This document shows positions 1 through 64,000 of a stretch of DNA of 64,000 nt, one piece after another. Position 1 is the first letter of the stretch. Each line of letters begins with the position of its first letter. Below the pieces are notes generated by a model. The model was not told where the DNA came from. It worked only from the letters and a program-made list of their open reading frames with translations, and made no database searches. Both the position numbers and the translations under genes were made by a program. The stretch comes from Candidatus Woesearchaeota archaeon (GTDB lineage Archaea; Nanobdellota; Nanobdellia; Woesearchaeales; ARS49). The DNA is taken from contig WJJS01000014.1 in assembly GCA_014729505.1 (NCBI GenBank), forward strand, positions 1 through 64,000, read 5' to 3'.

Positions 1-259
1 AGGAAAAGCACTGCTTATTGAAACTGCAGAGGGGAACATACTTCGCTTTGAAGATTTTGAGACGATAAACGGACCAAACTTACATATCTACTTATCTGCA
101 AATCTTGACGATACAGATTACGTGGATCTAGGAGAACTCAAGGCAACCACTGGAAGCGTGAATTATAACATCCCGGATGGAACTGATACAGACAAGTACC
201 ACTATGTTCTCGTCTGGTGTGTGCCGTTTGAGGTATTGTTCAGTTATGCAGATCTGTAA
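1..259 (+). CDS. DM13-domain protein, 3' end only
   Basis: The first 259 bases read in one open frame (from base 2) to a TAA at 257-259 and give the last 85 residues of a protein whose start lies outside the window. The residues match the C-terminal half of a DM13 domain: a GNILRFEDFETINGPNLHIYL-like block, then DYVDLGELK, then YNIP and a YVLVWC motif with the conserved cysteine near the end. DM13 domains are found in secreted or membrane-anchored proteins and are thought to take part in redox or electron-transfer functions. The signal peptide or anchor is not visible here. The family call is fairly secure; the cellular role is not known. Confidence 0.75.
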   Translation, partial: GKALLIETAEGNILRFEDFETINGPNLHIYLSANLDDTDYVDLGELKATTGSVNYNIPDGTDTDKYHYVLVWCVPFEVLFSYADL

Positions 260-305
260 TAACAGTTTTTTTCTTCTTTTTCACCACTCCAGCAAACCAC
301 AAACC

Positions 306-313
306 TTTATAAA
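306..313 (+). promoter_or_regulatory. TATA box of the lhr operon
   Basis: TTTATAAA at 306-313 predicts a transcript start near 336, just where GGGGTGATTG begins. The mRNA would therefore begin with an SD-like string and have about 60 nt before the preferred Lhr ATG, unless GTG 338 or TTG 342 is used. Confidence 0.55.
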
Positions 314-398
314 TCCATAAACTACAATAGTCACGGGGTGATTGCTATTCCACTGGACATATTGTCGTACATTATTAAAGGAATCTTTACAAGGCCAT

Positions 399-3281
399 AT
401 GGGTGTGACGTATCAGACGCGAGACTTTGCCGACGACGAGCTTTTACCTATTCTAACACCACTCGTTAGGCAATGGTTTAGTACTTCATTTACTTCTTTT
501 GCACCACCACAACGACGAGCGCTCATGCCGATACACAGCAGACTCAACACGCTTGTCTCGGCACCAACGGGTTCTGGCAAAACACTCACCGCATTTTTAA
601 GCATACTCAACGAGTTGGTAGATAGTGCACAAAAAGGAATACTGCGCGACCAGGTCTACTGTGTATACGTCAGCCCACTCAAAGCGTTGAACAATGACAT
701 CCAACGAAACCTTCTCAAACCTCTCAAAGAACTCTGTGAACTGGAAGGGGCAGATCTTGGCATACGAGTAGCAGTGCGAACAGGCGACACGACGCCGTAT
801 GAACGACAGAAGATGCTTCACAACCCGCCGCATATACTGATCACCACACCGGAGAGTCTTGCTATACTGCTTTCAACAAAACGATTCAGCCAACTCCTGT
901 GCAATGTGCAATGGACAATCATCGACGAGATACACAGTTTAGCAGAAAACAAACGAGGAGCGCACATGTCGCTTTCCATGGAACGATTGCAAAGACTCAG
1001 TCCTGGAATGTGCCGTGTCGGACTCAGCGCAACAGTAGCACCAATTGAAGAGATCGGAAGATATCTCGTCGGGCAGAACCGTGATGTACAAATCGTTGAC
1101 GCACAATTTGTCAAAAACTATGACTTACAAGTCATGTCACCTGTCAATAATCTCATTGACACACCGCATTTTGTCATGCACAAAGCAATGTACAGCTTAT
1201 TGCATAAACTCATACAAGAACACAAAACCACATTAATTTTCACCAACACCAGAGCCGGAACAGAACGTGTCGTCGACACGTTAAAGGAAAAATATCCAAA
1301 ATTCTACGATAAGAATATCGGCGCACATCACGGAAGCATGGGAAAAGAAATGCGCCACCAGGTAGAACAAGAACTCAAAGAAGGAAAACTCAAAGCATGC
1401 GTGTCATCAACAAGCCTTGAACTAGGCATCGACATCGGCAGCATAGACCTCGTCATTTGCCTAGGATCACCAAAAAGCGTAGCACGGTTTTTACAACGAG
1501 TGGGACGTGCAGGTCACGGACTCGGGGAGACAGTCAAAGGACGACTTATCGTGATGAACCGCGATGATCTAGTAGAATGCTCCGTACTACTCAAGTACGC
1601 TGTTGAGAAAAATATTGATCGCATACACATACCGCGGCTTTGTCTCGACGTACTTGCACAACAAATTGCCGGCATGGCTCTTGAAACGATATGGGATGAA
1701 CAAGAACTCTACACACTCATACGACAAAGTTATTGCTACAAAGACCTTACATGGAAATCATTCAACGAGATACTCAATTATTTGTCAGGAGAATTTGTCA
1801 GTCTTGAAGAACGATACATCTTTGCAAAGATCTGGCGAAACGAAGGAAAGATAGGAAAAAAAGGGCGCATGGCACGTGTTATCTACATGATGAACGTAGG
1901 CACTATTCCAGATCAAACATTTATTACAGTCAAGATAGGTGAACAAATAGTTGGACGACTCGACGAAGCATTCCAGGAAAAACTAAACCCTGGCGACGTG
2001 TTTGTACTGGGAGGAAGCATGTACATGTTCAAATACAGTCGAGGAATGACTGCACAAGTGGTGCCCACGCCAAACAGGCCTCCAACAGTACCTTCCTGGG
2101 TAAGTGAGAGTCTGCCGCTCAGCTTTGATCTGGCTTCAGGAATAGGAAAATTCAGACGGCTGGTGAGCGAACAATTACGGTTAGGAAAACAAAAAAAAGA
2201 CATTATTGCATTCATACACCACTACCTCTATGTCGACGACATGGCAGCCGAGGCTATTTATCATTATTTTAAAGAACAACATTCCTATTGTCAATTAATA
2301 GGTCATGACAAACAACTAGTTGTTGAAGAGATCAGTGATGAGATGGGAACAAGATACGTGTTCCATACGATGTTTGGAAGACGAGTCAATGACTGTCTAT
2401 CACGAGCTATTGCATTTATTGCAAGCCGTCGCACACAACGGGATGTGCAAGTAGCTATTACTGATAATGGGTTTACTATTGCAGGAGCGAAAAATCTCTC
2501 CATAAGGCACGTCATGGGATTGCTTAGAAGCGACAAAATAGATATGGTCATGTCGCGAGCGATTGAAAAAAGCGAAGTATACAAAAGACGATTCAGACAC
2601 TGTGCAGAACGGGCACTTATGATACTCAAAAAATATGCTGGTCGGAAAAAAAGCGTTGGACGCAGCCAAGTAAGCTCGACAATTTTGCTCAATGCCCTCA
2701 AGAGAATAAGCACAGAGTTTTCCATTATCGAAGAAGCGAAGCGCGAAGTACTCGAAGATCTCATGGACATCACCCAAACAAAAAAAATCGTCAAACGTAT
2801 TGAAGATGGTACAATACGGGTAGACTACCGGAAGTCAGACCTTCCATCACCATTTGGTTTTTCAATCGCACTACAGGGAAGAATGGATGTCATGAAAATA
2901 GAGGACCGCCACGAGTTTCTTCGTCGAATGCACGGGTATGTGCTGGCAAAAATCGCGGTTTCAGGACAAGATGTTGAAGTACCACAGGAACTATTGCAGC
3001 CATCATATGAAGAGTTGTGGGACAAACAGGAAAAAGAACAAGAAGAAAAACTACTGGACAAGAAAACACTGCTCATCCAGGACGCACAACAAGCAATTCA
3101 ACGACTCAAACTACCACAAGATTACGTGGAAAATTTTATACGACTCATTGAAGGAGAAACAACAGGATATCGAGAAGACTTTGTGCAATGGTTACAATCA
3201 ACATTTTCAGGGCCGGTACCAAAGGTTATCAGTGATGATCTGGCAAAGTTTGTCCTAGAAAAAAAGCAGCAGATAATATGA
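399..3281 (+). CDS. lhr: Lhr-type superfamily 2 helicase
   Basis: Large helicase-related protein, a 3'-5' ATP-dependent DNA or RNA:DNA helicase used in archaeal DNA repair. Visible motifs in order: a Q-motif-like region, Walker A SAPTGSGKT (Lys about residue 61 from this start), TTPESL, the DEIH box, GLSATV (motif III), STSLELGIDIG and VGRAGH (motif VI). They are followed by the long winged-helix and Lhr-specific C-terminal region, so the length of about 960 residues fits the family. The ORF opens with TTG at 342. The ATG at 399 is preferred because the text from it on (VTYQTRDF..LTPLVRQWF) resembles family N-termini. The stop overlaps the next gene by ATGA, so the two are probably co-transcribed. 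Confidence 0.9.
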   Translation: MGVTYQTRDFADDELLPILTPLVRQWFSTSFTSFAPPQRRALMPIHSRLNTLVSAPTGSGKTLTAFLSILNELVDSAQKGILRDQVYCVYVSPLKALNNDIQRNLLKPLKELCELEGADLGIRVAVRTGDTTPYERQKMLHNPPHILITTPESLAILLSTKRFSQLLCNVQWTIIDEIHSLAENKRGAHMSLSMERLQRLSPGMCRVGLSATVAPIEEIGRYLVGQNRDVQIVDAQFVKNYDLQVMSPVNNLIDTPHFVMHKAMYSLLHKLIQEHKTTLIFTNTRAGTERVVDTLKEKYPKFYDKNIGAHHGSMGKEMRHQVEQELKEGKLKACVSSTSLELGIDIGSIDLVICLGSPKSVARFLQRVGRAGHGLGETVKGRLIVMNRDDLVECSVLLKYAVEKNIDRIHIPRLCLDVLAQQIAGMALETIWDEQELYTLIRQSYCYKDLTWKSFNEILNYLSGEFVSLEERYIFAKIWRNEGKIGKKGRMARVIYMMNVGTIPDQTFITVKIGEQIVGRLDEAFQEKLNPGDVFVLGGSMYMFKYSRGMTAQVVPTPNRPPTVPSWVSESLPLSFDLASGIGKFRRLVSEQLRLGKQKKDIIAFIHHYLYVDDMAAEAIYHYFKEQHSYCQLIGHDKQLVVEEISDEMGTRYVFHTMFGRRVNDCLSRAIAFIASRRTQRDVQVAITDNGFTIAGAKNLSIRHVMGLLRSDKIDMVMSRAIEKSEVYKRRFRHCAERALMILKKYAGRKKSVGRSQVSSTILLNALKRISTEFSIIEEAKREVLEDLMDITQTKKIVKRIEDGTIRVDYRKSDLPSPFGFSIALQGRMDVMKIEDRHEFLRRMHGYVLAKIAVSGQDVEVPQELLQPSYEELWDKQEKEQEEKLLDKKTLLIQDAQQAIQRLKLPQDYVENFIRLIEGETTGYREDFVQWLQSTFSGPVPKVISDDLAKFVLEKKQQII

Positions 3282-4309
3282 ACGCTGACAGAGAAACGAT
3301 GAAAGAACATAAAAAACTACACGCTTTTTCCAAACGTTCACTTCTGAGAATTCCCCTGTTGCCGCTACTTGGACCGGTAGCATACGCACTGTCACCTGGC
3401 ATTAAGGAATGTGTTAAACAATATCCTGAGGCGGCAGGAACTGTAGAATTTACTTTATCTCGACTGGCACGAACAGTTGTTCGACATCCCATAAAAGTCA
3501 TTCCATTACTCTCGACAATAACAGATTGGGTAACACATTATTTTGGTGCACAAAGAGAGCAAAAGAACAGCAGACAATTCTTAATCTATACTACTTTAGA
3601 CGACACCATACCATTCAGACCAGAATGGGATACGCTGTACACTTACATGATTAGTCAAATAGGATACTTGACAGAGGAAGTATTGCAGCAATGCAGCACA
3701 AAGGAAGTGAAAGAAGTAGGTCGCATGTTTACACACCTCACAAAAATCAGTGCAGAAGTATTCAATACGTTACCTACGAGAATGGTGCGATTACGAAACC
3801 ATGATCGTATAAGCCTGAGAGCAGTACAGGCAATAGACGATCCGCTGAACTGCTGCCCGTCACTACATATCGCTTACAGCGTGTTAATAGATAATCTCAT
3901 GGGCAATGTGCTTGACACAAAATCAAGCAACCCACAATTATGGCGCGATGTGCGCATAGCATCAACAGGTATGTTTGACTCTGTATTGTATACGAAACAA
4001 CACGCTCTTGTCTGTGTCGCTACAGGAATACTGGCAGCGGAGATCGCATACAAACATTTTCACCCAAGAAGACCGTTCAACGACTTTGCCGATCTCTTTG
4101 GACAGATGAGTGGTGAAGTGCCGTATAAGGAGGTCAAACGATTATATCGCGATGTTCAAAAGCATTATTCTCGTACACGACATTTACCTACTGCAATAAA
4201 GGCACTTTTTGATCAAGAGGAATACCCGTTAGTCAGTGCCTCGCAGGCAGAAAACGAATACGTAAGACTACTCTCAAAAGAAACAGTACAACACATGAGA
4301 AAAACATGA
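3278..4309 (+). CDS. PAP2-like (phosphatidic acid phosphatase superfamily) protein, altered active site
   Basis: The start codon overlaps the lhr stop (ATGA), so it is translated from the same mRNA. Residues 108-115 (LDDTIPFR), 192-202 (CCPSLHIAYS) and 235-250 (SVLYTKQHALVCVATG) line up with the DxxIPF, PSLH and S-x-x-TKQHYxxDxxAG motifs of inositolphosphotransferase-like PAP2 proteins. His197 and His242 of the catalytic pair are present. The aspartate expected four residues after the second His is a Cys here (HALVC). Clear hydrophobic membrane spans, usual for PAP2 enzymes, are not apparent, so the protein may be soluble. The fold assignment is an inference from motifs; activity is uncertain. 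Confidence 0.5.
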   Translation: MNADRETMKEHKKLHAFSKRSLLRIPLLPLLGPVAYALSPGIKECVKQYPEAAGTVEFTLSRLARTVVRHPIKVIPLLSTITDWVTHYFGAQREQKNSRQFLIYTTLDDTIPFRPEWDTLYTYMISQIGYLTEEVLQQCSTKEVKEVGRMFTHLTKISAEVFNTLPTRMVRLRNHDRISLRAVQAIDDPLNCCPSLHIAYSVLIDNLMGNVLDTKSSNPQLWRDVRIASTGMFDSVLYTKQHALVCVATGILAAEIAYKHFHPRRPFNDFADLFGQMSGEVPYKEVKRLYRDVQKHYSRTRHLPTAIKALFDQEEYPLVSASQAENEYVRLLSKETVQHMRKT

Positions 4310-4393
4310 GACCTGCGAAGGACATGGTGCACACCAAAACTTTAAATGCTCGTAAAACGGTGGTGACATAAAAACTAAAAAGGAGGTTATAAT

Positions 4394-4852
4394 ATGACAA
4401 GTTCAGTTGGAATGACAGGAGTACTGGGAACAACAACTAGAAAAATGCTCATCGACAAAATAGCAATGATTGTCGTTAGTTTGTTTTCTTTATCGTGGGG
4501 AATATGGGCTATTACCGGCTTTTCTATTCTGTGTTTCGGCACCTGCACGATGCCCGTATGGCCATTTGTCCTTAACGTTATAGTGGGAGCGTCAGTATTA
4601 TGGACGGGTTACTATACCTGGTGGCCTCTACTGCAACGATGGCCCACCGTTAACAAGCTCAACTTTATTGCTCTGACGATAGTGCTTGTTTTTGGACTTC
4701 GCGCAGTAAAGGATGTGGGAAATTGGTTCCAGTTTTTGACGATTCGCATCGCCAATGCAGTACCAGCCGGCGCCATTATTATGGGCATTATCATGCTCGC
4801 AGCATTTGCCTGGTTCACTTACCAGTTTGTAGTTCCGGTCCTGCGCCGCTAA
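4394..4852 (+). CDS. Small four-helix membrane protein
   Basis: 152 residues with four hydrophobic segments (about residues 22-48, 52-75, 88-108 and 122-148) after a polar N-terminus. I do not recognise a family. The start is fixed by a strong Shine-Dalgarno AAAAGGAGGT seven bases before ATG 4394. A TATA-like TTTAAATG at about 4341-4348 gives a short leader, unlike the leaderless neighbours. It stands alone between the lhr operon and the zinc protein. Function unknown. Confidence 0.75.
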   Translation: MTSSVGMTGVLGTTTRKMLIDKIAMIVVSLFSLSWGIWAITGFSILCFGTCTMPVWPFVLNVIVGASVLWTGYYTWWPLLQRWPTVNKLNFIALTIVLVFGLRAVKDVGNWFQFLTIRIANAVPAGAIIMGIIMLAAFAWFTYQFVVPVLRR

Positions 4853-4928
4853 TCACATAAAACACCAATCACAAGACACTGGACAATATAGCGCACCGTA
4901 TTTAAACGATTGTTGACTAGTAAGATGT

Positions 4929-5258
4929 ATGAAACTAAACTATACGACACAAAACCAACGATTACAAGTGCAAATAGACGCAAACGCAGTAAAGGATGCA
5001 TTCAAACAACTGGCAGAATTCCAGGAAGTATTTGACGAGCAACAATGCGGTGCATGCGAATCAAAGAATATCTACTTTCGTGTGCGCACAGTCGACGGAA
5101 ACGATTTCTTTGAAATGGCGTGCAAGGATTGCTATGCCAAACTAGCGTTTGGACAACACAAGACAGGTGGAGGATTATTTCCGAAACGAAAAAAACAGGA
5201 CGGCACGTTTGATCGCGAGAACAAAGGATGGTACAAGTGGAACGGTAACGGTAACTAG
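4929..5258 (+). CDS. Zinc-ribbon protein, phage-like family
   Basis: 109 residues. A CGAC..ACKDC pair of CxxC knuckles (residues about 40-43 and 65-68) flanks a YFRVRTVDGNDFFEMACKDC segment, followed by KLAFGQHKTGGGLFPKRK. This arrangement, with the FGQHK..LFPKR tail, resembles small zinc-finger proteins that I associate with phages and single-strand DNA-handling genes; that comparison is from memory and not proven. A TTTAAA box near 4900 lies about 27 nt before ATG 4929, so the mRNA is likely leaderless. There is no other phage gene nearby. Confidence 0.6.
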   Translation: MKLNYTTQNQRLQVQIDANAVKDAFKQLAEFQEVFDEQQCGACESKNIYFRVRTVDGNDFFEMACKDCYAKLAFGQHKTGGGLFPKRKKQDGTFDRENKGWYKWNGNGN

Positions 5259-5334
5259 TACAACAGCGAGGAGTAGAGAACATCGCCGGTAAAGATAAGA
5301 ACACTTAAATAATTCCTTATCTTCTTTTCAATGT

Positions 5335-5610
5335 ATGACAAGCCAACATAAAAAAGAGTTTCCCATAAAAGGATTCACATGGGTATGGTATATTTTTGGA
5401 TGGATCACTGGCGCAGGGAATGCACTATTCTGGCTTATAATGGCTCTGCTCTATATGAACAAGAAAGAAAAGAAATTTTTCAACAATAATTTTCACAAAC
5501 GCGTCGCCATCTGGGGCATGATTATGGCAATAGCATCAGTAGCGCTACTATTCCTCATCTTACTGGTCGCAGTAATCACAGCAAAAATCGGCAGCGCAAC
5601 AATGAACTAA
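5335..5610 (+). CDS. Small membrane protein, two helices
   Basis: 91 residues with two strong hydrophobic spans (about 14-40 and 58-86) joined by a basic loop KKEKKFFNNNFHKR. No recognised family. A TTAAATAA box near 5307-5313 predicts a leaderless start at ATG 5335. The stop TAA overlaps the ATG of the following small membrane protein, so the two form a translationally coupled pair and may work together. Confidence 0.65.
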   Translation: MTSQHKKEFPIKGFTWVWYIFGWITGAGNALFWLIMALLYMNKKEKKFFNNNFHKRVAIWGMIMAIASVALLFLILLVAVITAKIGSATMN

Positions 5611-5861
5611 TGGTAAAAGACATGCTCTTTGGAAAGGAGAAAACACACCGTAAGAATTGTCAAGTCAAAAAAGAACTCGAATGGGCACGAGCATTACCAT
5701 TACTCGTATCCTTTTGTGCCTTCTTCTTTGTCTTTCTGGTTCACAAGTACTTTTACTCCATACCACCATGGCTTGCGGCACTCTTTGTCATACTCTTTGT
5801 ATGGTACCTTCTTTTTGCATTCTTTAGACTTGCACTATTCCACAAAAAAGATCGTTGCTAA
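5610..5861 (+). CDS. Small membrane protein, two helices
   Basis: 83 residues: a basic, polar N-terminus (about 27 residues) and two adjacent hydrophobic spans (about 28-47 and 52-76). ATG 5610 overlaps the stop of the preceding gene (TAATG). The competing ORF 5629-5877 in another frame is not membrane-like and starts later, so I treat it as a shadow. Function unknown. Confidence 0.55.
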   Translation: MVKDMLFGKEKTHRKNCQVKKELEWARALPLLVSFCAFFFVFLVHKYFYSIPPWLAALFVILFVWYLLFAFFRLALFHKKDRC

Positions 5862-5899
5862 CGATACTTTTAAATAACACTTTTTTTCGTGGTCGAGAC

Positions 5900-6688
5900 A
5901 TGGTGCGTGAGGACGAGTTGCAACGCTTTTGGAAGAGTTACGAACCACTGCTATCACTAGTTGAATCAGTCACAGCAGCAGACCCTTCATTTGACAGAGC
6001 GGAAATCCAAAAACGGGCAGCACGATTGCAATCACAATTACAAGTACCGCAGGGAATAACAGTGAACTGGAAGGCCTGCCAGGTCGGCATCGGACCTGCA
6101 TGGTACGACAAATTCATTATTGGAAACCTTCAATGGCAGCAAGGAAGTACCGCACTTACGCTCAGACCATGCTATGCACACCCAGCACACGCAGGAATCG
6201 TGCTCGATCGCCGCACACGCCATAGCAGAGGATTTTATGAACCAAACCTCTTCATACACTTTAATCCACGACCACGACCACAGTGGAAACATGTCGACAA
6301 AGAATTTGTAGAACGAGAAGATGTCAGCACACACGGCACTCTCATCGCATCGCGCATTACACGTTGCGGAAAATTCATCAGCAAAGAACTCGATAAAGCG
6401 TTTGACGCGCACCGCGTCTTACCGCCGTATTACACACGTGAAGAACTGGAAGAAATGAATCGCACAAAATACAGTACAGACTATCCTTCATGGATTCCAA
6501 GAAAAAGACGGGCGCCGGAAGTTATGATAGGCGTGCGACTTGCAAGCAACAAGAATCCGCAAGATGACAGTCCGTTCATCACAGATACTGGTTCAAAAGA
6601 ATACGTAGCAGAACTGCGTTTCCATCATAGCGTATTAGGAACAGGAGAATTGGACGCCACACTTGAACACCTTAAACAATACTTCTAA
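5900..6688 (+). CDS. Hypothetical protein, 262 residues
   Basis: Soluble protein with no family I recognise. The ORF track opens at TTG 5855, but a CTTTTAAATAAC box at about 5866-5876 lies inside that extension and sits the usual distance before ATG 5900, so 5900 is the better, leaderless start. Notable features are a cluster of aromatic and histidine residues in the middle (YEPNLFIHFNPRPRPQW) and a basic PSWIPRKRRAPE patch near residue 205. No signal peptide or membrane span. Confidence 0.7.
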   Translation: MVREDELQRFWKSYEPLLSLVESVTAADPSFDRAEIQKRAARLQSQLQVPQGITVNWKACQVGIGPAWYDKFIIGNLQWQQGSTALTLRPCYAHPAHAGIVLDRRTRHSRGFYEPNLFIHFNPRPRPQWKHVDKEFVEREDVSTHGTLIASRITRCGKFISKELDKAFDAHRVLPPYYTREELEEMNRTKYSTDYPSWIPRKRRAPEVMIGVRLASNKNPQDDSPFITDTGSKEYVAELRFHHSVLGTGELDATLEHLKQYF

Positions 6689-6697
6689 AGTTACCAG

Positions 6698-7450
6698 CTA
6701 TTCCTTCCTGTCAACAAGACAACTCCTACCAATATACGCAATACTGAGTTGCTTCCATTTCTCGTAATGCGGACTGTCAGTTTGCAGATGCACAGAACCA
6801 ATAGTGTGAGGAGATCCACGAGAAAGCAACGCTGAAACCGGTAAGGGTTGTACGAGGCGCAAAAAAGGATGTGCCGAAGGAATAAGATAACGAAGCTTGG
6901 AAAATCGTTTTGGAAACGCATTAAGACGATCAGGATATAGCGATACAGGTTCTTCAAAGAGCGCATTACCCGCAACTACTTCATGAACTGACTCACAAAA
7001 ACCATCAATCTTATCGGCAAGCGATACTATCTGCGCCTCAAGACAATCCTTAGTCAATGCATGAGTCAACAACAAACGATACTCATAACCATTAATTTGT
7101 GAAGGCCACCGCGCAGCGAGTTCCTCAATAGCGGCCAATTCTTTACGATGATTCTCTTCATGCTGTGCTTTAGTCCATTTCTCCTTATCATCCAATTGAT
7201 GATCGCCAGTCACTATTTCTGCATCATCATGCACCAACGCAAGTGTTAATGCCTTTGCAGGATCAAGAGCAGAACCATAAATCGGCACTGCACGGGTAAG
7301 TAATTCTCTAACAATAAGAAAGACACGATGAGAGTGCAAAAACAAATTCGTGCGATACCACATCGGTGTTCGACGCGGCACATTATAGCGCAAAATGGTC
7401 TTTAAAGATTCTTCACGGCCCTCAAAACCTTCAAAGGAAATCGCTTGCAT
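6698..7450 (-). CDS. HD-domain metal-dependent phosphohydrolase
   Basis: The pattern HSHRV .. LALVHDDAEIVTGD .. SLADKIDG gives the H...HD...D metal ligands of the HD superfamily, arranged as in YfbR/HDDC2-type 5'-nucleotidases. The likely role is hydrolysis of nucleoside monophosphates or related phosphates. The first in-frame start is at 7474. A TTTATTTA box on the minus strand at about 7473-7482 predicts a leaderless start at ATG 7450 (MQAISFEG), which I use. Divergent from aspS but with a separate TATA box. The exact substrate is unknown. Confidence 0.7.
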   Translation of the reverse strand: MQAISFEGFEGREESLKTILRYNVPRRTPMWYRTNLFLHSHRVFLIVRELLTRAVPIYGSALDPAKALTLALVHDDAEIVTGDHQLDDKEKWTKAQHEENHRKELAAIEELAARWPSQINGYEYRLLLTHALTKDCLEAQIVSLADKIDGFCESVHEVVAGNALFEEPVSLYPDRLNAFPKRFSKLRYLIPSAHPFLRLVQPLPVSALLSRGSPHTIGSVHLQTDSPHYEKWKQLSIAYIGRSCLVDRKE

Positions 7451-7546
7451 ACCATTAGAAAAGAGCAAACACATAAATAAACTATGAAAACCACCCTATG
7501 GTAACTAACCAGTATCTTTAAATAACAACTGTGGATTCTCAAACCT

Positions 7547-9262
7547 ATGCTACGAACACATACTTGTGGTGAATTGAGAAAAGAGCACGAAGGAAAAAAA
7601 GTCGTACTCTGCGGATGGATGCACAGCCTTAGAGAACACGGAAACGTTGTCTTTCTTGATTTGCGCGATCGTTACGGCATCACGCAAATAGTGGCAAGCG
7701 ATACACTCAAAGATCGCCTGCAAAGTTTGAAGCGAGAATCAGTGGTACGCATTGCCGGAACTGTAGTTGCGAAACCAGAACCGAACGAGAAACTGGAAAC
7801 AGGAAACATAGAAGTACAAGCGCAAACACTCGAAGTGCTCGGGGAAGCAGACACGTTGCCAGTCGATTATCAAGACCCACACATTACTGAAGAATCAAGA
7901 CTCACATACCGATACCTCGATCTGCGACGACCAGACATGCAACATAATATCATTCTCAAACATAAAGCCGCTCTTGCAGCAAGAGAATTTCTTGACAAAG
8001 AACAATTCGTAGAAATAGAAACACCAATGCTCATGCGTCACACACCGGAAGGAGCACGAGACTATGTCGTGCCAAGCAGAATCAACCAAGGTTTATTTTA
8101 TTCACTACCTCAAAGCCCGCAGATTTACAAGCAAATACTCATGGTAAGCGGTTTTGATCGCTATTTCCAAATCGCAAGATGCATGAGAGATGAAAACCTG
8201 CGCATGGACAGACAACCGGAATTTACACAAATAGATATGGAAATGAGCTTTGTTGACGAGCAGGATGTTTTTGACGTGCTCGAGCGCATGCATGCGCACA
8301 TCTTTAAGCACACCTTAGGCATTGATCTGAAGGTCCCATTTGAACGGCTCACGTACAAACAAGCAATGGATCGTTATGGAAGCGACAAGCCGGACCTGCG
8401 CTTTGGACTGGAACTAGTTGACGTAACAGATATCATGAAAGAAACAGAAGTGCAGGCGTTTAAAGAAAACAAAACAGTATACTGCCTAAATGCAAAGAAT
8501 TGCGCAGAATTTTCAAGAAAAAAAATAGACAAACTCAATGATATTGCTCGCACCTATCACACAAAAGGAGTATTCTGGATGAAGGGCATTACGGACGGAC
8601 CACTTGCAAAACTGCTTGACGAAAATACTGCTCGTGCACTCGCAAAACGATGTGAAGCAGGAGAGCATGATCTGCTCGTCGTCATCGCTGATGATTGGCA
8701 AAAAGCAACAACTGCATTAGGACACTTGCGCAATGAAATCATAAAAGAAAAGGAACTACAACCAACAGAGCCATTCAAATTCGCCTGGATACACGATTTT
8801 CCCATGTTTGAGTGGGACGAAGAAGAAGCGCGTTGGGACGCCATGCACAATCCATTTAGCATGCCGCGAGAAGAACACCTCGAATACCTGGAAAAGGATC
8901 CGTCAAGAGTACATGCAAAACAGTACGACCTTACACTCAATGGAGTGGAATTAGGATCAGGATCTGTGCGAAATCACAAAAGAGAAATTCTCGAACGAGT
9001 GCTAAAAGTAATGGGACATGAATTTGAAGAAGCAACAAAAAAGTTTGGTTTCATGCTCAACGCATTTCGTTATGGAGTGCCACCGCACGGAGGATTTGCT
9101 GTAGGATTTGACAGACTGATAACGCTTATGTGCGGTCACACAGACATTCGTGAAGTCATAGCATTTCCAAAAAACAAGAAAGCACAGGGCATGATGGAAG
9201 GCAGCCCCTCAGAGATCGACAAAAAGCACCTCAAAGAACTCGGTCTACACCTTAACAACTAA
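7547..9262 (+). CDS. aspS: Aspartyl-tRNA synthetase, bacterial type
   Basis: Class II synthetase that charges tRNA with aspartate. The N-terminal OB fold begins with TCGELR..GWMHSLREHGNVVFLDLRDR. Motif 2 reads FDRYFQIARCMRDENLRMDRQPEFTQ-like, and motif 3 contains GFAVGFDRLITL. Between residues about 285 and 405 there is a GAD domain (ITDGPLAKLL..LLVVIADDW), and the total is 571 residues. That insert and length are typical of bacterial AspRS; the archaeal and eukaryotic enzyme has no GAD domain and is near 430-440 residues. A CTTTAAATAA box lies about 28 nt upstream. The gene is intact; its origin is probably lateral transfer from bacteria. Confidence 0.95.
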   Translation: MLRTHTCGELRKEHEGKKVVLCGWMHSLREHGNVVFLDLRDRYGITQIVASDTLKDRLQSLKRESVVRIAGTVVAKPEPNEKLETGNIEVQAQTLEVLGEADTLPVDYQDPHITEESRLTYRYLDLRRPDMQHNIILKHKAALAAREFLDKEQFVEIETPMLMRHTPEGARDYVVPSRINQGLFYSLPQSPQIYKQILMVSGFDRYFQIARCMRDENLRMDRQPEFTQIDMEMSFVDEQDVFDVLERMHAHIFKHTLGIDLKVPFERLTYKQAMDRYGSDKPDLRFGLELVDVTDIMKETEVQAFKENKTVYCLNAKNCAEFSRKKIDKLNDIARTYHTKGVFWMKGITDGPLAKLLDENTARALAKRCEAGEHDLLVVIADDWQKATTALGHLRNEIIKEKELQPTEPFKFAWIHDFPMFEWDEEEARWDAMHNPFSMPREEHLEYLEKDPSRVHAKQYDLTLNGVELGSGSVRNHKREILERVLKVMGHEFEEATKKFGFMLNAFRYGVPPHGGFAVGFDRLITLMCGHTDIREVIAFPKNKKAQGMMEGSPSEIDKKHLKELGLHLNN

Positions 9263-9558
9263 CCAACCATCAATACTCCAAGTCCTGCAAAGAACAAAAA
9301 AGCAGATAAGGAATGCAAAACCACTTGTACTGGAGACTGTTTCTTACTCAACGCCCAAAAGTCCATATTATCGAGCAATTGTACGAGACCAAAAGCGCAT
9401 ATGGCAAGCAAAAAAAGAAGCGGAGCCAGCAATTCATCTTGATGTGCGACAAAAGTTCCTATGACAGAAACTACAAGCGCGGTGCCGAGAATCAAATAAA
9501 TTAAGCGCCACGTCCAATCACGGATAAACTCGTATTCGGGAGTGTCTTCAAGTACCAT
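9259..9558 (-). CDS. Small membrane protein, three helices
   Basis: 99 residues with an acidic N-terminus and three hydrophobic spans (about 18-38, 42-62 and 78-98). No recognised family. Its ATG overlaps the TAA of the upstream orphan gene (TAATG), so the two are an operon. Its 3' end meets the aspS stop with a 4-base convergent overlap. Function unknown. Confidence 0.65.
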   Translation of the reverse strand: MVLEDTPEYEFIRDWTWRLIYLILGTALVVSVIGTFVAHQDELLAPLLFLLAICAFGLVQLLDNMDFWALSKKQSPVQVVLHSLSAFLFFAGLGVLMVG

Positions 9559-9941
9559 TAATTACGTCCCAGACAGCGTCCATTGATGTAAATAGATAAT
9601 TTATTGTAATGCCAGCGACCAACAATTTCTCTGTCTTTACACGGTCCTTTGACCAAAGAAAGGCGCCCGCTTGGACCAACACCCGTTACTGCGTCCTCCT
9701 GATCTGTAAACATGCCTGCAGCATAATTATGAAAGTTAGGCAACCAATTACCTGAGTGGAACGTCGCTTCAACAACAAGCAATCCCACTTTAATGAGATC
9801 TGTTTCGCCAACAAAAGGTGTGGGAGGTACAGATGTTGTGAGCAAGTGCGGGACATACGTTATCTTACGTTTGTTATCTTCAGGAATGTCGATAAGTCCC
9901 TTGACATCGCCAAGTTTATCAATCAGGCTCATTGTCACCAT
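9558..9941 (-). CDS. Hypothetical protein, 127 residues
   Basis: Unrecognised soluble protein. An ATTTAAATAAG box on the minus strand around 9957-9966 sits about 20-25 nt before ATG 9941, supporting a leaderless start there rather than at the internal ATG 9932. It contains a GVGPSGRLSLVKG segment and ends in INGRCLGRN. It is the first gene of a two-gene operon with the membrane protein at 9259-9558, to which it may be functionally tied. Confidence 0.6.
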   Translation of the reverse strand: MVTMSLIDKLGDVKGLIDIPEDNKRKITYVPHLLTTSVPPTPFVGETDLIKVGLLVVEATFHSGNWLPNFHNYAAGMFTDQEDAVTGVGPSGRLSLVKGPCKDREIVGRWHYNKLSIYINGRCLGRN

Positions 9942-10020
9942 ATCGTAGTAATGCTTATTTAAATCTTACGATATTCGGCAGGTTTATAAAGCACTCATAA
10001 CGCGTTTTGCAGGAGTGAAG

Positions 10021-10386
10021 ATGGAAGATTTTAGCTATTTCAAAGAGCATCTCAACAGGTTACATCATTTTTTCAAACACCCTGCAAGAGGACTCTATTT
10101 CCTTTACAACGGAGAACATCTCTGGGAATACCAACTATTTGAAGACGTGGAAGAATCAGGAGTCCTTTCTTTTGTGCGCGCACGATACACGGTTGACGAA
10201 GAAATAATAGATCTGCTGCGGTCAGGAACCTGCCCACTGACAGCACAAAACAACCATCACGACTCGTGGGGCGTCAAGAAGTTTATTGAAGAAAAGGGAG
10301 CTACAATAGAATCACTGGAAAAAGCAGCACTACAACACTATTGCAGCTATTCACTTCCCTTTGTACGTTTTCCAAGACAACGCTAA
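10021..10386 (+). CDS. Hypothetical protein, 121 residues
   Basis: Soluble, aromatic-rich small protein with no family I know. The ORF track opens at GTG 10015. An AGGAG ribosome binding site at about 10011-10015 has the right spacing for ATG 10021, which I prefer. A TTTATAAAG box lies near 9981-9989. It ends convergently with the next minus-strand gene (4-base overlap). Confidence 0.6.
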   Translation: MEDFSYFKEHLNRLHHFFKHPARGLYFLYNGEHLWEYQLFEDVEESGVLSFVRARYTVDEEIIDLLRSGTCPLTAQNNHHDSWGVKKFIEEKGATIESLEKAALQHYCSYSLPFVRFPRQR

Positions 10387-10667
10387 CCGGCAAGTCTTCT
10401 TCGAGGGTGTTCCAAGACCTGCACTAATTGTTCAACAAGCAGTGCATTAGCTTCAGTCGGCAAGTAGAACAACTCTACAAGGTCTCCAGGATCAATGTCT
10501 GCCTCGATCAGTTCTTCCATTTCAGAGACATTAATAGTATCATTACCGTCAAAAAGATAGCATTCATCAGCTTCTCTAGCCAGCAAGGCCAAGTTCTGGC
10601 AAAGCTCAGTATCCCACCCGGCAACAATAGCATGTGCCTTTCTCAGGTTTTGTTGTGTGTCACCCAT
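10383..10667 (-). CDS. Hypothetical acidic protein, 94 residues
   Basis: The ORF track extends to 10763, but the text before residue 33 is basic, cysteine-rich and unlike the rest. ATG 10667 (MGDTQQNL) is preceded by GGAGA at good spacing, so I use it. The remaining protein is acidic and helical (ATIV-like helix, then EMEELIEADIDPGDLVELF) with an arginine-rich end. No family recognised. Confidence 0.5.
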   Translation of the reverse strand: MGDTQQNLRKAHAIVAGWDTELCQNLALLAREADECYLFDGNDTINVSEMEELIEADIDPGDLVELFYLPTEANALLVEQLVQVLEHPRRRLAG

Positions 10668-10949
10668 TTTTAGTCTCCGCCAACTACGCAAAACACATTC
10701 AAGAAGTAGACACATTCGCTTGCAATGCGCCCACATTCCCGACGTGACGCATTGCCTTAGCAAACGAACGCAATAGTTAGCTTGCTGACTACATTGGAGT
10801 ACTCATAATTATAGGTTCCTTTTGTAGCCATACAGATAGTAAATCATACGTACTATTTAATTGTTGCGTCCAAAGAACCTCACAGAGCAAGCTGATCTTC
10901 GCAGCATGAGAAGCTAACACTTATATACCAATATGAATACTCAGCCACT

Positions 10950-12155
10950 ATGAAAAAGGTGGTGATAGTACTATTCCTATTGCTTACTATAATTCCTCTT
11001 AGTACAGCACAACTCGATGCTATCGATGAACTTGAACAAGACTTTAAGACGTTTGTAGGTCATGATTTAAGCATTGAACATGTAGACAAGATCGCAGTAA
11101 TCGTAGGGGAACGCATAAACCTTGCTGAACAAACAGCGTACTCCTTTGCCGCGGGAGAACTGCCAATACTGGTAGATGCCGAACAACTACAAGACAGAAA
11201 AGAAAACGAAAAACAACTGAACAAAACCAACAAAACAATCATTCTTATTGGAGGCCCATCACAAAGCACACTAACAGAAGTATTCTATTCACAGCTGACA
11301 AACGAGACAAAAAAAGACTACAGCGGAATAGTAGGAGTATATGGATTTGTAAACGGGCACAAAATAGTCATCTATTCAGATCGACGAGGATTTGAAAACC
11401 TGGCCTTTAACGCAATAGAATATTCGCCCCTCAAAGGACTCATTCCAGATAAATACATACCCCCAGCAGCAGCAGGACTTTCAGTCTTTTTGCTCATCAT
11501 CATTGATTTTATCACCAGCTATGCTGAGAATATCATTGGATTTATAGGCACGAAAAACAAGAAGATAAAGAAAGAATACAAAGGAACTCAAATCAAAGGA
11601 TTCCCAATACGTATCAGAGAATTGCTGGCCATCATGGGATGTGCAGCAATTTTTGCAGTTGCTATCACATGGACCTTTGCTGCAGGAACAACAGGATTTG
11701 CGCGAATACTTGCACTAAGCATGGGTCTTTCCAGTCTCATCTTTTTTATGACTGAACTAATTCGAATGATAGCAGCATATAGAAATCATCTTACCACGGA
11801 ATTCGTTATTTATCCATTAGGTGCTATCGTCACATTACTGTCTGCTTGGTTTGGAATGGTCTTTGGCAATCCAGGCAATGTCATATCCGAAGAAGACGAA
11901 CAACCGGGAAAAGTATACTATGTGATTATGATAGTCGTCTTTGCAATAGGTGTCGCACTCTTCCTTTACAATTTTTTCAGACCAACAGAGATCGCACAAA
12001 TTGCTATGACCACTGCAAGCACATTCTCACTTTTTGAATTCATACCGCTTTCGCCGCTTAACGGGAAAGATGTTTTTGAATGGAACAAAGGGGCATGGAC
12101 AATCACCTTCCTCTTGTTGTTACCAATCTATGTGCTGATCAATTTTGTCCTCTAA
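10950..12155 (+). CDS. Site-2-protease (M50) family membrane protein with a lost active site
   Basis: A signal peptide (residues 1-20, cut near STAQ) is followed by an extracellular domain with an S-layer-like IILIGGPSQ motif, a hydrophobic span at about 172-190, and then several membrane spans that follow the archaeal M50 pattern. In active M50 proteases a HExxH sits in one span; here the matching place reads MTELIRMIAAYRN (residues 267-279), so both zinc histidines are missing. The partner motif, normally N..P..PLDG, reads IPLSPLNGKDVF with Asn for Asp. An FGNPGN segment matches the family FAxPG motif. It is therefore probably a non-catalytic homologue. ATTTATATACC-like TATA text lies about 27 nt upstream. 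Confidence 0.6.
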   Translation: MKKVVIVLFLLLTIIPLSTAQLDAIDELEQDFKTFVGHDLSIEHVDKIAVIVGERINLAEQTAYSFAAGELPILVDAEQLQDRKENEKQLNKTNKTIILIGGPSQSTLTEVFYSQLTNETKKDYSGIVGVYGFVNGHKIVIYSDRRGFENLAFNAIEYSPLKGLIPDKYIPPAAAGLSVFLLIIIDFITSYAENIIGFIGTKNKKIKKEYKGTQIKGFPIRIRELLAIMGCAAIFAVAITWTFAAGTTGFARILALSMGLSSLIFFMTELIRMIAAYRNHLTTEFVIYPLGAIVTLLSAWFGMVFGNPGNVISEEDEQPGKVYYVIMIVVFAIGVALFLYNFFRPTEIAQIAMTTASTFSLFEFIPLSPLNGKDVFEWNKGAWTITFLLLLPIYVLINFVL

Positions 12156-13152
12156 CAGAAGACACACACGTTTTTTTAAGACGTTTAACATAGCGGGGAA
12201 TCACTTCAAGCATCTCAGACTTCAACTCCATTGAGACAGGCAATGCCTCAATAAGAGCATTCCAGTCGATCACAGGAAACACTGTTAATGTACAATCAAA
12301 TGATCGTCCTGATCGTCGCAACTGTTCTTCAAACATCATCGCTTCCTTACTCCCAAACATACGCAGAGCAGGAAACTTAGTAATTACATTAGCGCCAGCT
12401 TTTAGAAGAATACCAACATCGTTAGCTCTCCTTCCGGTAATACCTGCAATAATTCTCATACGCGGAAAAGCAATGCGCGTTTTAGCAACCCACCATGCAT
12501 AGTTCTCAATAGGCGGACCGACAGTAAAAGGAGTTCCTTTGACAGGCTTTAAAGCATAAAACGTAATCTGGTCCAAAGAATGTTCTCTAATAAAATCGTG
12601 AAGCAGATCAAGGTCTGAGACAGACTCTCCAAGACCAACAATAAACGCACAACTCTTCTTGAAACCCTCTGCGTTATTGTACAATTGCAGATAACCGCTC
12701 ATAGGTTTACTCGGACAGACCTGCTGTCGAAGGTCGGGATTAATTGTTTCAATAGACGCCACGACTCCCTGCACATAAGGTTTGAATCGTTGGAGCATTA
12801 TTTTATTCATCACTCCAAGATTTACCCAAATCTTTTCACCAAAAATATGAGAGAGAACACGAGCAATCTCCACCATTTCATCTACAGGATAAATACCATA
12901 ACCGCCAGTAATAAATTCCAAATCATACCCAAGAACCTTAGAAACCAAACCCTCAACAAAAATAGACGCGAGACGTCGACGCTGCTTTTTTGGATCCTCA
13001 GTTTGCTTAATCGTCGAACGATAACAAAACGTACAATCGCCAACACTACAATGCCAACTCAAAAAGAGACATTTTGAAAACGTCGTGGAATGAGGATGAT
13101 ATTTATTATACTCGCTGGCAGCCTTATCAAGTAATGCGGGCGTTATCTGCAT
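12139..13152 (-). CDS. Radical SAM protein, BioB-like family
   Basis: The cluster motif CSVGDCTFC (CX4CX2C) follows an FLSWH segment. It is followed by an FITGGYGIYP segment, a conserved glutamate in VVASIETINP, and FYALKPVKGTPF, all as in the TIM-barrel of biotin-synthase-like radical SAM enzymes. It should bind a [4Fe-4S] cluster and cleave S-adenosylmethionine; the substrate is unknown. The spacing of four residues between the first two cysteines differs from the usual CX3CX2C. The start at ATG 13152 is set by the shared TATA box centred at 13178.5. The 50-residue extension in the ORF track runs through that promoter and is unlikely. The 3' end overlaps the M50-like gene by 17 bases. Confidence 0.8.
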   Translation of the reverse strand: MQITPALLDKAASEYNKYHPHSTTFSKCLFLSWHCSVGDCTFCYRSTIKQTEDPKKQRRRLASIFVEGLVSKVLGYDLEFITGGYGIYPVDEMVEIARVLSHIFGEKIWVNLGVMNKIMLQRFKPYVQGVVASIETINPDLRQQVCPSKPMSGYLQLYNNAEGFKKSCAFIVGLGESVSDLDLLHDFIREHSLDQITFYALKPVKGTPFTVGPPIENYAWWVAKTRIAFPRMRIIAGITGRRANDVGILLKAGANVITKFPALRMFGSKEAMMFEEQLRRSGRSFDCTLTVFPVIDWNALIEALPVSMELKSEMLEVIPRYVKRLKKTCVSSVRGQN

Positions 13153-13170
13153 ACGATCGCTTTGAACCGC

Positions 13171-13186
13171 AACTTTTATAAACGTT
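13171..13186. promoter_or_regulatory. Shared palindromic TATA box for two divergent genes
   Basis: AACtTTTATAAAcGTT at 13171-13186. The core TTTATAAA (13175-13182) is a perfect palindrome centred at 13178.5. The plus-strand ATG (A at 13205) and the minus-strand ATG (A at 13152) both lie 26.5 nt from this centre, and both flanks read AAC outward, so the box looks able to direct leaderless transcription both ways. Confidence 0.75.
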
Positions 13187-13204
13187 ATGTTGAGAAGAAG
13201 ATAT

Positions 13205-13663
13205 ATGAGTGAAGCAAGAAGTTTGCAACAAGTGTTAACATTCAGAGAAAACGTCAGAAGAAACCTCCTACGACGAGCAAGAGCCGTCTTTAAGGAAAAC
13301 AATGATTGTCACGATTATTTCGCAGACATAACAATCGGTAGAAGAGCAACGCCAGAAGAAATTGAAAAAATAGTAGATGAAATGGAAATGGCAAATCCCA
13401 TCTATTGCTTAGGAGGACACGTGGTCTTTGGAGAACTGGAAACGACAAGAGTGTCGATAAGCGAAGCGAGATCACAAACAACTTCACGATATGTAGCAGC
13501 AGTACATCCTTATTTTCCACCGCAAAAAGATTTTGTGATAAACACTGCTCCAGACGAGGAACTCGAACACATTTCTTTAGGAACTTACGATCACGCCGCG
13601 TGGGAACGAGAATATCTCTCACGAAAAGCGCAAAGACGAGCATTACAACGAGTACAGGGATAA
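13205..13663 (+). CDS. Hypothetical protein, 152 residues
   Basis: Soluble, charged protein of unknown family with an arginine-rich first 40 residues and an acidic middle (PEEIEKIVDEMEMA). The ORF track starts at 13187, but the shared TATA box predicts transcription from about 13205, where an ATG stands, so I use the leaderless start. The last 73 bases run antisense through the 3' end of the archaemetzincin gene. Confidence 0.6.
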   Translation: MSEARSLQQVLTFRENVRRNLLRRARAVFKENNDCHDYFADITIGRRATPEEIEKIVDEMEMANPIYCLGGHVVFGELETTRVSISEARSQTTSRYVAAVHPYFPPQKDFVINTAPDEELEHISLGTYDHAAWEREYLSRKAQRRALQRVQG

Positions 13664-14121
13664 ATGCTCGTCAAACGTGGATCGGAATCCTTCATTAAAG
13701 GACAAAGCAAGTCATCTATACTGTACTGCTTAACGCGATGATGACCGATACCCGCCAAATGACCAATTTCATGAATTATAGTCTGAGCAATACCACGAAG
13801 TTTAAGACGGCCAGAAAGCGACGGGTACGTCCTGGCAAGAGCAAGACCCTCAGTCTCCCATGCCTGACCCCATATATCATAGTTTTCCTCCCGAATATTT
13901 GAACTCACCAGAGCAACAGCTAGCGGATCAAAACGTTGCACATATTCAAAATACACTTCTGCTTCAATTGGGCTATTCTTTGCACCAATAAAACGAGCTG
14001 CTTTTTGTACACGAATACGAGGCTCAAGAGCTCCAAGACCAACACCAACATACACACTGACGGTTTCAAGACTGGGTCTTGACAGTCGACAATCAACAGG
14101 CGCAATAAGTATCTTCACCAC
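13591..14121 (-). CDS. amzA: Archaemetzincin-like zinc metallopeptidase
   Basis: The core HEIGHLAGIGHH (residues about 123-134) gives the HExxHxxGxxH zinc site of metzincins. It is followed by CPLM and then CTRC, close to the second four-cysteine zinc site typical of archaemetzincins. Deviations from the family pattern are visible: the residue right after the third His is His rather than Cys, the stretch to the next Cys is longer, and it reads CxxM rather than CxM. At 176 residues the length fits the archaeal members. It is probably a soluble metallopeptidase. The gene overlaps its convergent neighbour by 73 bases. Confidence 0.8.
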   Translation of the reverse strand: MVKILIAPVDCRLSRPSLETVSVYVGVGLGALEPRIRVQKAARFIGAKNSPIEAEVYFEYVQRFDPLAVALVSSNIREENYDIWGQAWETEGLALARTYPSLSGRLKLRGIAQTIIHEIGHLAGIGHHRVKQYSIDDLLCPLMKDSDPRLTSIYPCTRCNARLCAFRERYSRSHAA

Positions 14122-14268
14122 TTAAAAGAAACAGATGCCAGTTTTAAACTTTTGCAAGTATAAAAGCTTTATGAAAAATATTTCTCGACGGTATTTCTGG
14201 AAACAAGCTTGATAATCGATTAATAAAGGTTCTGACACAATACTCAAAAAAGAGCTGAGGTGATACCA

Positions 14269-14358
14269 ATGTGGGATGAAACCATGCTTGAAGCAAAAGA
14301 AGCACGAGTACGCCTGTACGAAGAAACAGGACTCGTACCGGGTTTTCGCGTAGAATAA
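14269..14358 (+). CDS. 29-residue mini-protein
   Basis: Too short for the ORF track. ATG 14269 follows GAGGTGAT with 4-9 nt spacing, one of the strongest ribosome binding sites in the region, and the frame ends at TAA 14358. The product begins MWDETMLEAKEARVRLYEE and ends GLVPGFRVE: an amphipathic helix with a short tail. An AATAAAGG text near 14222 could be its TATA box. No homologue is known to me. It lies alone in the 293-base space between amzA and the next orphan pair. Confidence 0.55.
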   Translation: MWDETMLEAKEARVRLYEETGLVPGFRVE

Positions 14359-14370
14359 CTCGAAAGACAT

Positions 14371-14407
14371 GGAGGGAGGGAAAAGCATAAATATAGCCCT
14401 CCTCCAG
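14371..14407 (+). other. Inverted repeat around a TATA box
   Basis: GGAGGG and CCCTCC flank a loop that holds GCATAAATATAG, the probable TATA element of the gene at 14415; a T run follows at 14408-14414. It may end transcription of the mini-protein gene, act on the promoter, or both. Confidence 0.35.
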
Positions 14408-14414
14408 GTTTTTT

Positions 14415-15059
14415 ATGGCAGACAGTTTTATGATAACAAGTGCAGATCCAAGACTAGCACACCCACTGGAAGTACTGAACGGGGATCTCAACGGATTCTT
14501 TGAAGCGATGGCACGAGCCAGCAGTGACCCGTATACCGTTGATGGCCGATGGGCTGATACCGATGCAGGGGATGAACCTGTATCTTCACTTGATGTTATC
14601 CGTTATAGAATTCGCCATGCGGGATCACATATAGTTCCGGCAATGGCACTGCACCGTGAAGCGGAACCACTCTTTAGAAAGATCGATGAACTGGGCGCAG
14701 CACAGTCCTGGAACGAACTCTGTACAGCAGCAGAACACGCGCTAGGAATAGGTATGGACTATCATGCACTTGTTAGAAGACACCGACAAGCACGACCTGA
14801 AACCTACAAAGGGAAAACAGTACTACCATTTCTCCGTTTTCCATCATACCATTGCCTATTCAATGAAGCAGAATCAGCTAATGGCATGAACATACGACTG
14901 CGACAATTAAACGATACCATCGCACGAAGCAGACAACAAGCACTTGTGGAAGAACCAACGTACCGCTGGCAACCGATGACAGAACACAGAGATCACTATG
15001 CACAGAATAACCGCATAGTAAAAAGAGGAATTGAGAAATTAAGATTACTTATTGACTAA
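14415..15059 (+). CDS. Hypothetical protein, 214 residues
   Basis: Soluble helical protein with many His and Arg residues, not recognised. The start ATG 14415 is about 26 nt from the ATAAATATA box, so it is probably leaderless. The next gene starts two bases after its stop, which makes a two-gene operon of orphans of similar size; a common role is possible but nothing shows what it is. Confidence 0.65.
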   Translation: MADSFMITSADPRLAHPLEVLNGDLNGFFEAMARASSDPYTVDGRWADTDAGDEPVSSLDVIRYRIRHAGSHIVPAMALHREAEPLFRKIDELGAAQSWNELCTAAEHALGIGMDYHALVRRHRQARPETYKGKTVLPFLRFPSYHCLFNEAESANGMNIRLRQLNDTIARSRQQALVEEPTYRWQPMTEHRDHYAQNNRIVKRGIEKLRLLID

Positions 15060-15060
15060 C

Positions 15061-15609
15061 ATGCATCGATTACCACTCCACACTGTTTTTTCAAGATTGC
15101 GTGAACGGTTTGAAGAAGCATGTCTCGATCCATTAGTATGGAAGGAAAGAATTGTTAGACCTGGAGATCCATTTGACCACGAAGTAGTACAAAGAGCACA
15201 GGAACACATGCTCGTTCTTCAATTATTGGCAAACTTTCACTACACCATGTACGAATCGTTTCAGGAAGTTGATGAACAAGCACAAGAAGGACATGCAACA
15301 GACTTTTACGTTTCAGCACTGGACTGTGCAGACAAAGCGCGCAATTACGGATTGCTCATCAGCTCTTCATATCTCAAAGATGTGACAAATTTTGTCAGTT
15401 TTCCGAAGAGCATCTGGACAACAAGAAAGATAGAAACATTAGACGAGTGGAATGAAGAAATGCAATGGTTAAATGGAACAATACATCGAGATCGACTGCA
15501 ACCATTGTCCGGTTGGCAACAAATACTCAGACATGATCTTTATCAAAACAATATCATGGAATTAGAAACACTGCTGGACCACTGTCGAGCGGCAAGAACT
15601 AAAATTTGA
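15061..15609 (+). CDS. Hypothetical protein, 182 residues
   Basis: All-helical soluble protein of unknown family, rich in Glu, Gln and His, with short aromatic motifs (FHYTMYESFQEV). The ORF track begins at TTG 15052, but ATG 15061 directly follows the stop of the upstream gene and is the more natural coupled start. Its end overlaps the srp54 end by 11 bases (convergent). Confidence 0.6.
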   Translation: MHRLPLHTVFSRLRERFEEACLDPLVWKERIVRPGDPFDHEVVQRAQEHMLVLQLLANFHYTMYESFQEVDEQAQEGHATDFYVSALDCADKARNYGLLISSSYLKDVTNFVSFPKSIWTTRKIETLDEWNEEMQWLNGTIHRDRLQPLSGWQQILRHDLYQNNIMELETLLDHCRAARTKI

Positions 15610-16957
15610 GCTTGCCCATACCGGGAAGACCTTTCTTACCAAATTTCTTCATCAACTGTTCAGGATTACCGCCCTTAAGCATCTTAAGCATCTTCTTACT
15701 CTGCTTATACTGTTTGAGAAGCTCACGAACATCAAGAACAGAAACACCAGATCCCTGACTGATACGATCAACACGAGAACCGTCGAGAATCAAAGGATCT
15801 TCAAGTTCCTCTTTAGTCATGGAATTCATTGCATGCTTCCAGGTCTTAAGCTTTCCTTCCTGTACTTTAAGCGCGTCCTTTGGAAGCTTTAACTGACCCA
15901 TACCAGGAATCATCTCCATAATTTTACCGAGAGATCCCATTTTGTTCATCGCTTCCATTTGACTATACAAATCAAGTAAATTAAACTCGCCCTTTAACAG
16001 TTTCTTCTCCAAATCCTTTGCATCTTCCTTAGAAATAGCAACCTCTGCCTTTTCAAGCAAAGCTTCAAGATCACCCATGCCGAGAAGACGGCCAACAAAT
16101 CCCTTTGGATTAAAACTTTCAAGATCATCAACCTTTTCACCAACACCAATAAATTTTATTGGTGTATCAGTCACAGCACACGCCGTTAACGCTCCACCAC
16201 CCTTTGCGGTACCATCCATTTTTGTGACAATCACGCCGGTAACTTGACAACTATCATGAAAAGCCTGGGCCTGTTTCTGTGCAGCTTGACCAATGTCAGC
16301 ACTAATAACAAGCAAACGTTCATCAGGTACTATCGTTTGATTAACATTACCAATCTCTTCAATCAAATCCTCACTTAACGCATCACGACCCGCAGTGTCA
16401 ACAATAACAAGATCAAACTTTTGCAGCTCATCGTTAATTTCGTTGTAGATAGCGACTGGATCTTTACTCTCCTTATTGATAAAATAAGGCGCCTTAATCT
16501 GTTCAGCGACCTGCTTCAACTGATCCATAGCCGCAGGGCGATGCACATCAAGACCGACAAGAGCGACTTTTTTACCGCGTTTCATATAATAGCGGGCAAG
16601 CTTGCCAGCAGTCGTTGTTTTACCAGAACCAAAGAGTCCGACAAGCATAATAGTGAACGGTTGTTTGGAATCGATTGGAATATCTTGCTTTTCACCGCCA
16701 AGAAATGCTACAAGCTCTTCATAGACAATGTTGATGAGCTGTTCTTTTTTTGTCAGTCCGGTAACTTCCTCTTTTTGTGCGCGCTCCTTAATACGCTGGG
16801 TTAGCGCGAGAACAAGTTTCACGTTCACATCAGATTGGAGTAGTGCACGTTGAATATCCTTAATCAGTTCGTTTAAGAGTTTTTCATCTACAAAAATGGA
16901 CTTTGCAATCTTTTGCAAAGTATTTTTCAATGAGGAACCGAGTTTGTCGAGAACCAT
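15599..16957 (-). CDS. srp54: Signal recognition particle protein SRP54
   Basis: GTPase that binds signal sequences and 7S RNA for co-translational targeting to the membrane. The N domain (from MVLDKLGSSL) is followed by the G domain with GLFGSGKTTT (P-loop), DTAGRD and TKMDGTAKGG. The methionine-rich M domain then runs from about residue 310 and ends GLPGMGKLKF. The track start at 17008 adds 17 odd residues. A TTTTAAAA box at 16981-16988 puts a leaderless start at ATG 16957, which also matches family N-termini. Complete and ordinary for the family. Confidence 0.97.
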   Translation of the reverse strand: MVLDKLGSSLKNTLQKIAKSIFVDEKLLNELIKDIQRALLQSDVNVKLVLALTQRIKERAQKEEVTGLTKKEQLINIVYEELVAFLGGEKQDIPIDSKQPFTIMLVGLFGSGKTTTAGKLARYYMKRGKKVALVGLDVHRPAAMDQLKQVAEQIKAPYFINKESKDPVAIYNEINDELQKFDLVIVDTAGRDALSEDLIEEIGNVNQTIVPDERLLVISADIGQAAQKQAQAFHDSCQVTGVIVTKMDGTAKGGGALTACAVTDTPIKFIGVGEKVDDLESFNPKGFVGRLLGMGDLEALLEKAEVAISKEDAKDLEKKLLKGEFNLLDLYSQMEAMNKMGSLGKIMEMIPGMGQLKLPKDALKVQEGKLKTWKHAMNSMTKEELEDPLILDGSRVDRISQGSGVSVLDVRELLKQYKQSKKMLKMLKGGNPEQLMKKFGKKGLPGMGKLKF

Positions 16958-17047
16958 ACACAGGAAATGGATTTGAATGTTTTTAAAAGTTATGCTATTA
17001 CGAAGCAATAAATAGTACCATGATTAAAAAAAGATCGAGGTGAAATA

Positions 17048-17548
17048 ATGAAAGCAATGATACAGCTTTTGTTCATTTTATTAATATCTCTTGCAGGTTG
17101 TGGATCGACTGGAACAGTAGTCATGAAGATTACTGACCTGCCCGCGGAGGACGTTACAAAAGCTGAAGTCACTCTGTCTCAAGTGCGAGTACACAGTACG
17201 GGAGTTGGAAATGAGACTGAAGCAGGATGGTCTACGGTCAATGAAGGACCGGTAACTTTTGATCTTGTACAACTGCGAAACAACGTCACGGCTCTTCTCG
17301 GACAAACAGAATTGACGCCAGGAAAGTATACTCAAATTCGTCTAAGTGTGGACGGCGCATCAGCAACGATTGCAGGAGAAGAAGTGGAACTAACCATTCC
17401 CTCAAATGAAATAAAACTTGTCCATCCTTTTGACATCGTTGCTGGTGAGACAGTCACATTAGTATTGGATTGGGACGTTGCAGAGGCAATACACCAAGCA
17501 GGCAATACGTACATTATGAGACCTACGATAAAAATAATGCAGGAATAA
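17048..17548 (+). CDS. DUF4382 lipoprotein
   Basis: A signal peptide with lipobox LAGC (Cys at about residue 18) predicts a lipid-anchored surface protein. The remaining 150 residues follow the DUF4382 pattern: VVMKITDLP at the start, FDLVQLRNN and TELTPGKYTQIRLSVDGA in the middle and VLDWDVAEAI near the end. The start is set by GAGGTGAAATA just before ATG 17048; as with other secreted proteins here, this gene uses an SD leader. A hairpin terminator overlaps its stop codon. Confidence 0.8.
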   Translation: MKAMIQLLFILLISLAGCGSTGTVVMKITDLPAEDVTKAEVTLSQVRVHSTGVGNETEAGWSTVNEGPVTFDLVQLRNNVTALLGQTELTPGKYTQIRLSVDGASATIAGEEVELTIPSNEIKLVHPFDIVAGETVTLVLDWDVAEAIHQAGNTYIMRPTIKIMQE

Positions 17549-17564
17549 TCCTGCAGATTTTTTG
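17538..17564 (+). terminator. Hairpin plus T-run terminator
   Basis: TGCAGGA-ATAA-TCCTGCA, a perfect 7-bp stem with a 4-base loop holding the TAA of the lipoprotein gene, followed by GATTTTTTT. The next ATG lies only a few bases on. Confidence 0.65.
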
Positions 17565-17565
17565 T

Positions 17566-18018
17566 ATGAAAATAACAAAAGATATTATTGAAAAAGCAGT
17601 AAAGCATATGTTACGTGTGCTCGACAAAGAAAATATAACAAGCGCAGAGAATCTACGACAATTTGAAACTCACGGTGCCGGACACATCTTTGCCGCAGAA
17701 GGAAACGATCTTGTGCGCGTGCACATGAAACCATCAAAAGACAATACATACGCTCATGTGTTTAGCTATGTAAAAGAAGGATTATATGTTACATTTAGTG
17801 GTCCAAAAGAAACTGAAAAAGTACCCATATCACCAGTTGAAATAAAAATAAACACGGCACACAGAAATTTTACAATATTTTGTACGTACAAGAAAAAATT
17901 ACCAGGTTTTGAAGCCTTCGATCGTACAGACGAGGGAGATTGGTTACAAGACAAAACAATGCCTTTAGACTACAAAACGATACGTGAAGAACTCAAAGCA
18001 TTACCAAGTTTGCTTTAA
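17566..18018 (+). CDS. Hypothetical protein, 150 residues
   Basis: Soluble, beta-rich protein with no family I know. The track start at 17470 lies inside the lipoprotein gene, in another frame. ATG 17566 (MKITKDIIEKAVKHML) is the natural start. No SD is visible; the bases before it are the T run of the terminator, so either its own TATA box lies within the upstream gene or it is read by leakage. The end overlaps csaA by 4 bases (convergent). Confidence 0.6.
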   Translation: MKITKDIIEKAVKHMLRVLDKENITSAENLRQFETHGAGHIFAAEGNDLVRVHMKPSKDNTYAHVFSYVKEGLYVTFSGPKETEKVPISPVEIKINTAHRNFTIFCTYKKKLPGFEAFDRTDEGDWLQDKTMPLDYKTIREELKALPSLL

Positions 18019-18350
18019 GCGAGAAGCGTGCCGTAAGGAACATTTTTGTCAGGCTTAGCAAGAACAACCGAACCATCAGCATCATAAAAACCGGTGATTA
18101 ACACTTCTGACATGAAATTTGCAATTTGTTTGGTCTTGAAGTTTGTCACAGAGATGACTTGACGATTAAGCAAGGACTCTTTCGGGTACAGCGAAGTAAG
18201 TTGAGCACTCGACTTCTTCGCGCCGAATTCTCCGAAATCAACCCACCCCTTGAAAGAAGGATTCCACGCTTCAGGAAAGACCTCTGCTTTGGTAATCCTA
18301 CCCACTCTAAGGCCTACATTTTCAAAATCCTTCCGCGAGATATGCGTCAT
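18015..18350 (-). CDS. csaA: CsaA-like tRNA-binding OB-fold protein
   Basis: 111 residues that match the stand-alone tRNA-binding domain (EMAP-II/Trbp111/CsaA group): VGLRVGRITKAE, then NPSFKGWVDFGEFGAKKSSAQL, then FKTKQIANFMSEVLITGF and NVPYG near the end. In bacteria CsaA acts as a chaperone-like or RNA-binding protein; the archaeal role is not settled. A TTTAAATGG-type box (minus strand, about 18373-18380) gives a leaderless start at 18350. Confidence 0.9.
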   Translation of the reverse strand: MTHISRKDFENVGLRVGRITKAEVFPEAWNPSFKGWVDFGEFGAKKSSAQLTSLYPKESLLNRQVISVTNFKTKQIANFMSEVLITGFYDADGSVVLAKPDKNVPYGTLLA

Positions 18351-18449
18351 ATGCTGCCTTCGACGATCACCATTTAAAAAAGTTCGCCAACAGATATTTA
18401 TATGCGCGAGAGGAAGCTTTAAATACTACTCCTTTTCTTTTCCGCGTAG

Positions 18450-19166
18450 ATGGCGAAGAAAAAGACAAGCAAAACAGCCGTAAAGAAGAAGAAATGGATA
18501 TCCATAAAAGCAAGAGCTCCCTTTGAAGGAGCTCTTATAGGGGAAACATACGTCAGCGATCCGGCACTCCAGGTAGGAACAAAAATGTCTGTAAGCATGA
18601 ACGCGATGACTGGAGAGCACAACAGACAGAACCTACAACTAAAATTCCTCATCTCAGAAGCACAAGAAGGAGTGCTGATAGCAGATTTGTTAGGAGCATA
18701 CATGCTTCAGACAACCCTAAAAAAACTCGTCAGGCGAAACAAAGACAAAATAGACGTGTCTGTAGTGGTAAAAACAAAAGAAGGAAAACCAGTAAGAGTA
18801 AAAGTTCTTGCCACGACAAGATACAAAACAACAGGAGTTGTGCTCACAAAACTCGTCAAACTCATCATGCTCCAACTCAAAAAAGTAGTTGGGAGCAAAA
18901 CATTCATAGAAAACGCACAATCATTTGTCAGCAGACAATTCAGCAAAGAACTTGCACGATACTTAAAGAAAACATATCCAATATCAATGTGCGAAGTACG
19001 AAGCTTTGAATTACTCGGCACGACGGAAGGATTAGTTCCTCCAAGTTCAAAAGAAGAACCAAAACAACCTGAGACCACCGTTGAACCAGTTGCAGAGAAA
19101 CGCAAAAACGTAAAAGAGTCAAAAACAGCAGAGAAAAAAGAACCCGCAACACCAGAAGCACAGTAA
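18450..19166 (+). CDS. rps3ae: 30S ribosomal protein eS1 (S3Ae)
   Basis: Small-subunit protein of archaea and eukaryotes. Recognised from KKKKWISIKARAPFEG, the GETYVSDP segment and LQLKFLISEAQ. The core ends near residue 195; then comes a low-complexity tail of about 40 residues rich in Lys, Glu, Pro and Thr, longer than I expect for the family. GCTTTAAATACT at 18416-18427 is the TATA box, about 27 nt before ATG 18450. Single-gene unit. Confidence 0.95.
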   Translation: MAKKKTSKTAVKKKKWISIKARAPFEGALIGETYVSDPALQVGTKMSVSMNAMTGEHNRQNLQLKFLISEAQEGVLIADLLGAYMLQTTLKKLVRRNKDKIDVSVVVKTKEGKPVRVKVLATTRYKTTGVVLTKLVKLIMLQLKKVVGSKTFIENAQSFVSRQFSKELARYLKKTYPISMCEVRSFELLGTTEGLVPPSSKEEPKQPETTVEPVAEKRKNVKESKTAEKKEPATPEAQ

Positions 19167-19263
19167 TTACAGTTCTGAATTATTCTCCTTTACTCTTACG
19201 GCCCTGCGCCCTACGATAATTTTTAAGAACAATTTCTCATTATCATTGAGAAGATCGTAACAA

Positions 19264-19554
19264 CTAGTCTACAGTAAACAATTCAGAATCATGATCGACG
19301 TCAAAGAGTCCTAAACGTGCACCAGCATCAAGCCAGCCATGAGCATAATTGAGCGCAGCAAACGCGGTGACAACGTCACCCTTCTCCTCAAAGTGTTTCG
19401 CGTCAGAAAAATAGCGCGAAGCCATATCAAGAAAATCCTCTGCTTTCTCCTGCCAATTAAAGGTCGCCTCAGGCGCAATCTTTGCCTTTTTTAATGCTCG
19501 TTCTGTTACATCAAAGTACTTGGCAAGCTTTTCTGCAGTCACTTTGTTTTCCAT
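19264..19554 (-). CDS. DUF357 protein
   Basis: 96 residues matching the archaeal DUF357 family: paired helices with RYFSDAKHFEEKGDVVTAFAALNYAHGW-like text and the ending LDAGARLGLFDV. The function of the family is unknown. It shares a short (56-base) divergent promoter region with the DUF4870-like gene; a TATTTAAG text on the minus strand near 19572 is its likely TATA box. Confidence 0.85.
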   Translation of the reverse strand: MENKVTAEKLAKYFDVTERALKKAKIAPEATFNWQEKAEDFLDMASRYFSDAKHFEEKGDVVTAFAALNYAHGWLDAGARLGLFDVDHDSELFTVD

Positions 19555-19610
19555 AACACAAGAAAAACCTTAAATACCTTAAAAGTCTTCCCATCTGCGG
19601 AGGTGGTAGA

Positions 19611-19931
19611 ATGGAAGATGGAAAATTATGGGCGATACTGTCGTACATCTTTCCTTTGTGGCTAGTCCCCTTATGGGTACTCAAACCGCGCAATGACTAT
19701 GCAGTTTTTCATGCACGACAAGCTTTGGGCCTGACTATACTAGCAATCATTGTACTGTTTGTGGCAGGCTTTCTTACCTGGATACCGATTGTAGGATGGT
19801 TTGTAGTGCAAGCGATACGACTCGCATTTCTCGTACTGTGGATCTTTGGCATAATTCATGCAGCAACGGACAAAAGAGAAGTCTTACCAGTAGTCGGACA
19901 CGAAATAGAAAAAATCCTAAAAAATATTTGA
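19611..19931 (+). CDS. DUF4870-like (Tic20-type) membrane protein
   Basis: 106 residues. The N-terminus KLWAILSYIFPL, the motif NDYAVFHARQALGL and three further hydrophobic spans match small DUF4870/Tic20-like membrane proteins, whose role is unclear. GGAGGTGGTAGA directly before ATG 19611 is a strong SD, so this mRNA has a leader. No partner gene follows; the tRNA region starts after it. Confidence 0.75.
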   Translation: MEDGKLWAILSYIFPLWLVPLWVLKPRNDYAVFHARQALGLTILAIIVLFVAGFLTWIPIVGWFVVQAIRLAFLVLWIFGIIHAATDKREVLPVVGHEIEKILKNI

Positions 19932-19999
19932 GATCATTGATCTCATTTTTTCTTCGACAAAACGCTTTTATACAAGATTCTATCCGCAAAGGTAAACAG

Positions 20000-20057
20000 A
20001 AAGGCATAAAGCCTTTAAATCAAACAAAAAAAAACAAAAAAATGGGTCCGTAGCTCA
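20000..20057 (+). repeat. Upstream copy of duplicated tRNA-Lys promoter and 5' end
   Basis: AAAGGCATAAAGCCTTTAAAT, an A-rich stretch and TGGGTCCGTAGCTCA recur at 20095-20155 with only a 3-base insertion (GGA) between copies. The copy carries the TATA box CCTTTAAAT and the first 14 bases of the tRNA. Confidence 0.85.
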
Positions 20058-20085
20058 AAGTCTCAAACTTTTAAGAAAAGTTTGA
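20044..20085 (+). ncRNA. Possible small RNA: tRNA-Lys 5' fragment fused to a hairpin
   Basis: Transcription from the upstream promoter copy should start near 20044, as for the tRNA itself. The product would open with GGGTCCGTAGCTCA (acceptor 5' strand and start of the D arm), leave the tRNA sequence at 20058 and enter a perfect hairpin CAAACTTTT-AAG-AAAAGTTTG (20064-20084). No complete tRNA can form. It may be a small RNA, a decoy for tRNA-processing factors, or a dead duplication. Transcription is inferred only from the promoter copy. Confidence 0.4.
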
Positions 20086-20094
20086 TCAAAACAA

Positions 20095-20155
20095 AAAGGC
20101 ATAAAGCCTTTAAATCAAACAAAAAAAAGGAACAAAAAAATGGGTCCGTAGCTCA
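20095..20155 (+). repeat. Downstream copy of duplicated promoter, driving the true tRNA-Lys
   Basis: Second copy of the repeat at 20000-20057. The TATA box TTTAAA at 20109-20114 lies about 30 nt before the tRNA start. The AAAGGC-ATAAA-GCCTTT inverted repeat is present in both copies. Confidence 0.85.
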
Positions 20156-20215
20156 GTCTGGCAGAGCAATCGGCTCTTAACCGATAGGTCGGGGGTTCAA
20201 ATCCCTTCGGGCTCA
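20142..20215 (+). tRNA. tRNA-Lys(CUU)
   Basis: A full cloverleaf can be drawn. The acceptor GGGTCCG pairs with CGGGCTC (two G-T wobbles), and GCTC..GAGC forms the D arm. The anticodon stem ATCGG/CCGAT closes the loop CTCTTAA with anticodon CTT, and the T arm is GGGGGTTCAAATCCCTT. The discriminator base is A and CCA is not encoded. No intron is seen in the anticodon loop. Confidence 0.93.
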
Positions 20216-20218
20216 TCT

Positions 20219-20248
20219 CGAAACTGCTCGCGCAGTTTCGTGTTTTTT
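20219..20248 (+). terminator. Terminator after tRNA-Lys
   Basis: CGAAACTGC-TCGC-GCAGTTTCG, a 9-bp perfect stem with a 4-base loop, followed by TGTTTTTT. It starts four bases after the tRNA. The rest of the spacer up to 20411 holds nothing I can name. Confidence 0.75.
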
Positions 20249-20441
20249 AGTCTGCAGCGCGGCACTTAACCAACTGCTAAAACCCCTCTCACACCATTCT
20301 TCAGACCAGTTCTCGACCACACCATGACCCGAACGGCGCGCTCGCTCCCTATAGTCGTCAGAAACACCGTCTTGAAGTTGCGTTCTATTTTGGCTTGACT
20401 CTTGCAGAAGTTTTATATTAGCAGTAAGTAGATTGCATTGC

Positions 20442-21119
20442 ATGAACTGGACAGTTGAGTATATAAAAAAAGAGACGCCGACAACGATAACACTGCATTT
20501 TACAACAGAAAAAGAAATTTCATTTCAAGCAGGCCAATGGTATTTGTTTGACGCTATTATCGACGAAAAAAAAATTAAAAGAGCATATTCGATCTCCTCA
20601 GCTCCATCAAAGAATGAAGCAGACGTAACCGTGACACTCGTTGAGAACGGCATATTCAGCACGTATCTTCACTCGTTACAACCCGGAGACACCATCAATG
20701 CAGAAGGACCATACGGCAGGTTCATTATTGACGAAGACGCAACAGAACTAGTGCTAATCGGTGCAGGAAGCGGAATCGCGCCATTAATGAGTATCATCCG
20801 CACAATTATTAAAAAAAATCTAGATATCAAAGTGACACTGCTGTACAGCTCAAAAACACAGGAGAATATCATTTTCTACAACGAACTGACACAACTTTCA
20901 AAAAGAGAAACCATACATGTACATCACACACTCACGGTCGAACAATGGAATGGAATGACAGGAAGAATAAACAAGGACAAAATAGAGCACTTGGTTACTG
21001 ATTTTTCAACACCAACATTTTACATCTGCGGACCTCCACTTATGGTAAATGCAGTACAACATATTCTCCTCGAGAAAAATGTAGAAGCACAACGCATTAA
21101 AACAGAGCGATACCACTAA
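20442..21119 (+). CDS. FNR-like FAD/NAD(P)H oxidoreductase
   Basis: Ferredoxin-NADP reductase superfamily. The FAD domain has RAYSISSAP (the RxYS motif) and GPYGRF. The NAD(P) domain has GAGSGIAPLMSIIR and ends with YICGPPLMV and a short tail ERYH. It moves electrons between NAD(P)H and a protein or small-molecule partner, which is not encoded next to it. The track starts at TTG 20433; the TTTATATTA box at about 20411-20419 supports a leaderless start at ATG 20442. Confidence 0.88.
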   Translation: MNWTVEYIKKETPTTITLHFTTEKEISFQAGQWYLFDAIIDEKKIKRAYSISSAPSKNEADVTVTLVENGIFSTYLHSLQPGDTINAEGPYGRFIIDEDATELVLIGAGSGIAPLMSIIRTIIKKNLDIKVTLLYSSKTQENIIFYNELTQLSKRETIHVHHTLTVEQWNGMTGRINKDKIEHLVTDFSTPTFYICGPPLMVNAVQHILLEKNVEAQRIKTERYH

Positions 21120-21127
21120 AGGAATAT

Positions 21128-22003
21128 CTATTCTTGTAACGCAAGTTCCAATAATTTCAAAATACCCTCTTTACTTTTTGCCCCGGCAATCCATCGGCCC
21201 TTATGACAGTAAAGCGCGTCAGCAACACCAGTTACTATAACCAACTCCTCACCCTTAAGACCGGCCCATGAAGAGGGCAGCAGTTTTCGAGGCTCAAAAC
21301 CGTTAAGCGTTTTTGGAACGCCCTTTAATGTCCAATAACAATTCATATCAGGATAGACGACAAACAACGCATCAGATTCCTCAACCAATACTTTCGTAGG
21401 TAAATACTGGTCGAGAACAAGATACTTCATGCCTGGTGTAATCATCTTGCTAACTTCTTCATCAGCACGCTCCCGAGCCTTAATATGCGCTACTTGGCAA
21501 CTAATTACCTCTTTAGCAAATGCAACTGCGCGAACAAAACACTCATCATGAGAACGCGTATCATTCCAAGGAGGATTCATTAAGCGAATCACTGCAGAGA
21601 CAGTAAAAGGTTCATAAACAAGATTGTCAGCACATTGAACACCGCTATCAATGGCATCAATAGGTTGACAAAGCTTATGATCAATCTCAATAGCCAACGC
21701 TTTAGAACCCACTATTCTAGGCCCAAAATATTTCCAGACAATACCAAAAGAAGCAAAAGGAATACCATTATCTCGGACAAGAGAAAAATCCTTTTGATGA
21801 TGATCAAAACAACCCTTTGCAGGCTTGTACTCCCCGCCAATATCGATACAAAGATCTGCGCCGCTATACTCTTCAGGATCTCTTGTTCTGACGATCGTAT
21901 ACTCCTTTGGTTCTAGAGCAAGAAGCGCTGTTGCCACACCAAAAACCTCATCGGCATGAAAAGGTCCTGAATGTGTAGCAATAATGAGTTGATTTTTTGA
22001 CAT
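21128..22003 (-). CDS. MYG1 family (DHH-related) protein
   Basis: Begins THSGPFHADEVFGVA and carries CFDHHQKDF, IDAIDSGV and the MNPPWND block, the hallmarks of MYG1/UPF0160. These proteins are related to DHH phosphoesterases; the eukaryotic member is a 3'-5' RNA exonuclease. All metal-binding acid and histidine motifs I know of are present. The track adds 33 residues upstream; I start at ATG 22003 (MSKNQLIIATHSG), where the family begins. Confidence 0.88.
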   Translation of the reverse strand: MSKNQLIIATHSGPFHADEVFGVATALLALEPKEYTIVRTRDPEEYSGADLCIDIGGEYKPAKGCFDHHQKDFSLVRDNGIPFASFGIVWKYFGPRIVGSKALAIEIDHKLCQPIDAIDSGVQCADNLVYEPFTVSAVIRLMNPPWNDTRSHDECFVRAVAFAKEVISCQVAHIKARERADEEVSKMITPGMKYLVLDQYLPTKVLVEESDALFVVYPDMNCYWTLKGVPKTLNGFEPRKLLPSSWAGLKGEELVIVTGVADALYCHKGRWIAGAKSKEGILKLLELALQE

Positions 22004-22028
22004 AAAGAAAGGTCTTATGATCTTGCCT

Positions 22029-22868
22029 TTAAGCTTTTTGGATCTCTTCAGACGTAGCAAGTAGACGCGGACTACGCGATCGATACTGTGTGGGCATCGC
22101 ATCCTTTTGCGGAGAAACTACAATATCAGTCCCTTGAGAAGACTGATAACGAACAGACCCATCAGGAAGTTTACGAGCGTACACACATTCACCCACAGGT
22201 GATGACCGCCACACACTACGAATACGCATATGTTCGCGATACAACGCAGGAGCAGCAGCTCTCAGGACTTCAAGAGATGAATCAGTTTCTTGAGAAGATG
22301 GACTGTCCATGTGCGATCTGAGATCAAAACGCGCGATCGCAGTACAGTCATCGTTCTCTTTTCTTCCAGGGCACAAATAAGGATTGTCTCTGATGCGAGG
22401 TTCTCCTCGAAGCAAGTCATCAAAAAAGCGCACAACAGACAACGTATGGCGACGAAAAAGACGATGATCTTGGGAAAAAATTGCTCTTTTATCATCCTCA
22501 CTCGAGAGAGGATCGGCATTGATTATCTGTCCCAAACTGGCATACATCGAGCAGGCCTTCGCGATTTCCTGCAAAAACCTGCAATGAAAGATCGTAGCAC
22601 GATAATGAGCTTGTGCCGACCACGAACCCATCACTGCTGCGCGATCAACAAGATCAATGCCCTTGCACTTGTAGGCAGTCAGTTCGTGCAACTTATGTAA
22701 CCAAAGAGCATGTGAGAGAGGACCTCGTTCAACCATAAGGGAAAGCAGAGCTTTTCTACCGCACTCCATATCATGCATATGATAGACTCCCTGACGCACA
22801 ATTTCTCTGTGTTTCTTATCCACCAATGAAACATATGAGGTAATCTTGGCCTCCAAAAGTGTTACCAT
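22029..22868 (-). CDS. Hypothetical protein, 279 residues
   Basis: Soluble, helical N-terminal two-thirds with several Cys and His residues, then a basic, Ser- and Gln-rich C-terminal part (SSPVGECVYARKLPDGSVRYQ) that ends in a low-complexity tail. No recognised family. Start chosen at ATG 22868 (MVTLLEAKI); an upstream ATG at 22886 is also possible. It lies just upstream of MYG1 on the same strand, so co-transcription is possible. Confidence 0.55.
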   Translation of the reverse strand: MVTLLEAKITSYVSLVDKKHREIVRQGVYHMHDMECGRKALLSLMVERGPLSHALWLHKLHELTAYKCKGIDLVDRAAVMGSWSAQAHYRATIFHCRFLQEIAKACSMYASLGQIINADPLSSEDDKRAIFSQDHRLFRRHTLSVVRFFDDLLRGEPRIRDNPYLCPGRKENDDCTAIARFDLRSHMDSPSSQETDSSLEVLRAAAPALYREHMRIRSVWRSSPVGECVYARKLPDGSVRYQSSQGTDIVVSPQKDAMPTQYRSRSPRLLATSEEIQKA

Positions 22869-23039
22869 ACATCTGCACTGCAGCAATCAGTTATAAGCCT
22901 AAGGGTAAAAGCAACAAGATACTCGCCGCAGGCAAGAAAGCACAGCAAACCATATAAACACAAGCTTTATAAACCCCTCCTAACTTTTTTTGAACAGAGA
23001 GAGAAGGAAACGACCGGAAAACATTCCTTTTTGGTAGAA

Positions 23040-23384
23040 ATGAAGCATATCAAGCCCTTACTGCCGAGCCTGCGTGAACGAAAACGCTATGTTGTCTTTG
23101 AGATCCTAGGGTCAGCAATAAGCCAAACACTGGCAGTCAGGACCATAGTCAAGGCAGCACGACACTTTATGGGAGAGCTAGGGCTTGCAGGAGCAGGACT
23201 CATATTCATTAAAGATAAGTATAAGAATAACCGCGGCATAGTTCGTGTAAACCATCGCTTTGTCGATCCGCTGCGAGCGGCGCTAAGCCTGATAAAAGAG
23301 GTCGAGGGCAAGCCAGTCATCGTACGAAGTCTTGGAACAAGCGGTATACTAAAAAAAGCTGCAATGAAATACATGGAGGGGTAG
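23040..23384 (+). CDS. rnp2: Ribonuclease P protein component 2 (Pop5 homologue)
   Basis: Protein subunit of archaeal RNase P, which removes 5' leaders from tRNA precursors. PSLRERKRYVVFEI at the start and GLIFIKDKYKNNRGIVRVNHRF in the middle are characteristic. It opens the conserved archaeal RNA-processing/proteasome operon, with only 3 bases to psmA. The track starts at TTG 23031; ATG 23040 fits the family better. A CTTTATAAACC box lies at about 22970-22979, so this operon has an mRNA leader of several tens of bases. Confidence 0.88.
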   Translation: MKHIKPLLPSLRERKRYVVFEILGSAISQTLAVRTIVKAARHFMGELGLAGAGLIFIKDKYKNNRGIVRVNHRFVDPLRAALSLIKEVEGKPVIVRSLGTSGILKKAAMKYMEG

Positions 23385-23387
23385 ATA

Positions 23388-24119
23388 ATGCAACCATTAC
23401 CACATCAAATAATGGGATATGATCGTGCGATTACTATGTTTAGTCCAGATGGACGACTATTACAGGTAGAGTACGCCAAAAAAACAGTAAAACAAGGAAG
23501 TACCGCAGTGGGACTCGTCTGTTCAGACGGAGTACTGCTCGTAGCAGATAAGCGCATTGTCAACAAACTCATCATTCCAGAAAGCGTACAAAAAGTATTT
23601 GAAATCGATCATCACATCGCTGCAGCAGCAAGCGGCATACTCTCAGATGCGAGAGTACTCATCGATCGATCACAAGTAAAAGCACAACAACACCGTGTCA
23701 GTTACGATACAGAAATAGATGTGATAAGCGTTGTCAAAGATATCAGCGCACTAAAACAACTGACCACACAAAGCGGAGGATTACGACCATTCGGTGTTAG
23801 TCTGCTCATAGCAGGAGTGGACAAATCAGGACCACAACTGTACCAGACAGATCCAACAGCAATATACTTTGCCTTTAAAGCAGCAGTGATAGGAGAATCA
23901 GATGTTGAAGTTAACGAAGTATTACAAAAAGAATACAAAGAAAACATGACCATTGATGACGGACTGCAATTAATCATCAAAACGTTTCACAAAATATTTG
24001 CCAAAAACTTTAACGTTGACAGAATAGAAGCAGCATATATACCGACAAAAAACCCTCAATTTACAGCAGTACCAAGAAGTACCGTAGAAAAGATCGTAAA
24101 AGATCTCAAAAAGAAATAA
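23388..24119 (+). CDS. psmA: 20S proteasome alpha subunit
   Basis: YDRAITMFSPDGRLLQVEYAK is the signature of proteasome alpha chains, followed by STAVGLVCSDGVLLVADKR. It forms the outer, gating rings of the archaeal 20S proteasome; the N-terminal gate peptide is intact, and the length of 243 residues is normal. It lies between rnp2 and the SBDS gene, an arrangement conserved across archaea. Its stop overlaps the next ATG by one base. Confidence 0.97.
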   Translation: MQPLPHQIMGYDRAITMFSPDGRLLQVEYAKKTVKQGSTAVGLVCSDGVLLVADKRIVNKLIIPESVQKVFEIDHHIAAAASGILSDARVLIDRSQVKAQQHRVSYDTEIDVISVVKDISALKQLTTQSGGLRPFGVSLLIAGVDKSGPQLYQTDPTAIYFAFKAAVIGESDVEVNEVLQKEYKENMTIDDGLQLIIKTFHKIFAKNFNVDRIEAAYIPTKNPQFTAVPRSTVEKIVKDLKKK

Positions 24120-24799
24120 TGACAGATCATCTGGCAAAACTCAAGAAAGGATCGGAAAGCTTTGAAATAGTGATAAATCCAGAAGAAGCAATGGCATTTC
24201 GACAGGGAAAAGGAGAACTCGGCCAGGCACTTGTGTTTGAAAAGATTTTCAGCGACGCAAAAAAAGGTCTTGAAGCATCAGAATCCCGGTTGGAAGCAGT
24301 ATTTAACACGAGCGATCCCTTAGAAGTGGCAACTCAAATACTCCAGCATGGAGACATACAGGTTTCAAGCGAGTATCGCCAAAAAATAAGAGATCAAAAA
24401 CGAAAACAAATCATTAACTGGATACACCGGCACAGCATAGATCCGCGACAAAATACTCCACACCCGGTCACACGCATTGAAGCAGCACTTGAAGAAGCAA
24501 AAGTACGCATTGATGAGAACAAGGATGCTGAATCGCAAGTGGAAAAAATAGTTGATCAGCTGAAAGTCGTACTAGCAATACGAATAACTAAGAAAAGTCT
24601 AGCAGTTACCCTTCCGGCTGCACACGCAGCCAAATGTTTTCAACTCGTACGACAGTACGGCAAAGTGCTAAAGGAAGCATGGGATGAAAACGGCAACTGG
24701 ACAGGAACCGTTGAAATACCGGGCGGTTTAGAACCAGAATTCTATGAGAAAGTCAATGCGGCAACTCATGGACAAAATAACATCGAAGTGATACAATGA
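24119..24799 (+). CDS. sdo1: Ribosome maturation protein SBDS (Sdo1)
   Basis: Archaeal Shwachman-Bodian-Diamond protein that helps release the anti-association factor from the large ribosomal subunit. The N-terminal FYSH domain covers residues 1-90 (LKKGSESFEIVINPEEAM), followed by the helical middle domain (QIINWIHRHSIDPR) and the C-terminal ferredoxin-like domain. Its 226 residues are normal. It overlaps rrp4 by 4 bases and belongs to the operon. Confidence 0.95.
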   Translation: MTDHLAKLKKGSESFEIVINPEEAMAFRQGKGELGQALVFEKIFSDAKKGLEASESRLEAVFNTSDPLEVATQILQHGDIQVSSEYRQKIRDQKRKQIINWIHRHSIDPRQNTPHPVTRIEAALEEAKVRIDENKDAESQVEKIVDQLKVVLAIRITKKSLAVTLPAAHAAKCFQLVRQYGKVLKEAWDENGNWTGTVEIPGGLEPEFYEKVNAATHGQNNIEVIQ

Positions 24800-25482
24800 G
24801 TGAAAAACTTGAAATTCAAAACAAAGAAATTGTAGTCCCCGGCCAAGTATTGGCTGAAGGGATGGGATATGTGCCTGGAAAGGGAACGTACCGTGATGAC
24901 AAAGCAGTCGTTGCAGAACTCATGGGCATTGTTACAGTAGACGGAAAGGTCATTAAGATCATACCGCTACGAGGAAAATACATGCCAAAAGTACGAGACC
25001 GCGTTATAGGACGCGTCATCGACGTACTCATGAGCGGATGGCGACTAGACATTAACTGTCCATATGATGCAGTATTAAGCATGAAAGACGGCAGTTCAGA
25101 GTTCATTAGACGAGGGGCAGACCTCACCCAATACTATGCTCTGGGAGAATACGTATTCTGCCAGGTCAGTAATGTGACGAGCCAAAACCTCACCGATGTA
25201 ACAATGAGAGGCCAGGGACTTCGCAAACTCGAAGGCGGACGCATTATCGAAGTGAACGCGCAAAAAATACCGCGCATCATCGGCAAAGAAGGCAGCATGG
25301 TCATGCTGATCAAAAAAGAAACGAACTGTCAAATCTATGTCGGACAAAACGGACGCATATGGATAAGCGGAGAGCCGGAAAAAGAAAATATCGCCGTAGC
25401 AGCAATACGCTATATCGAAGAAAACGCTCACCGCAAAGGCGTCACGGACAGTGTCAAAGCATTAATGGAGAAATTACAATGA
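24796..25482 (+). CDS. rrp4: Exosome RNA-binding subunit Rrp4
   Basis: Cap subunit of the archaeal exosome. The N-terminal domain (VVPGQVLAEGM..GKGTYRDD), an S1 domain (residues about 60-135, with RVIDVLMSGWRLDIN) and a KH domain (IPRIIGKEGSMVMLIKKETNCQIYVGQNGRIW-like) are all in place. It binds RNA and feeds it to the Rrp41-Rrp42 ring. The stop overlaps the rrp41 start (ATGA). Confidence 0.97.
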   Translation: MSEKLEIQNKEIVVPGQVLAEGMGYVPGKGTYRDDKAVVAELMGIVTVDGKVIKIIPLRGKYMPKVRDRVIGRVIDVLMSGWRLDINCPYDAVLSMKDGSSEFIRRGADLTQYYALGEYVFCQVSNVTSQNLTDVTMRGQGLRKLEGGRIIEVNAQKIPRIIGKEGSMVMLIKKETNCQIYVGQNGRIWISGEPEKENIAVAAIRYIEENAHRKGVTDSVKALMEKLQ

Positions 25483-26180
25483 GTTACGATAAACGATACG
25501 ACGGACGAAAACCAGAAGAACTACGTCCAATGAGCGCCAAAGTAGGTGTCATACCAAACGCAGACGGAAGTGCAATGTTCCAGGTGGGAAACACTGTGTG
25601 TTATGCAGCAGTGTACGGCCCTCGAGAACTACATCCAAAATTTCTTCAAGATCCAAAAAAAGGCATACTTCGCGTTAACTACAACATGATGCCTTTCTCA
25701 GGTCATGGAGACCGTGTGAGACCTGGACGATCACGACGAAGTCAAGAAATTGCACTCGTCATACAAAACGCATTACTGCCAGTTCTTGATCTTAGCGATT
25801 ATCCAAAAGCAGTTGTTGATGTGTTTATCGAACTGCCACAAACAGACGCAGGTACACGCTGTGCAGGTATCGTTGCCGCATCAATGGCATTAGCACATGC
25901 AGGACTCAAAATGAAAGAGTTGGTAAGTGCAGTCGCCGTTGGAAAAGTGGGAGATTCTGTAGTTGCCGATCTTACCTATGATGAAGAAGCATTTGAAGGA
26001 GAAGGTGGCAGTACTGACATGCCAATGGCAATACTGGCAAATTCCGGAACAGTAAGCCTGCTTCAAATGGATGGGGAGATCAACAAAGAGCATCTTGCTA
26101 CAAGTCTCGACCTCGCAAAAAAGGCAGCACAACAAATTTCAGACTTACAGAAAAAGACCCTGAAGGAGTACTACCAATGA
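25479..26180 (+). CDS. rrp41: Exosome catalytic subunit Rrp41
   Basis: RNase PH-fold 3'-5' phosphorolytic exoribonuclease. YDGRKPEELRPM at the start, the FSGHGDRVRPGRSRRSQEI arginine-rich phosphate/RNA site, and ELPQTDAGTRCAGIVAAS with the catalytic aspartate region are all visible. The track ORF runs upstream into rrp4; ATG 25479 in the ATGA overlap is the real start. At 233 residues the length is normal. Confidence 0.97.
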   Translation: MSYDKRYDGRKPEELRPMSAKVGVIPNADGSAMFQVGNTVCYAAVYGPRELHPKFLQDPKKGILRVNYNMMPFSGHGDRVRPGRSRRSQEIALVIQNALLPVLDLSDYPKAVVDVFIELPQTDAGTRCAGIVAASMALAHAGLKMKELVSAVAVGKVGDSVVADLTYDEEAFEGEGGSTDMPMAILANSGTVSLLQMDGEINKEHLATSLDLAKKAAQQISDLQKKTLKEYYQ

Positions 26181-26935
26181 AAGAACACTTACTCAAATCA
26201 CTGAAAAAAGGCGTTCGCTACGACGGAAGAAAACTCGATGAGTTTCGCAAAGTCACTGTCAGTTATGACGTCTCAAAAAGCGCAGAAGGATCGGCCAAAG
26301 TAACATTTGGAGGAACACACGTGCTAGTAGGAGTAAAAATGGGAGTGGAAACACCATACCCGGATACTCCTGACCGCGGTAACTTTATGGTCAATGCAGA
26401 ACTTACGCCATTATCAAGTAATAGGTTCGAATCTGGACCTCCAAGCATTGAAGCAATCGAGTTATCACGAGTTGTTGACAGAGGAATAAGAGAATCTAAA
26501 GCCATAGATCAAAAAGCGCTCTGTATCAAAGTAGCCGAAAAAGTATGGAGTGTCATGGTCGATGTAGTAACAGTCAATGCTGACGGGAATCTATTGGATG
26601 CAGCAGGACTCGGTGCTCTCGCAGCGCTAAAAGTTGCACGGTTTCCAAAATACGAAAACGACATTATCGATTACATGACACACACAGACAAAAAAGTACC
26701 TCTCGTTCGAGAACCACTGCCAGTAACCGTGTTCAAAATAGGAGAGTACCTGCTTGTTGATCCGCTGCCAATAGAAGAACAGTTGGCAGACGCGCGATTA
26801 ACAATAACCGTTACAGGAGACAATACTATTTGTGCCTTACAAAAAGGAGGGGAAGTGCCCTTGAGCAGCGAAGACATCCTCAGCATGACAGATATCGCAC
26901 TCAAGATTGCACCAGAACTACGAAAGAAACTCTAG
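26177..26935 (+). CDS. rrp42: Exosome subunit Rrp42
   Basis: Non-catalytic RNase PH-fold partner of Rrp41 in the hexameric ring. GVRYDGRKLDEFRKVTVSYDVS and NAELTPLSSNRFESGPPS match the family, as does VVTVNADGNLLDAAGLGALAAL. It overlaps rrp41 by 4 bases. In many archaea this gene is followed by rpl37ae and other genes; here it is followed by rpo6. Confidence 0.95.
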   Translation: MKEHLLKSLKKGVRYDGRKLDEFRKVTVSYDVSKSAEGSAKVTFGGTHVLVGVKMGVETPYPDTPDRGNFMVNAELTPLSSNRFESGPPSIEAIELSRVVDRGIRESKAIDQKALCIKVAEKVWSVMVDVVTVNADGNLLDAAGLGALAALKVARFPKYENDIIDYMTHTDKKVPLVREPLPVTVFKIGEYLLVDPLPIEEQLADARLTITVTGDNTICALQKGGEVPLSSEDILSMTDIALKIAPELRKKL

Positions 26936-26945
26936 GGGGCTGTCA

Positions 26946-27158
26946 ATGGAAAAACTCACAAAATTCGAACTTACACGGATTCTAGGAAGCCGTGCCTTAC
27001 AAATAGCAAGCGGAGCGCCGTTCTTGCTTAAATTAAAGGAAACAGAACTTGACGCGATAGGGTATAACCCAATAGAAATCGCGAAAATTGAACTGGAAAA
27101 AGGAGTACTTCCAATAACGGTAGCTCGACCAAAACCCTACATTGAGGAAGACCAATAA
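26946..27158 (+). CDS. rpo6: RNA polymerase subunit Rpo6 (RpoK)
   Basis: 70 residues. LTKFELTRILGSRALQIASGAPFLL and PIEIAKIELEKGVLPITV are the conserved helix and the C-terminal motif of subunit K/omega, which helps fold the largest polymerase subunit. The track begins earlier, inside rrp42. ATG 26946, ten bases after the rrp42 stop and preceded by GGGGG, is the true start. Last gene of the operon; a terminator overlaps its end. Confidence 0.92.
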   Translation: MEKLTKFELTRILGSRALQIASGAPFLLKLKETELDAIGYNPIEIAKIELEKGVLPITVARPKPYIEEDQ

Positions 27159-27178
27159 TTCTCTTCCAGTCTTTTTTT
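27146..27178 (+). terminator. Terminator of the exosome operon
   Basis: GGAAGA-N10-TCTTCC (27146-27151 with 27062-equivalent partner at 27162-27167) followed by AGTC and seven T residues at 27172-27178. The stem overlaps the rpo6 stop codon. Confidence 0.5.
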
Positions 27179-27269
27179 ATTTCTGATTTCTGCCATATCA
27201 CAGAAAAATGGTTAAAAGTGTAACAAATAAATCATAAACTTTATATACTCATATTCTTGAAGATATAGT

Positions 27270-27890
27270 ATGAAAAATACTGATTTGGAGCGGGTCGTAC
27301 GCAAGAGAATAGAACCGCTTGTTAATAACACCATACGGGACACCATAGGGATATCGCTACCGCAATTATCAAGCGATATCACCGATCGTCTCAAGCAGAA
27401 CCCACGATTTGTCATCGACACGTCCGTACCATTTAAAGAAGCAAAACGATTATTCAAAAAATACTTCCTGCAAAAACTACTCTGCACGTTCGGCAGCGTC
27501 ACAGAAGTCTCACGCATCGCAGGAATCAAACGAGAAAGCCTGCACAGACTCATAAAACAGTTAGACATCATCGCAGAAACTGACTTTCGACAATATATGA
27601 AACACGAAGCAATAAAATCAATCATTGCAGACTGTGTGGACACCTACAAACACTCATTACATCCCGCACGAGTCGATAGCATGTATGAAAAAATACCAAG
27701 ACTCACAGAAGATATCGTACGAGAACTGCCAGAAGAACAACAATCATTACACGACGCTGAAGAAGATTTTGAACGATCATTTTTGCGACAAGCACTAGCA
27801 GAAAATAACAGCAACATCTCAAAAACTGCACGGCGCATAGGACTGCGTTTTGAAACATTGCATCGCAAAATAAAAAAATTAGGACTCTAA
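27270..27890 (+). CDS. Protein with two Fis-type helix-turn-helix domains
   Basis: 206 residues with two copies of the NtrC/Fis-type DNA-binding unit. The first is at about residues 52-96 (KEAKRLFKKYFLQKLL..VSRIAGIKRESLHRLIKQLDI). The second is at about 162-206 (EEDFERSFLRQALAENNSNISKTARRIGLRFETLHRKIKKLGL). Both keep the hallmark basic recognition helix and LHR.IK.L ending, with a helical linker between. It is probably a DNA-binding regulator or architectural protein. CTTTATATAC at 27238-27247 sets a leaderless start at 27270. Targets unknown. Confidence 0.8.
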   Translation: MKNTDLERVVRKRIEPLVNNTIRDTIGISLPQLSSDITDRLKQNPRFVIDTSVPFKEAKRLFKKYFLQKLLCTFGSVTEVSRIAGIKRESLHRLIKQLDIIAETDFRQYMKHEAIKSIIADCVDTYKHSLHPARVDSMYEKIPRLTEDIVRELPEEQQSLHDAEEDFERSFLRQALAENNSNISKTARRIGLRFETLHRKIKKLGL

Positions 27891-28238
27891 CTCATCAGGA
27901 TCAATGAGATCAGGATGCTGGACAGTGTCATAGACCAAACGTTTCTTCTCTGATTCTACCACCTTTCCCTCATCAACATACACAATTTTGAGATACGTCC
28001 ACTCCATAGGAGGATTATCAGGATAGATAGTAAACTCTCCCATGCGAGAAACAGTATACAGGCAAGCACATTTGAGAACAGTCCTGTTCCCTTTTGTCAC
28101 AGGGCGAGGATCATAGATACGATCAATAACAAAACTATAATGAGCCATATGATCACCAGTGCCCGCAGAGTCACCAAGAGTCTCTTCCTTTTCAATCTCC
28201 TGGGCGAACAATTTTTTTAAATATTCAGTATCCAACAT
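27879..28238 (-). CDS. Hypothetical protein, 119 residues
   Basis: Soluble, beta-rich protein with no family I recognise. It begins MLDTEYLKKLFAQEIEKEE and ends in an acidic DPDELES. An ACTTAAATAG box on the minus strand near 28260 supports a leaderless start at 28238. Its 3' end overlaps the Fis-HTH gene by 12 bases (convergent). Confidence 0.6.
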   Translation of the reverse strand: MLDTEYLKKLFAQEIEKEETLGDSAGTGDHMAHYSFVIDRIYDPRPVTKGNRTVLKCACLYTVSRMGEFTIYPDNPPMEWTYLKIVYVDEGKVVESEKKRLVYDTVQHPDLIDPDELES

Positions 28239-28329
28239 ACATTACTAAAAGAAGAATTTCTATTTAAGTGTTATCAACAACAACAGCATACCAACACACA
28301 AACGACTTATCGCGCGAATCACTACCGCA

Positions 28330-28641
28330 TTACCGACGCCTGCGTCGACGGGGCAACAAGTACATAAGTTCAGCAATAACAGCAGTAACAATAAAGAAAC
28401 TCGTCAAACGCCAGAAAGGATAGACAGAACCCGCTAGAAACGTGATCAGCAAACTCGCAGTGCCACCAATCACGTAATGCGAGATCTCCCCCTTCTTCCA
28501 CGTAAAATGAATACGCGCAAGAACGACATATAACAAAATAAGATTTACCAGCAAAGCAATAATATCCCAAAAAAAGACAAACGAAAACATAACGATAAGA
28601 GCGACTAGAGCAACCACTCCAAGAATGTATCCATTAGACAT
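28330..28641 (-). CDS. Small membrane protein, four helices
   Basis: 103 residues: four hydrophobic spans and an Arg-rich C-terminus (PRRRRRR) that should lie in the cytoplasm. The track adds 14 residues, but the TTATAAACGC box (minus strand, centre about 28667) gives a leaderless start at ATG 28641 (MSNGYILG). Family unknown. Confidence 0.6.
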   Translation of the reverse strand: MSNGYILGVVALVALIVMFSFVFFWDIIALLVNLILLYVVLARIHFTWKKGEISHYVIGGTASLLITFLAGSVYPFWRLTSFFIVTAVIAELMYLLPRRRRRR

Positions 28642-28718
28642 GCAGGTGCTTTTACTTAGAGCGTTTATAAGCGTTTCGCGCATTTAGGGAAAACATTAAA
28701 AGCGATGAGCAGTAAGTC

Positions 28719-29066
28719 ATGACCATGGATAACTATAAAGGACCTATACTGCAATTGACCGTTGATCATGTCAGCTATGGTTGGAGACGACTGGGAGAAC
28801 AAACAGAACCATACGCGACACTACAACTCTCGAGAGTGTCGTTTGTAGACTGCAACGACCAGATACTGTCAACATACAAAAGACCTATGAGCATCTCATT
28901 ACACCGCGATCAGCTTAATGCACTACAACTCCTAGAGTATGAGTGGGACGGCAAACCAGAAGGCCTAAAACCGGTAGCAGAAGATCTTGAAGGGCGAACG
29001 TTTCAACTAGGAATGCAATTGCTTGGAAGAGTAGAACAACGCGAAATACGCGAACGCTCGGCATGA
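28719..29066 (+). CDS. Hypothetical protein, 115 residues
   Basis: Unrecognised soluble protein with a beta-rich first half (ILQLTVDHVSYGWRRL). Two starts are possible, ATG 28719 and ATG 28725; an ATTAAAAG box near 28694-28701 does not decide between them. Its stop overlaps the GNAT gene start (ATGA), so the pair is co-translated, and it may be the substrate or partner of that acetyltransferase. Confidence 0.6.
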   Translation: MTMDNYKGPILQLTVDHVSYGWRRLGEQTEPYATLQLSRVSFVDCNDQILSTYKRPMSISLHRDQLNALQLLEYEWDGKPEGLKPVAEDLEGRTFQLGMQLLGRVEQREIRERSA

Positions 29067-29530
29067 TCAGCATTAGTGAAGCAACAGTCCAAGACATACC
29101 ATTCTTGCAACGCTTTCAAGAACATATTCTACAAATGGAACGAGAATACGATCCATTCCATAAACCGGCTCCTGCGCGCATATACGAAGACCATCACTTC
29201 AAAAGATTGATTGCACGAAAAGACGCCGCAGTATTTGTTGCACAAGAAAAAGAACCAGTAGGATGCGCCCTTTGCATACTTTCTGCAAGCTCAGAACACT
29301 GGATGACGTACAGGAACAAAGGAACCATTGCTTTCGTGTATGTCAAACCGGACTATCGAAGAAAAAAAATCGGCCAGGAATTACTAAAAAAATGCATAGA
29401 CTGGTTGAATCAGAAAGGAGCAGACATGATAAGGCTAAAAGTATATGCACAAAACAAAGCGGCACATGAACTGTACACATCACTCGGATTCCAAGACTAC
29501 CTGACAGAAATGATACTTCCTAAAATTTAA
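29063..29530 (+). CDS. GNAT family N-acetyltransferase
   Basis: 155 residues. The acetyl-CoA-binding signature is VYVKPDYRRKKIGQELLKK, after the beta4 strand TIAFVYV, and the C-terminal LKVYAQNKAAHELYTSLGFQDY is typical of the fold. The substrate cannot be told; candidates are proteins, amines or antibiotics. It is translationally coupled to the upstream orphan. Confidence 0.9.
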   Translation: MISISEATVQDIPFLQRFQEHILQMEREYDPFHKPAPARIYEDHHFKRLIARKDAAVFVAQEKEPVGCALCILSASSEHWMTYRNKGTIAFVYVKPDYRRKKIGQELLKKCIDWLNQKGADMIRLKVYAQNKAAHELYTSLGFQDYLTEMILPKI

Positions 29531-29568
29531 ATACCCATGCTCTCAATCTAACACAAAAAAGAGGTCAT

Positions 29569-31131
29569 ATGAGAGAACGCTGGGGATCAAAACTTACATT
29601 TATCATTGTAAGCGTAGGAAGTGCTGCAGGTTTAGGAAACATCTGGCGCTTTCCGTATCTCGTCGGTACGAATGGCGGCGGAGCATTTCTTCTGCCCTAT
29701 ATCTTGCTGTTATTCCTTCTAGGCATACCACTTCTCATGCTTGAATTTGGACTGGGACAAAAAATGCAGAGAGGAGCAGTTGACGCGTTTAGCAAAATCA
29801 AAGCAAAATGGGGCGGCATAGGTTTTGGTGCTCTACTGGTAGGGTTTGTCGTCTCGACTTACTATACTGTAATCATGGCATGGACATTACTCTATGCCTG
29901 GTATGCAACAGGACTGCAATGGGGCAGCGATCCAACAAGTTTTTTCAACAATGCATTACAAGTAGGAACACCAGGAGTCATTACCGCAATAGTACCATCA
30001 GTCGTCATTGCACTGTTACTTGTCTGGACGGTCGTCTTCTTCTCGGTGTGGAAAGGAGTAAAAGCAATAGGAAGAATCACAAAAGTTGTCGTACTCGTAC
30101 CAGTCGCCATATTACTGTTACTCCTAGTACAAGGACTATTCCTGCCAAACGCATGGGAAGGAATCGCATACTACATCACGCCCAATTTCCACGCACTACT
30201 CAACATCCAGGTATGGATGGCAGCTTTAGGCCAGATCTTCTTTAGTCTGAGCGTTGGTTTTGGCATTATGATAGCATACGCATCATATCAAGACAGAAAG
30301 TCAGACATTACAAAAAACGCGGTAATCATCGCACTCTCCGACGCCTTTATTGCCATCATCTCTGGATTCGTCGTCTTCAGCACTCTGGGATTTATGGCAG
30401 CAAAACAAGGAGTGCCCGTTGAAGAACTTGCACATTCAGGACCTAGTCTTGTCTTCATGGTCTTTCCACAAGCACTCAACCTTATGCCCTATGCCACTTT
30501 TTTTGCGGTCATTTTCTTTGCCATGCTCTTCATGCTTGGACTATCAAGCCAGATTTCAATGACTGAAGCCATCATCACAAGTTTTGCAGACAGGATGCAC
30601 AAATGGAACAAACAATTACTCACCTTTTTTGTCTGTGCAGTAACATTTGCCATAGGACTGATCTATGCCACGGACAGCGGACTGTTTATACTAGACATTG
30701 TAGACCATTTCGTAAATTACGGACTCATTCTCGTCGGATTACTTGAGGTTCTCGTCATCGGATGGATATTTGGAGCAGAACGACTGCGAACATTCATCGA
30801 TAATTGCAGCGAATGGCATGTCGGCCGACACTACAATACTCTGATACGATTCATCGCCCCAGCTCTGATAATCATCCTGCTCATCAATCAACTGCTTGCT
30901 GACACTCCCCTTGGAAATATCGTCGGCCATTATCTTGGCATTGAAAGCATCTTTGCACCATATGGAGATTACAGCACTTCACTACTCCTACTTTTTGGAT
31001 GGAGTGTACTTGCAGCAATCATTGTTGCCAGCATACTGTTTGGAATCCTTCAACACCCAAAACCTCGACGGAAAAAAGCGCGAGGAACAACAAGAAAGAA
31101 GCCACCAGCATTTGCTCGCAAAAAAATCTAG
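29569..31131 (+). CDS. Sodium-dependent neurotransmitter symporter (SNF) family transporter
   Basis: LeuT-fold secondary transporter that uses Na+ to import an amino acid or similar compound. SAAGLGNIWRFPYLVGTNGGGAF in the first helix holds the substrate and Na1/Na2 contact residues. About twelve hydrophobic spans follow, with SLSVGFGIMIAYASY in helix 6 and a basic tail (RRKKARGTTRKK). An SD (GAGGTCAT) precedes ATG 29569. The substrate is unknown. No associated small subunit with a membrane span is seen downstream. Confidence 0.92.
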   Translation: MRERWGSKLTFIIVSVGSAAGLGNIWRFPYLVGTNGGGAFLLPYILLLFLLGIPLLMLEFGLGQKMQRGAVDAFSKIKAKWGGIGFGALLVGFVVSTYYTVIMAWTLLYAWYATGLQWGSDPTSFFNNALQVGTPGVITAIVPSVVIALLLVWTVVFFSVWKGVKAIGRITKVVVLVPVAILLLLLVQGLFLPNAWEGIAYYITPNFHALLNIQVWMAALGQIFFSLSVGFGIMIAYASYQDRKSDITKNAVIIALSDAFIAIISGFVVFSTLGFMAAKQGVPVEELAHSGPSLVFMVFPQALNLMPYATFFAVIFFAMLFMLGLSSQISMTEAIITSFADRMHKWNKQLLTFFVCAVTFAIGLIYATDSGLFILDIVDHFVNYGLILVGLLEVLVIGWIFGAERLRTFIDNCSEWHVGRHYNTLIRFIAPALIIILLINQLLADTPLGNIVGHYLGIESIFAPYGDYSTSLLLLFGWSVLAAIIVASILFGILQHPKPRRKKARGTTRKKPPAFARKKI

Positions 31132-31358
31132 CTATGAGAAACGAACAACAAGAAAAGAAAAAACGAAAAAAATGTTGCAAACATGACACCTCTCAGACAA
31201 GAAAATAAAATTACAGAAATTTGTTTTTCACGACGGGAAATACGCACCTGACATCAAGCATTCTTGAAAAGAAATTGAACGCTTGCAGTACAAAAAAGAA
31301 CACAATTTCGAAACCTTTTTAATATAACACTTCATACATGTAGTAAAAGAGGTCACTA

Positions 31359-31424
31359 ATGAACATAACAACACCAAATCATTCTCACGGTGGTAAACAC
31401 CTAGGTATAAAAAAAAGGAGGTAA
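31359..31424 (+). CDS. 21-residue leader ORF overlapping the next ribosome binding site
   Basis: ATG 31359 has its own SD (AGAGGTCACTA) and lies about 35-40 nt downstream of a TTTTAATATAAC box at about 31316-31327. The peptide MNITTPNHSHGGKHLGIKKRR ends in KKRR, and the codons AGG AGG TAA at its end are the SD (AAGGAGGT) of the basic protein gene that starts at 31431. Ribosomes ending here would sit on that SD. It is probably a leader peptide or coupling device, or a small protein in its own right. The rest of the 299-base space before it shows nothing else clear. Confidence 0.5.
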   Translation: MNITTPNHSHGGKHLGIKKRR

Positions 31425-31430
31425 AGTCTA

Positions 31431-31649
31431 ATGGCAGCCAGAAGAAAAAAAGCAGCAAGTAAAAAGGCTACAAAGAAGAGAGGCGCAAAGAAGAAATCAG
31501 CCAAGAAGAAGTCAGCCAAAAAGTCCAGTAGAAAGTCTACGAAGAAGAAGGCATCCAAAAAGTCAACACGTAAGACCTACTACTGCCGAAAATGTAAGTC
31601 CAACCACTATGCATCAAGCAAGATTGGACGAGCACACAAGAAAGGGTAA
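31431..31649 (+). CDS. Histone-H1-like lysine-rich protein with a C-terminal zinc knuckle
   Basis: 72 residues. The first 47 are almost only Lys, Ala, Ser, Arg and Thr (KKSAKKKSAKKSSRKSTKKK), as in the tails of histone H1. The last 25 form a compact YYCRKCKSNHYASSKIGRAH, a CxxC...H...H candidate zinc site. A nucleic-acid-binding, possibly chromatin or RNA-binding role is inferred. The SD AAGGAGGT before ATG 31431 is near perfect, which suggests high expression. A strong terminator overlaps the stop. Confidence 0.75.
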   Translation: MAARRKKAASKKATKKRGAKKKSAKKKSAKKSSRKSTKKKASKKSTRKTYYCRKCKSNHYASSKIGRAHKKG

Positions 31650-31669
31650 TCCCTTTCTTTTCTTTTTTT
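31638..31669 (+). terminator. Strong hairpin terminator of the H1-like gene
   Basis: AAGAAAGGG-TAAT-CCCTTTCTT, a perfect 9-bp stem with the TAA stop in its loop, then TTCTTTTTTTC. Both stem arms lie at the very end of the gene. Confidence 0.75.
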
Positions 31670-31670
31670 C

Positions 31671-32267
31671 TTATTCAAAACAAATTCTATAAGATCTCAA
31701 GGAAATGTTTTGAAGAGCAGTATCAACATTTAATAATTCGATAATGGAACCACTGCACGATCCACACACCGTAGAATACACCATACCGATGTCACAACGT
31801 ATTTCACGCTCATGCAACCCGCCAACAACACCTACGGGCGGGACCTGATGAAGACGTTTGAGTAGTGTAATGCGCTGACTGTCACGCAACCATCCTGTTG
31901 TAAATTGCAACTGCCCATTTCGCACAATGCGAAACGACTGTCGCATCTTCATCACTTCAGACTCCAAAGAATCATCCGCCATGTTCATATCTCTTAATCG
32001 TGCCAAGCGATCACTGGAACCGGCACCTTTTAGGAAAGCAGGTTCATCATAGAAAAGAAAATGATGCATGCCGCACGAAAAGCGATCAAACTCCAATCGT
32101 TTTTTGGCATATACTGCATCAGGCACTGCCATGCCAAACACTTTTGCACGACGACTGGAACCAAACAACTCAACAGGACGTTTTGAGCACAGACAAAGAT
32201 ACACAAACTCATAGCCAGGACGAGAATACTCTTCAACAGAACGCAATCGTACAAGCGCTTCACTCAT
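31671..32267 (-). CDS. Hypothetical protein, 198 residues
   Basis: Unrecognised protein with a CLCSKRP segment near residue 24 and a CGSCSG motif near residue 166, which could together bind a metal; this is only a guess from spacing. The track adds 15 residues (to 32312), but ATG 32267 (MSEALVRLRS) reads better. No clear TATA box or SD was found. Convergent with the H1-like gene. Confidence 0.55.
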   Translation of the reverse strand: MSEALVRLRSVEEYSRPGYEFVYLCLCSKRPVELFGSSRRAKVFGMAVPDAVYAKKRLEFDRFSCGMHHFLFYDEPAFLKGAGSSDRLARLRDMNMADDSLESEVMKMRQSFRIVRNGQLQFTTGWLRDSQRITLLKRLHQVPPVGVVGGLHEREIRCDIGMVYSTVCGSCSGSIIELLNVDTALQNISLRSYRICFE

Positions 32268-32345
32268 ACACACAAGGAAAATTACATTCCTAAAAAAATG
32301 TTTTGCTTGCAAAGATTAATAAGCAACAAAAAACAAAGAACACAC

Positions 32346-32942
32346 ATGATACTGGGAACAGGAGCAGAAGCTATTGTCCGCAAAATAGGAGACAAAGTAG
32401 AAAAGGAACGCGTTGCCAAACAGTATCGCATTACACCACTAGATGTCAATCTTCGAAAGTCAAGAACGAGACGTGAAGCAAAAGTGCTGGAAAAACTAGA
32501 AACAGCCGGAATAGCAGCACCGCACCTTTTTGCAATGGATGATAAGAAAATGACAATTGACATGGAGTTTATTGACGGACAAAAACTGCGAGACATTATT
32601 CACGAAAATCCAGAGCATTATGGAAGACAAATAGGAGAGACTGTAGCAAAGCTCCATACACACCACATAATACATGCCGATCTAACCACTTCAAACATGA
32701 TCATCAGGAACGACCAACTGGTATTGATAGATTTCGGACTCAGCTTCTTCTCGCATAAAATCGAAGATAAGGCAGTAGATATTCACTTATTGTACCAAGC
32801 GCTCGAATCCACCCATCACAAAGACTTTTTGATCATTTGGGATTCATTTATCGCATCGTACAAGAAAAATTATGAAGAAAGCAACACCGTACTTCAACGA
32901 TTTGCCATCGTCCAACAGCGCGGAAGAAACAAGAACAAGTAA
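32346..32942 (+). CDS. bud32: Kae1-associated kinase Bud32, stand-alone
   Basis: Small atypical kinase/ATPase of the KEOPS complex that makes t6A in tRNA with Kae1. Visible motifs are the GTGAEAIVRK loop, HHIIHADLTTSNMII (catalytic loop), LIDFGLSFFSHKIEDKAVDIHLL (DFG region), and a lysine-rich KNYEESN..RGRNKNK tail. In many archaea it is fused to Kae1; here it is a separate gene. The track start at 32298 is too early; ATTAATAAG at about 32314-32322 supports a leaderless ATG 32346. Confidence 0.93.
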   Translation: MILGTGAEAIVRKIGDKVEKERVAKQYRITPLDVNLRKSRTRREAKVLEKLETAGIAAPHLFAMDDKKMTIDMEFIDGQKLRDIIHENPEHYGRQIGETVAKLHTHHIIHADLTTSNMIIRNDQLVLIDFGLSFFSHKIEDKAVDIHLLYQALESTHHKDFLIIWDSFIASYKKNYEESNTVLQRFAIVQQRGRNKNK

Positions 32943-32955
32943 TGACGGACAACTA

Positions 32956-33648
32956 TCACTGCAACACAGGAGCAAGTTTTGAAAGAATATGAACCGCTCG
33001 CAAAGGATTGCCCCTGCCAACAGGAAAATAGCAGGGAACCACGCGAGCATCACAAGGACATACCTGACAATCAAATGATGATATGGTATCTTCTCTCATC
33101 ACTTTTTGATAATACTCTTCGAAAACAATTTTCTTCTTTGTGAGATGCGTAAAAGGAATATGGCCGAAAGTGACAATCATTTTTGGTTTGACTATCTCAA
33201 TCTCACGTTGGAGAATAGGAAGAAATGTTGCAATCTTCTTTGTTGATGGCAGTGCGGCATCAGAACCGGTCCATTTCACGATATTAGTGAAATAAAACGA
33301 TCTCTTCTTCAAATGATTCAGTACCGCTCTGGTAAAACCCAAGGACCAATCCGTACCATGCTTAATACGGTAATACAATTCTTCATCAAAAAGCCCTGCA
33401 CGAAAAAAGACACCCCAAACCTGCCTGGTACCAACAAAAGGAAATCGAGGACCCTTCCACGACGGAGAAGAACTAGAATTGCGTATCGTAGGATTGATGA
33501 ACACAAACATTGCCTTTGGTATCTTTGTCTGACCATTGCCAACGATTGGTATCAGCGTATTGCCAGGATCAATGCGTCTATTGAGTGTATACACTTCCGC
33601 CCATAATTCCTCCAGTGTTTTGCAAGAACGATACTGTTCAACCGGCAT
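32956..33648 (-). CDS. Uracil-DNA glycosylase superfamily protein, divergent
   Basis: The pattern MFVFINPTIRNS .. RFPFVGTRQVW .. YFTNIVKW .. MIVTFGHIPF .. ARVVPCYFPVGRGN follows the order of the type 4/5-like UDG fold: the water-activating loop, the Gly-Phe-Val-Gly box, the TNxVK strand and the C-terminal H/P loop. The usual GEAPG and HPS motifs are changed, so base specificity cannot be told, and it could be inactive on uracil. Start set at ATG 33648 (MPVEQYR); the track extends 7 codons further. Confidence 0.6.
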   Translation of the reverse strand: MPVEQYRSCKTLEELWAEVYTLNRRIDPGNTLIPIVGNGQTKIPKAMFVFINPTIRNSSSSPSWKGPRFPFVGTRQVWGVFFRAGLFDEELYYRIKHGTDWSLGFTRAVLNHLKKRSFYFTNIVKWTGSDAALPSTKKIATFLPILQREIEIVKPKMIVTFGHIPFTHLTKKKIVFEEYYQKVMREDTISSFDCQVCPCDARVVPCYFPVGRGNPLRAVHILSKLAPVLQ

Positions 33649-33811
33649 ACACCTAGCAAAACAACTCAAAGATATAATTATTTAGATTCTGGACAAGTCG
33701 AAACGTTTAAAAGTCATGAAAACCTGAAATGAGCGTTCATGGCATCGCTTTTACACAAAACAATTCAAGCGATACTTACAACGAGATATCAACATTCTAG
33801 AACGGGTCTCC

Positions 33812-34351
33812 ATGCTTTTTGATCACCATTACAGAAAAGGAGAACTCTTAGTCTCCAACCGCCTTATACTGCCCGCAGAGCACGTATGGTTTATTGGATC
33901 GGGAGATGCACACTGCATGTATGGTTGCGGACGTCTTCGAGGGACAGGAATTTACATCGCTGCACGCATGCATAAAAGAGGTCCTTACATCGCAGATGGA
34001 GAAGCCATAGCCGGAGAAATGGCGGCCATCGATGAAGCACACAGAGATGGGAAAAACACTGCCTGCTTTATAGCAATAGCACAACAATACTACAGAAACG
34101 ATGTTTCCTTAGCATGTATTCTCACTGAAGATCTCACCGGAGGAGGAAGATATCTCACATATGAATCAGGTTTTGAATATCTTATCAGAGAAAAAAATGC
34201 AGTTAAAGAACCATTCTTTGTCGATCCTCTATGCCCAAATATAGGAGAAGGAAAAGAATTTCAACAAGCAGAAGCAGTCATTACAGTGCCACGACGAACA
34301 GCACGAGCACACATACAACATTCGCTGTACACACTGGCAAAAACCTCCTAA
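33812..34351 (+). CDS. Cytidine-deaminase-like? protein; 5' end possibly frameshifted
   Basis: The central segment GIYIAARMHKRGPYIADGEAIAGEMAAIDEAHRDG resembles the core of cytidine deaminases, but the zinc HAE motif would read AGE and no PCxxC follows, so this is only a weak idea. The same frame stays open upstream to 33728 and reads like protein there (RFYTKQFKRYLQRDINILERV) but has no start codon. A TTTAAAAG box near 33702-33711 points to ATG 33729, in another frame that stops at 33798. A frameshift near 33740-33800 is possible. Confidence 0.4.
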   Translation: MLFDHHYRKGELLVSNRLILPAEHVWFIGSGDAHCMYGCGRLRGTGIYIAARMHKRGPYIADGEAIAGEMAAIDEAHRDGKNTACFIAIAQQYYRNDVSLACILTEDLTGGGRYLTYESGFEYLIREKNAVKEPFFVDPLCPNIGEGKEFQQAEAVITVPRRTARAHIQHSLYTLAKTS

Positions 34352-34626
34352 TCAAGCATGTCCTTGACCACTTTCTTGAACGCTTCGATCTGTTTTTCAG
34401 TCAAAGAACCAAAACGAATATACTTAAGCTTGATATCACGAAGAAAAGCACTCTCCTCATACAATTCTTCTGGAATGTCAAAGAGTTTTTTCATCTCGGG
34501 ATCTTCAATAGGAGTGTTCAGTTCCGCCTTCAAACACTCATAACACACCGGAAAACGATTTCTAAACGTCACTTTGACATAATTCTTCTTACACTTCATA
34601 CATTTTTGTTTATAACTTCTAGCCAT
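34348..34626 (-). CDS. Zinc-ribbon protein, 92 residues
   Basis: CMKCKKNYVKVTFRNRFPVCYEC gives two CxxC knuckles within the first 30 residues. An acidic helical part (PEMKKLFDIPEELYEE) and a basic end follow. ATG 34626 overlaps the TAA of the upstream gene (TAATGG), so it is the second gene of a pair. No family recognised; it is perhaps a nucleic-acid- or protein-binding adaptor. Confidence 0.65.
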   Translation of the reverse strand: MARSYKQKCMKCKKNYVKVTFRNRFPVCYECLKAELNTPIEDPEMKKLFDIPEELYEESAFLRDIKLKYIRFGSLTEKQIEAFKKVVKDMLD

Positions 34627-35177
34627 TACGAAAAACCACACTCCACTACTGTTAAAGATTTCCCTTTAAAATACGCCTCACACTCACCACTAACAGGATT
34701 TGCTGAGGGCATGTCACCACATATTGCACTTTGAGGACCTACAGCAGCAGGACTTGTTTGATACTCCAACTCACATTCGCGACAACAACGCGTCTCAAGA
34801 GGAACAGTGCCAAGAACAGAAATATTTTGAATGTTTTTCATGCGAGGGCCTAGAGAACATTGTTCATTAGGAGAACAGTTCTGAACATAAACTTCACCGG
34901 TCACTTCCACAATAGAATACTCAAATTGTTGAGCTCGCTCGCAATCGTTAACAAAATCAACCAGCAAATAGCCATCAACGACACCCATACAGCCCTTATC
35001 CACAAAAAATTCACCGCGGATAGTCGTAAGATGCGAATGCTCAACAGTAATAGCAAGATCTGCAGAGGTATTAGGATCGAAAGAAGGAACAGAATCTTTT
35101 GGGATCAACAACATACCACCATAAAAAGCAGCAATAGTAATGACTATAACCGCCAGAAGAATCACAAACAATCTCAT
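34626..35177 (-). CDS. Membrane-anchored, cysteine-rich extracellular protein
   Basis: 183 residues: one N-terminal hydrophobic span (residues 3-25) without a lipobox, then an outside domain with about eleven cysteines, including CCRECELEY. Disulfides are likely, which fits the DsbA-like enzyme elsewhere in this window. Family unknown. A GGTTTATTAG box on the minus strand at about 35197-35206 precedes the start. Operon with the zinc-ribbon gene. Confidence 0.6.
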   Translation of the reverse strand: MRLFVILLAVIVITIAAFYGGMLLIPKDSVPSFDPNTSADLAITVEHSHLTTIRGEFFVDKGCMGVVDGYLLVDFVNDCERAQQFEYSIVEVTGEVYVQNCSPNEQCSLGPRMKNIQNISVLGTVPLETRCCRECELEYQTSPAAVGPQSAICGDMPSANPVSGECEAYFKGKSLTVVECGFS

Positions 35178-35253
35178 ACGAACAAAAGAGATCCGGTACT
35201 AATAAACCTTTTGGCCAACAAGTCTTTTATACTTAATCAGTATAGAATAAAAT

Positions 35254-37596
35254 ATGAGACAGGTATTCAAACCTTCACATAGCGCCTTTGTTACATGGCA
35301 CGTCCTAAAAAACGCCATCTTCATCGTACTACTTTCAGGCATTATTACATCACTAGCAGGGTTCTTTATTGCCGCATCAAAGCCGGACTGGCTCGTGGCA
35401 TTCCTGATTTTTATGGCAGTATCCACTGTACTCATTATCTTGCTCAACTGGATGCTGCGCACCATAATATACAAAAAAGAAGAATATATCATCGATGATG
35501 ATCGCGTTTATCATCGCAGCGGATCACTATTTTCAGATCAGACAACGGAACTCAATATCCGCAATATCACTCACGTTACCATGCTCGTACCGTATATAGA
35601 GCACCGATTGTTCAAGACAGGAACAATAAGCATTCAATCAGCAGGAAGTGGCGCTGCAGAAGTCGTACTCGAATCAGTCAATAAACCAGACACTCTATAT
35701 GAAGCAGTACAGACAGCAATGCGCAAGAAAGGATTCGGTCTCAAAGGAAAAAAACTCATCCAAGAAGAACAACCAAGCACTATAGGCATATTACTAGGAA
35801 TAATTCCAAGTTTTTTAGGCCAGGTACTGGCAGGACTCGCAATACTCTTTGGAATACTCATACCATTTACTGCAAGCACACAACAAACAGGCATATTCAT
35901 TATACTGCTTATCATCTTCATACTGGGATATATTGCCATAGTGACAGGACTCGCAATACTGCGCTATCTTAATCAGAAAAAAAGACAATACCAACTTTAC
36001 GACGACATGATAACATACAAAGAAGGATTCCTTACTAGAAATTACAGCGTCATACCACTGGAAAACCTGGCAGACACATCGATTAAGCAAGGATTTATTG
36101 GACGACTACTCGGCATCTATGACGTGCACATTAGTTGTCAGGGAGCGGGTCAGGAAATCATCTTTTCCAATATGGAACGAGGAGATATTCTGGAAAAAAA
36201 TCTGGACACACTCATTGAAAAAACGGAAAGCCTGATCGTCAAAGGAAAAAAAGAGAAAGCATCGTCAAACAGAGTTACAAAAAAAGAAGTCCGAAAAGAA
36301 ACTGCCAAAAGCACGTACACCGCTCATTTTACGCCCGACATGAAGACTACATTGATGAGTTACATTATAGTCTTGCCAGTATTCATTGTCCTTTTCCCGC
36401 TATTGCCGATCTATTTTATTGCTCTCATTGTTACTATTATCACTGCACTGCTCACAAAATATCGCGTCAAACCAACAAGTTTCGAATCATACTTTGATAT
36501 TGGCGCTCGAACAACGACAACGTTTAGCGCAGAAAAAATCACCGCGATAATCCTCAATGAAGGACCTGTACAACGATGGTATCATACGCTTCGCATACAA
36601 TTCTGGTCGATAGGAGCAAGTTCTATACTTTCATTTCTCAATATCCCCTGGTCAAAAAATATCAAAAAAGAATTCCTCAAAAAAATAGGTATAGAAGAAG
36701 GACCGACGAGATATACCATTCATTCCAATTTCAAAGTCTCTGCATTCTTTAAAGCGACACTATACCTCACACTCTTTTTGCTCGCAGGCATAACAGTACT
36801 TCTTTTTCTCAATGTCCTGCTAGCAGCGGGAGGAATTGCAATACTCGCAGCACTCTACATCATTGGTATCGTCTATGCAATAATATATTACAAAACAGTG
36901 AGCCTCACCTTCCACAAAAACTATGTGCATTACGAACACGGCATATGGTGGAAACAATACTATTACGTCAAATACCACGATATCAAAGATATAACTATTG
37001 TCCAATACCCGTTTTCTTCACGAGGAAAAATAGAATTTAATGTGGCAGGCGAAACGGAAACGCAGGATGGAAAAGGAAACAAAAAAGTTGTCGCACACTC
37101 GCTCAAAATACATTACGTTGACAACATACATCAAAAAGACGAACTCATCGACAGAATACTCATAGAACACCCAAACGCACAACGAATACAGGAAATAGAG
37201 AACAATATTGAACACTACTCTCCACCACCCATTCTAAAAGATAAACCATCGCTTGGCAACAGCGTCACAATACTCCTTCTTGTTAGCGCCATCTTCTTTC
37301 CATTACTCATATTGCTACCCATCACCCTCCCACTTACTATTTTGACAGTGAAAATGAAAACAGCAGTGATCCAGCCCTATCGGGTCTATCTCAAGTCAGG
37401 CATTCTTTTTAAGCGACAGAAAAGTGTCGTCTTTTCCAAAATAGATCACATCAGTATCGGCCAGGGAGCATTCAATAAAATGTTTCACAATGGGACGATA
37501 ACAGTCAATACCATAGGAAGCAGTGAACCTGAACTCGTCATCGCAAACATACCGCGCTACAAAGAGTTCTCAGAAGAACTCAACAAACATTACTAA
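35254..37596 (+). CDS. Large membrane protein with repeated bacterial PH-like domains
   Basis: 780 residues alternating hydrophobic pairs and PH_2 (YdbS/YdbT-like) domains. PH-like blocks appear at about 75-155 (YIIDDDRVYHRSGSLF..), 240-320 (YQLYDDMITYKEGFL..), 400-480, 545-650 (LTFHKNYVHYEHGIW..) and 695-778 (VIQPYRVYLKSGILFK..). Each has the strand pattern with a FxxIxxI-type middle and a TI.I.. end. Membrane pairs lie at about 15-65, 185-230, 350-395, 500-540 and 655-690. The role is unknown, but YdbT-type proteins are linked to membrane homeostasis. TCTTTTATACTT about 26 nt upstream makes it leaderless. Confidence 0.75.
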   Translation: MRQVFKPSHSAFVTWHVLKNAIFIVLLSGIITSLAGFFIAASKPDWLVAFLIFMAVSTVLIILLNWMLRTIIYKKEEYIIDDDRVYHRSGSLFSDQTTELNIRNITHVTMLVPYIEHRLFKTGTISIQSAGSGAAEVVLESVNKPDTLYEAVQTAMRKKGFGLKGKKLIQEEQPSTIGILLGIIPSFLGQVLAGLAILFGILIPFTASTQQTGIFIILLIIFILGYIAIVTGLAILRYLNQKKRQYQLYDDMITYKEGFLTRNYSVIPLENLADTSIKQGFIGRLLGIYDVHISCQGAGQEIIFSNMERGDILEKNLDTLIEKTESLIVKGKKEKASSNRVTKKEVRKETAKSTYTAHFTPDMKTTLMSYIIVLPVFIVLFPLLPIYFIALIVTIITALLTKYRVKPTSFESYFDIGARTTTTFSAEKITAIILNEGPVQRWYHTLRIQFWSIGASSILSFLNIPWSKNIKKEFLKKIGIEEGPTRYTIHSNFKVSAFFKATLYLTLFLLAGITVLLFLNVLLAAGGIAILAALYIIGIVYAIIYYKTVSLTFHKNYVHYEHGIWWKQYYYVKYHDIKDITIVQYPFSSRGKIEFNVAGETETQDGKGNKKVVAHSLKIHYVDNIHQKDELIDRILIEHPNAQRIQEIENNIEHYSPPPILKDKPSLGNSVTILLLVSAIFFPLLILLPITLPLTILTVKMKTAVIQPYRVYLKSGILFKRQKSVVFSKIDHISIGQGAFNKMFHNGTITVNTIGSSEPELVIANIPRYKEFSEELNKHY

Positions 37597-37614
37597 AAAT
37601 CACGAGGAAAAAAC

Positions 37615-37869
37615 ATGGCTGGCGGAAAACATGCACATTACGTCCCCTGCATCAGATGCGGACAAAAAGCAGAACGGATACAAGAAGGAACAGAAAATGA
37701 CACATACGAATGCACGGTCTGCGGACATGAATTTATCATACACTGGGAAGAACCACCGGAAGAACCACAATGGCCAGTAAAAGAAACAACCGACGAGAAT
37801 AAAAGATCAGAGTCAACAGATCACGAGCATCAATCACACAACGAGCATTGCAATCCCAAACATGAATAA
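37615..37869 (+). CDS. Small zinc-ribbon protein with a His/Glu-rich tail
   Basis: 84 residues. CIRCGQKAERIQEGTENDTYECTVCG is a clean two-knuckle zinc ribbon. The last 40 residues are polar, with HEHQSHNEHCNPKHE at the end, a possible second metal site. GAGGAAAAAAC before the ATG is the ribosome binding site; it lies 18 bases after the PH protein gene, probably in the same operon. Function unknown. Confidence 0.65.
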   Translation: MAGGKHAHYVPCIRCGQKAERIQEGTENDTYECTVCGHEFIIHWEEPPEEPQWPVKETTDENKRSESTDHEHQSHNEHCNPKHE

Positions 37870-37988
37870 ACCAGATTGTTCTTCCGTCGCTTTCAATAGA
37901 TAATCAAATACAAAAGACCAGTCGATAGCGGAGCATATTCGATACACTTTTAAACCAAATTTTCATATCATTTTCAACACTAGTACGT

Positions 37989-38993
37989 ATGGAAATTACT
38001 CCTGAAATCAAGAAACAGCTTGAAGCACAAAAAGCGAACTGCATCTTTTGCAAAATCATCTCGGGAGAGATGGAAGGCACTAAAGTATATGAGGACGATA
38101 AAATGCAGGGCATCCTCGATATACGGCCGGCAGTAAAGGGCCACATCTTGCTCCTGCCAAAAGAACATTATCCTATCATGCCCTTTTTGCCTCCAGAAGA
38201 TTTCAAACATATATTTGGAAAACTGCCACAAATACTTAAAGCATTAAAAGAAACAACAGTGCGCACAGGAATTACGGTCTTTATCGCCAATGGAGGTGTT
38301 GCAGGACAGCAAAGCCCGCACTTTCTCATCCATGCACTGCCACGAGAAGAAGGAGATGGTCTTGACAAATACTCTTTTAGCGAGGACAAACACGTTGACA
38401 AGAATCAACAACAACAAATCAATCAGGTACTTGCAAAAAACCTCCCGGTCATGATGGCCAATCATTTCAAACGGCAACCAGCAGCCTGGCATGAAGGAAC
38501 AGGAGAACGACCAACACACCTCGACGACATACAACAAGTGCTCTACGAAGATGAACTCGTCGTGATCGCATCACCACCAGAACCACAAGCATTAGGACAT
38601 CTCATCGTGTATTCAAAAGAAGCAAACGCGATAGAAGACATATCGAGTATGGGTTCAAGCCATCTGTTTTATACAGCATCATACGGTGCCACTGCAGTAT
38701 TTGAAGGACTCAAAGCACAAGGCAGTAATATTATATTGAAAAGTGGTGTGAGCAGCGACAATCCAACAGGAAGGCTGGAAGTGCATATCCTTCCACGCTA
38801 CGAAAACGACGGACTTGATCTCATGTGGACACCACAGGAACGAGCAGACACGAGCATCGCAGGACCACTCAACGATGCCATGTTTGTCGTCGCAAACACC
38901 AAAGATACACTGCCAAAAATATACGCACGACTAACATTTGGTTCGCCAAAAGAAGAGATAGAGCACGCGATCAAACAAATACAGGAAAGCTAA
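37989..38993 (+). CDS. Tandem HIT-domain protein with altered catalytic motifs
   Basis: Two HIT (histidine triad) domains in one chain of 334 residues. Domain 1 (about 17-135) has the Hint-type [10 protein letters not shown] zinc knuckle, [19 protein letters not shown] and [11 protein letters not shown]. Domain 2 (about 180-285) has [27 protein letters not shown] and [10 protein letters not shown]. The HxHxH triad is broken in both: H-x-L-x-H in domain 1 (His111, Leu113, His115) and R-x-E-x-H in domain 2. The middle His is the nucleophile in known HIT enzymes, so hydrolase activity is doubtful; nucleotide binding is still possible. Confidence 0.8.
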
Positions 38994-39025
38994 GCTTTTT
39001 AACCAATTCTGAAAACGTTACAAGT

Positions 39026-39973
39026 ATGAATTCAGTCTTCCCAAAGCTTAAAGGGCCAGCAATACTTAGTCCGATGTCAGGAGTAACCGACGTAGCTTTT
39101 CGCATGCTTTGTCGACGATACGGAGCAGCTCTCACGTATACAGAGTTTGTTAACAGCACCGGGCTTATACGCGGCAGTATGAAAGCAGAAGAGATGATCC
39201 GCACCGATCCTTTGGAAAAACCCGTCGCTTGCCAATTATTCGGCAATTCAATAAGTGACGTCATAGAAGCAGCAAGAACAATTGAAGATAGATTTGACAT
39301 TATCGACGTAAACTGTGGATGTCCGGCATGGAAGGTTATTAAAATCAGAGCAGGAAGTGAAATGCTACGAAACCCAGAAGAGATAGGACACTTTGTCAAA
39401 GCACTCGTCTCTGCAGTGAAAAAACCTGTAACAATCAAAATAAGAAGTGGCATTGACAAGAATCACATCAACGCAGTGGAAGTGGCGCGTATAGCAGAAA
39501 AAGCCGGAGCTGCAGCAATTGCAGTGCACGGACGAACACAGAAGCAAGGGTATCGAGGGGAGGCAGACTGGGACATCATTAGGAAAGTTAAGGAAGCAGT
39601 GAACATTCCTGTGATCGGCAATGGCGATGTGTTCACTCCAGAAACATTTAAGAAACGACTTGAAGAAAGCAGAGTAGATTACATCATGCTTGCACGCGGA
39701 GCGATAGGAAAACCATATCTCTTCGCGCAGGTACAAGAGTATTTGGAAACGGGCGCATACCACGAGTATAATTCTTTAGACTGTTTTAAGGAGTACTTAA
39801 CGATTGCAGAAAAGTATAACACCCATTGGTCAATCGTCAAAACGCACGCAATGCAGTTCACGAAAGGTCTTGTTGGAGGAGCTGCGCTACGACAACAACT
39901 CAATGATTGCGAAACGTACAACGAGCTTAAAAAAGCAGTCGAAGTGTACGAAGGAAAGTACGTCTTGACATAG
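39026..39973 (+). CDS. dus: tRNA-dihydrouridine synthase (Dus family)
   Basis: FMN enzyme that reduces uridines in tRNA. The N-terminal [22 protein letters not shown] is typical, the catalytic-cysteine segment is [13 protein letters not shown], and FMN/phosphate contacts are in [12 protein letters not shown] and [23 protein letters not shown]. Length (315 residues) is normal for archaeal Dus. The track ORF runs upstream into the HIT gene; the GCTTTTTAACC box just after that gene predicts a leaderless start at ATG 39026. Confidence 0.93.
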
Positions 39974-40039
39974 TCATACTTCCACAAGATTTAAAAACGC
40001 GCCAACACCCAACAGGCGTAACACTTTGGAGGGTTATAC

Positions 40040-40837
40040 ATGGAAAAAGAGAGTCACAAAGATACTGCTCACGCAGAAAAAAAGCATCACACAAAAACAG
40101 AAAAACAACAAGCATCACAAAAAGCGTCACACAATCCGGGAACGCTACTCACGGTCCTGCTTGCTGTCGTACTCTTACTCAGCGTTGTCAACTTGTACAG
40201 CACATGGACGCTACATCAGAAATTCGAAGTAACAGGAGCAGCAGTGGTACCTACAGCTGCGCCAAACAACTTACCAGATACTGTACCGCCGACACCTACA
40301 GGCGCTGCTGCGCCAATCGCAGTTGATGCAGACGATGACGCGGTAAAAGGTGATGAGAATGCGCCGGTTGAGATTATTGAATTTAGCGATTATGAATGTC
40401 CATTCTGTGCGCGATGGTATACACAAACATACATCCAGTTAAAAGAAAACTATATCGATACTGGAAAAGTAAAACTCGTGTTTCGCGATTTCCCTCTAGG
40501 ATTCCACGCGAACGCACAAAAAGCAGCAGAAGCAGCAGAATGTGCGGGAGAGCAAGGAAAATATTATGAAATGCACGACCTGCTTTTTGAAAACGGCGTA
40601 AGCGGCGGCGTGACAGCTTTCAAGCAATACGCTGCTACACTTGGACTTGACACTGAAGCATTCAACAGCTGTCTTGACAGCGGACAAATGGCTGCAGAAG
40701 TGGCTGCTGACATGGCCGCAGGACAAGCAGCAGGTGTAAGTGGAACACCCAGCTTCTTTATCAACGGTGTCAAACTCGTTGGAGCACAACCATACGAAGC
40801 GTTCCAGCAAATCATCGACCAACAACTAGCCCAATAA
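40040..40837 (+). CDS. DsbA-like membrane-anchored thiol oxidoreductase
   Basis: A basic cytoplasmic N-terminus (about 33 residues, His/Lys-rich), one membrane span (about 34-52), a Pro/Ala-rich linker, then a DsbA/thioredoxin-fold domain with SDYECPFCARWY (active-site CPFC) and the cis-proline GVSGTPSFFI near the end. It should form or isomerise disulfides outside the cell. The secreted Cys-rich proteins in this window are plausible clients. The start has an SD (GGAGGG). A terminator overlaps its stop. Confidence 0.9.
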   Translation: MEKESHKDTAHAEKKHHTKTEKQQASQKASHNPGTLLTVLLAVVLLLSVVNLYSTWTLHQKFEVTGAAVVPTAAPNNLPDTVPPTPTGAAAPIAVDADDDAVKGDENAPVEIIEFSDYECPFCARWYTQTYIQLKENYIDTGKVKLVFRDFPLGFHANAQKAAEAAECAGEQGKYYEMHDLLFENGVSGGVTAFKQYAATLGLDTEAFNSCLDSGQMAAEVAADMAAGQAAGVSGTPSFFINGVKLVGAQPYEAFQQIIDQQLAQ

Positions 40838-40849
40838 GGGCATTTTTTT
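40829..40849 (+). terminator. Terminator after the DsbA-like gene
   Basis: GCCC-AATAA-GGGC hairpin that includes the stop codon, followed by A and seven T residues. A second T-rich run follows. Confidence 0.6.
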
Positions 40850-40902
40850 CTTTTTCTCCACTTTTCAAAAGGTTTTTAAGACATACTATCCAAGTCGCAC
40901 GT

Positions 40903-41412
40903 ATGAAAAAGCCTCGCATAGTTCTCGTCTACACAGATTATAATTGGTTTGCTGATGACGCTCATAGAGCGCGCCGCGCATTTGACGAGAACCCAGAAGA
41001 ATTTGCCAGACGCATTGAAGAAAATCCCAGAAGAGCATACACGGGTTTTTGTGGTCTGGAAGGAAGCATCGCAGAACCGCAACGCGCAGGACAATTTGAA
41101 AGAGAACTGCAATATGTTCGTCCAGGACCGTTACGACCCTTTATCGAACTGGACTTTACCGCTCCAAGAATACTCTATCGCCGCATTGAAATAGGCGACA
41201 TTCCACTGGAAGTCGAGCAGGCATATCCTTTAGTGCGTGACGCAATAAGGGGAGAGGGAGAATTCGCAGCAATGGAATGGCAAATGAACGGAAAAAACCA
41301 CATAGATCTTGTCGTGACATACGTTAATACAGGTTCGCGCTACCTAACTGTTATCGAGCAATTACACCATGATTTTGACGTTGAAGAAACAAAAATTACT
41401 CACGCGTTTTAA
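40903..41412 (+). CDS. Hypothetical protein, 169 residues
   Basis: Soluble, very rich in Arg, Glu and Phe, with a polar helical first half (ARRAFDENPEEFARRIEENPRR) and a beta-rich second half. Not recognised. A GGTTTTTAAG text at about 40870-40879 is a probable TATA box, near the usual distance from ATG 40903. Convergent with the DUF1653 gene. Confidence 0.6.
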   Translation: MKKPRIVLVYTDYNWFADDAHRARRAFDENPEEFARRIEENPRRAYTGFCGLEGSIAEPQRAGQFERELQYVRPGPLRPFIELDFTAPRILYRRIEIGDIPLEVEQAYPLVRDAIRGEGEFAAMEWQMNGKNHIDLVVTYVNTGSRYLTVIEQLHHDFDVEETKITHAF

Positions 41413-41416
41413 TCAA

Positions 41417-41791
41417 TTATTCAATGCTGTACCGCAGAATAAACCTAGGAGTTTTCTTTCCCTCATACTCGATCTCTTCAATAAACATCGGCAAGGGTCG
41501 TGCCCAGAGTACGCGATCACCCATCTCTTCAGAAACATAATGTGCCTGGTAGAGAACGTAAGGGATCGAGGTATCAAATTCTTTTGGCAAAAGACCTTGA
41601 TGATCAAGGACTACACGACCGTCTTCGAGCCATACACACAATTCCAAAGAAGGATCTTCGCTATACTTTGCTGTAGCAATACTCAACGAATCGCTCGTGA
41701 CAGATCCAAGTTCTGCTATGCCGAGAACACTATACAGTTTCTTGTTTTTAGCGTGCTGATAGATGCCTAACTTGAGAGGACTAGAACTCAT
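41417..41791 (-). CDS. DUF1653 protein
   Basis: About 124 residues with the DUF1653 pattern: KLGIYQHAKNKKLYSVLGIAEL at the start, YVLYQ in the middle and the closing MFIEEIEYEGKKTPRF. The function of the family is unknown. The track extends to 41983 through the aIF1A gene; ATG 41791 (MSSSPLKLG), which overlaps the end of aIF1A by 11 bases, is the real start. Operon with aIF1A. Confidence 0.85.
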   Translation of the reverse strand: MSSSPLKLGIYQHAKNKKLYSVLGIAELGSVTSDSLSIATAKYSEDPSLELCVWLEDGRVVLDHQGLLPKEFDTSIPYVLYQAHYVSEEMGDRVLWARPLPMFIEEIEYEGKKTPRFILRYSIE

Positions 41792-42134
41792 CGTCTGCTT
41801 CAAGCGCTTTGAGATATCCCTTCTTGCGCAAGACCTCGACTTGTAAGCGCGTATACTTGTAAATAACGTCGCCCTTCTCGTCACCGCCAAGCTCCCATGG
41901 TTCAATAAGCAACACATTGCCCTCGCGAACCCATAATCGTCGTTTAAGACGGCCAGGAATGCGGCAGATACGTGTCTTACCATCCATACAACGCACTTTC
42001 ATACGCGAACCACCGACACGCTGTTCACATATGCCAATAACCTGATTGCCCTTTGGAAGTCTTGTTCGTCTGATCTCTTCTTGCTGTTGTTCAAGCAATT
42101 CCTTTTCAGTTAACGGTTTTTTTGGTGGAGCCAT
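41781..42134 (-). CDS. eif1a: Translation initiation factor aIF1A
   Basis: OB-fold factor that helps place initiator tRNA on the small ribosomal subunit. RLPKGNQVIGICEQRVGGSRMKVRCMDGKTRICRIPGRLKRRLWVREGNVLLIEPWE is diagnostic (quoted in part), and the C-terminal acidic ADDEF is usual. 117 residues, complete. ACTTATAAACC (minus strand, centre about 42161) lies about 27 nt before ATG 42134. Confidence 0.96.
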   Translation of the reverse strand: MAPPKKPLTEKELLEQQQEEIRRTRLPKGNQVIGICEQRVGGSRMKVRCMDGKTRICRIPGRLKRRLWVREGNVLLIEPWELGGDEKGDVIYKYTRLQVEVLRKKGYLKALEADDEF

Positions 42135-42211
42135 CTACTGGTGTAATTTACGACGGGGTTTATAAGTGTTTGCTAAGTATGCACACAAAAATTCTCATCG
42201 CAGAAAAAACA

Positions 42212-42541
42212 TTATATGGGGAGGGGATCGTCTTGAACATACGAAAGTCCATTTTGCAGGGCGATTTCAGCTTTTTGCAATTCCGCACCAAGATATGCCG
42301 CATGATCCAAACGGGAAACAAGGTTTTCGCGAATAATCGTGTTATAAATCTCTTCAGCACTGCGGCCCTCGATAACAAGTAAAACCTTATGTTCGTAATT
42401 GCAAAAGCGAACCTTAATCAGCTTAGCAAACGGTTTAATCGTGAAATAGCCCTTTGGATCTGCGCGCCATTCCTTAAGACTGTTATAACTCGCACGAATA
42501 ATGCGAGTCGGAGGAACTTCTACTTGCGGGTGAATAATCAT
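42212..42541 (-). CDS. DUF4346 protein
   Basis: 109 residues. WRADPKGYFTIKP, IEGRSAEEIYNTIIRENLVSRLDHAAYLGAELQKAEIAL-type text and YVQDDPL match DUF4346, found in archaea also as a domain next to methyltransferase- or pterin-related proteins. Role unknown. It is leaderless from the palindromic TTTATAAA box at 42565-42572 shared with the divergent HD gene. Confidence 0.8.
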   Translation of the reverse strand: MIIHPQVEVPPTRIIRASYNSLKEWRADPKGYFTIKPFAKLIKVRFCNYEHKVLLVIEGRSAEEIYNTIIRENLVSRLDHAAYLGAELQKAEIALQNGLSYVQDDPLPI

Positions 42542-42564
42542 GGAGTACTGCTCGGGGATAATTA

Positions 42565-42572
42565 TTTATAAA
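42565..42572. promoter_or_regulatory. Second shared palindromic TATA box
   Basis: TTTATAAA centred at 42568.5 between divergent genes. The minus ATG (42541) is 27.5 nt away and the plus ATG (42593) is 24.5 nt away. No other TATA-like element is present in the 51-base gap. Confidence 0.65.
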
Positions 42573-42592
42573 GGTTATGCAGAAATATCCGA

Positions 42593-43198
42593 ATGATCCC
42601 ACATCTGAGCCGCATGCATTTCTTAGCACAATTACAGGATCACGGACTGCATCAACACCAGATAATCCTCAAAGCCATCAGTCAGGCAGTACGATCACAT
42701 ATGAATCAAAAAAGGGACGACGGTTCATCATATCTAGAACAACACATCTATCCGGTTGCCAGCACCGTCATAACATTCTGCGATCAAACAGACGAGGCAT
42801 TGACACCGTTACTTATCTGTGGCGCGCTACTGCATGATACACTAGAAGATGACAATAATCTCAGCGCAGAACACTTACACACGCTCTTCGGCGAACAACT
42901 CACCACTCTTATCATAGAAGTGACAAAACCTTGTTTGAACACGTATCCAGGCACAACAACCTGGGACAAAAGGATGGCCAGAGACAAAGAATACCTGACA
43001 AACATGAAGAAAAAAAGCCGAGAAGCACGCATTATAAAACTAGCAGATCGATTAAACAACCTGCGCTGTTTGGGCACGAGCAGGATCGCAGGAAAACAAC
43101 AACGATACGTGAGAGACACAAAACGATACTATGTGCCACTGGCAGAAGAATTCCCCTGGTTTCTTCAAAGAATAAAAAAAGAAATGAAAAAATACTAA
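42593..43198 (+). CDS. HD-domain protein like the (p)ppGpp hydrolase domain of SpoT
   Basis: 201 residues. HIYPVASTVI, GALLHDTLEDDNNLSAEHLHTLFGEQLTTLIIEVTKP and RIIKLADRLNNLRCL follow the order of the SpoT/MESH1 hydrolase domain: the HD pair, the ED motif and the final D. No synthetase domain follows, so it is a stand-alone hydrolase candidate for alarmones or related nucleotides; a general HD phosphohydrolase is the alternative. The start at ATG 42593 is chosen over 42577 (other frame) from the shared TATA box. Confidence 0.75.
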   Translation: MIPHLSRMHFLAQLQDHGLHQHQIILKAISQAVRSHMNQKRDDGSSYLEQHIYPVASTVITFCDQTDEALTPLLICGALLHDTLEDDNNLSAEHLHTLFGEQLTTLIIEVTKPCLNTYPGTTTWDKRMARDKEYLTNMKKKSREARIIKLADRLNNLRCLGTSRIAGKQQRYVRDTKRYYVPLAEEFPWFLQRIKKEMKKY

Positions 43199-43209
43199 GA
43201 AGTGATCAC

Positions 43210-44316
43210 TTATACCGTCCCGTAGCAACCTGCAGGATCATCAACATACACCAGACTCACGACGGGCGCGTTATCTTTTGAAGACGGTTCTCCAGCAAGA
43301 TCTGTTTTCCAAGCGGGAACATGCAGCCAGTCTTGCACGGACGCATCCCAGACCCAGGAAGTACGAATGTTACAATTCTGCAGCGCAGAAGGAATATCCG
43401 TAGTATCAAGCCAGGGAGTAATCCAGCCAACACCGTAATATCCCGAACCAACATACACGTCATTCATCGACACATATCGATTTGCATCATACCAAATCGT
43501 GCCATCAGTGTCGAAATACGCCATCTGCGCTCCCTGAGCAATATCCGATTGTGAAAGACCCATCACTTTTGGACTGGCAGTAGGATATACCATTTCCCAC
43601 TGATTATCAATAGCCATATACATATACTTTGGAGACGGACCTGAGACTATTTGAGCTGGATCATGCAATCCGCTAAGATAATTCCAACCCTTCCACACAG
43701 GAACATCTTCCATAGTCCATGTTTGTATACCTGGAATAACAAGATTTATCACGGGCCTCATAAGTTGAGAATGCTTGCAAAAAACCACATGGTTGCCGCC
43801 ATAAGGATCAACATAATATCCAGTGTAATTAATGTTGGCGATACCAAACGCGTTTGCATCAAATGTGATATTCACGACCTGCCGATCACCGGGCGTTCCA
43901 TAACGACTCAAAGAACTACTGTTTGGCGGTGAATAATACGCACCAATCTCAAGAGCATTCGGACTGTAAATGAATCGTTCAGGTCCGGGATCGCTGCGGA
44001 GAAAACGAAGAACAGGCGGCGCGTCACCCTGCCAACGCAATTCGTTACCTGCAAGCGCAGTCATATCACTGTCACCAACATTAATTAACGTGAGATTTGC
44101 ATGCACTGTATCTCCCACTCGATGAGGACCTGTCACATTCAACACACACGTCACTGCAGGATACGGATAAGGATTGCCAGGAGGGGGAATGATAATACCT
44201 CCACCACCGCCACCTCCGGCTCCGCCTCCGCCGCCACCACCGCCATCCTGGGCGGCAACGATACCGAAACTACAGAGCGCAATAATGGAGAACAGGAGTA
44301 ATTTTGCAACATTCAT
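43210..44316 (-). CDS. Secreted protein with a glycine tract
   Basis: A signal peptide (residues 1-22, cut near VAAQ) is followed at once by a run of fifteen glycines with one Ala and Asp, then a PPPGNPYPYP linker. A beta-rich domain comes next (CVLNVTGPHRVGDTVHANLTLINVGDSD, which looks like a cohesin- or CARDB-like strand pattern). The C-terminal half has Trp-rich repeats (WKGWNYL, QWEMVYP, IWYDANRY) of unknown type. An SD (AAAGAGGTGTTACA) precedes the ATG. It is probably a cell-surface or released protein. Confidence 0.65.
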   Translation of the reverse strand: MNVAKLLLFSIIALCSFGIVAAQDGGGGGGGGAGGGGGGGIIIPPPGNPYPYPAVTCVLNVTGPHRVGDTVHANLTLINVGDSDMTALAGNELRWQGDAPPVLRFLRSDPGPERFIYSPNALEIGAYYSPPNSSSLSRYGTPGDRQVVNITFDANAFGIANINYTGYYVDPYGGNHVVFCKHSQLMRPVINLVIPGIQTWTMEDVPVWKGWNYLSGLHDPAQIVSGPSPKYMYMAIDNQWEMVYPTASPKVMGLSQSDIAQGAQMAYFDTDGTIWYDANRYVSMNDVYVGSGYYGVGWITPWLDTTDIPSALQNCNIRTSWVWDASVQDWLHVPAWKTDLAGEPSSKDNAPVVSLVYVDDPAGCYGTV

Positions 44317-44427
44317 TGTAACACCTCTTTGGTATCACAAAACACCCATTGCATATAAATTTTCTTACCATTTTAAGATATTGTAGAGTGCACAAGACTT
44401 AAATACGTAAGAAACTCTTACAACAGA

Positions 44428-45411
44428 ATGTCAAAAAAGAGGTCGTCAAAGAGCAAAAAAGCAAAAGCGGCACAGGAACCGAAAGACTGGTTTGGACGCG
44501 TCACACGAGCAGGGACAATCATCTGGAGCGTGTTTACCGGACTCATTACTCTCATGCTTATCCTTTTATTTCTCGGCGTCATAGCTCTGCCAAACGGCAC
44601 AGGACTTGGAGAAGGAAACGTTGCAGTACTGCGCGTTGACGGACTCATCACGACTGCAAGTACGGGAGGTCTTGGGACTGCTATTAGCAGTTCAGAAATA
44701 CTTGTCAAACGTATCAAAGAATTAGATAAGGATCCGACCATACACGGCCTCATACTAGATATCAATTCTCCAGGCGGAAGTCCGGTTGCAAGCGACGAAG
44801 TGGGGCGAGCGCTTAAAAAATTCAGCAAGCCAACCGTAGCGGTTATTCGAGAAGTAGGAGCGTCCGGGGCTTACTGGATCGCCACCGCAACAGACCATAT
44901 CATTGCCAATCGCATGTCAGTTACCGGATCAATCGGTGTAACAAGTAGCAGTTTCGGCCTTGAAGGACTCTTGCAGGATTACAATATTACTTATAGACGA
45001 CAGGTGGCTGGCAGACTCAAAGATGCAGGCACTCCCTTTCGAGAACCAACACAAGAGGAAAACGAACTCTTCCAAGACGTACTCGACAGTATATATGACG
45101 AATTCATAAAAGAAGTCGCAGAAAACAGACATCTGGAAGAAGCGTATGTCCGCGATCTTGCAACAGGATTCGTGTATCTTGGAAGCGAAGCGCTCGACTT
45201 GCAACTCATCGACCAACTAGGCACGATGGACGACGCCAAAGAATTCATGCACAGTACACTCAACAAAAGCGTGGAACTTGCGTATTACAAAGAACCATCA
45301 TCACTTTTTGATCTTTTCGGTGGCGTGATGAGCGATCCGTTTTACTTTATGGGAAGGGGAATAGGCGATTCTATGCAGACATCAAAAAACCCGCCATTCA
45401 TGCTGCAGTGA
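44428..45411 (+). CDS. sppA: Signal peptide peptidase SppA
   Basis: Membrane-bound serine protease that degrades signal peptides and other membrane fragments. One hydrophobic span (about 31-55) is followed by the protease fold with LILDINSPGGSPVASDEVG, GASGAYWIATATDHIIAN (nucleophile Ser in ASGAYW) and GRLKDAGTPFRE (general-base Lys). The 327 residues match the short, single-domain form. It lies between two secreted-protein genes. Confidence 0.92.
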   Translation: MSKKRSSKSKKAKAAQEPKDWFGRVTRAGTIIWSVFTGLITLMLILLFLGVIALPNGTGLGEGNVAVLRVDGLITTASTGGLGTAISSSEILVKRIKELDKDPTIHGLILDINSPGGSPVASDEVGRALKKFSKPTVAVIREVGASGAYWIATATDHIIANRMSVTGSIGVTSSSFGLEGLLQDYNITYRRQVAGRLKDAGTPFREPTQEENELFQDVLDSIYDEFIKEVAENRHLEEAYVRDLATGFVYLGSEALDLQLIDQLGTMDDAKEFMHSTLNKSVELAYYKEPSSLFDLFGGVMSDPFYFMGRGIGDSMQTSKNPPFMLQ

Positions 45412-45449
45412 GCAAAAGTATTAAATAACCTCAACTGTTTTCTACTATT

Positions 45450-47543
45450 ATGAAAAAGAGGGTGCTGGTTGGAGTAGTACTATTACTAGCGTTTTGCACG
45501 GCCGTTGCAGCTCAGCAGGCAGCAGTCTTCTGCACCTACTCCAGTACTCAAGGCATTCCCGATTACGCATTATTTCACTGCGGCAATTACTGGGATTGCG
45601 GAGTCAACGGCGTAGAAATGGAACGCGTTTGCACATCAAGACCCTATAATATTACCTTTACTTGTGCATACCCACCACAATGGTACGCTAATAATATGAC
45701 AACAAACTATTTAGGTCATAATTGTCCGGGACAGGTATACTTTCAATACGGTCCTGGCGGAGCAATAACAGCATACGGCGAAGTATCGCAAGGAACCGTA
45801 CCCAGCGGCACCTTTGCAACACCAGCACCACAACCCAGTTTTCCAAGCGGATCATTTTGCGCAGTATTACCAAGTTACACCTTGTTTGGTGTGACTAGCT
45901 CAAACGTTCCTGCACAAACACAAGTTATTATCAGCCCAAACGTTCATCCAGCGTTCCCACTTATTAATCCAGTATGCACAAACGTTCCTGCAGGAACACC
46001 TATCCCGCCAGCACTGCCAGGAAATATCACTCCGGGAATGCCCATACCACCAGTATTTCCTCCACTGCCAGGCATCACAAGCACTACACCACCCAGTCTA
46101 CCACCTATTGCACCTTCAACTCCACCACCATTACCTAACATCAACGGTTCTTCAGGAGCATTACCAACAGCAGCAAACATGTCAGGACCGGTGCACATAA
46201 CACCAACACTGAACGGTTTTCACCATCCCATCTTCTTTCCCACAGAAACAGCAGTCATGATCATCTCCGCGTATAATACGTTACTTGGAGCAGTCCAACT
46301 CGACACCGTCGCTACAGAAGTGTGCACAAATCACGCAAGCTATGTCAATGCCAGTATTAACGCTGCAGCACTCGTAACCAATGCAAACACGTTCTGTATG
46401 ACAAACAAAAGCCTGCTTGGAGGATACCCCGTCGCCATACCAGCATACGGGGTAACAGATTTCAACGCCACCTACACTATAGAAGCTACGGATGACTTTA
46501 ACTTCACCGCAGGATATATCTTTGCACCATCACCAGTCACGTTCAGACTCGTTGAAGTAACAACACCAAGAAAGATCAAACTGCCAAATGCAACAGTCGT
46601 ATCAACAGTCAACACCATTACTGGAAAAAACTATTCAGTAAATGACAGCGTAGAAATCCGAAAAACAGCAGATATCAATCCAATACTCCAAGCAATGGAC
46701 GTCAAGATCAATGTCGGAGGATTTGCACAAATATTTGGAAGTGGAGGATTCAATATCATCATAGCAACACCAAGCACGACGATTCTCAACGGAACAGCAA
46801 CACTATCCAACAATTCCATAATCCTTAGCAAAGACACCACACTACAGGCAAACACGATCACATGCGGCATCGATGTGTTTGACGGAGGACGGGGAGTGCA
46901 CAGACTCGACGATCCGCTGATAATAGGTCAAGTCATAACAAACGGCTGCACAGTCACCGCAAACACTCTATCAGGAGTAGCCACCTCCACAGTCACCAAT
47001 GTGATAAAAAGAGGAGGAGGCGGTGGTGGTGGCGGACGCAGCGGAAGCTACCGCAATAATGTAAACACGATCATCAATGCCACAAATACCACTTCAATAA
47101 TTGATTCAGCCACCAGTCTTGTGACAGACAGTCTTGCACTAATCGTCGACAATCCCATCGCTACAGCAATAGGAGAAGTCATTAGCGTCATCGTAGGAGA
47201 CGTTGAACGAGCAGAAATAGCCACCTGCAGCGACGGTCAACGAAACCAGGGAGAAACAGGCGTTGATTGTGGAGGGCCATGCAGCGGAACATGTCCAAGA
47301 GTAGAAGAACCAGCACTCATACCACAATGGGGCTATCTTGCCATGTTCTTACTTCTCGCAGTAGTACTGAGTGTGCTCGTCGCGACCCTAGCTGTACGAC
47401 AGGCAGGACCAAAAAAACCTAGTATTTCGGAGCCACTGCCGAAAACCCTCCTGAAAAGTACACCCTTAAATCGTCCAGGTTCACCACAGCCAGTTTCTCG
47501 TCCGCAATCCGCGAACAAGCCACGTTTACCCAACAATCAATAA
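45450..47543 (+). CDS. Large surface protein, single C-terminal membrane anchor
   Basis: 697 residues: signal peptide (1-21), a Cys-containing domain, then a long Pro-rich region (about 175-240 with PPLPGITSTTPPSLPPIAPS-like text), several beta-rich blocks, an octa-glycine run (about residue 525), and a CSDGQRNQGETGVDCGGPC motif common in archaeal secreted proteins. A membrane helix (about 630-652) and a basic, Pro-rich tail of about 45 residues that must lie in the cytoplasm close the chain. The last 125 bases overlap the Dph2-like gene on the other strand, which explains the odd composition of the tail. Confidence 0.7.
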   Translation: MKKRVLVGVVLLLAFCTAVAAQQAAVFCTYSSTQGIPDYALFHCGNYWDCGVNGVEMERVCTSRPYNITFTCAYPPQWYANNMTTNYLGHNCPGQVYFQYGPGGAITAYGEVSQGTVPSGTFATPAPQPSFPSGSFCAVLPSYTLFGVTSSNVPAQTQVIISPNVHPAFPLINPVCTNVPAGTPIPPALPGNITPGMPIPPVFPPLPGITSTTPPSLPPIAPSTPPPLPNINGSSGALPTAANMSGPVHITPTLNGFHHPIFFPTETAVMIISAYNTLLGAVQLDTVATEVCTNHASYVNASINAAALVTNANTFCMTNKSLLGGYPVAIPAYGVTDFNATYTIEATDDFNFTAGYIFAPSPVTFRLVEVTTPRKIKLPNATVVSTVNTITGKNYSVNDSVEIRKTADINPILQAMDVKINVGGFAQIFGSGGFNIIIATPSTTILNGTATLSNNSIILSKDTTLQANTITCGIDVFDGGRGVHRLDDPLIIGQVITNGCTVTANTLSGVATSTVTNVIKRGGGGGGGGRSGSYRNNVNTIINATNTTSIIDSATSLVTDSLALIVDNPIATAIGEVISVIVGDVERAEIATCSDGQRNQGETGVDCGGPCSGTCPRVEEPALIPQWGYLAMFLLLAVVLSVLVATLAVRQAGPKKPSISEPLPKTLLKSTPLNRPGSPQPVSRPQSANKPRLPNNQ

Positions 47544-48114
47544 AAGGAAAGTCTTCTAACAAACTCGGACTCAAGGTATCAAAAGCAAACACATAGTACT
47601 GTTTGTCACCGCGCTCGAGAAGTTCGTGCACTCCCTTCATCTTTAACTCGACAGAGTATTTGTTGATTTTGTTATCATTTTGGCCTATCTTAGTCGAGAC
47701 AAGAATGCCAACCTTTTCAGCATGAAGGAACTTCATAATGTTAACTTTGCGACGCGTATGATGCTTTTCGATATCCTCTTTTTCAATAGGAAAAAAACCC
47801 TTACTGATTGGATGATAGCAATACACCGGTTTTGCCGTCATATACGCGACCTGCAACGGATGAAACTGTCCGGATCCCACAAATAAAAAACAATCAACAT
47901 CAGCAGTCAAAGCAGCATCTGCACGACAACCAAGCGTTTGACCAAGAACAGTCACCGTCTTGCCAGCCTCCTCGATCTGCTTTTTCCACTTAGGCAATTG
48001 CTTAAGAAACTGAATAGTCGTAAAAAGACCAATGCGCTTGGGAAGCTTCTCGATATGCTTCAAAGGGATGTCTACTGCATCCTTTACACTTGCATGAACA
48101 AACATAGTTTTCAT
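47419..48114 (-). CDS. dph2: Dph2-like diphthamide enzyme lacking the N-terminal domain
   Basis: Homologue of the radical-type [4Fe-4S] enzyme that transfers the 3-amino-3-carboxypropyl group of SAM to elongation factor 2. Recognised from VLGQTLGCRA (Cys63), LFVGSGQFHPLQVAYMT, VGILVSTKIGQ and WVNVACSRIADE (second cluster Cys, near residue 200). The family has three similar domains, each giving one cluster Cys; domain 1 with its Cys is absent. A TTTTTAAG box (minus strand, centre 48142.5) sits 28 nt before ATG 48114, so the short start looks real. Activity would need another source for the third ligand. Confidence 0.75.
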   Translation of the reverse strand: MKTMFVHASVKDAVDIPLKHIEKLPKRIGLFTTIQFLKQLPKWKKQIEEAGKTVTVLGQTLGCRADAALTADVDCFLFVGSGQFHPLQVAYMTAKPVYCYHPISKGFFPIEKEDIEKHHTRRKVNIMKFLHAEKVGILVSTKIGQNDNKINKYSVELKMKGVHELLERGDKQYYVFAFDTLSPSLLEDFPFIDCWVNVACSRIADEKLAVVNLDDLRVYFSGGFSAVAPKY

Positions 48115-48151
48115 AAAAAAAGGAAACGTCTTTTCAGTCTTAAAAACCTTG

Positions 48152-48904
48152 TCATAAACACTGAGTATACGTTGAAGCCCACAATTCTTTGATAGACCGC
48201 TCAGCAATCGGTTTCAAATTGATAATATCCTCCTCATTATATGCGAGAAGCTTGTCAAGATAGAACCGTTGCCTTGTTGAAGCCCACTGATTCCACAAAT
48301 GCACCGCTTCAAGACCCGTCGTGCCCTCCACGTCATCAGGACGGGCAATACCCATCATTTTCTCAATCTTTTTCAAACCGCCCTTATACCCGAGCTTTGC
48401 ACAAACATGACGCAAATCAATATGCACATGAGGAAAACGCAGGCCAAAAAACTTTTCAATGACAGGAAGATCAAAACTGGAACCGTTAAACGTTACAAGC
48501 AATTTGTACGGCGTGATCGTTTTGATAAACTCATCACGATCAAGATTAAAACCGCGAACAAACATTTTGGATTCGCTACCATTATACACGCCGATTACAG
48601 TAATATCGCCATAATACCCGCTCGTCTCAATATCAACAAAAAGACATTCATCGCGCAAAAGATCATACAATCGCCATTGTTCACTCGACGGGCAACGATT
48701 GATAAAAAACTGATAATCCTCAACAAACAACTTGTTTTTGGCAAGCCTAATATGCTCATCATACTCTTCTTTTGTCGACAACGAAAGCCCGCCAATTGTC
48801 TTTGCAGAAAGAAAACTATTCCAATCCTTAATACCCTGACGCCACAACATCACTTCTTTTTTTATACCAACCTTAGGAAGGAAGATGAAACTCTTACGAA
48901 TCAC
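48152..48904 (-). CDS. RNase H-like DEDD exonuclease-type protein (YprB family)
   Basis: FIFLPKVGIKKEVMLWRQGIKDWNSFL at the N-terminus, CLFVDIETSG (DxE), LVTFNGSSFDLPVIEKFF, HIDLRHVCAKLGYKGGLKKIEKMMGI and LAYNEEDIINL are the ordered motifs of the predicted RNase H-like ribonuclease family. It is probably a 3'-5' nuclease. The track begins at 48937, inside the promoter; TATAAATA (48927-48934) points to a leaderless GTG at 48904, giving a family-like start (VIRKSFIFLP). Confidence 0.8.
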   Translation of the reverse strand: MIRKSFIFLPKVGIKKEVMLWRQGIKDWNSFLSAKTIGGLSLSTKEEYDEHIRLAKNKLFVEDYQFFINRCPSSEQWRLYDLLRDECLFVDIETSGYYGDITVIGVYNGSESKMFVRGFNLDRDEFIKTITPYKLLVTFNGSSFDLPVIEKFFGLRFPHVHIDLRHVCAKLGYKGGLKKIEKMMGIARPDDVEGTTGLEAVHLWNQWASTRQRFYLDKLLAYNEEDIINLKPIAERSIKELWASTYTQCL

Positions 48905-48952
48905 GACGAAAAAAAATAATAACATGTATAAATACATTGGGGTCGTACATGT

Positions 48953-49702
48953 CTAGTGATTTTTCGTACGATACCGTCGAAGACGACGAAACACCATATT
49001 TGCACGACGCACCCGAAGACCCTCATGAAACTCTTCATTAAGCGTCTTTGCAATCATCTTGTTTGACACCCGCGCACCGTATTGATACTCAGGATCCATG
49101 GAAAGCTCTACAGCACGCCTGAGTTCCTCTTCGCTCCAAGGAGTCATACCCTGCATGCGACAACTCTTTTTTGCAGCATCAGCACGTTGCTCACTTGATA
49201 ATGCATGAATACCGCGACCCTCTTCGTACAAACGACGACCGGTTCTTGCACTAATCTCGCTACGTTTTTTGTCATCAAGGCCAAAAACGCCCTTACAATT
49301 CTTTTTTGTAGTACTACCACCCTTTGATCGCGCCCTGCGCTTTTCCTCATCAGACATCGCATACAATCCAGTTTGAGACTGCGCCTGCAAACGAGAACTG
49401 CTAACACCGGAGCGTCGTTTTCTGCGCAAACAAATCTCCTCGAGCTCTGAAGAAGGAATAAGGCCTGTATAAGGCGCTGAAAGAGGACCATCATAACCCG
49501 TAAGCGCATAACCGACTGCTTTAGTCATTACTGCAGATAAACGGGCATACGCCGTATCCAATTCAAGGCACTCAACAATATCAGCATGACGCAGCCCATC
49601 GCGGTACAGTGTAGCAATCTCGGGAAACTGCCTTTGCAATTTTTGGCCCACACGAATCGCAAGAGCAATAGCTCTGACCTTTTTACGCTTGTCAACACTC
49701 AT
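48953..49702 (-). CDS. Hypothetical basic protein, possibly DNA-binding
   Basis: About 249 residues, very rich in Arg, Lys and Glu. Three similar short units (GLYAMSDEEKRRARSKGG, GVFGLDDKKRSEISARTG, GIHALSSEQRADAAKKSC) recur from about residue 113 on, each starting G-hydrophobic-x-x-L/M-S/D. They resemble small repeats that sit next to DNA-binding or homing-endonuclease domains in other proteins. A TAATTATATTC box (minus strand, about 49730) gives a leaderless ATG 49702. The function is not known. Confidence 0.6.
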   Translation of the reverse strand: MSVDKRKKVRAIALAIRVGQKLQRQFPEIATLYRDGLRHADIVECLELDTAYARLSAVMTKAVGYALTGYDGPLSAPYTGLIPSSELEEICLRRKRRSGVSSSRLQAQSQTGLYAMSDEEKRRARSKGGSTTKKNCKGVFGLDDKKRSEISARTGRRLYEEGRGIHALSSEQRADAAKKSCRMQGMTPWSEEELRRAVELSMDPEYQYGARVSNKMIAKTLNEEFHEGLRVRRANMVFRRLRRYRTKNH

Positions 49703-49772
49703 AGCGGGCACAAGCAGAGACTAGAATATAATTATTACGGAAAAGAGTACAGAAAAGAAAAAAAGAAAGCTC

Positions 49773-50153
49773 CTAGAGCTTAATGTTGATTTTAATGTTC
49801 TTTTGCTTTGCAAGCGCGATAATATCGTTTTTTGTAGTTGCAGCAAGCTCTGCTTGCATAAGCGCTTCCCAATCATCGTCACCGGCCTTTTCCATTTCCT
49901 TATATAACTGCGCCAGCTTTTCATTATGCTCTTTACGCGTAGCAAGATATTTCTGATACTGCGGAGATCCCTTGAGATTCTCAAAAATCTGCTCACTGAT
50001 TTTTTCAATGTCACCAGGATCAAGACTTTGGTCCATTAAAGGCTCCAACAGCTTAGGCCCCATATTACGAATAACCTGGCTGCGCACTACCTCCAAGGGC
50101 ACTCTTGCATCATCTAAAAGCACAAGAAGATCTTCATATTTTTTGAAATCCAT
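49773..50153 (-). CDS. Hypothetical helical protein, 126 residues
   Basis: All-helical, charged protein (MEKAGDDDWEALMQAELAATT near the end) of unknown family with a C-terminal KQKNIKINIKL strand. The start is set by GAGGTG six bases before ATG 50153; the ATG at 50162 is too close to that SD. No operon partner: it faces nrdJ divergently. Confidence 0.6.
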   Translation of the reverse strand: MDFKKYEDLLVLLDDARVPLEVVRSQVIRNMGPKLLEPLMDQSLDPGDIEKISEQIFENLKGSPQYQKYLATRKEHNEKLAQLYKEMEKAGDDDWEALMQAELAATTKNDIIALAKQKNIKINIKL

Positions 50154-50259
50154 TACATACACCTCATTTGTTATGGGTCATTAAGAAGTAGGATTGCTTA
50201 AAAATCTTTTGATACTACAACGATATCACTCGAATTACCTATTTTTCATAGCGAAAAAG

Positions 50260-50358
50260 TTTAAATAAAAACCGCCGTTAACAAAAAGCAGCAAAGGGGT
50301 TGATGCAAAACTTTGCGAGCAAAGAATTTCTCCGACGAGAAAAGGGGTTGATATCATG
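50260..50358 (+). promoter_or_regulatory. nrdJ promoter and leader with a duplicated SD-like string
   Basis: TTTAAATA (50260-50267) predicts a transcript start near 50290. The leader of about 66 nt holds AAAGGGGTTGAT twice (50293-50304 and 50341-50352), with CTTTGC-GA-GCAAAG (50311-50324) between them. The second copy is the SD for ATG 50356. The first is followed by an ATG (50303) whose short frame runs into nrdJ. No cobalamin-riboswitch core was seen. Confidence 0.4.
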
Positions 50359-52632
50359 GACACACTATCTGCACAGGATCATTGCAAAGACGTACAATTC
50401 GCTATAGAAAAAGGAGTGCGGTTAAGCCCCCAGGCAGTGCACATACTGAACAACTCACAACATTTCGATGGTCTTGGACGCATCATATTTTTGGATCGCT
50501 ATTCATTAAAAAGTAAACGGGATGAAATAGGGGTAGGCGACTGTGTTATCGCGATTGTCGTTGAAGATTACAAGTTCCCAAAAAAAGAAATCGGCATCGT
50601 CAAAGCAATGCCTACAAAAGACAAAGTCGTTTTGCACATGGTAACAGGCCTGCACGCAAGCGAAGAAAGCAATTACGAACTCACCGTTGACCTGCTCAAA
50701 TGCGACAAACCAGTAGAATCAATAGATGACGCGCTCAAAAGAGTGGCACGGGCAGCAGCCAGCGTTGAAAAAGAGGATTTACAGGATTACTACTTCAATC
50801 TCTTCTACGAACAACTGGCAAACAAGCACATACAACCGGCAGGACGTATCATGACAGGAGCAAACGTGAAGGGATCAAACAATTACACAAGAAATCTTAC
50901 GCTCTACAACTGTTATGTATTGCCAAGTCCAAAGGACAGCAGATACTCCATAATCAATGAAACCTTCTTCTACATGATGGAAACAATGGCCCGGGGCGGA
51001 GGAGTAGGAATAAACCTGTCAAGCCTGCGACCAAAATATGCGTATGTACGAGGCGTTCACGGCAAAAGCAGTGGAGCAGTAAGCTGGGGAGGACTGTACT
51101 CCTTTGGCACCGGACTCATCGAGCAAGGAGGTAGCAGAAGAGGAGCACTCATGCTCATGATGGAAGACTGGCACCCGGACATTATCGAATTCATACAAGC
51201 AAAAACACAAATGGGACGCATAGAAAATGCGAACATCAGCGTGCTCATATCAGATCCGTTCATGGAAGCAGTAAAGCAAGACAAGGAATGGAACCTTGCC
51301 TTCCCCGATTACGAAGCAATGGACAAAGACCATTACAACAGGGAATGGGACGGGGATCTGCCAAAATGGAAAGAAAAAGGCTATCCAGTAAAAGTATACA
51401 AAACAGTCAGAGCACGAGACATGTGGGATACACTCATACGCTCAGCACATTCAAGTGCAGAACCAGGCATAGTCTTCCTCGACAGATACAACACACTGAG
51501 CAATTCATGGTACTTTAACCGCATCTGCTGCACAAATCCCTGCGGAGAACAGGGACTGCCAGGATGGGGCGTGTGCAACCTCGGACACCTGTACCTGGCA
51601 AGTTTTGCACGACAAACAGGAGAAGACGAAGAAGGGCCACTCTATGAAATGGACTGGGACGCGCTCAAAAGAGCAGCACGAACTCTTAATCGATTCCTGG
51701 ACAACGTTATAGATCTCAACCCGTACCATTTTGAAGCAATGGAGAAAAACCAGAAAAGTGAACGACGTGTTGGAGGAGGTACACTTGGTCTTGGAGAATT
51801 ACTCATCAAACTTCGCGTCAAATACGGCAGTCCGGAATCAATACCGCTCATCGAACAAATTTACAAAACAATAGCTACAGAAATGTACAAGGAAAGCTGC
51901 AGCATTGCACAAGAAAAAGGTTCATTTGCTAAATTTGACAGCGAAAAATTCCTGAAAAGCGGATTTATGAAACAAATGCCAGACGACATACGGGAAATGG
52001 TCAAACAATACGGAATACGCAACGTAACACTAACCACACAAGCACCAACAGGAACAGTAGGATCAATGCTCAGCACATCGACAGGAATAGAACCATTTTA
52101 TTCATTTGAATACTACCAGCAATCACGATTAGGATTTCACAAAGTACTTATCAGACTCGCGGAAAAGTACAAACGGCCCGATGGCTCACTACCAGATTAC
52201 TTCGTCGGCGCTATGGACCTCAAACCATTAGAACACGTACGAGTCCAAGCAGCAGTGCAACGCTGGACAGACAGCAGCATCAGCAAAACAGCAAACGCGC
52301 CCAACAATTTCACCGTCGAGCAAACAAAGCAACTCTACGAACACGCTTATGACCTGGGATGTAAAGGAGTCACCATTTACCGTGATGGCTGCCGAAACGA
52401 GCAAGCACTCAGCCTCGATGCAGATGCAGAAAAGAAAAACGCGGCATCAGCGCGAGGCGAGCTTGACTCAGACCTTGCAAGAGAAACAGTGAACGTTCCT
52501 GATGAGAGCGAGTACGGAGCAGAAGTCGGCCAGACCTGCCCGCAATGCCGCGAAGGAACAATGGTCAAACTAGGGGGTTGCACAGAATGCTCCAACCAAT
52601 GCGGGTTTAAGGGCAGCTGCGATATGAAGTAG
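50356..52632 (+). CDS. nrdJ: Class II (adenosylcobalamin) ribonucleotide reductase, intact copy
   Basis: Reduces ribonucleotides to deoxyribonucleotides using a thiyl radical made by adenosylcobalamin. All five key residues can be placed: NPCGE (Asn394, Cys396 thiyl, Glu398) and the redox pair Cys186 (LYNCYVLP) and Cys407 (GVCNLG). GGGVGINLSSLRP, the PTGTVG loop and the closing WTDSSISKT..GCKGVTIYRDG segment are also typical. The C-terminus CPQCREG..GCTECSNQCGFKGSC is the Cys-rich zinc/shuttle tail that passes electrons to the active site. 758 residues, complete. No ATP-cone is seen. Confidence 0.95.
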   Translation: MDTLSAQDHCKDVQFAIEKGVRLSPQAVHILNNSQHFDGLGRIIFLDRYSLKSKRDEIGVGDCVIAIVVEDYKFPKKEIGIVKAMPTKDKVVLHMVTGLHASEESNYELTVDLLKCDKPVESIDDALKRVARAAASVEKEDLQDYYFNLFYEQLANKHIQPAGRIMTGANVKGSNNYTRNLTLYNCYVLPSPKDSRYSIINETFFYMMETMARGGGVGINLSSLRPKYAYVRGVHGKSSGAVSWGGLYSFGTGLIEQGGSRRGALMLMMEDWHPDIIEFIQAKTQMGRIENANISVLISDPFMEAVKQDKEWNLAFPDYEAMDKDHYNREWDGDLPKWKEKGYPVKVYKTVRARDMWDTLIRSAHSSAEPGIVFLDRYNTLSNSWYFNRICCTNPCGEQGLPGWGVCNLGHLYLASFARQTGEDEEGPLYEMDWDALKRAARTLNRFLDNVIDLNPYHFEAMEKNQKSERRVGGGTLGLGELLIKLRVKYGSPESIPLIEQIYKTIATEMYKESCSIAQEKGSFAKFDSEKFLKSGFMKQMPDDIREMVKQYGIRNVTLTTQAPTGTVGSMLSTSTGIEPFYSFEYYQQSRLGFHKVLIRLAEKYKRPDGSLPDYFVGAMDLKPLEHVRVQAAVQRWTDSSISKTANAPNNFTVEQTKQLYEHAYDLGCKGVTIYRDGCRNEQALSLDADAEKKNAASARGELDSDLARETVNVPDESEYGAEVGQTCPQCREGTMVKLGGCTECSNQCGFKGSCDMK

Positions 52633-52669
52633 TCGAAAGGTTTTAAAATGTTCTAAAAGTCAGGACTCT

Positions 52670-53425
52670 ATGACTGTTGTGACAAAAATTATTCTCTTTT
52701 CAGATCTCCATTACGGCAAAACTATGAAAGGAGATTTTGGAAAACACATCAATACGCACGGAGATACGATGAAGTAATTAGTAAACGCAAGCACCTTTGT
52801 CGAACAGGAAAGAATCGATCACCTCATCAATCTCGGAGACCTTATCAGTTGCGATACAAAAGAACAAATGGACTTGTTATGGAAAAAAGTAAACATTCTG
52901 TTTGACAAACGCATGCACCATATTTTTGGCAATCATGATCTTGATCATCTGACTCTCGACGAATTGAAAACACTCAGCGGACAAGAAGAAAAACAAGTGT
53001 TTTTCACTCCGGGCTTTCGCCACATCATTGTCTCTGCATATCGCAATACTACCGGTATCGACGTAGCGCCCGACACACTATCCTGGCTTACCTCACAACT
53101 CAACAACAAAGGTGAAAGAGTCATAGTATACATGCATTATCCGATTTCTGAAGATCCGGACAATCTCAGCTATTATCATAAAAACCATCCTGAACGAGCA
53201 TTTGTGAGACAAGCAGCACAACTGCGACAACTACTCAGCACCTCAAATTGCAGCGCCTTTATCAATGGCCATACACATTTTCCCTTTGACAAGAAAATTA
53301 ACGGACTGCGTCATATTACCGTGCCATCATTCGCAGAAGATGATAAAGGAGTGCCCATGGCTGCAGCAGGAATACTAGAACTGACAAACGCTACAATCAA
53401 ATATCACTTACTCAGTTTCAGGTAA
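52670..53425 (+). pseudogene. Metallophosphoesterase gene with one in-frame TAA
   Basis: From ATG 52670 the frame reads FSDLHYGK (first metal motif), meets TAA at 52775-52777 (codon 36), then continues without any other stop through NLGDLIS, GNHD, VYMHYPIS and NGHTHFP to 53425. All five motifs of a calcineurin-like phosphoesterase are kept on both sides of the stop. CAA to TAA is the simplest explanation. The TATA box GTTTTAAAATG about 27 nt before ATG 52670 is intact. It is either a fresh nonsense mutation, an assembly error, or read-through. The track shows only the part from 52868. Confidence 0.75.
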
Positions 53426-53983
53426 CACAAAATCCTCATCCATCACATACAGATCAAGAGATGTTGCTATAATTTCGTAGGGAGGAGAGGTTTTGGGAGA
53501 AAACCTTGTATAGACGTGCACGCCGTCGAGAAAACAGAGTTCTAATCCAACAGTTTCGTTTTGCACAACAGCGGATGCGCTGTAGCACTGCGACTCACGA
53601 TCAAGTAGTTGCCGTGAATCAGTAGGTGTGAAGACCACAGTATCAAGACGAACAGGCAGCAAAGCAAAAGAGAGCTTGTCAATCGCAAAGGCCTGTTCAT
53701 CACACGTCCACTTTGTCGGCCCGGGTATGCACCACGTCATAGTTCCAGGACGGTCCTTACGATAAAATTGTCGCGTCTCACGTTCAGGACTTCCACTAAT
53801 AGTAGTATCAACACGACGAAATTCGGATGACTGATACACGGTAAACACTGTAGAACTCTGCACACCATCTTCAAACACCACATACGTTACGTAATGTTCG
53901 GGCTGTTCATTGAGCATTTCCACAACATCAACACCAGTACACGCGACGAAGAAAAGAAAAAGAAAGGGAAGAAAACGTTTCAC
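53408..53983 (-). CDS. Lipoprotein, paralogue of the next gene
   Basis: 191 residues; signal peptide with lipobox FVAC (Cys about residue 15). The remainder has three Cys-containing segments (WCIPGPTKWTCDE, SQCYSASAV, LELCFLDGVHVY). The Cys-F/Y-LDGV motif and its place are shared with the gene at 53980-54588, so the two are a diverged tandem pair. Function unknown. It overlaps the upstream paralogue by 4 bases and the phosphoesterase pseudogene by 18 bases (convergent). Confidence 0.7.
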   Translation of the reverse strand: MKRFLPFLFLFFVACTGVDVVEMLNEQPEHYVTYVVFEDGVQSSTVFTVYQSSEFRRVDTTISGSPERETRQFYRKDRPGTMTWCIPGPTKWTCDEQAFAIDKLSFALLPVRLDTVVFTPTDSRQLLDRESQCYSASAVVQNETVGLELCFLDGVHVYTRFSPKTSPPYEIIATSLDLYVMDEDFVLPETE

Positions 53984-54588
53984 TGGAATCCCGGCACTAT
54001 ATTGAATACGCTGTCATCAACTTGAAAACGAATTCTGTCTGCTTTAATTTGGACGAACACCTCGTCGGACGTTGGACCGCTCATATATGCAAGCACACCA
54101 TCAAGATAACATATTTCTGTTGGTGGCGGCGCGTCATATCCCCGACTGCGCAACGGATTTCCTTCTTTTTCAATAAGTTCAAAACATTCGGTTTTTTCAC
54201 CCAACACATTGCGAGAGGACAGTTCAGCAACAGTATAAAAATCCAAACCCGTTGGTTCAAAATTGAAAGGATGAGGGGTGTCCGGCACTTCACACTCAAA
54301 ACCAGTCCCCTCAAAATAGCACCTAAAATGATCCATACCCACATCAAGCGCGGTAACCGCAAACTCTTCACTTTGAACGTCAATACGACGGTTCTCACCT
54401 TTCTCATAAAACTTTAACCACATATTTTCAGAGTAATACGCATCACTGAACACTGCAGTGTATTCGGCTTCATACTCCACATCATTTGTAGTTAACTTTT
54501 CCAGACGAGCCTGCGGTGAAGAACAGCCAAGAAGAAACAACAAGGACAATACACATACAATTATCATCATACTTTTCAAGTTCATCAC
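53980..54588 (-). CDS. Lipoprotein, paralogue of the previous gene
   Basis: About 200 residues; signal peptide with lipobox LLGC, then a domain with FRCYFEGTGFECE, a KTECFELIE segment and TEICYLDGVLAY, matching the order of its tandem partner. The ORF opens GTG-ATG; GAGGTG overlaps the GTG itself, and the nearest start with good SD spacing would be TTG 54579, so the exact start is uncertain. First gene of the two-lipoprotein operon. Confidence 0.65.
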   Translation of the reverse strand: MMNLKSMMIIVCVLSLLFLLGCSSPQARLEKLTTNDVEYEAEYTAVFSDAYYSENMWLKFYEKGENRRIDVQSEEFAVTALDVGMDHFRCYFEGTGFECEVPDTPHPFNFEPTGLDFYTVAELSSRNVLGEKTECFELIEKEGNPLRSRGYDAPPPTEICYLDGVLAYMSGPTSDEVFVQIKADRIRFQVDDSVFNIVPGFQ

Positions 54589-54718
54589 CTCTTTTTACCA
54601 CCTAAACACTACAGAATATATAATGATTCTGCATTATTCGCGAATGTTGTCATAGGATATTTATAGTAACTACTAGTCTAACTAAATCAATATAAATCAC
54701 CACTCTCTAGCAGTGTAC

Positions 54719-56866
54719 ATGCAGATTCATCATACGATTCAAAAGGTTGTCAAGAGAAACGGCACTATCGTACACTTCGACCCTGAAAAGATTCACACCG
54801 CATTAACAAAAGCACTCATCAGCACCGGAGAGACCGCAGTAGATGAAGCAGTTACGCTAACAAAACAAGTCGTCAGAGAAATAGATAAGAATTTCTACCA
54901 GCCAACAGTTGAACAAGTACAAGACGTCGTCGAGCGAGTACTCATGAGCAACGGTCTTGCAGTAACTGCAAAATCATACATCCTCTACCGCGAAAAAAGA
55001 AAAGAAGCAAGAGATGAACGCAAGCAACTACTTGACGGCATGGAATCACAACTCAAACTCTGCGTAAACTCATTGCTTTTGTTACGATCACGTTATCTTC
55101 GAACAGAAGGGGGAAAACTCCTTGAAACACCAGAACAACTCTTTACCAGAGTAGCAAAATCCATTGCTTCGGTAGACAAACAATACAAACAAGACCCTCA
55201 CGCATCACAAGAACAATTCTATCACGTCATGAGTACACTAAAGTTTCTTCCGAACTCTTCTGCACTCATGCATGCCGGTACAAAACATCAACAACTCTTT
55301 GCGATCTACGCACTACCAATTCACGACAGCGTCGAAGACATCTTTAACGCTGCAAAATACCAAGCAATCATTCAGCAAAGCGGAGCAGGAACAGGATTTA
55401 ACTTCTCAAAAATACGTCCACGATCAAGCACTGTTCGCGATCAACCAGGAATCGCTGCAGGACCCATACAACTCATGAAAGTATTTGATCACGTCGCAGA
55501 CAGCATACTGCAAGGAGGAAAACGACAAGGAGCAAACATGGGCATCCTTCGAGTAGACCATCCAGACATCCTGCAATTTATCTCGCTCAAACAGGACGGT
55601 ATAGCACTCAAGAACTTCAATATCAGCGTAGGACTCACTGAGAAATTCATGAACGCCGTTGAAAAAGGAGAAGATTTCACACTGCGACATCCGACAACAA
55701 GAAAACCAGTACAAACCATACCTGCGCGACACATTTTCGACCTGCTCATCCTCAACGCCTGGAGAAACGGAGATCCGGGAATACTCTTTTTGGATCGCAT
55801 CCATTATTCGAGAAGCAACCCGCTCATAGGAAAAGAGCAACTCTGCGCGACAAGCCCCTGCGGAGAACAACCACTCTATCCATACGAAGGAGCAATACTC
55901 GGCTCCATCAATGTATCACGCTTTGTCAGCAATGACAGCATAGACTGGGCAGACCTCAAAAAAACAGTGCACACTGCAGTGCACTTTCTCGACAATGCAA
56001 TAGATGCAAACCAGTATCCGCTTCCCGCCTCTGAAGTGATCTGCAAACAAAACAGGAGAATAGGACTTGGCATAATGGGTTTTGCAGACCTGCTCTTTCA
56101 ACTACGCATTCCTTTTGATAGCAATGAAGGAGTAGCACTTGCAGAAAAACTCATGCGCTTTATCTCAGAAAACGCAGATGCAGCCTCACGAACACTAGCA
56201 CAACTTCGAGGACCATTTCCACATTTTGAACGAAGCATCTACCAGCACGGACAAATCATACGCAACGCTTCGCGCACGACGATCAGTCCCACAGGATCAC
56301 TCAGCATAATAGCAGGATGCAGTTCCAGTGTTGAAGCAGTATTTTCACTGTCGTACACGATGCGCATGCTCGGAGACAAAGACGTACTCATCACGAATCC
56401 CTACTTTGAACGAGCATTACAGCAACAGGGCCTTCGCACAAAAGAACTCATGAAACAAGCAAGCACGAGCGTCTCAATACAAAACATAGACGCTATTCCT
56501 GATGACATAAAAAAAATCTTTAAAGTATCATATGACATCTCGCCGGAATGGCAGGTAAAAATGCAGGCAGCATTCCAAAAATACACGGACAACTGCATCA
56601 GTAAAACAGTCAATTTCCCATCATGGGCTACAACAAGCGACGTGGCAGACGTGTTTTTTCTTGCATACAAACTCGGATGCAAAGGAATCACTATCTACAG
56701 AGACAAAAGCAAAGAGGACCAGGTCATAGGAGTCAACATACAAAAGAAGACACCGCCAGGCGAGCTGCAGGAAAAATATTACTGCCCGGAGTGTGAAGAA
56801 CCACTTGACGAACAAGAAAACACACTCACCTGCAAAGAGTGCGGTTTTTCGAGGTCGCGAGTATGA
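54719..56866 (+). CDS. Class II-type ribonucleotide reductase paralogue without the redox cysteine pair
   Basis: An N-terminal ATP-cone (VVKRNGTIVHFDPEKIHTAL) precedes a class II reductase body with NSSALMHAGT, QQSGAGTGFNFSKIRP, SPCGEQPLYPYE, NRRIGLGIMGFADLL and ISPTGSLSIIAGCSS. Thiyl Cys381 and Glu383 are kept. The Asn of NPCGE is Ser379, the first redox Cys (normally LSACFVLPVEDS-like) is Ile196 in LFAIYALPIHDS, and the second (normally SCNLGSIN) is Ala392 in GAILGSIN. The C-terminus is a plain CPEC..CKEC ribbon. A TATAAATC box gives a leaderless ATG 54719. Adenosyltransferase follows 16 bases later. Substrate or reductant may be unusual. Confidence 0.85.
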   Translation: MQIHHTIQKVVKRNGTIVHFDPEKIHTALTKALISTGETAVDEAVTLTKQVVREIDKNFYQPTVEQVQDVVERVLMSNGLAVTAKSYILYREKRKEARDERKQLLDGMESQLKLCVNSLLLLRSRYLRTEGGKLLETPEQLFTRVAKSIASVDKQYKQDPHASQEQFYHVMSTLKFLPNSSALMHAGTKHQQLFAIYALPIHDSVEDIFNAAKYQAIIQQSGAGTGFNFSKIRPRSSTVRDQPGIAAGPIQLMKVFDHVADSILQGGKRQGANMGILRVDHPDILQFISLKQDGIALKNFNISVGLTEKFMNAVEKGEDFTLRHPTTRKPVQTIPARHIFDLLILNAWRNGDPGILFLDRIHYSRSNPLIGKEQLCATSPCGEQPLYPYEGAILGSINVSRFVSNDSIDWADLKKTVHTAVHFLDNAIDANQYPLPASEVICKQNRRIGLGIMGFADLLFQLRIPFDSNEGVALAEKLMRFISENADAASRTLAQLRGPFPHFERSIYQHGQIIRNASRTTISPTGSLSIIAGCSSSVEAVFSLSYTMRMLGDKDVLITNPYFERALQQQGLRTKELMKQASTSVSIQNIDAIPDDIKKIFKVSYDISPEWQVKMQAAFQKYTDNCISKTVNFPSWATTSDVADVFFLAYKLGCKGITIYRDKSKEDQVIGVNIQKKTPPGELQEKYYCPECEEPLDEQENTLTCKECGFSRSRV

Positions 56867-56882
56867 AAGAGGGAAGAGAATA

Positions 56883-57482
56883 ATGAGTACATTAGGATTA
56901 GTACAGGTTTTTACAGGCAACGGAAAAGGAAAAACATCGGCATCCCTAGGCATAGCACTGCGAGCTGTCGGACAGGGATTCAAAGTATACATGATACAAT
57001 TTCTCAAAAGCGGAGACACAGGAGAACTGTTTTCAGTCAAAAAATACCTGCCAAATATTAAAATAGTACAATTTGGCAAAGAAGCGCTTGAAGAACAACA
57101 GGTCAAAATATTCCAGTTCGATGGTGAAGGAACCATAAAACCAGTAGGACCAAAGAACGGCAAGTACTACATTTTTCTACCAGACCGAGAAGAACAGGAA
57201 CCTTCACGACGAGCCCTCGAACATGCATTTCACGTCGCAAACAGCGGACAATACGACATTCTCATACTCGACGAAATTAACAATGCATTGGCAAAGGGAT
57301 TGGTTACCATTGAGGAAGTACTAAAACTAATAGATGAAAAGCCGGACAGTGTAGAGCTGATTTTGACAGGAAGGGATTGTCCTGAAGAAATACGAGAACG
57401 TGCAGATCTGGTCTCAGATATTAGAGAAGTCAAACACCCTTTTAGTAAAGGGATACTCGCTCGCAGAGGCATTGATTACTAA
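56883..57482 (+). CDS. Corrinoid adenosyltransferase (BtuR/CobA type)
   Basis: Transfers the adenosyl group of ATP to cob(I)alamin, making the cofactor used by class II reductases. The P-loop is FTGNGKGKTSASLG, followed by GFKVYMIQFLK, the acidic strand DILILDEINNALAKGLV and LILTGRDCPEEIRERADLVS. A segment of about 40 residues around 70-105 (IFQFDGEGTIKPVGPKNGKYY) is longer than in the enterobacterial enzyme. It lies 16 bases after the second reductase with a GAGGGAAGAG ribosome binding site; the context strongly links the two. Confidence 0.92.
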   Translation: MSTLGLVQVFTGNGKGKTSASLGIALRAVGQGFKVYMIQFLKSGDTGELFSVKKYLPNIKIVQFGKEALEEQQVKIFQFDGEGTIKPVGPKNGKYYIFLPDREEQEPSRRALEHAFHVANSGQYDILILDEINNALAKGLVTIEEVLKLIDEKPDSVELILTGRDCPEEIRERADLVSDIREVKHPFSKGILARRGIDY

Positions 57483-57521
57483 GACGCTAGTTTTTTAATT
57501 TCTTACACATTCTAGATACCC

Positions 57522-59065
57522 ATGAAATCACATACTTCAATTGAAAAAGCACTGAATGCACCCAACACCGTTGAAACCCTGAATCTTTCAGGACAGAAAA
57601 CACTTGAAAACCTACCGACCAGCATCAGTACCTTTCGTAATTTAAAAAAACTCTATCTGCAGGACACGAGCATACGCACAAGGCCATCGAGTCTTGCACA
57701 GTGCAAAAAACTTGAAGTCCTTGATCTTCGGGGAACAAACATTAGCACATTTCCACGAGTCATCCTGCAACTCAAACACCTCAAAGAACTCTACTTTTAC
57801 TCAGAAGATCCTGATTATGCCCCGCAACAACGTTGAAAAGCGTACCACAGAAATTAGGCACATTACGCGCACTTGAAAAACTGCACTTCACGAATATGAA
57901 CATCAAAGAATTGCCCCCATCCTTTGCCCAACTAACCGCACTCAAGGAACTCAGCATCAGCGGAACACAACTCAAAGAATTCCCTACAGCACTCTATACG
58001 TTCAAAAAATTGAACACGCTATATTTTGGTAACAATCACTTCATGAGCTTTCCCGACGATATCGGCCGTTTGAAACAACTGAAAGTCCTTGGATTTATCA
58101 ATGGAGGTATCACGCAATTGCCAGAAAGTCTGAGCCAACTCAAGCTGAGAGAACTATACATTAGCTATAACGGTTTTAAGCAGGTACCCCACAGTATTCT
58201 TGGCCAGAAAAGACTCAAAAAATTGGGCCTGCGAGCAATTGGAGGTCTTAGAGACGTTACAGATGACCTGCGAGAACTGCGACAGCTTGAATGGCTGGAT
58301 CTGGGCAATAACAAACTCACTCGAGTACCCACTGCAGTACAGCATCTGAAAAAACTCAAGGTCCTGCTTCTTGATCACAACAACATCGACGATATTGGTA
58401 AGATGCCTGCATCATTACAAGAAATAGATTTAAGCCGCAACGCGGCAAAAAACCTCGGACCATATATTGGGAATCTGAAAAATCTTCAAATATTGCGAGT
58501 ACTTGAGACACCACTTCACTCACTGCCTGTTGGACTAACACAGTGTACACAACTCAAAAGTCTCGACCTGTACCGCACAAAAATAACAGGATTGCCCATG
58601 GGCTTTGAGCAATGGAAGAACCTCGAAGAACTGGATTTGGGGTTTACAAAGATCACAGGCCTACCGCCAAAAATAGGAGAACTACAACGTCTTCGCGCAC
58701 TACGACTCATGGACACCACACTTGGCACGCTTCCTGCAGAACTTGGTCGTTGTAAGCGTCTTAAAGAATTACGTGCGATACGCGTAGGACTGACAGTGTT
58801 TCCACAATGCATTCTTGACATGAAGAAGTTGCAAACACTTGTTCTTGACGGTAACAGGATCAGTACGATTCCTGACACTATAGGAACCCTTACGCGATTA
58901 GAAGAGTTAAGTCTGAGCGGCAATCCCATCACCACACTACCAGCAAGCATCAAAAAATTAAGGGCGCTGAAGCGTTTGGATATCTGTGCAACACAAATAC
59001 CTCCAGCAGAGACACAACGTCTCACAGGTCTTGTGACTCAAGCAAGAGTGTACACAACATACTAA
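57522..59065 (+). pseudogene. Leucine-rich-repeat protein gene, frameshifted
   Basis: Frame one (57522-57836) has four LRR units (LNLSGQKTLENLPTSISTFRNLKKLYL and so on) and stops in the fifth. The other frame carries on with LKSVPQKLGTLRALEKLHFTNMNIKELP and about sixteen more units to 59065. The units are of the SDS22/bacterial type (LPxxLxxLxxLxxLxLxxNxI). The break lies within 57812-57833. Restoring it by one base gives a protein of about 510 residues without a signal peptide. A real mutation or an assembly error; a programmed shift is less likely, as no slippery run is seen. Confidence 0.75.
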
Positions 59066-59184
59066 CGTCTGATAGCAGTAAGCGCGAGGAACAAGCACTA
59101 TATTTACTATATGGTAAATTATATCGTTCTGCGTAAGCTTTATAACGTTACTCGTCTACCACCGTCCTGGAGAAAAAAAGAGGC

Positions 59185-59583
59185 ATGGCAAAACGAAAGA
59201 AACGAAGAACTACAACACGTAAGAAGAAAGAAGACTCTGCATTTGTCGCATCTCTACGACGCCACAAAGATCCGGCAAACTTTACACTACACGTAGTTTC
59301 AGCACCAGTACTTGCCATAGGCTTATGGATGCACAACTGGGTGCTTCTCGCCATAGGCGCGTTCTACCTTTTCTGCGGTTCCCTCTACGCACTTCTGGGA
59401 CCAAAAACAGCAGAAGAAGTATGGATCACACTCTACAAATCAAACGTCAACAAATGGTTCTCATGGTTAGGTCTCGTACTAATCGGTATCGGACTGTGGA
59501 ATCAAAACATCACCGTTATTCTCGTCGGCGTAGCCTGTATCTTATTTGGACTGCTCTATGCAGCGATAGTACGTGATTTCTAA
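59185..59583 (+). CDS. Small membrane protein with a basic N-terminus
   Basis: 132 residues: a very basic head (AKRKKRRTTTRKKK), then four hydrophobic spans in two pairs. No family recognised. AAAAAAAGAGGC before ATG 59185 is a usable SD; a CTTTATAACG box lies near 59136-59145. Function unknown. Confidence 0.6.
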   Translation: MAKRKKRRTTTRKKKEDSAFVASLRRHKDPANFTLHVVSAPVLAIGLWMHNWVLLAIGAFYLFCGSLYALLGPKTAEEVWITLYKSNVNKWFSWLGLVLIGIGLWNQNITVILVGVACILFGLLYAAIVRDF

Positions 59584-59596
59584 AGGAAGGAGCAAT

Positions 59597-60076
59597 TCAT
59601 CGTTTCTTGAGTGCAGTAACTTGATCATCGATAAAACGCACCACCACATCCTTGTACACCAAATCAAAAGCACCAAGAGGACCTAATTCGTGACGCTCAA
59701 GCTCAGGACCTACTTGCTTGTGCACCTCTTCAAGGGTCATGCCACCCTTAATACCGTACTCACCCTTCTCATAAAAACGAAGAATATCCTGCACGCCCAA
59801 GAGCTCTTCAGCATTTGCGTCCCTCGCCACGTGATAAATATGCTCAGGAACATATTTGCCCTTCGGTAATTTGTTTGGTACAGGATTTGGAACAAACATG
59901 GAAAGCCAGAACACAAGCGTCTTCTTATCAAAAGCCATAAACGACAAATACTTCTCCTTTTTGCCCGCAATATCCTCTTTAATCGCCGCCAGCGTACGCG
60001 CATCAATCGTTTCGGGCTTTACCTTGCGCTCATTAACAAAATGGACATGAACAATACCCTGAGGAATACGCTGCAT
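59597..60076 (-). CDS. Hypothetical protein, 159 residues
   Basis: Soluble, mixed alpha/beta protein I do not recognise, with FVPNPVPNKLPKGKYVPEHIYHVARD in the middle. A TTTTATAGC text (minus strand, about 60100) gives a nearly leaderless start at ATG 60076. Convergent with the small membrane gene at 59185-59583. Confidence 0.6.
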   Translation of the reverse strand: MQRIPQGIVHVHFVNERKVKPETIDARTLAAIKEDIAGKKEKYLSFMAFDKKTLVFWLSMFVPNPVPNKLPKGKYVPEHIYHVARDANAEELLGVQDILRFYEKGEYGIKGGMTLEEVHKQVGPELERHELGPLGAFDLVYKDVVVRFIDDQVTALKKR

Positions 60077-60151
60077 GAAGAGCCAAACGAAGCGCAGCTA
60101 TAAAAAATGAACGCCAAAATATTAAAAAGATCAGACAATGGAACACACGAT

Positions 60152-60640
60152 ATGACAAAAGAACTCATCTTCATGGACGGAGAATTTGCAGGACTGCGAG
60201 CTAACGGCACCGACCTGTTATCCATCGCACTGATCAAAGAAACAGGAGAAGAACTATACCTCGAATTAGAGTATGAAGGAGAAGTAGATGACTGGGTGCG
60301 CGACAATATCATACCCATGCTCAAAGGACCAAAAGTGAGTAAGAAAGAAGCAAAACAAAAGATCCTTGAGTTTGTCGGACCTAGCAAGCCATTCATGGTT
60401 GCTTATGTTAATCAATTTGATTGGATGGCAATCTGCGGACTCTTCGGCGTCTTTGATGTACCGTTCTACTGGAAACCCATTGACTTTTGCAGCATACTGT
60501 ATTCGAAAGGTTTTGATATCACACTCGGCATAGAAAAAATGGCCCTCGATGTTGGAATCAACATCAACAACTACACAAAACACCACGCGCTTGACGACAC
60601 ACGATTAATGAAAGACATGTGGGACAAACTACAGAACTAG
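60152..60640 (+). CDS. DEDD-family 3'-5' exonuclease
   Basis: 162 residues. FMDGEFAGL (DxE), the inner VNQFDWMAICG with Asp, and KHHALDDTRLMKDMW with the closing His and Asp give the DEDDh set of RNase T/oligoribonuclease-type nucleases. The substrate (RNA or DNA ends) is not clear. The track starts at 60107; ATATTAAAAAGA at about 60118-60127 supports ATG 60152 as a leaderless start. Confidence 0.8.
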   Translation: MTKELIFMDGEFAGLRANGTDLLSIALIKETGEELYLELEYEGEVDDWVRDNIIPMLKGPKVSKKEAKQKILEFVGPSKPFMVAYVNQFDWMAICGLFGVFDVPFYWKPIDFCSILYSKGFDITLGIEKMALDVGININNYTKHHALDDTRLMKDMWDKLQN

Positions 60641-60680
60641 AACGTAAATTCTTTAAACGAGACGCAAAGAAACGCCATTC

Positions 60681-61055
60681 ATGGTATTCATCATCTACGA
60701 CAGATACATCAGAGGATCAGTCATTCACTACGTGCCCTTCGAGCAGGAACACTTTCGCGCAGCAGAACAACTTTTAGCAAAAGATCCTCGATTCACATAC
60801 CTACAGAGAGTCCGTGCATATCAACAAGGTGCAGATATCGCGCAATTCATAGATAATACGCTCATACAATTTTCGTCCACACTAGTAACAGATATCACGA
60901 TACGAGAAATGATTAAACAATCAGGAGCACAATACTATATGTACAGTCACGATATCACAAAAAGACCGATAGAAGAACTACTCACAGATCCTAGGCCCGT
61001 AAATGATGCATCACTCTGCAGTACGCAGAGACAAGATCATCAAGATCGCGCGTAA
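60681..61055 (+). CDS. Hypothetical protein, 124 residues
   Basis: Soluble, alpha/beta, not recognised. The last 22 residues (SLCSTQRQDHQDRA) are polar and coded in the 65-base antisense overlap with the following minus-strand gene, so the true conserved part probably ends near residue 100. Start ATG 60681. Confidence 0.5.
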   Translation: MVFIIYDRYIRGSVIHYVPFEQEHFRAAEQLLAKDPRFTYLQRVRAYQQGADIAQFIDNTLIQFSSTLVTDITIREMIKQSGAQYYMYSHDITKRPIEELLTDPRPVNDASLCSTQRQDHQDRA

Positions 61056-61458
61056 CCGTCTGTTGTAACGATGTCAATTGCGCATCATTTAGCTCAGTAG
61101 CCCAGCGAGCCTGGCGATACTTCAGCATTTCAAAAGTCTCGCGCAGGACACCCCACTGCACCTCATGAGGGGCAGTAGAAGAATACGATAGAAACCGCTG
61201 CTTTCCATCAATAAGCAAGTCCACACGGGAACGAAGCACATGCTCGTATAAACGACCATCGTTGTATGATTTGCTCAATGCAGGTTCAAGCAATACCATC
61301 GACAAACGACTGCCAACCAGCATCTCATCATCAGGATCAAACCACAATAAGTCACCAGATTTCGCAGCGCCAAGATCACTATGAACCTCAAAAGGGACAT
61401 GAGCATCACGATAACGTTCACGAATCGCTAAAAGAGCATCTTTTACTGCTGACTTCAT
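60991..61458 (-). CDS. Hypothetical protein, 155 residues
   Basis: Soluble, mainly helical protein of unknown family (MKSAVKDALLAIRERYRDAHVPFEVHSD at the start). The start ATG 61458 reads well. Its last 65 bases lie over the end of the convergent gene at 60681-61055. Confidence 0.6.
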   Translation of the reverse strand: MKSAVKDALLAIRERYRDAHVPFEVHSDLGAAKSGDLLWFDPDDEMLVGSRLSMVLLEPALSKSYNDGRLYEHVLRSRVDLLIDGKQRFLSYSSTAPHEVQWGVLRETFEMLKYRQARWATELNDAQLTSLQQTVTRDLDDLVSAYCRVMHHLRA

Positions 61459-61495
61459 GTTATCTTACTGCATTTTACCGCTTATAAGACTTGTC

Positions 61496-62086
61496 CTAAA
61501 ATAATTCCCTATATTGTCTAAGAAACTCCACCGTATGCTCGCCCTGCACAAATCGAAGTCGAAGCTGAGGATGACACTCAATCAAATCGCCCGAAGACAA
61601 ATCAACATTATTATGGGGAGGAATATAGTTACCATTCAGTTTTGTGCCATTTGTAGAGCCTAAATCGCGCAACTGATAGCGGCGATCATCATAAGGACGA
61701 TGTTCAGTTTCAGGATTAAGAGCACGACGCGTACCGATAAGCGCATGAAAACCAGAAAGAGCAGACAATGTTGCAGTAATATCACACAAACCAGAACGAC
61801 CAATAGACCAGGGCTTTCCCGCACGGTCCTTTTCGCGAACCAGGGGAATACAATAACATTTTCGAGGAGCAAGCGTTGCCACACGTTCCAGGCGCGCAGT
61901 AGTATCGGCCGTTATTGGAAGTGGCCGGGGCTCTTCAAGAATACCTACAAGAAACGGATGATTGTACCGTTGCATAAAACCGTTATCACCATACTTATCG
62001 AGGCAGTCACAAAACTGTCTTGGGTTACGTAGTGGACGTTTCATACTCTGCGGAATCGCCTTTTCATACTTAAAGAAATAGGCCAT
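61496..62086 (-). CDS. FHA-domain protein
   Basis: About 196 residues. The C-terminal 110 form a forkhead-associated domain: WSIGRSGLCDITATLSALSGFHALI with the GR..S..H core, then YQLRDLGSTNGTKLNGNYI with the conserved NGT/N. Such domains bind phosphothreonine peptides and imply Ser/Thr phosphorylation in this cell. The N-terminal part is unknown. The track opens at 62167, in front of a CTTAAATA TATA box (62117-62124) that would be transcribed in; ATG 62086 (MAYFFKYE) is therefore preferred. Divergent to the Cys-rich mini-protein. Confidence 0.75.
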   Translation of the reverse strand: MAYFFKYEKAIPQSMKRPLRNPRQFCDCLDKYGDNGFMQRYNHPFLVGILEEPRPLPITADTTARLERVATLAPRKCYCIPLVREKDRAGKPWSIGRSGLCDITATLSALSGFHALIGTRRALNPETEHRPYDDRRYQLRDLGSTNGTKLNGNYIPPHNNVDLSSGDLIECHPQLRLRFVQGEHTVEFLRQYRELF

Positions 62087-62165
62087 CTCAGCAGTGATAA
62101 CACGACGTGAGAAAGCCTTAAATACCCCCTTGCGTACATCGGGCGAAGATTTTGGAGGTCGTACC

Positions 62166-62249
62166 ATGGAAGAATGTCCTATGTGCGGAGAAGAAGTAGC
62201 AAAACTCTGCCCTGATTGCGGCGAATGCGAAGACTGTTGTGAGTGCTAG
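62166..62249 (+). CDS. 27-residue Cys-rich mini-protein
   Basis: Too short for the ORF track. TTTTGGAGGTC ends 5 bases before ATG 62166, an excellent SD. The product MEECPMCGEEVAKLCPDCGE-CEDCCEC has eight cysteines in 27 residues, spaced CxxC..CxxCxxCxxCCxC, and is acidic. It probably binds zinc or an Fe-S cluster. The only TATA box in reach is the CTTAAATA at 62117-62124 that also serves the divergent FHA gene. Confidence 0.6.
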   Translation: MEECPMCGEEVAKLCPDCGECEDCCEC

Positions 62250-62289
62250 GCGTCAGGATCACGCTTACATCCTTAACCTTTTTTTCTTT

Positions 62290-62799
62290 TCACTTTCCCA
62301 CATTCTTTGAGAGACGCGACTGAAGATGCACATCATAAGGTTCTCTTTTGTGACGATGAATAGCATAATTATGCTCCATACGCTCAATAAGCTGGCCAAC
62401 CTTATGAGGCGAGGGCATACGATTAGCAGCAAAAAGATGCGGCTGAAAACCAGGATTATTGACAAATACATCACCATAATTAAGCAATCGCTGCCACAAC
62501 TTTTGTCGCACCTTCAAATCCATCATATCATCGTAATAGACAGAATATGATTGTCGTGACAACACACCGCGACGCACCGTGATCTTATTCGTCGCAACTG
62601 TCATCGAATGACTGCGCACAGACAATTCAGTGTGCACTATAACAGCACCACCAAGAATCACCGGAACATACATATACAGTACGCCGGCAAAAAACAGATA
62701 CGCACCAACACCAAGCAGACAAAAAGAAAAGAGATACCTCAAAGGAAAAGCGCGACGTACTTGCGTAATTGTAACAGGTAGATTCTTGAGGTTCACCAT
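62290..62799 (-). CDS. Membrane protein with one PH_2 domain
   Basis: 169 residues: two hydrophobic spans (about 24-58) and then a PH_2-like domain (MTVATNKITVRRGVLSRQSYSVYYDDMMDLKVRQKLWQRLLNYGDVFVNNPG-type text, with the usual strand before the loop). It is a one-unit relative of the long multi-PH protein at 35254-37596. A basic, His-rich tail follows. The start ATG 62799 has a weak SD (GAGG, 11-base spacing). Confidence 0.7.
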   Translation of the reverse strand: MVNLKNLPVTITQVRRAFPLRYLFSFCLLGVGAYLFFAGVLYMYVPVILGGAVIVHTELSVRSHSMTVATNKITVRRGVLSRQSYSVYYDDMMDLKVRQKLWQRLLNYGDVFVNNPGFQPHLFAANRMPSPHKVGQLIERMEHNYAIHRHKREPYDVHLQSRLSKNVGK

Positions 62800-62857
62800 C
62801 TCTTAGTACTCCTCAAGAATGGGTCGTATAAAATAGTTTCGCAGCCAAACGTAACGA

Positions 62858-62947
62858 TTACTTACTTGGCGGTTGAGGTTCAGGATCTGGTGTTGGAGGC
62901 TTTGGAAGCGGGTCCGGTTTTGGTTTTGGCGGTGCAAATCGTGTCAT
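62858..62947 (-). CDS. 29-residue proline-rich mini-protein
   Basis: ATG 62947 to TAA 62858: MTRFAPPKPKPDPLPKPPTP, then DPEPQPPSK. Fourteen of 29 residues are Pro, in PKP/PDP units. A CTTAAATG box (plus coordinates 62972-62979) lies about 28 nt before the ATG, so a leaderless mRNA is plausible. There is no other candidate gene in the 430-base gap between the PH gene and the Lrp gene except this and the Lys-rich peptide. Confidence 0.45.
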   Translation of the reverse strand: MTRFAPPKPKPDPLPKPPTPDPEPQPPSK

Positions 62948-63043
62948 AAAAGGAGTCAATGAGATGGTTTACTTAAATGTTTGGTAGAAAAAAGGTGAAA
63001 AAAAAGAGAAATAATTAGTCGCAGAGAAATCCTACACAAGCAA

Positions 63044-63088
63044 TTATTTCTTCTTCTTACTGTCAGCCTTCTTTTTTTTCTTAGCCAT
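63044..63088 (-). CDS. 14-residue lysine-rich peptide
   Basis: ATG 63088 to TAA 63044: MAKKKKKADSKKKK. The SD before it, CTAGGAGGTGAAC, is the best in the window. Many archaea and bacteria carry such tiny Lys-rich ORFs, but the perfect SD argues it is translated. Role unknown; it could bind RNA or be a leader. Confidence 0.5.
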   Translation of the reverse strand: MAKKKKKADSKKKK

Positions 63089-63210
63089 GTTCACCTCCTA
63101 GGAGTGTGTCGGAGATCCCGTTCATGGTACTTATTTGTCACGTGTAAAATCACAACAAGAAAGCAGATCTCTGGTAGGAACATACAACGATAGCCACATT
63201 TATATACCGG

Positions 63211-63218
63211 AACATGTT
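63211..63218. promoter_or_regulatory. Possible operator of the Lrp/AsnC gene
   Basis: The palindrome AACATGTT lies between the TATA box (TTTATATACC, about 63199-63208) and the leaderless ATG 63230, where an autorepressor would bind. It rests on position alone. Confidence 0.3.
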
Positions 63219-63229
63219 GATACCAGGTA

Positions 63230-63812
63230 ATGAAACAAGTGGATCCGGAACAACCCATTCTTACAAAAAACGATCAAGAAGTACTCAAGAGAATGCTTGA
63301 AAAAGCAAAAATGCCGGATGCAGAAATCGCAAGACAACTACGACTATCCCAACAAGCCATATTCAAAATACGTCAAAAAGCTCGAAGACAAAGGAATCAT
63401 CCAGGGATACATGCCAATTATCGATTTCAAAAAATTAGGGATACACGTACTGGTCGTTCTCGAAGTAAAAGTAACACCTCTTGTATGGAACTCACTATCG
63501 GAAACACACGTTGCACAACGACTGCGAGAAGTGCCACAAGTAATCAGCGCGTACCGCGTACCAGAATCAGAAATCACACATGTACTCGTCATGGGCTTTA
63601 GAGACATCGAACAAAAAGACCGCATTCTCATGAAACTGCAAACACGATTCAGTCAGGAAATCATCATCAAAGCAGCGTACCCTATCAGCGTGAACCGCAT
63701 CATCACCATGAGTCCTGTTGGATTACTGCGCGAAGTCCTCGATAAAAAAGAACCGTCCCTAGAATACCTGTTTCTCAAAAATCGCGGTAGTAAAGCACAA
63801 CGGCACGATTAA
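63230..63812 (+). pseudogene. Lrp/AsnC-family regulator gene, one-base frameshift
   Basis: Frame one gives the helix-turn-helix (LTKNDQEVLKRMLEKAKMPDAEIARQLRLSQQAIFKIR); at CGTCAAAAAG (63371-63380) the other frame takes over with KKLEDKGIIQGYMPIIDFKKLGIHVLVVLEVKV and the full ligand-binding (RAM-like) domain to 63812. Dropping one base there restores a typical chain of about 193 residues. The run of five A suggests an indel or sequencing slip. The TATA box is intact. Functional status unclear. Confidence 0.75.
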
Positions 63813-63908
63813 TTACTAAAAATACTCCCAAAAAACAAGCTGTCAGTACAGTGTACGGGTTTGCTCAGAGTGCAACACCACTCACTGCATGAGACGCTCT
63901 GAACACAT

Positions 63909-64000
63909 ATGAAAAACTACCATCTTACACACCTGCGAAAAAAACATCACACCCCAGAACACTTTGAACGACGACAATCATACTTCCAGCGAGTATACCT
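63909..64000 (+). CDS. Start of a gene cut by the window end
   Basis: ATG 63909 opens a frame that stays open for the last 92 bases (MKNYHLTHLRKKHHTPEHFE...). It is basic and His-rich. No SD or clear TATA box was seen. Too short to name. Confidence 0.35.
   Translation, partial: MKNYHLTHLRKKHHTPEHFERRQSYFQRVY

Follow-up and report, generated by a model that had tools for sequence, protein, structure and literature searches.

A single palindromic TATA box as a candidate two-way leaderless promoter between a radical SAM gene and an orphan reading frame in Woesearchaeota

Two divergent genes around one box

The window (the whole stretch of DNA analysed, 64,000 nucleotides of a Candidatus Woesearchaeota archaeon whose genome comprises 1.05 Mb in 34 contigs) contains two divergent open reading frames (ORFs) whose start codons flank one palindromic TATA box. 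The features of the locus are the following.

12142–13152, minus strand: radical SAM protein gene, PRK06267-like, 337 aa; stop codon at 12139–12141, leaderless start predicted at 13152
13167–13174, plus strand: BRE of the plus gene, CCGCAACT; AA at −34/−33, core score 14.8, predicted TSS 13205
13175–13182, no strand: palindromic TATA box TTTATAAA, common to both directions; register −30 to −23 for both starts, matching the consensus register of the genome
13183–13190, minus strand: BRE of the minus gene, ACATAACG as read on that strand; AA at −34/−33, core score 13.6, predicted TSS 13152
13205–13663, plus strand: orphan ORF, 152 aa; leaderless start predicted at 13205

The plus ATG occupies positions 13205–13207, and the minus ATG appears as CAT at 13150–13152, with its A at 13152. 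The centre of the box, at 13178.5, is located 26.5 nt from the A of each ATG, the two adenines being 53 nt apart, as stated in an earlier note on this DNA, which had placed the box exactly midway between the divergent start codons. On both sides the distance falls within the 26–27 nt between TATA centre and start-codon A that characterize a leaderless promoter, and T is found at −1 of both starts. The arrangement is that of a BRE-TATA-BRE promoter, with the box midway between opposite predicted starts about 50 bp apart and a BRE on either side. The sequence 5' of the box is GCAACT for the plus direction and ATAACG for the minus direction; the AAC flanks described in the earlier note are present before the box on both strands, but they read inward along each coding strand and not outward. 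The AA has the same register in both directions, and the 16-bp core AACNTTTATAAANGTT is palindromic at 14 of its 16 positions. Over the 54-bp region as a whole, 28 of the 54 positions are self-complementary, with no notable symmetry outside the core.

The protein encoded on the minus strand matches PF04055 weakly and NF004911/PRK06267 with an E value of 1.5e-78, yet under the cut-off of the latter model. Its gene is present in 25 of the 57 genomes searched, including the host. In the alignment, residues C35, C40, and C43 are invariant, and the named relatives are nearly all Candidatus Woesearchaeota. The start region of the gene is conserved in relatives, with an ATG in this place in many orthologues and a TATA box often found at the same register. 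A tRNA-Thr(CGU) gene precedes the radical SAM gene on its strand in at least four relatives, and the enzyme gene begins no more than about 20 nt past the 3' end of that tRNA gene (loci L019, L026, L032, and L034, as well as L161 and L204, at about positions 1406–1496). This placement directly after the tRNA gene suggests that the two are co-transcribed, and perhaps that the enzyme is functionally linked to tRNA-Thr(CGU).

No convincing homologue of the plus ORF was found in the 353 genomes of the order, and searches of Pfam and of solved structures gave no match. One candidate orthologue (in genome G014) was rejected, since it extends over only 47 aa with 30% identity and is interrupted by stops. 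A model of the protein predicted from its single sequence is poor (pLDDT 44). The coding score of this ORF, 21–23, is nonetheless twice the maximum (10.7) reached by 174 spurious ORFs of similar length. As the ORF is an orphan, comparison lends no support to its start codon, and the evidence that it is coding is compositional. Both members of the divergent pair are thus probably genuine genes, one with a conserved start and the other, an orphan, with a coding signal. An in-frame ATG of the plus ORF is also found upstream, at 13187 (extension 13187–13204), only 8.5 nt from the centre of the box, so that it should fall outside the transcript, although automatic annotation might wrongly select it. 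At its 3' end, the orphan gene overlaps by 73 nt with the 3' end of an archaemetzincin-like ORF on the minus strand (13591–14121), which has a weak NCBIfam match and in which the motifs HExxHxxGxxH and CxxC were recognized by eye.

Register and strength of the promoter in the two directions

Genome statistics were derived from about 70% of the host genome, sampled as stretches. The distribution of ATG around TATA boxes has a sharp peak at 26.5 nt from the box centre, and the same peak is found in seven of eight sampled relatives from the same family (GC 0.31–0.57), whereas in the eighth, represented by only 60 kb, it is located at 25.5 nt. The logo of the regions upstream of first genes consists of A at −35 to −33, TTTAWAWA at −30 to −23, and C or T at −1. 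In view of these peaks, leaderless initiation appears to be the norm in this lineage, and the two 26.5-nt distances described above look like two applications of that norm.

With a scoring matrix derived from the host genome, on which 7.5 exceeds the scores of 99.9% of random positions, the full-matrix scores are 13.7 in the plus and 14.6 in the minus direction, values equalled by one or two in 10,000 random positions. Near the two starts, no rival core on either strand exceeds 99.7% of the null distribution except for one-base shifts of the same box. Among 242 leaderless promoters (about 70% of the genome), a reverse core above 99.9% of the null is present in 12%, or in 20% if a displacement of 2 bp is allowed, with about equal frequency for divergent and codirectional neighbours; two-way potential is therefore common. 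A backward score as high as the one found here is reached by three of the 242. Among the matches listed, the score of the weaker direction of this site is the second highest, and both of its starts rank within the top three; of the best entries listed, no other strong case is as evenly balanced.

The frequency of such backward potential, together with the orphan status of the plus ORF, its lack of Pfam or structural matches, and the low pLDDT of its model, would also fit a simpler situation, in which only the minus direction serves as a gene promoter, the plus direction produces nothing more than noise antisense RNA, with the orphan ORF being either spurious or expressed from elsewhere. We regard this combination as unlikely, since the plus ORF has twice the maximal coding score of the spurious ORFs, its promoter scores as strongly as that of the minus gene, and its ATG, preceded by T, is positioned exactly at the leaderless register. 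It is also highly improbable that the main role of the palindrome is to bind a dimeric regulator, as an operator lying over one promoter. Symmetry at 14 of 16 positions is plausible for a dimer site, but the palindromic bases coincide with consensus positions of BRE or TATA, and the 1.05 Mb genome has no second copy of the 16-bp core, whether exact or with one mismatch.

Recurrence of the spacing

The earlier note had proposed that the box between divergent ATGs be sought throughout the genome and compared with chance. With up to two mismatches, the pattern CAT-N22-TTTATAAA-N22-ATG occurs at 37 sites in the host genome, compared to five for the reversed pattern, and only the 13152/13205 site matches it exactly. 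In 193 genomes of the order, the exact in-register pattern was found at 135 sites, and off-register controls at 58 (left spacer of 18) and about 95 (left spacer of 26), from which we estimate that perhaps a third to half of the exact sites exceed one-sided coincidence. ORFs of at least 50 codons are present on both sides in 16 of the 30 exact sites that were checked. The counts of the off-register controls show that one-sided cases are frequent, but that the arrangement discussed here is a pure coincidence of an AT-rich octamer with two ATGs, unrelated to transcription, is hardly credible in the face of the matrix scores, the matches to BRE and initiator in each direction, the two coding ORFs, and the lack of an alternative promoter near the starts.

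In the first 457 kb of the host genome, 12 of the 58 sides of TTTATAAA boxes (20%) have an ATG at 26.5 nt. Independence of the two sides predicts about 1.2 double-sided boxes and one was seen, so that this coincidence needs no extra coupling. An excess does appear in the distances between divergent genes. With starts assigned from the coding signal alone and the range of 50–55 nt fixed beforehand by the site itself, 9–10 of 143–151 divergent pairs in the host genome fall into this range (the 13152/13205 pair being counted when the plus ORF was called), compared to 2.3–3.1 expected from the flanking distances (P 5e-4 to 5e-3). In the eight relatives, with stretches fetched for a known site left out, the count is 4 of 202 pairs against about two expected, in the same direction and not significant. 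Shared boxes constitute a minority, at about 7% of the divergent pairs of the host genome (about 148). Start distances of 72–79 nt are also piled up in the host (15–17 pairs versus about 7–8 expected), as would be expected if paired back-to-back boxes favoured a certain spacing; this second mode was rejected when it did not replicate in the eight relatives.

The radical SAM gene shares a box with a divergent partner in five other Woesearchaeota as well, with starts 52, 53, 54, 54, and 55 nt apart, and the five partners are unrelated proteins. Judging by a reading of their sequences, made without database search, two of them look like ATP-grasp-type proteins, and the others look like a GNAT-like acetyltransferase, an RlmD/TrmA-like methyltransferase, and a membrane protein. 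The window contains a second candidate for a shared box, at 42541–42593, where two ATGs located 52 nt apart surround ATTTATAAAG; its scores are weaker, 4.1 and 5.1.

Proposed mechanism and relation to known promoters

The 16-bp BRE-TATA-BRE core is, in our judgement, most probably a single bidirectional archaeal core promoter that gives a leaderless mRNA each way. The minimal two-way leaderless promoter that the earlier note envisaged is supported, at the level of prediction, by the 26.5-nt rule and by strong scores in both directions, and it further fits the lack of a rival promoter nearby, the presence of two probable genes, and the recurrence of the architecture. We infer that both genes are transcribed from it, with leaderless starts, and that initiation in one direction excludes the other. 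In such a mechanism, TBP would bind the symmetric box in either orientation, and the direction would be set by TFB reading the AA-containing BRE on one or the other side. RNA polymerase would start about 26 bp past the box centre, on the A of the ATG both ways, and each initiation would produce a leaderless mRNA, for the orphan 152-aa protein on the plus strand or for the radical SAM enzyme on the minus strand. Since a single box cannot hold two initiation complexes, these would be mutually exclusive at any instant and initiation would alternate, with co-expression of both genes, averaged over time, at comparable strength.

We can speculate further, although we consider it possible rather than probable, that promoters with one box recur in Woesearchaeota as a fixed module, in which leaderless translation forces the starts sharing a box to lie 53 (51–55) nt apart. 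If this were true, the two proteins would be under an either/or switch, and a conserved promoter would repeatedly acquire new divergent partners, orphan genes such as the present one included. The site also offers a minimal, very symmetric natural test case for the choice of direction by TBP and TFB in archaea; since the box itself lacks polarity and its two BREs differ little, small changes in a BRE should swing the ratio of the two transcripts. For the annotation of leaderless archaea, divergent starts 51–55 nt apart with a central TATA suggest one promoter serving two genes, a rule that can correct start codons.

Symmetry-driven divergent promoters were reportedly described in bacteria and archaea by Warman et al. 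in 2021 (doi 10.1038/s41564-021-00898-9, as cited in PMC10268837 and PMC12825309), and the Woesearchaeota site resembles them in that its direction is ambiguous owing to a nearly palindromic core element. The bacterial cases rely on the −10 element, and their two starts are separated by 18 bp (PMC10268837), whereas the promoter described here is of the TATA/BRE type. As in Haloferax volcanii and Sulfolobus, where most genes are transcribed from the start codon or from a few nucleotides away, the predicted starts coincide with the start codons; in the parts of that source dealing with this subject, leaderless genes are treated singly and a box common to two genes is not discussed (PMC4983044).

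The closest counterparts are the bidirectional BRE-TATA-BRE promoters of Pyrococcus furiosus, which likewise have a single TATA midway between opposite starts and a BRE on either side (PMC6640164). Their starts are 49–50 bp apart, compared to 53 nt between the predicted leaderless starts of the Woesearchaeota site, and one of them, PF1918, with starts 49 bp apart, is transcribed nearly equally both ways in vitro; the authors explain this by the near symmetry of TBP, with TFB setting the direction via the BRE (PMC6640164). In that organism, 49 of 442 head-to-tail genes have a very strong antisense signal within the 100 bp upstream of the start, with a peak at about 50 bp (PMC6640164). The second transcript studied there is mostly non-coding antisense RNA (PMC6640164), whereas here both predicted directions lead directly into coding ORFs. 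Bidirectional BRE-TATA-BRE promoters are thus already known, with in vitro proof in P. furiosus, and the site is not a new type of element but an unusually clean and highly symmetric candidate within that class. It is mildly novel in two respects: predicted leaderless coding genes begin without slack on either side, and the arrangement recurs in Woesearchaeota.
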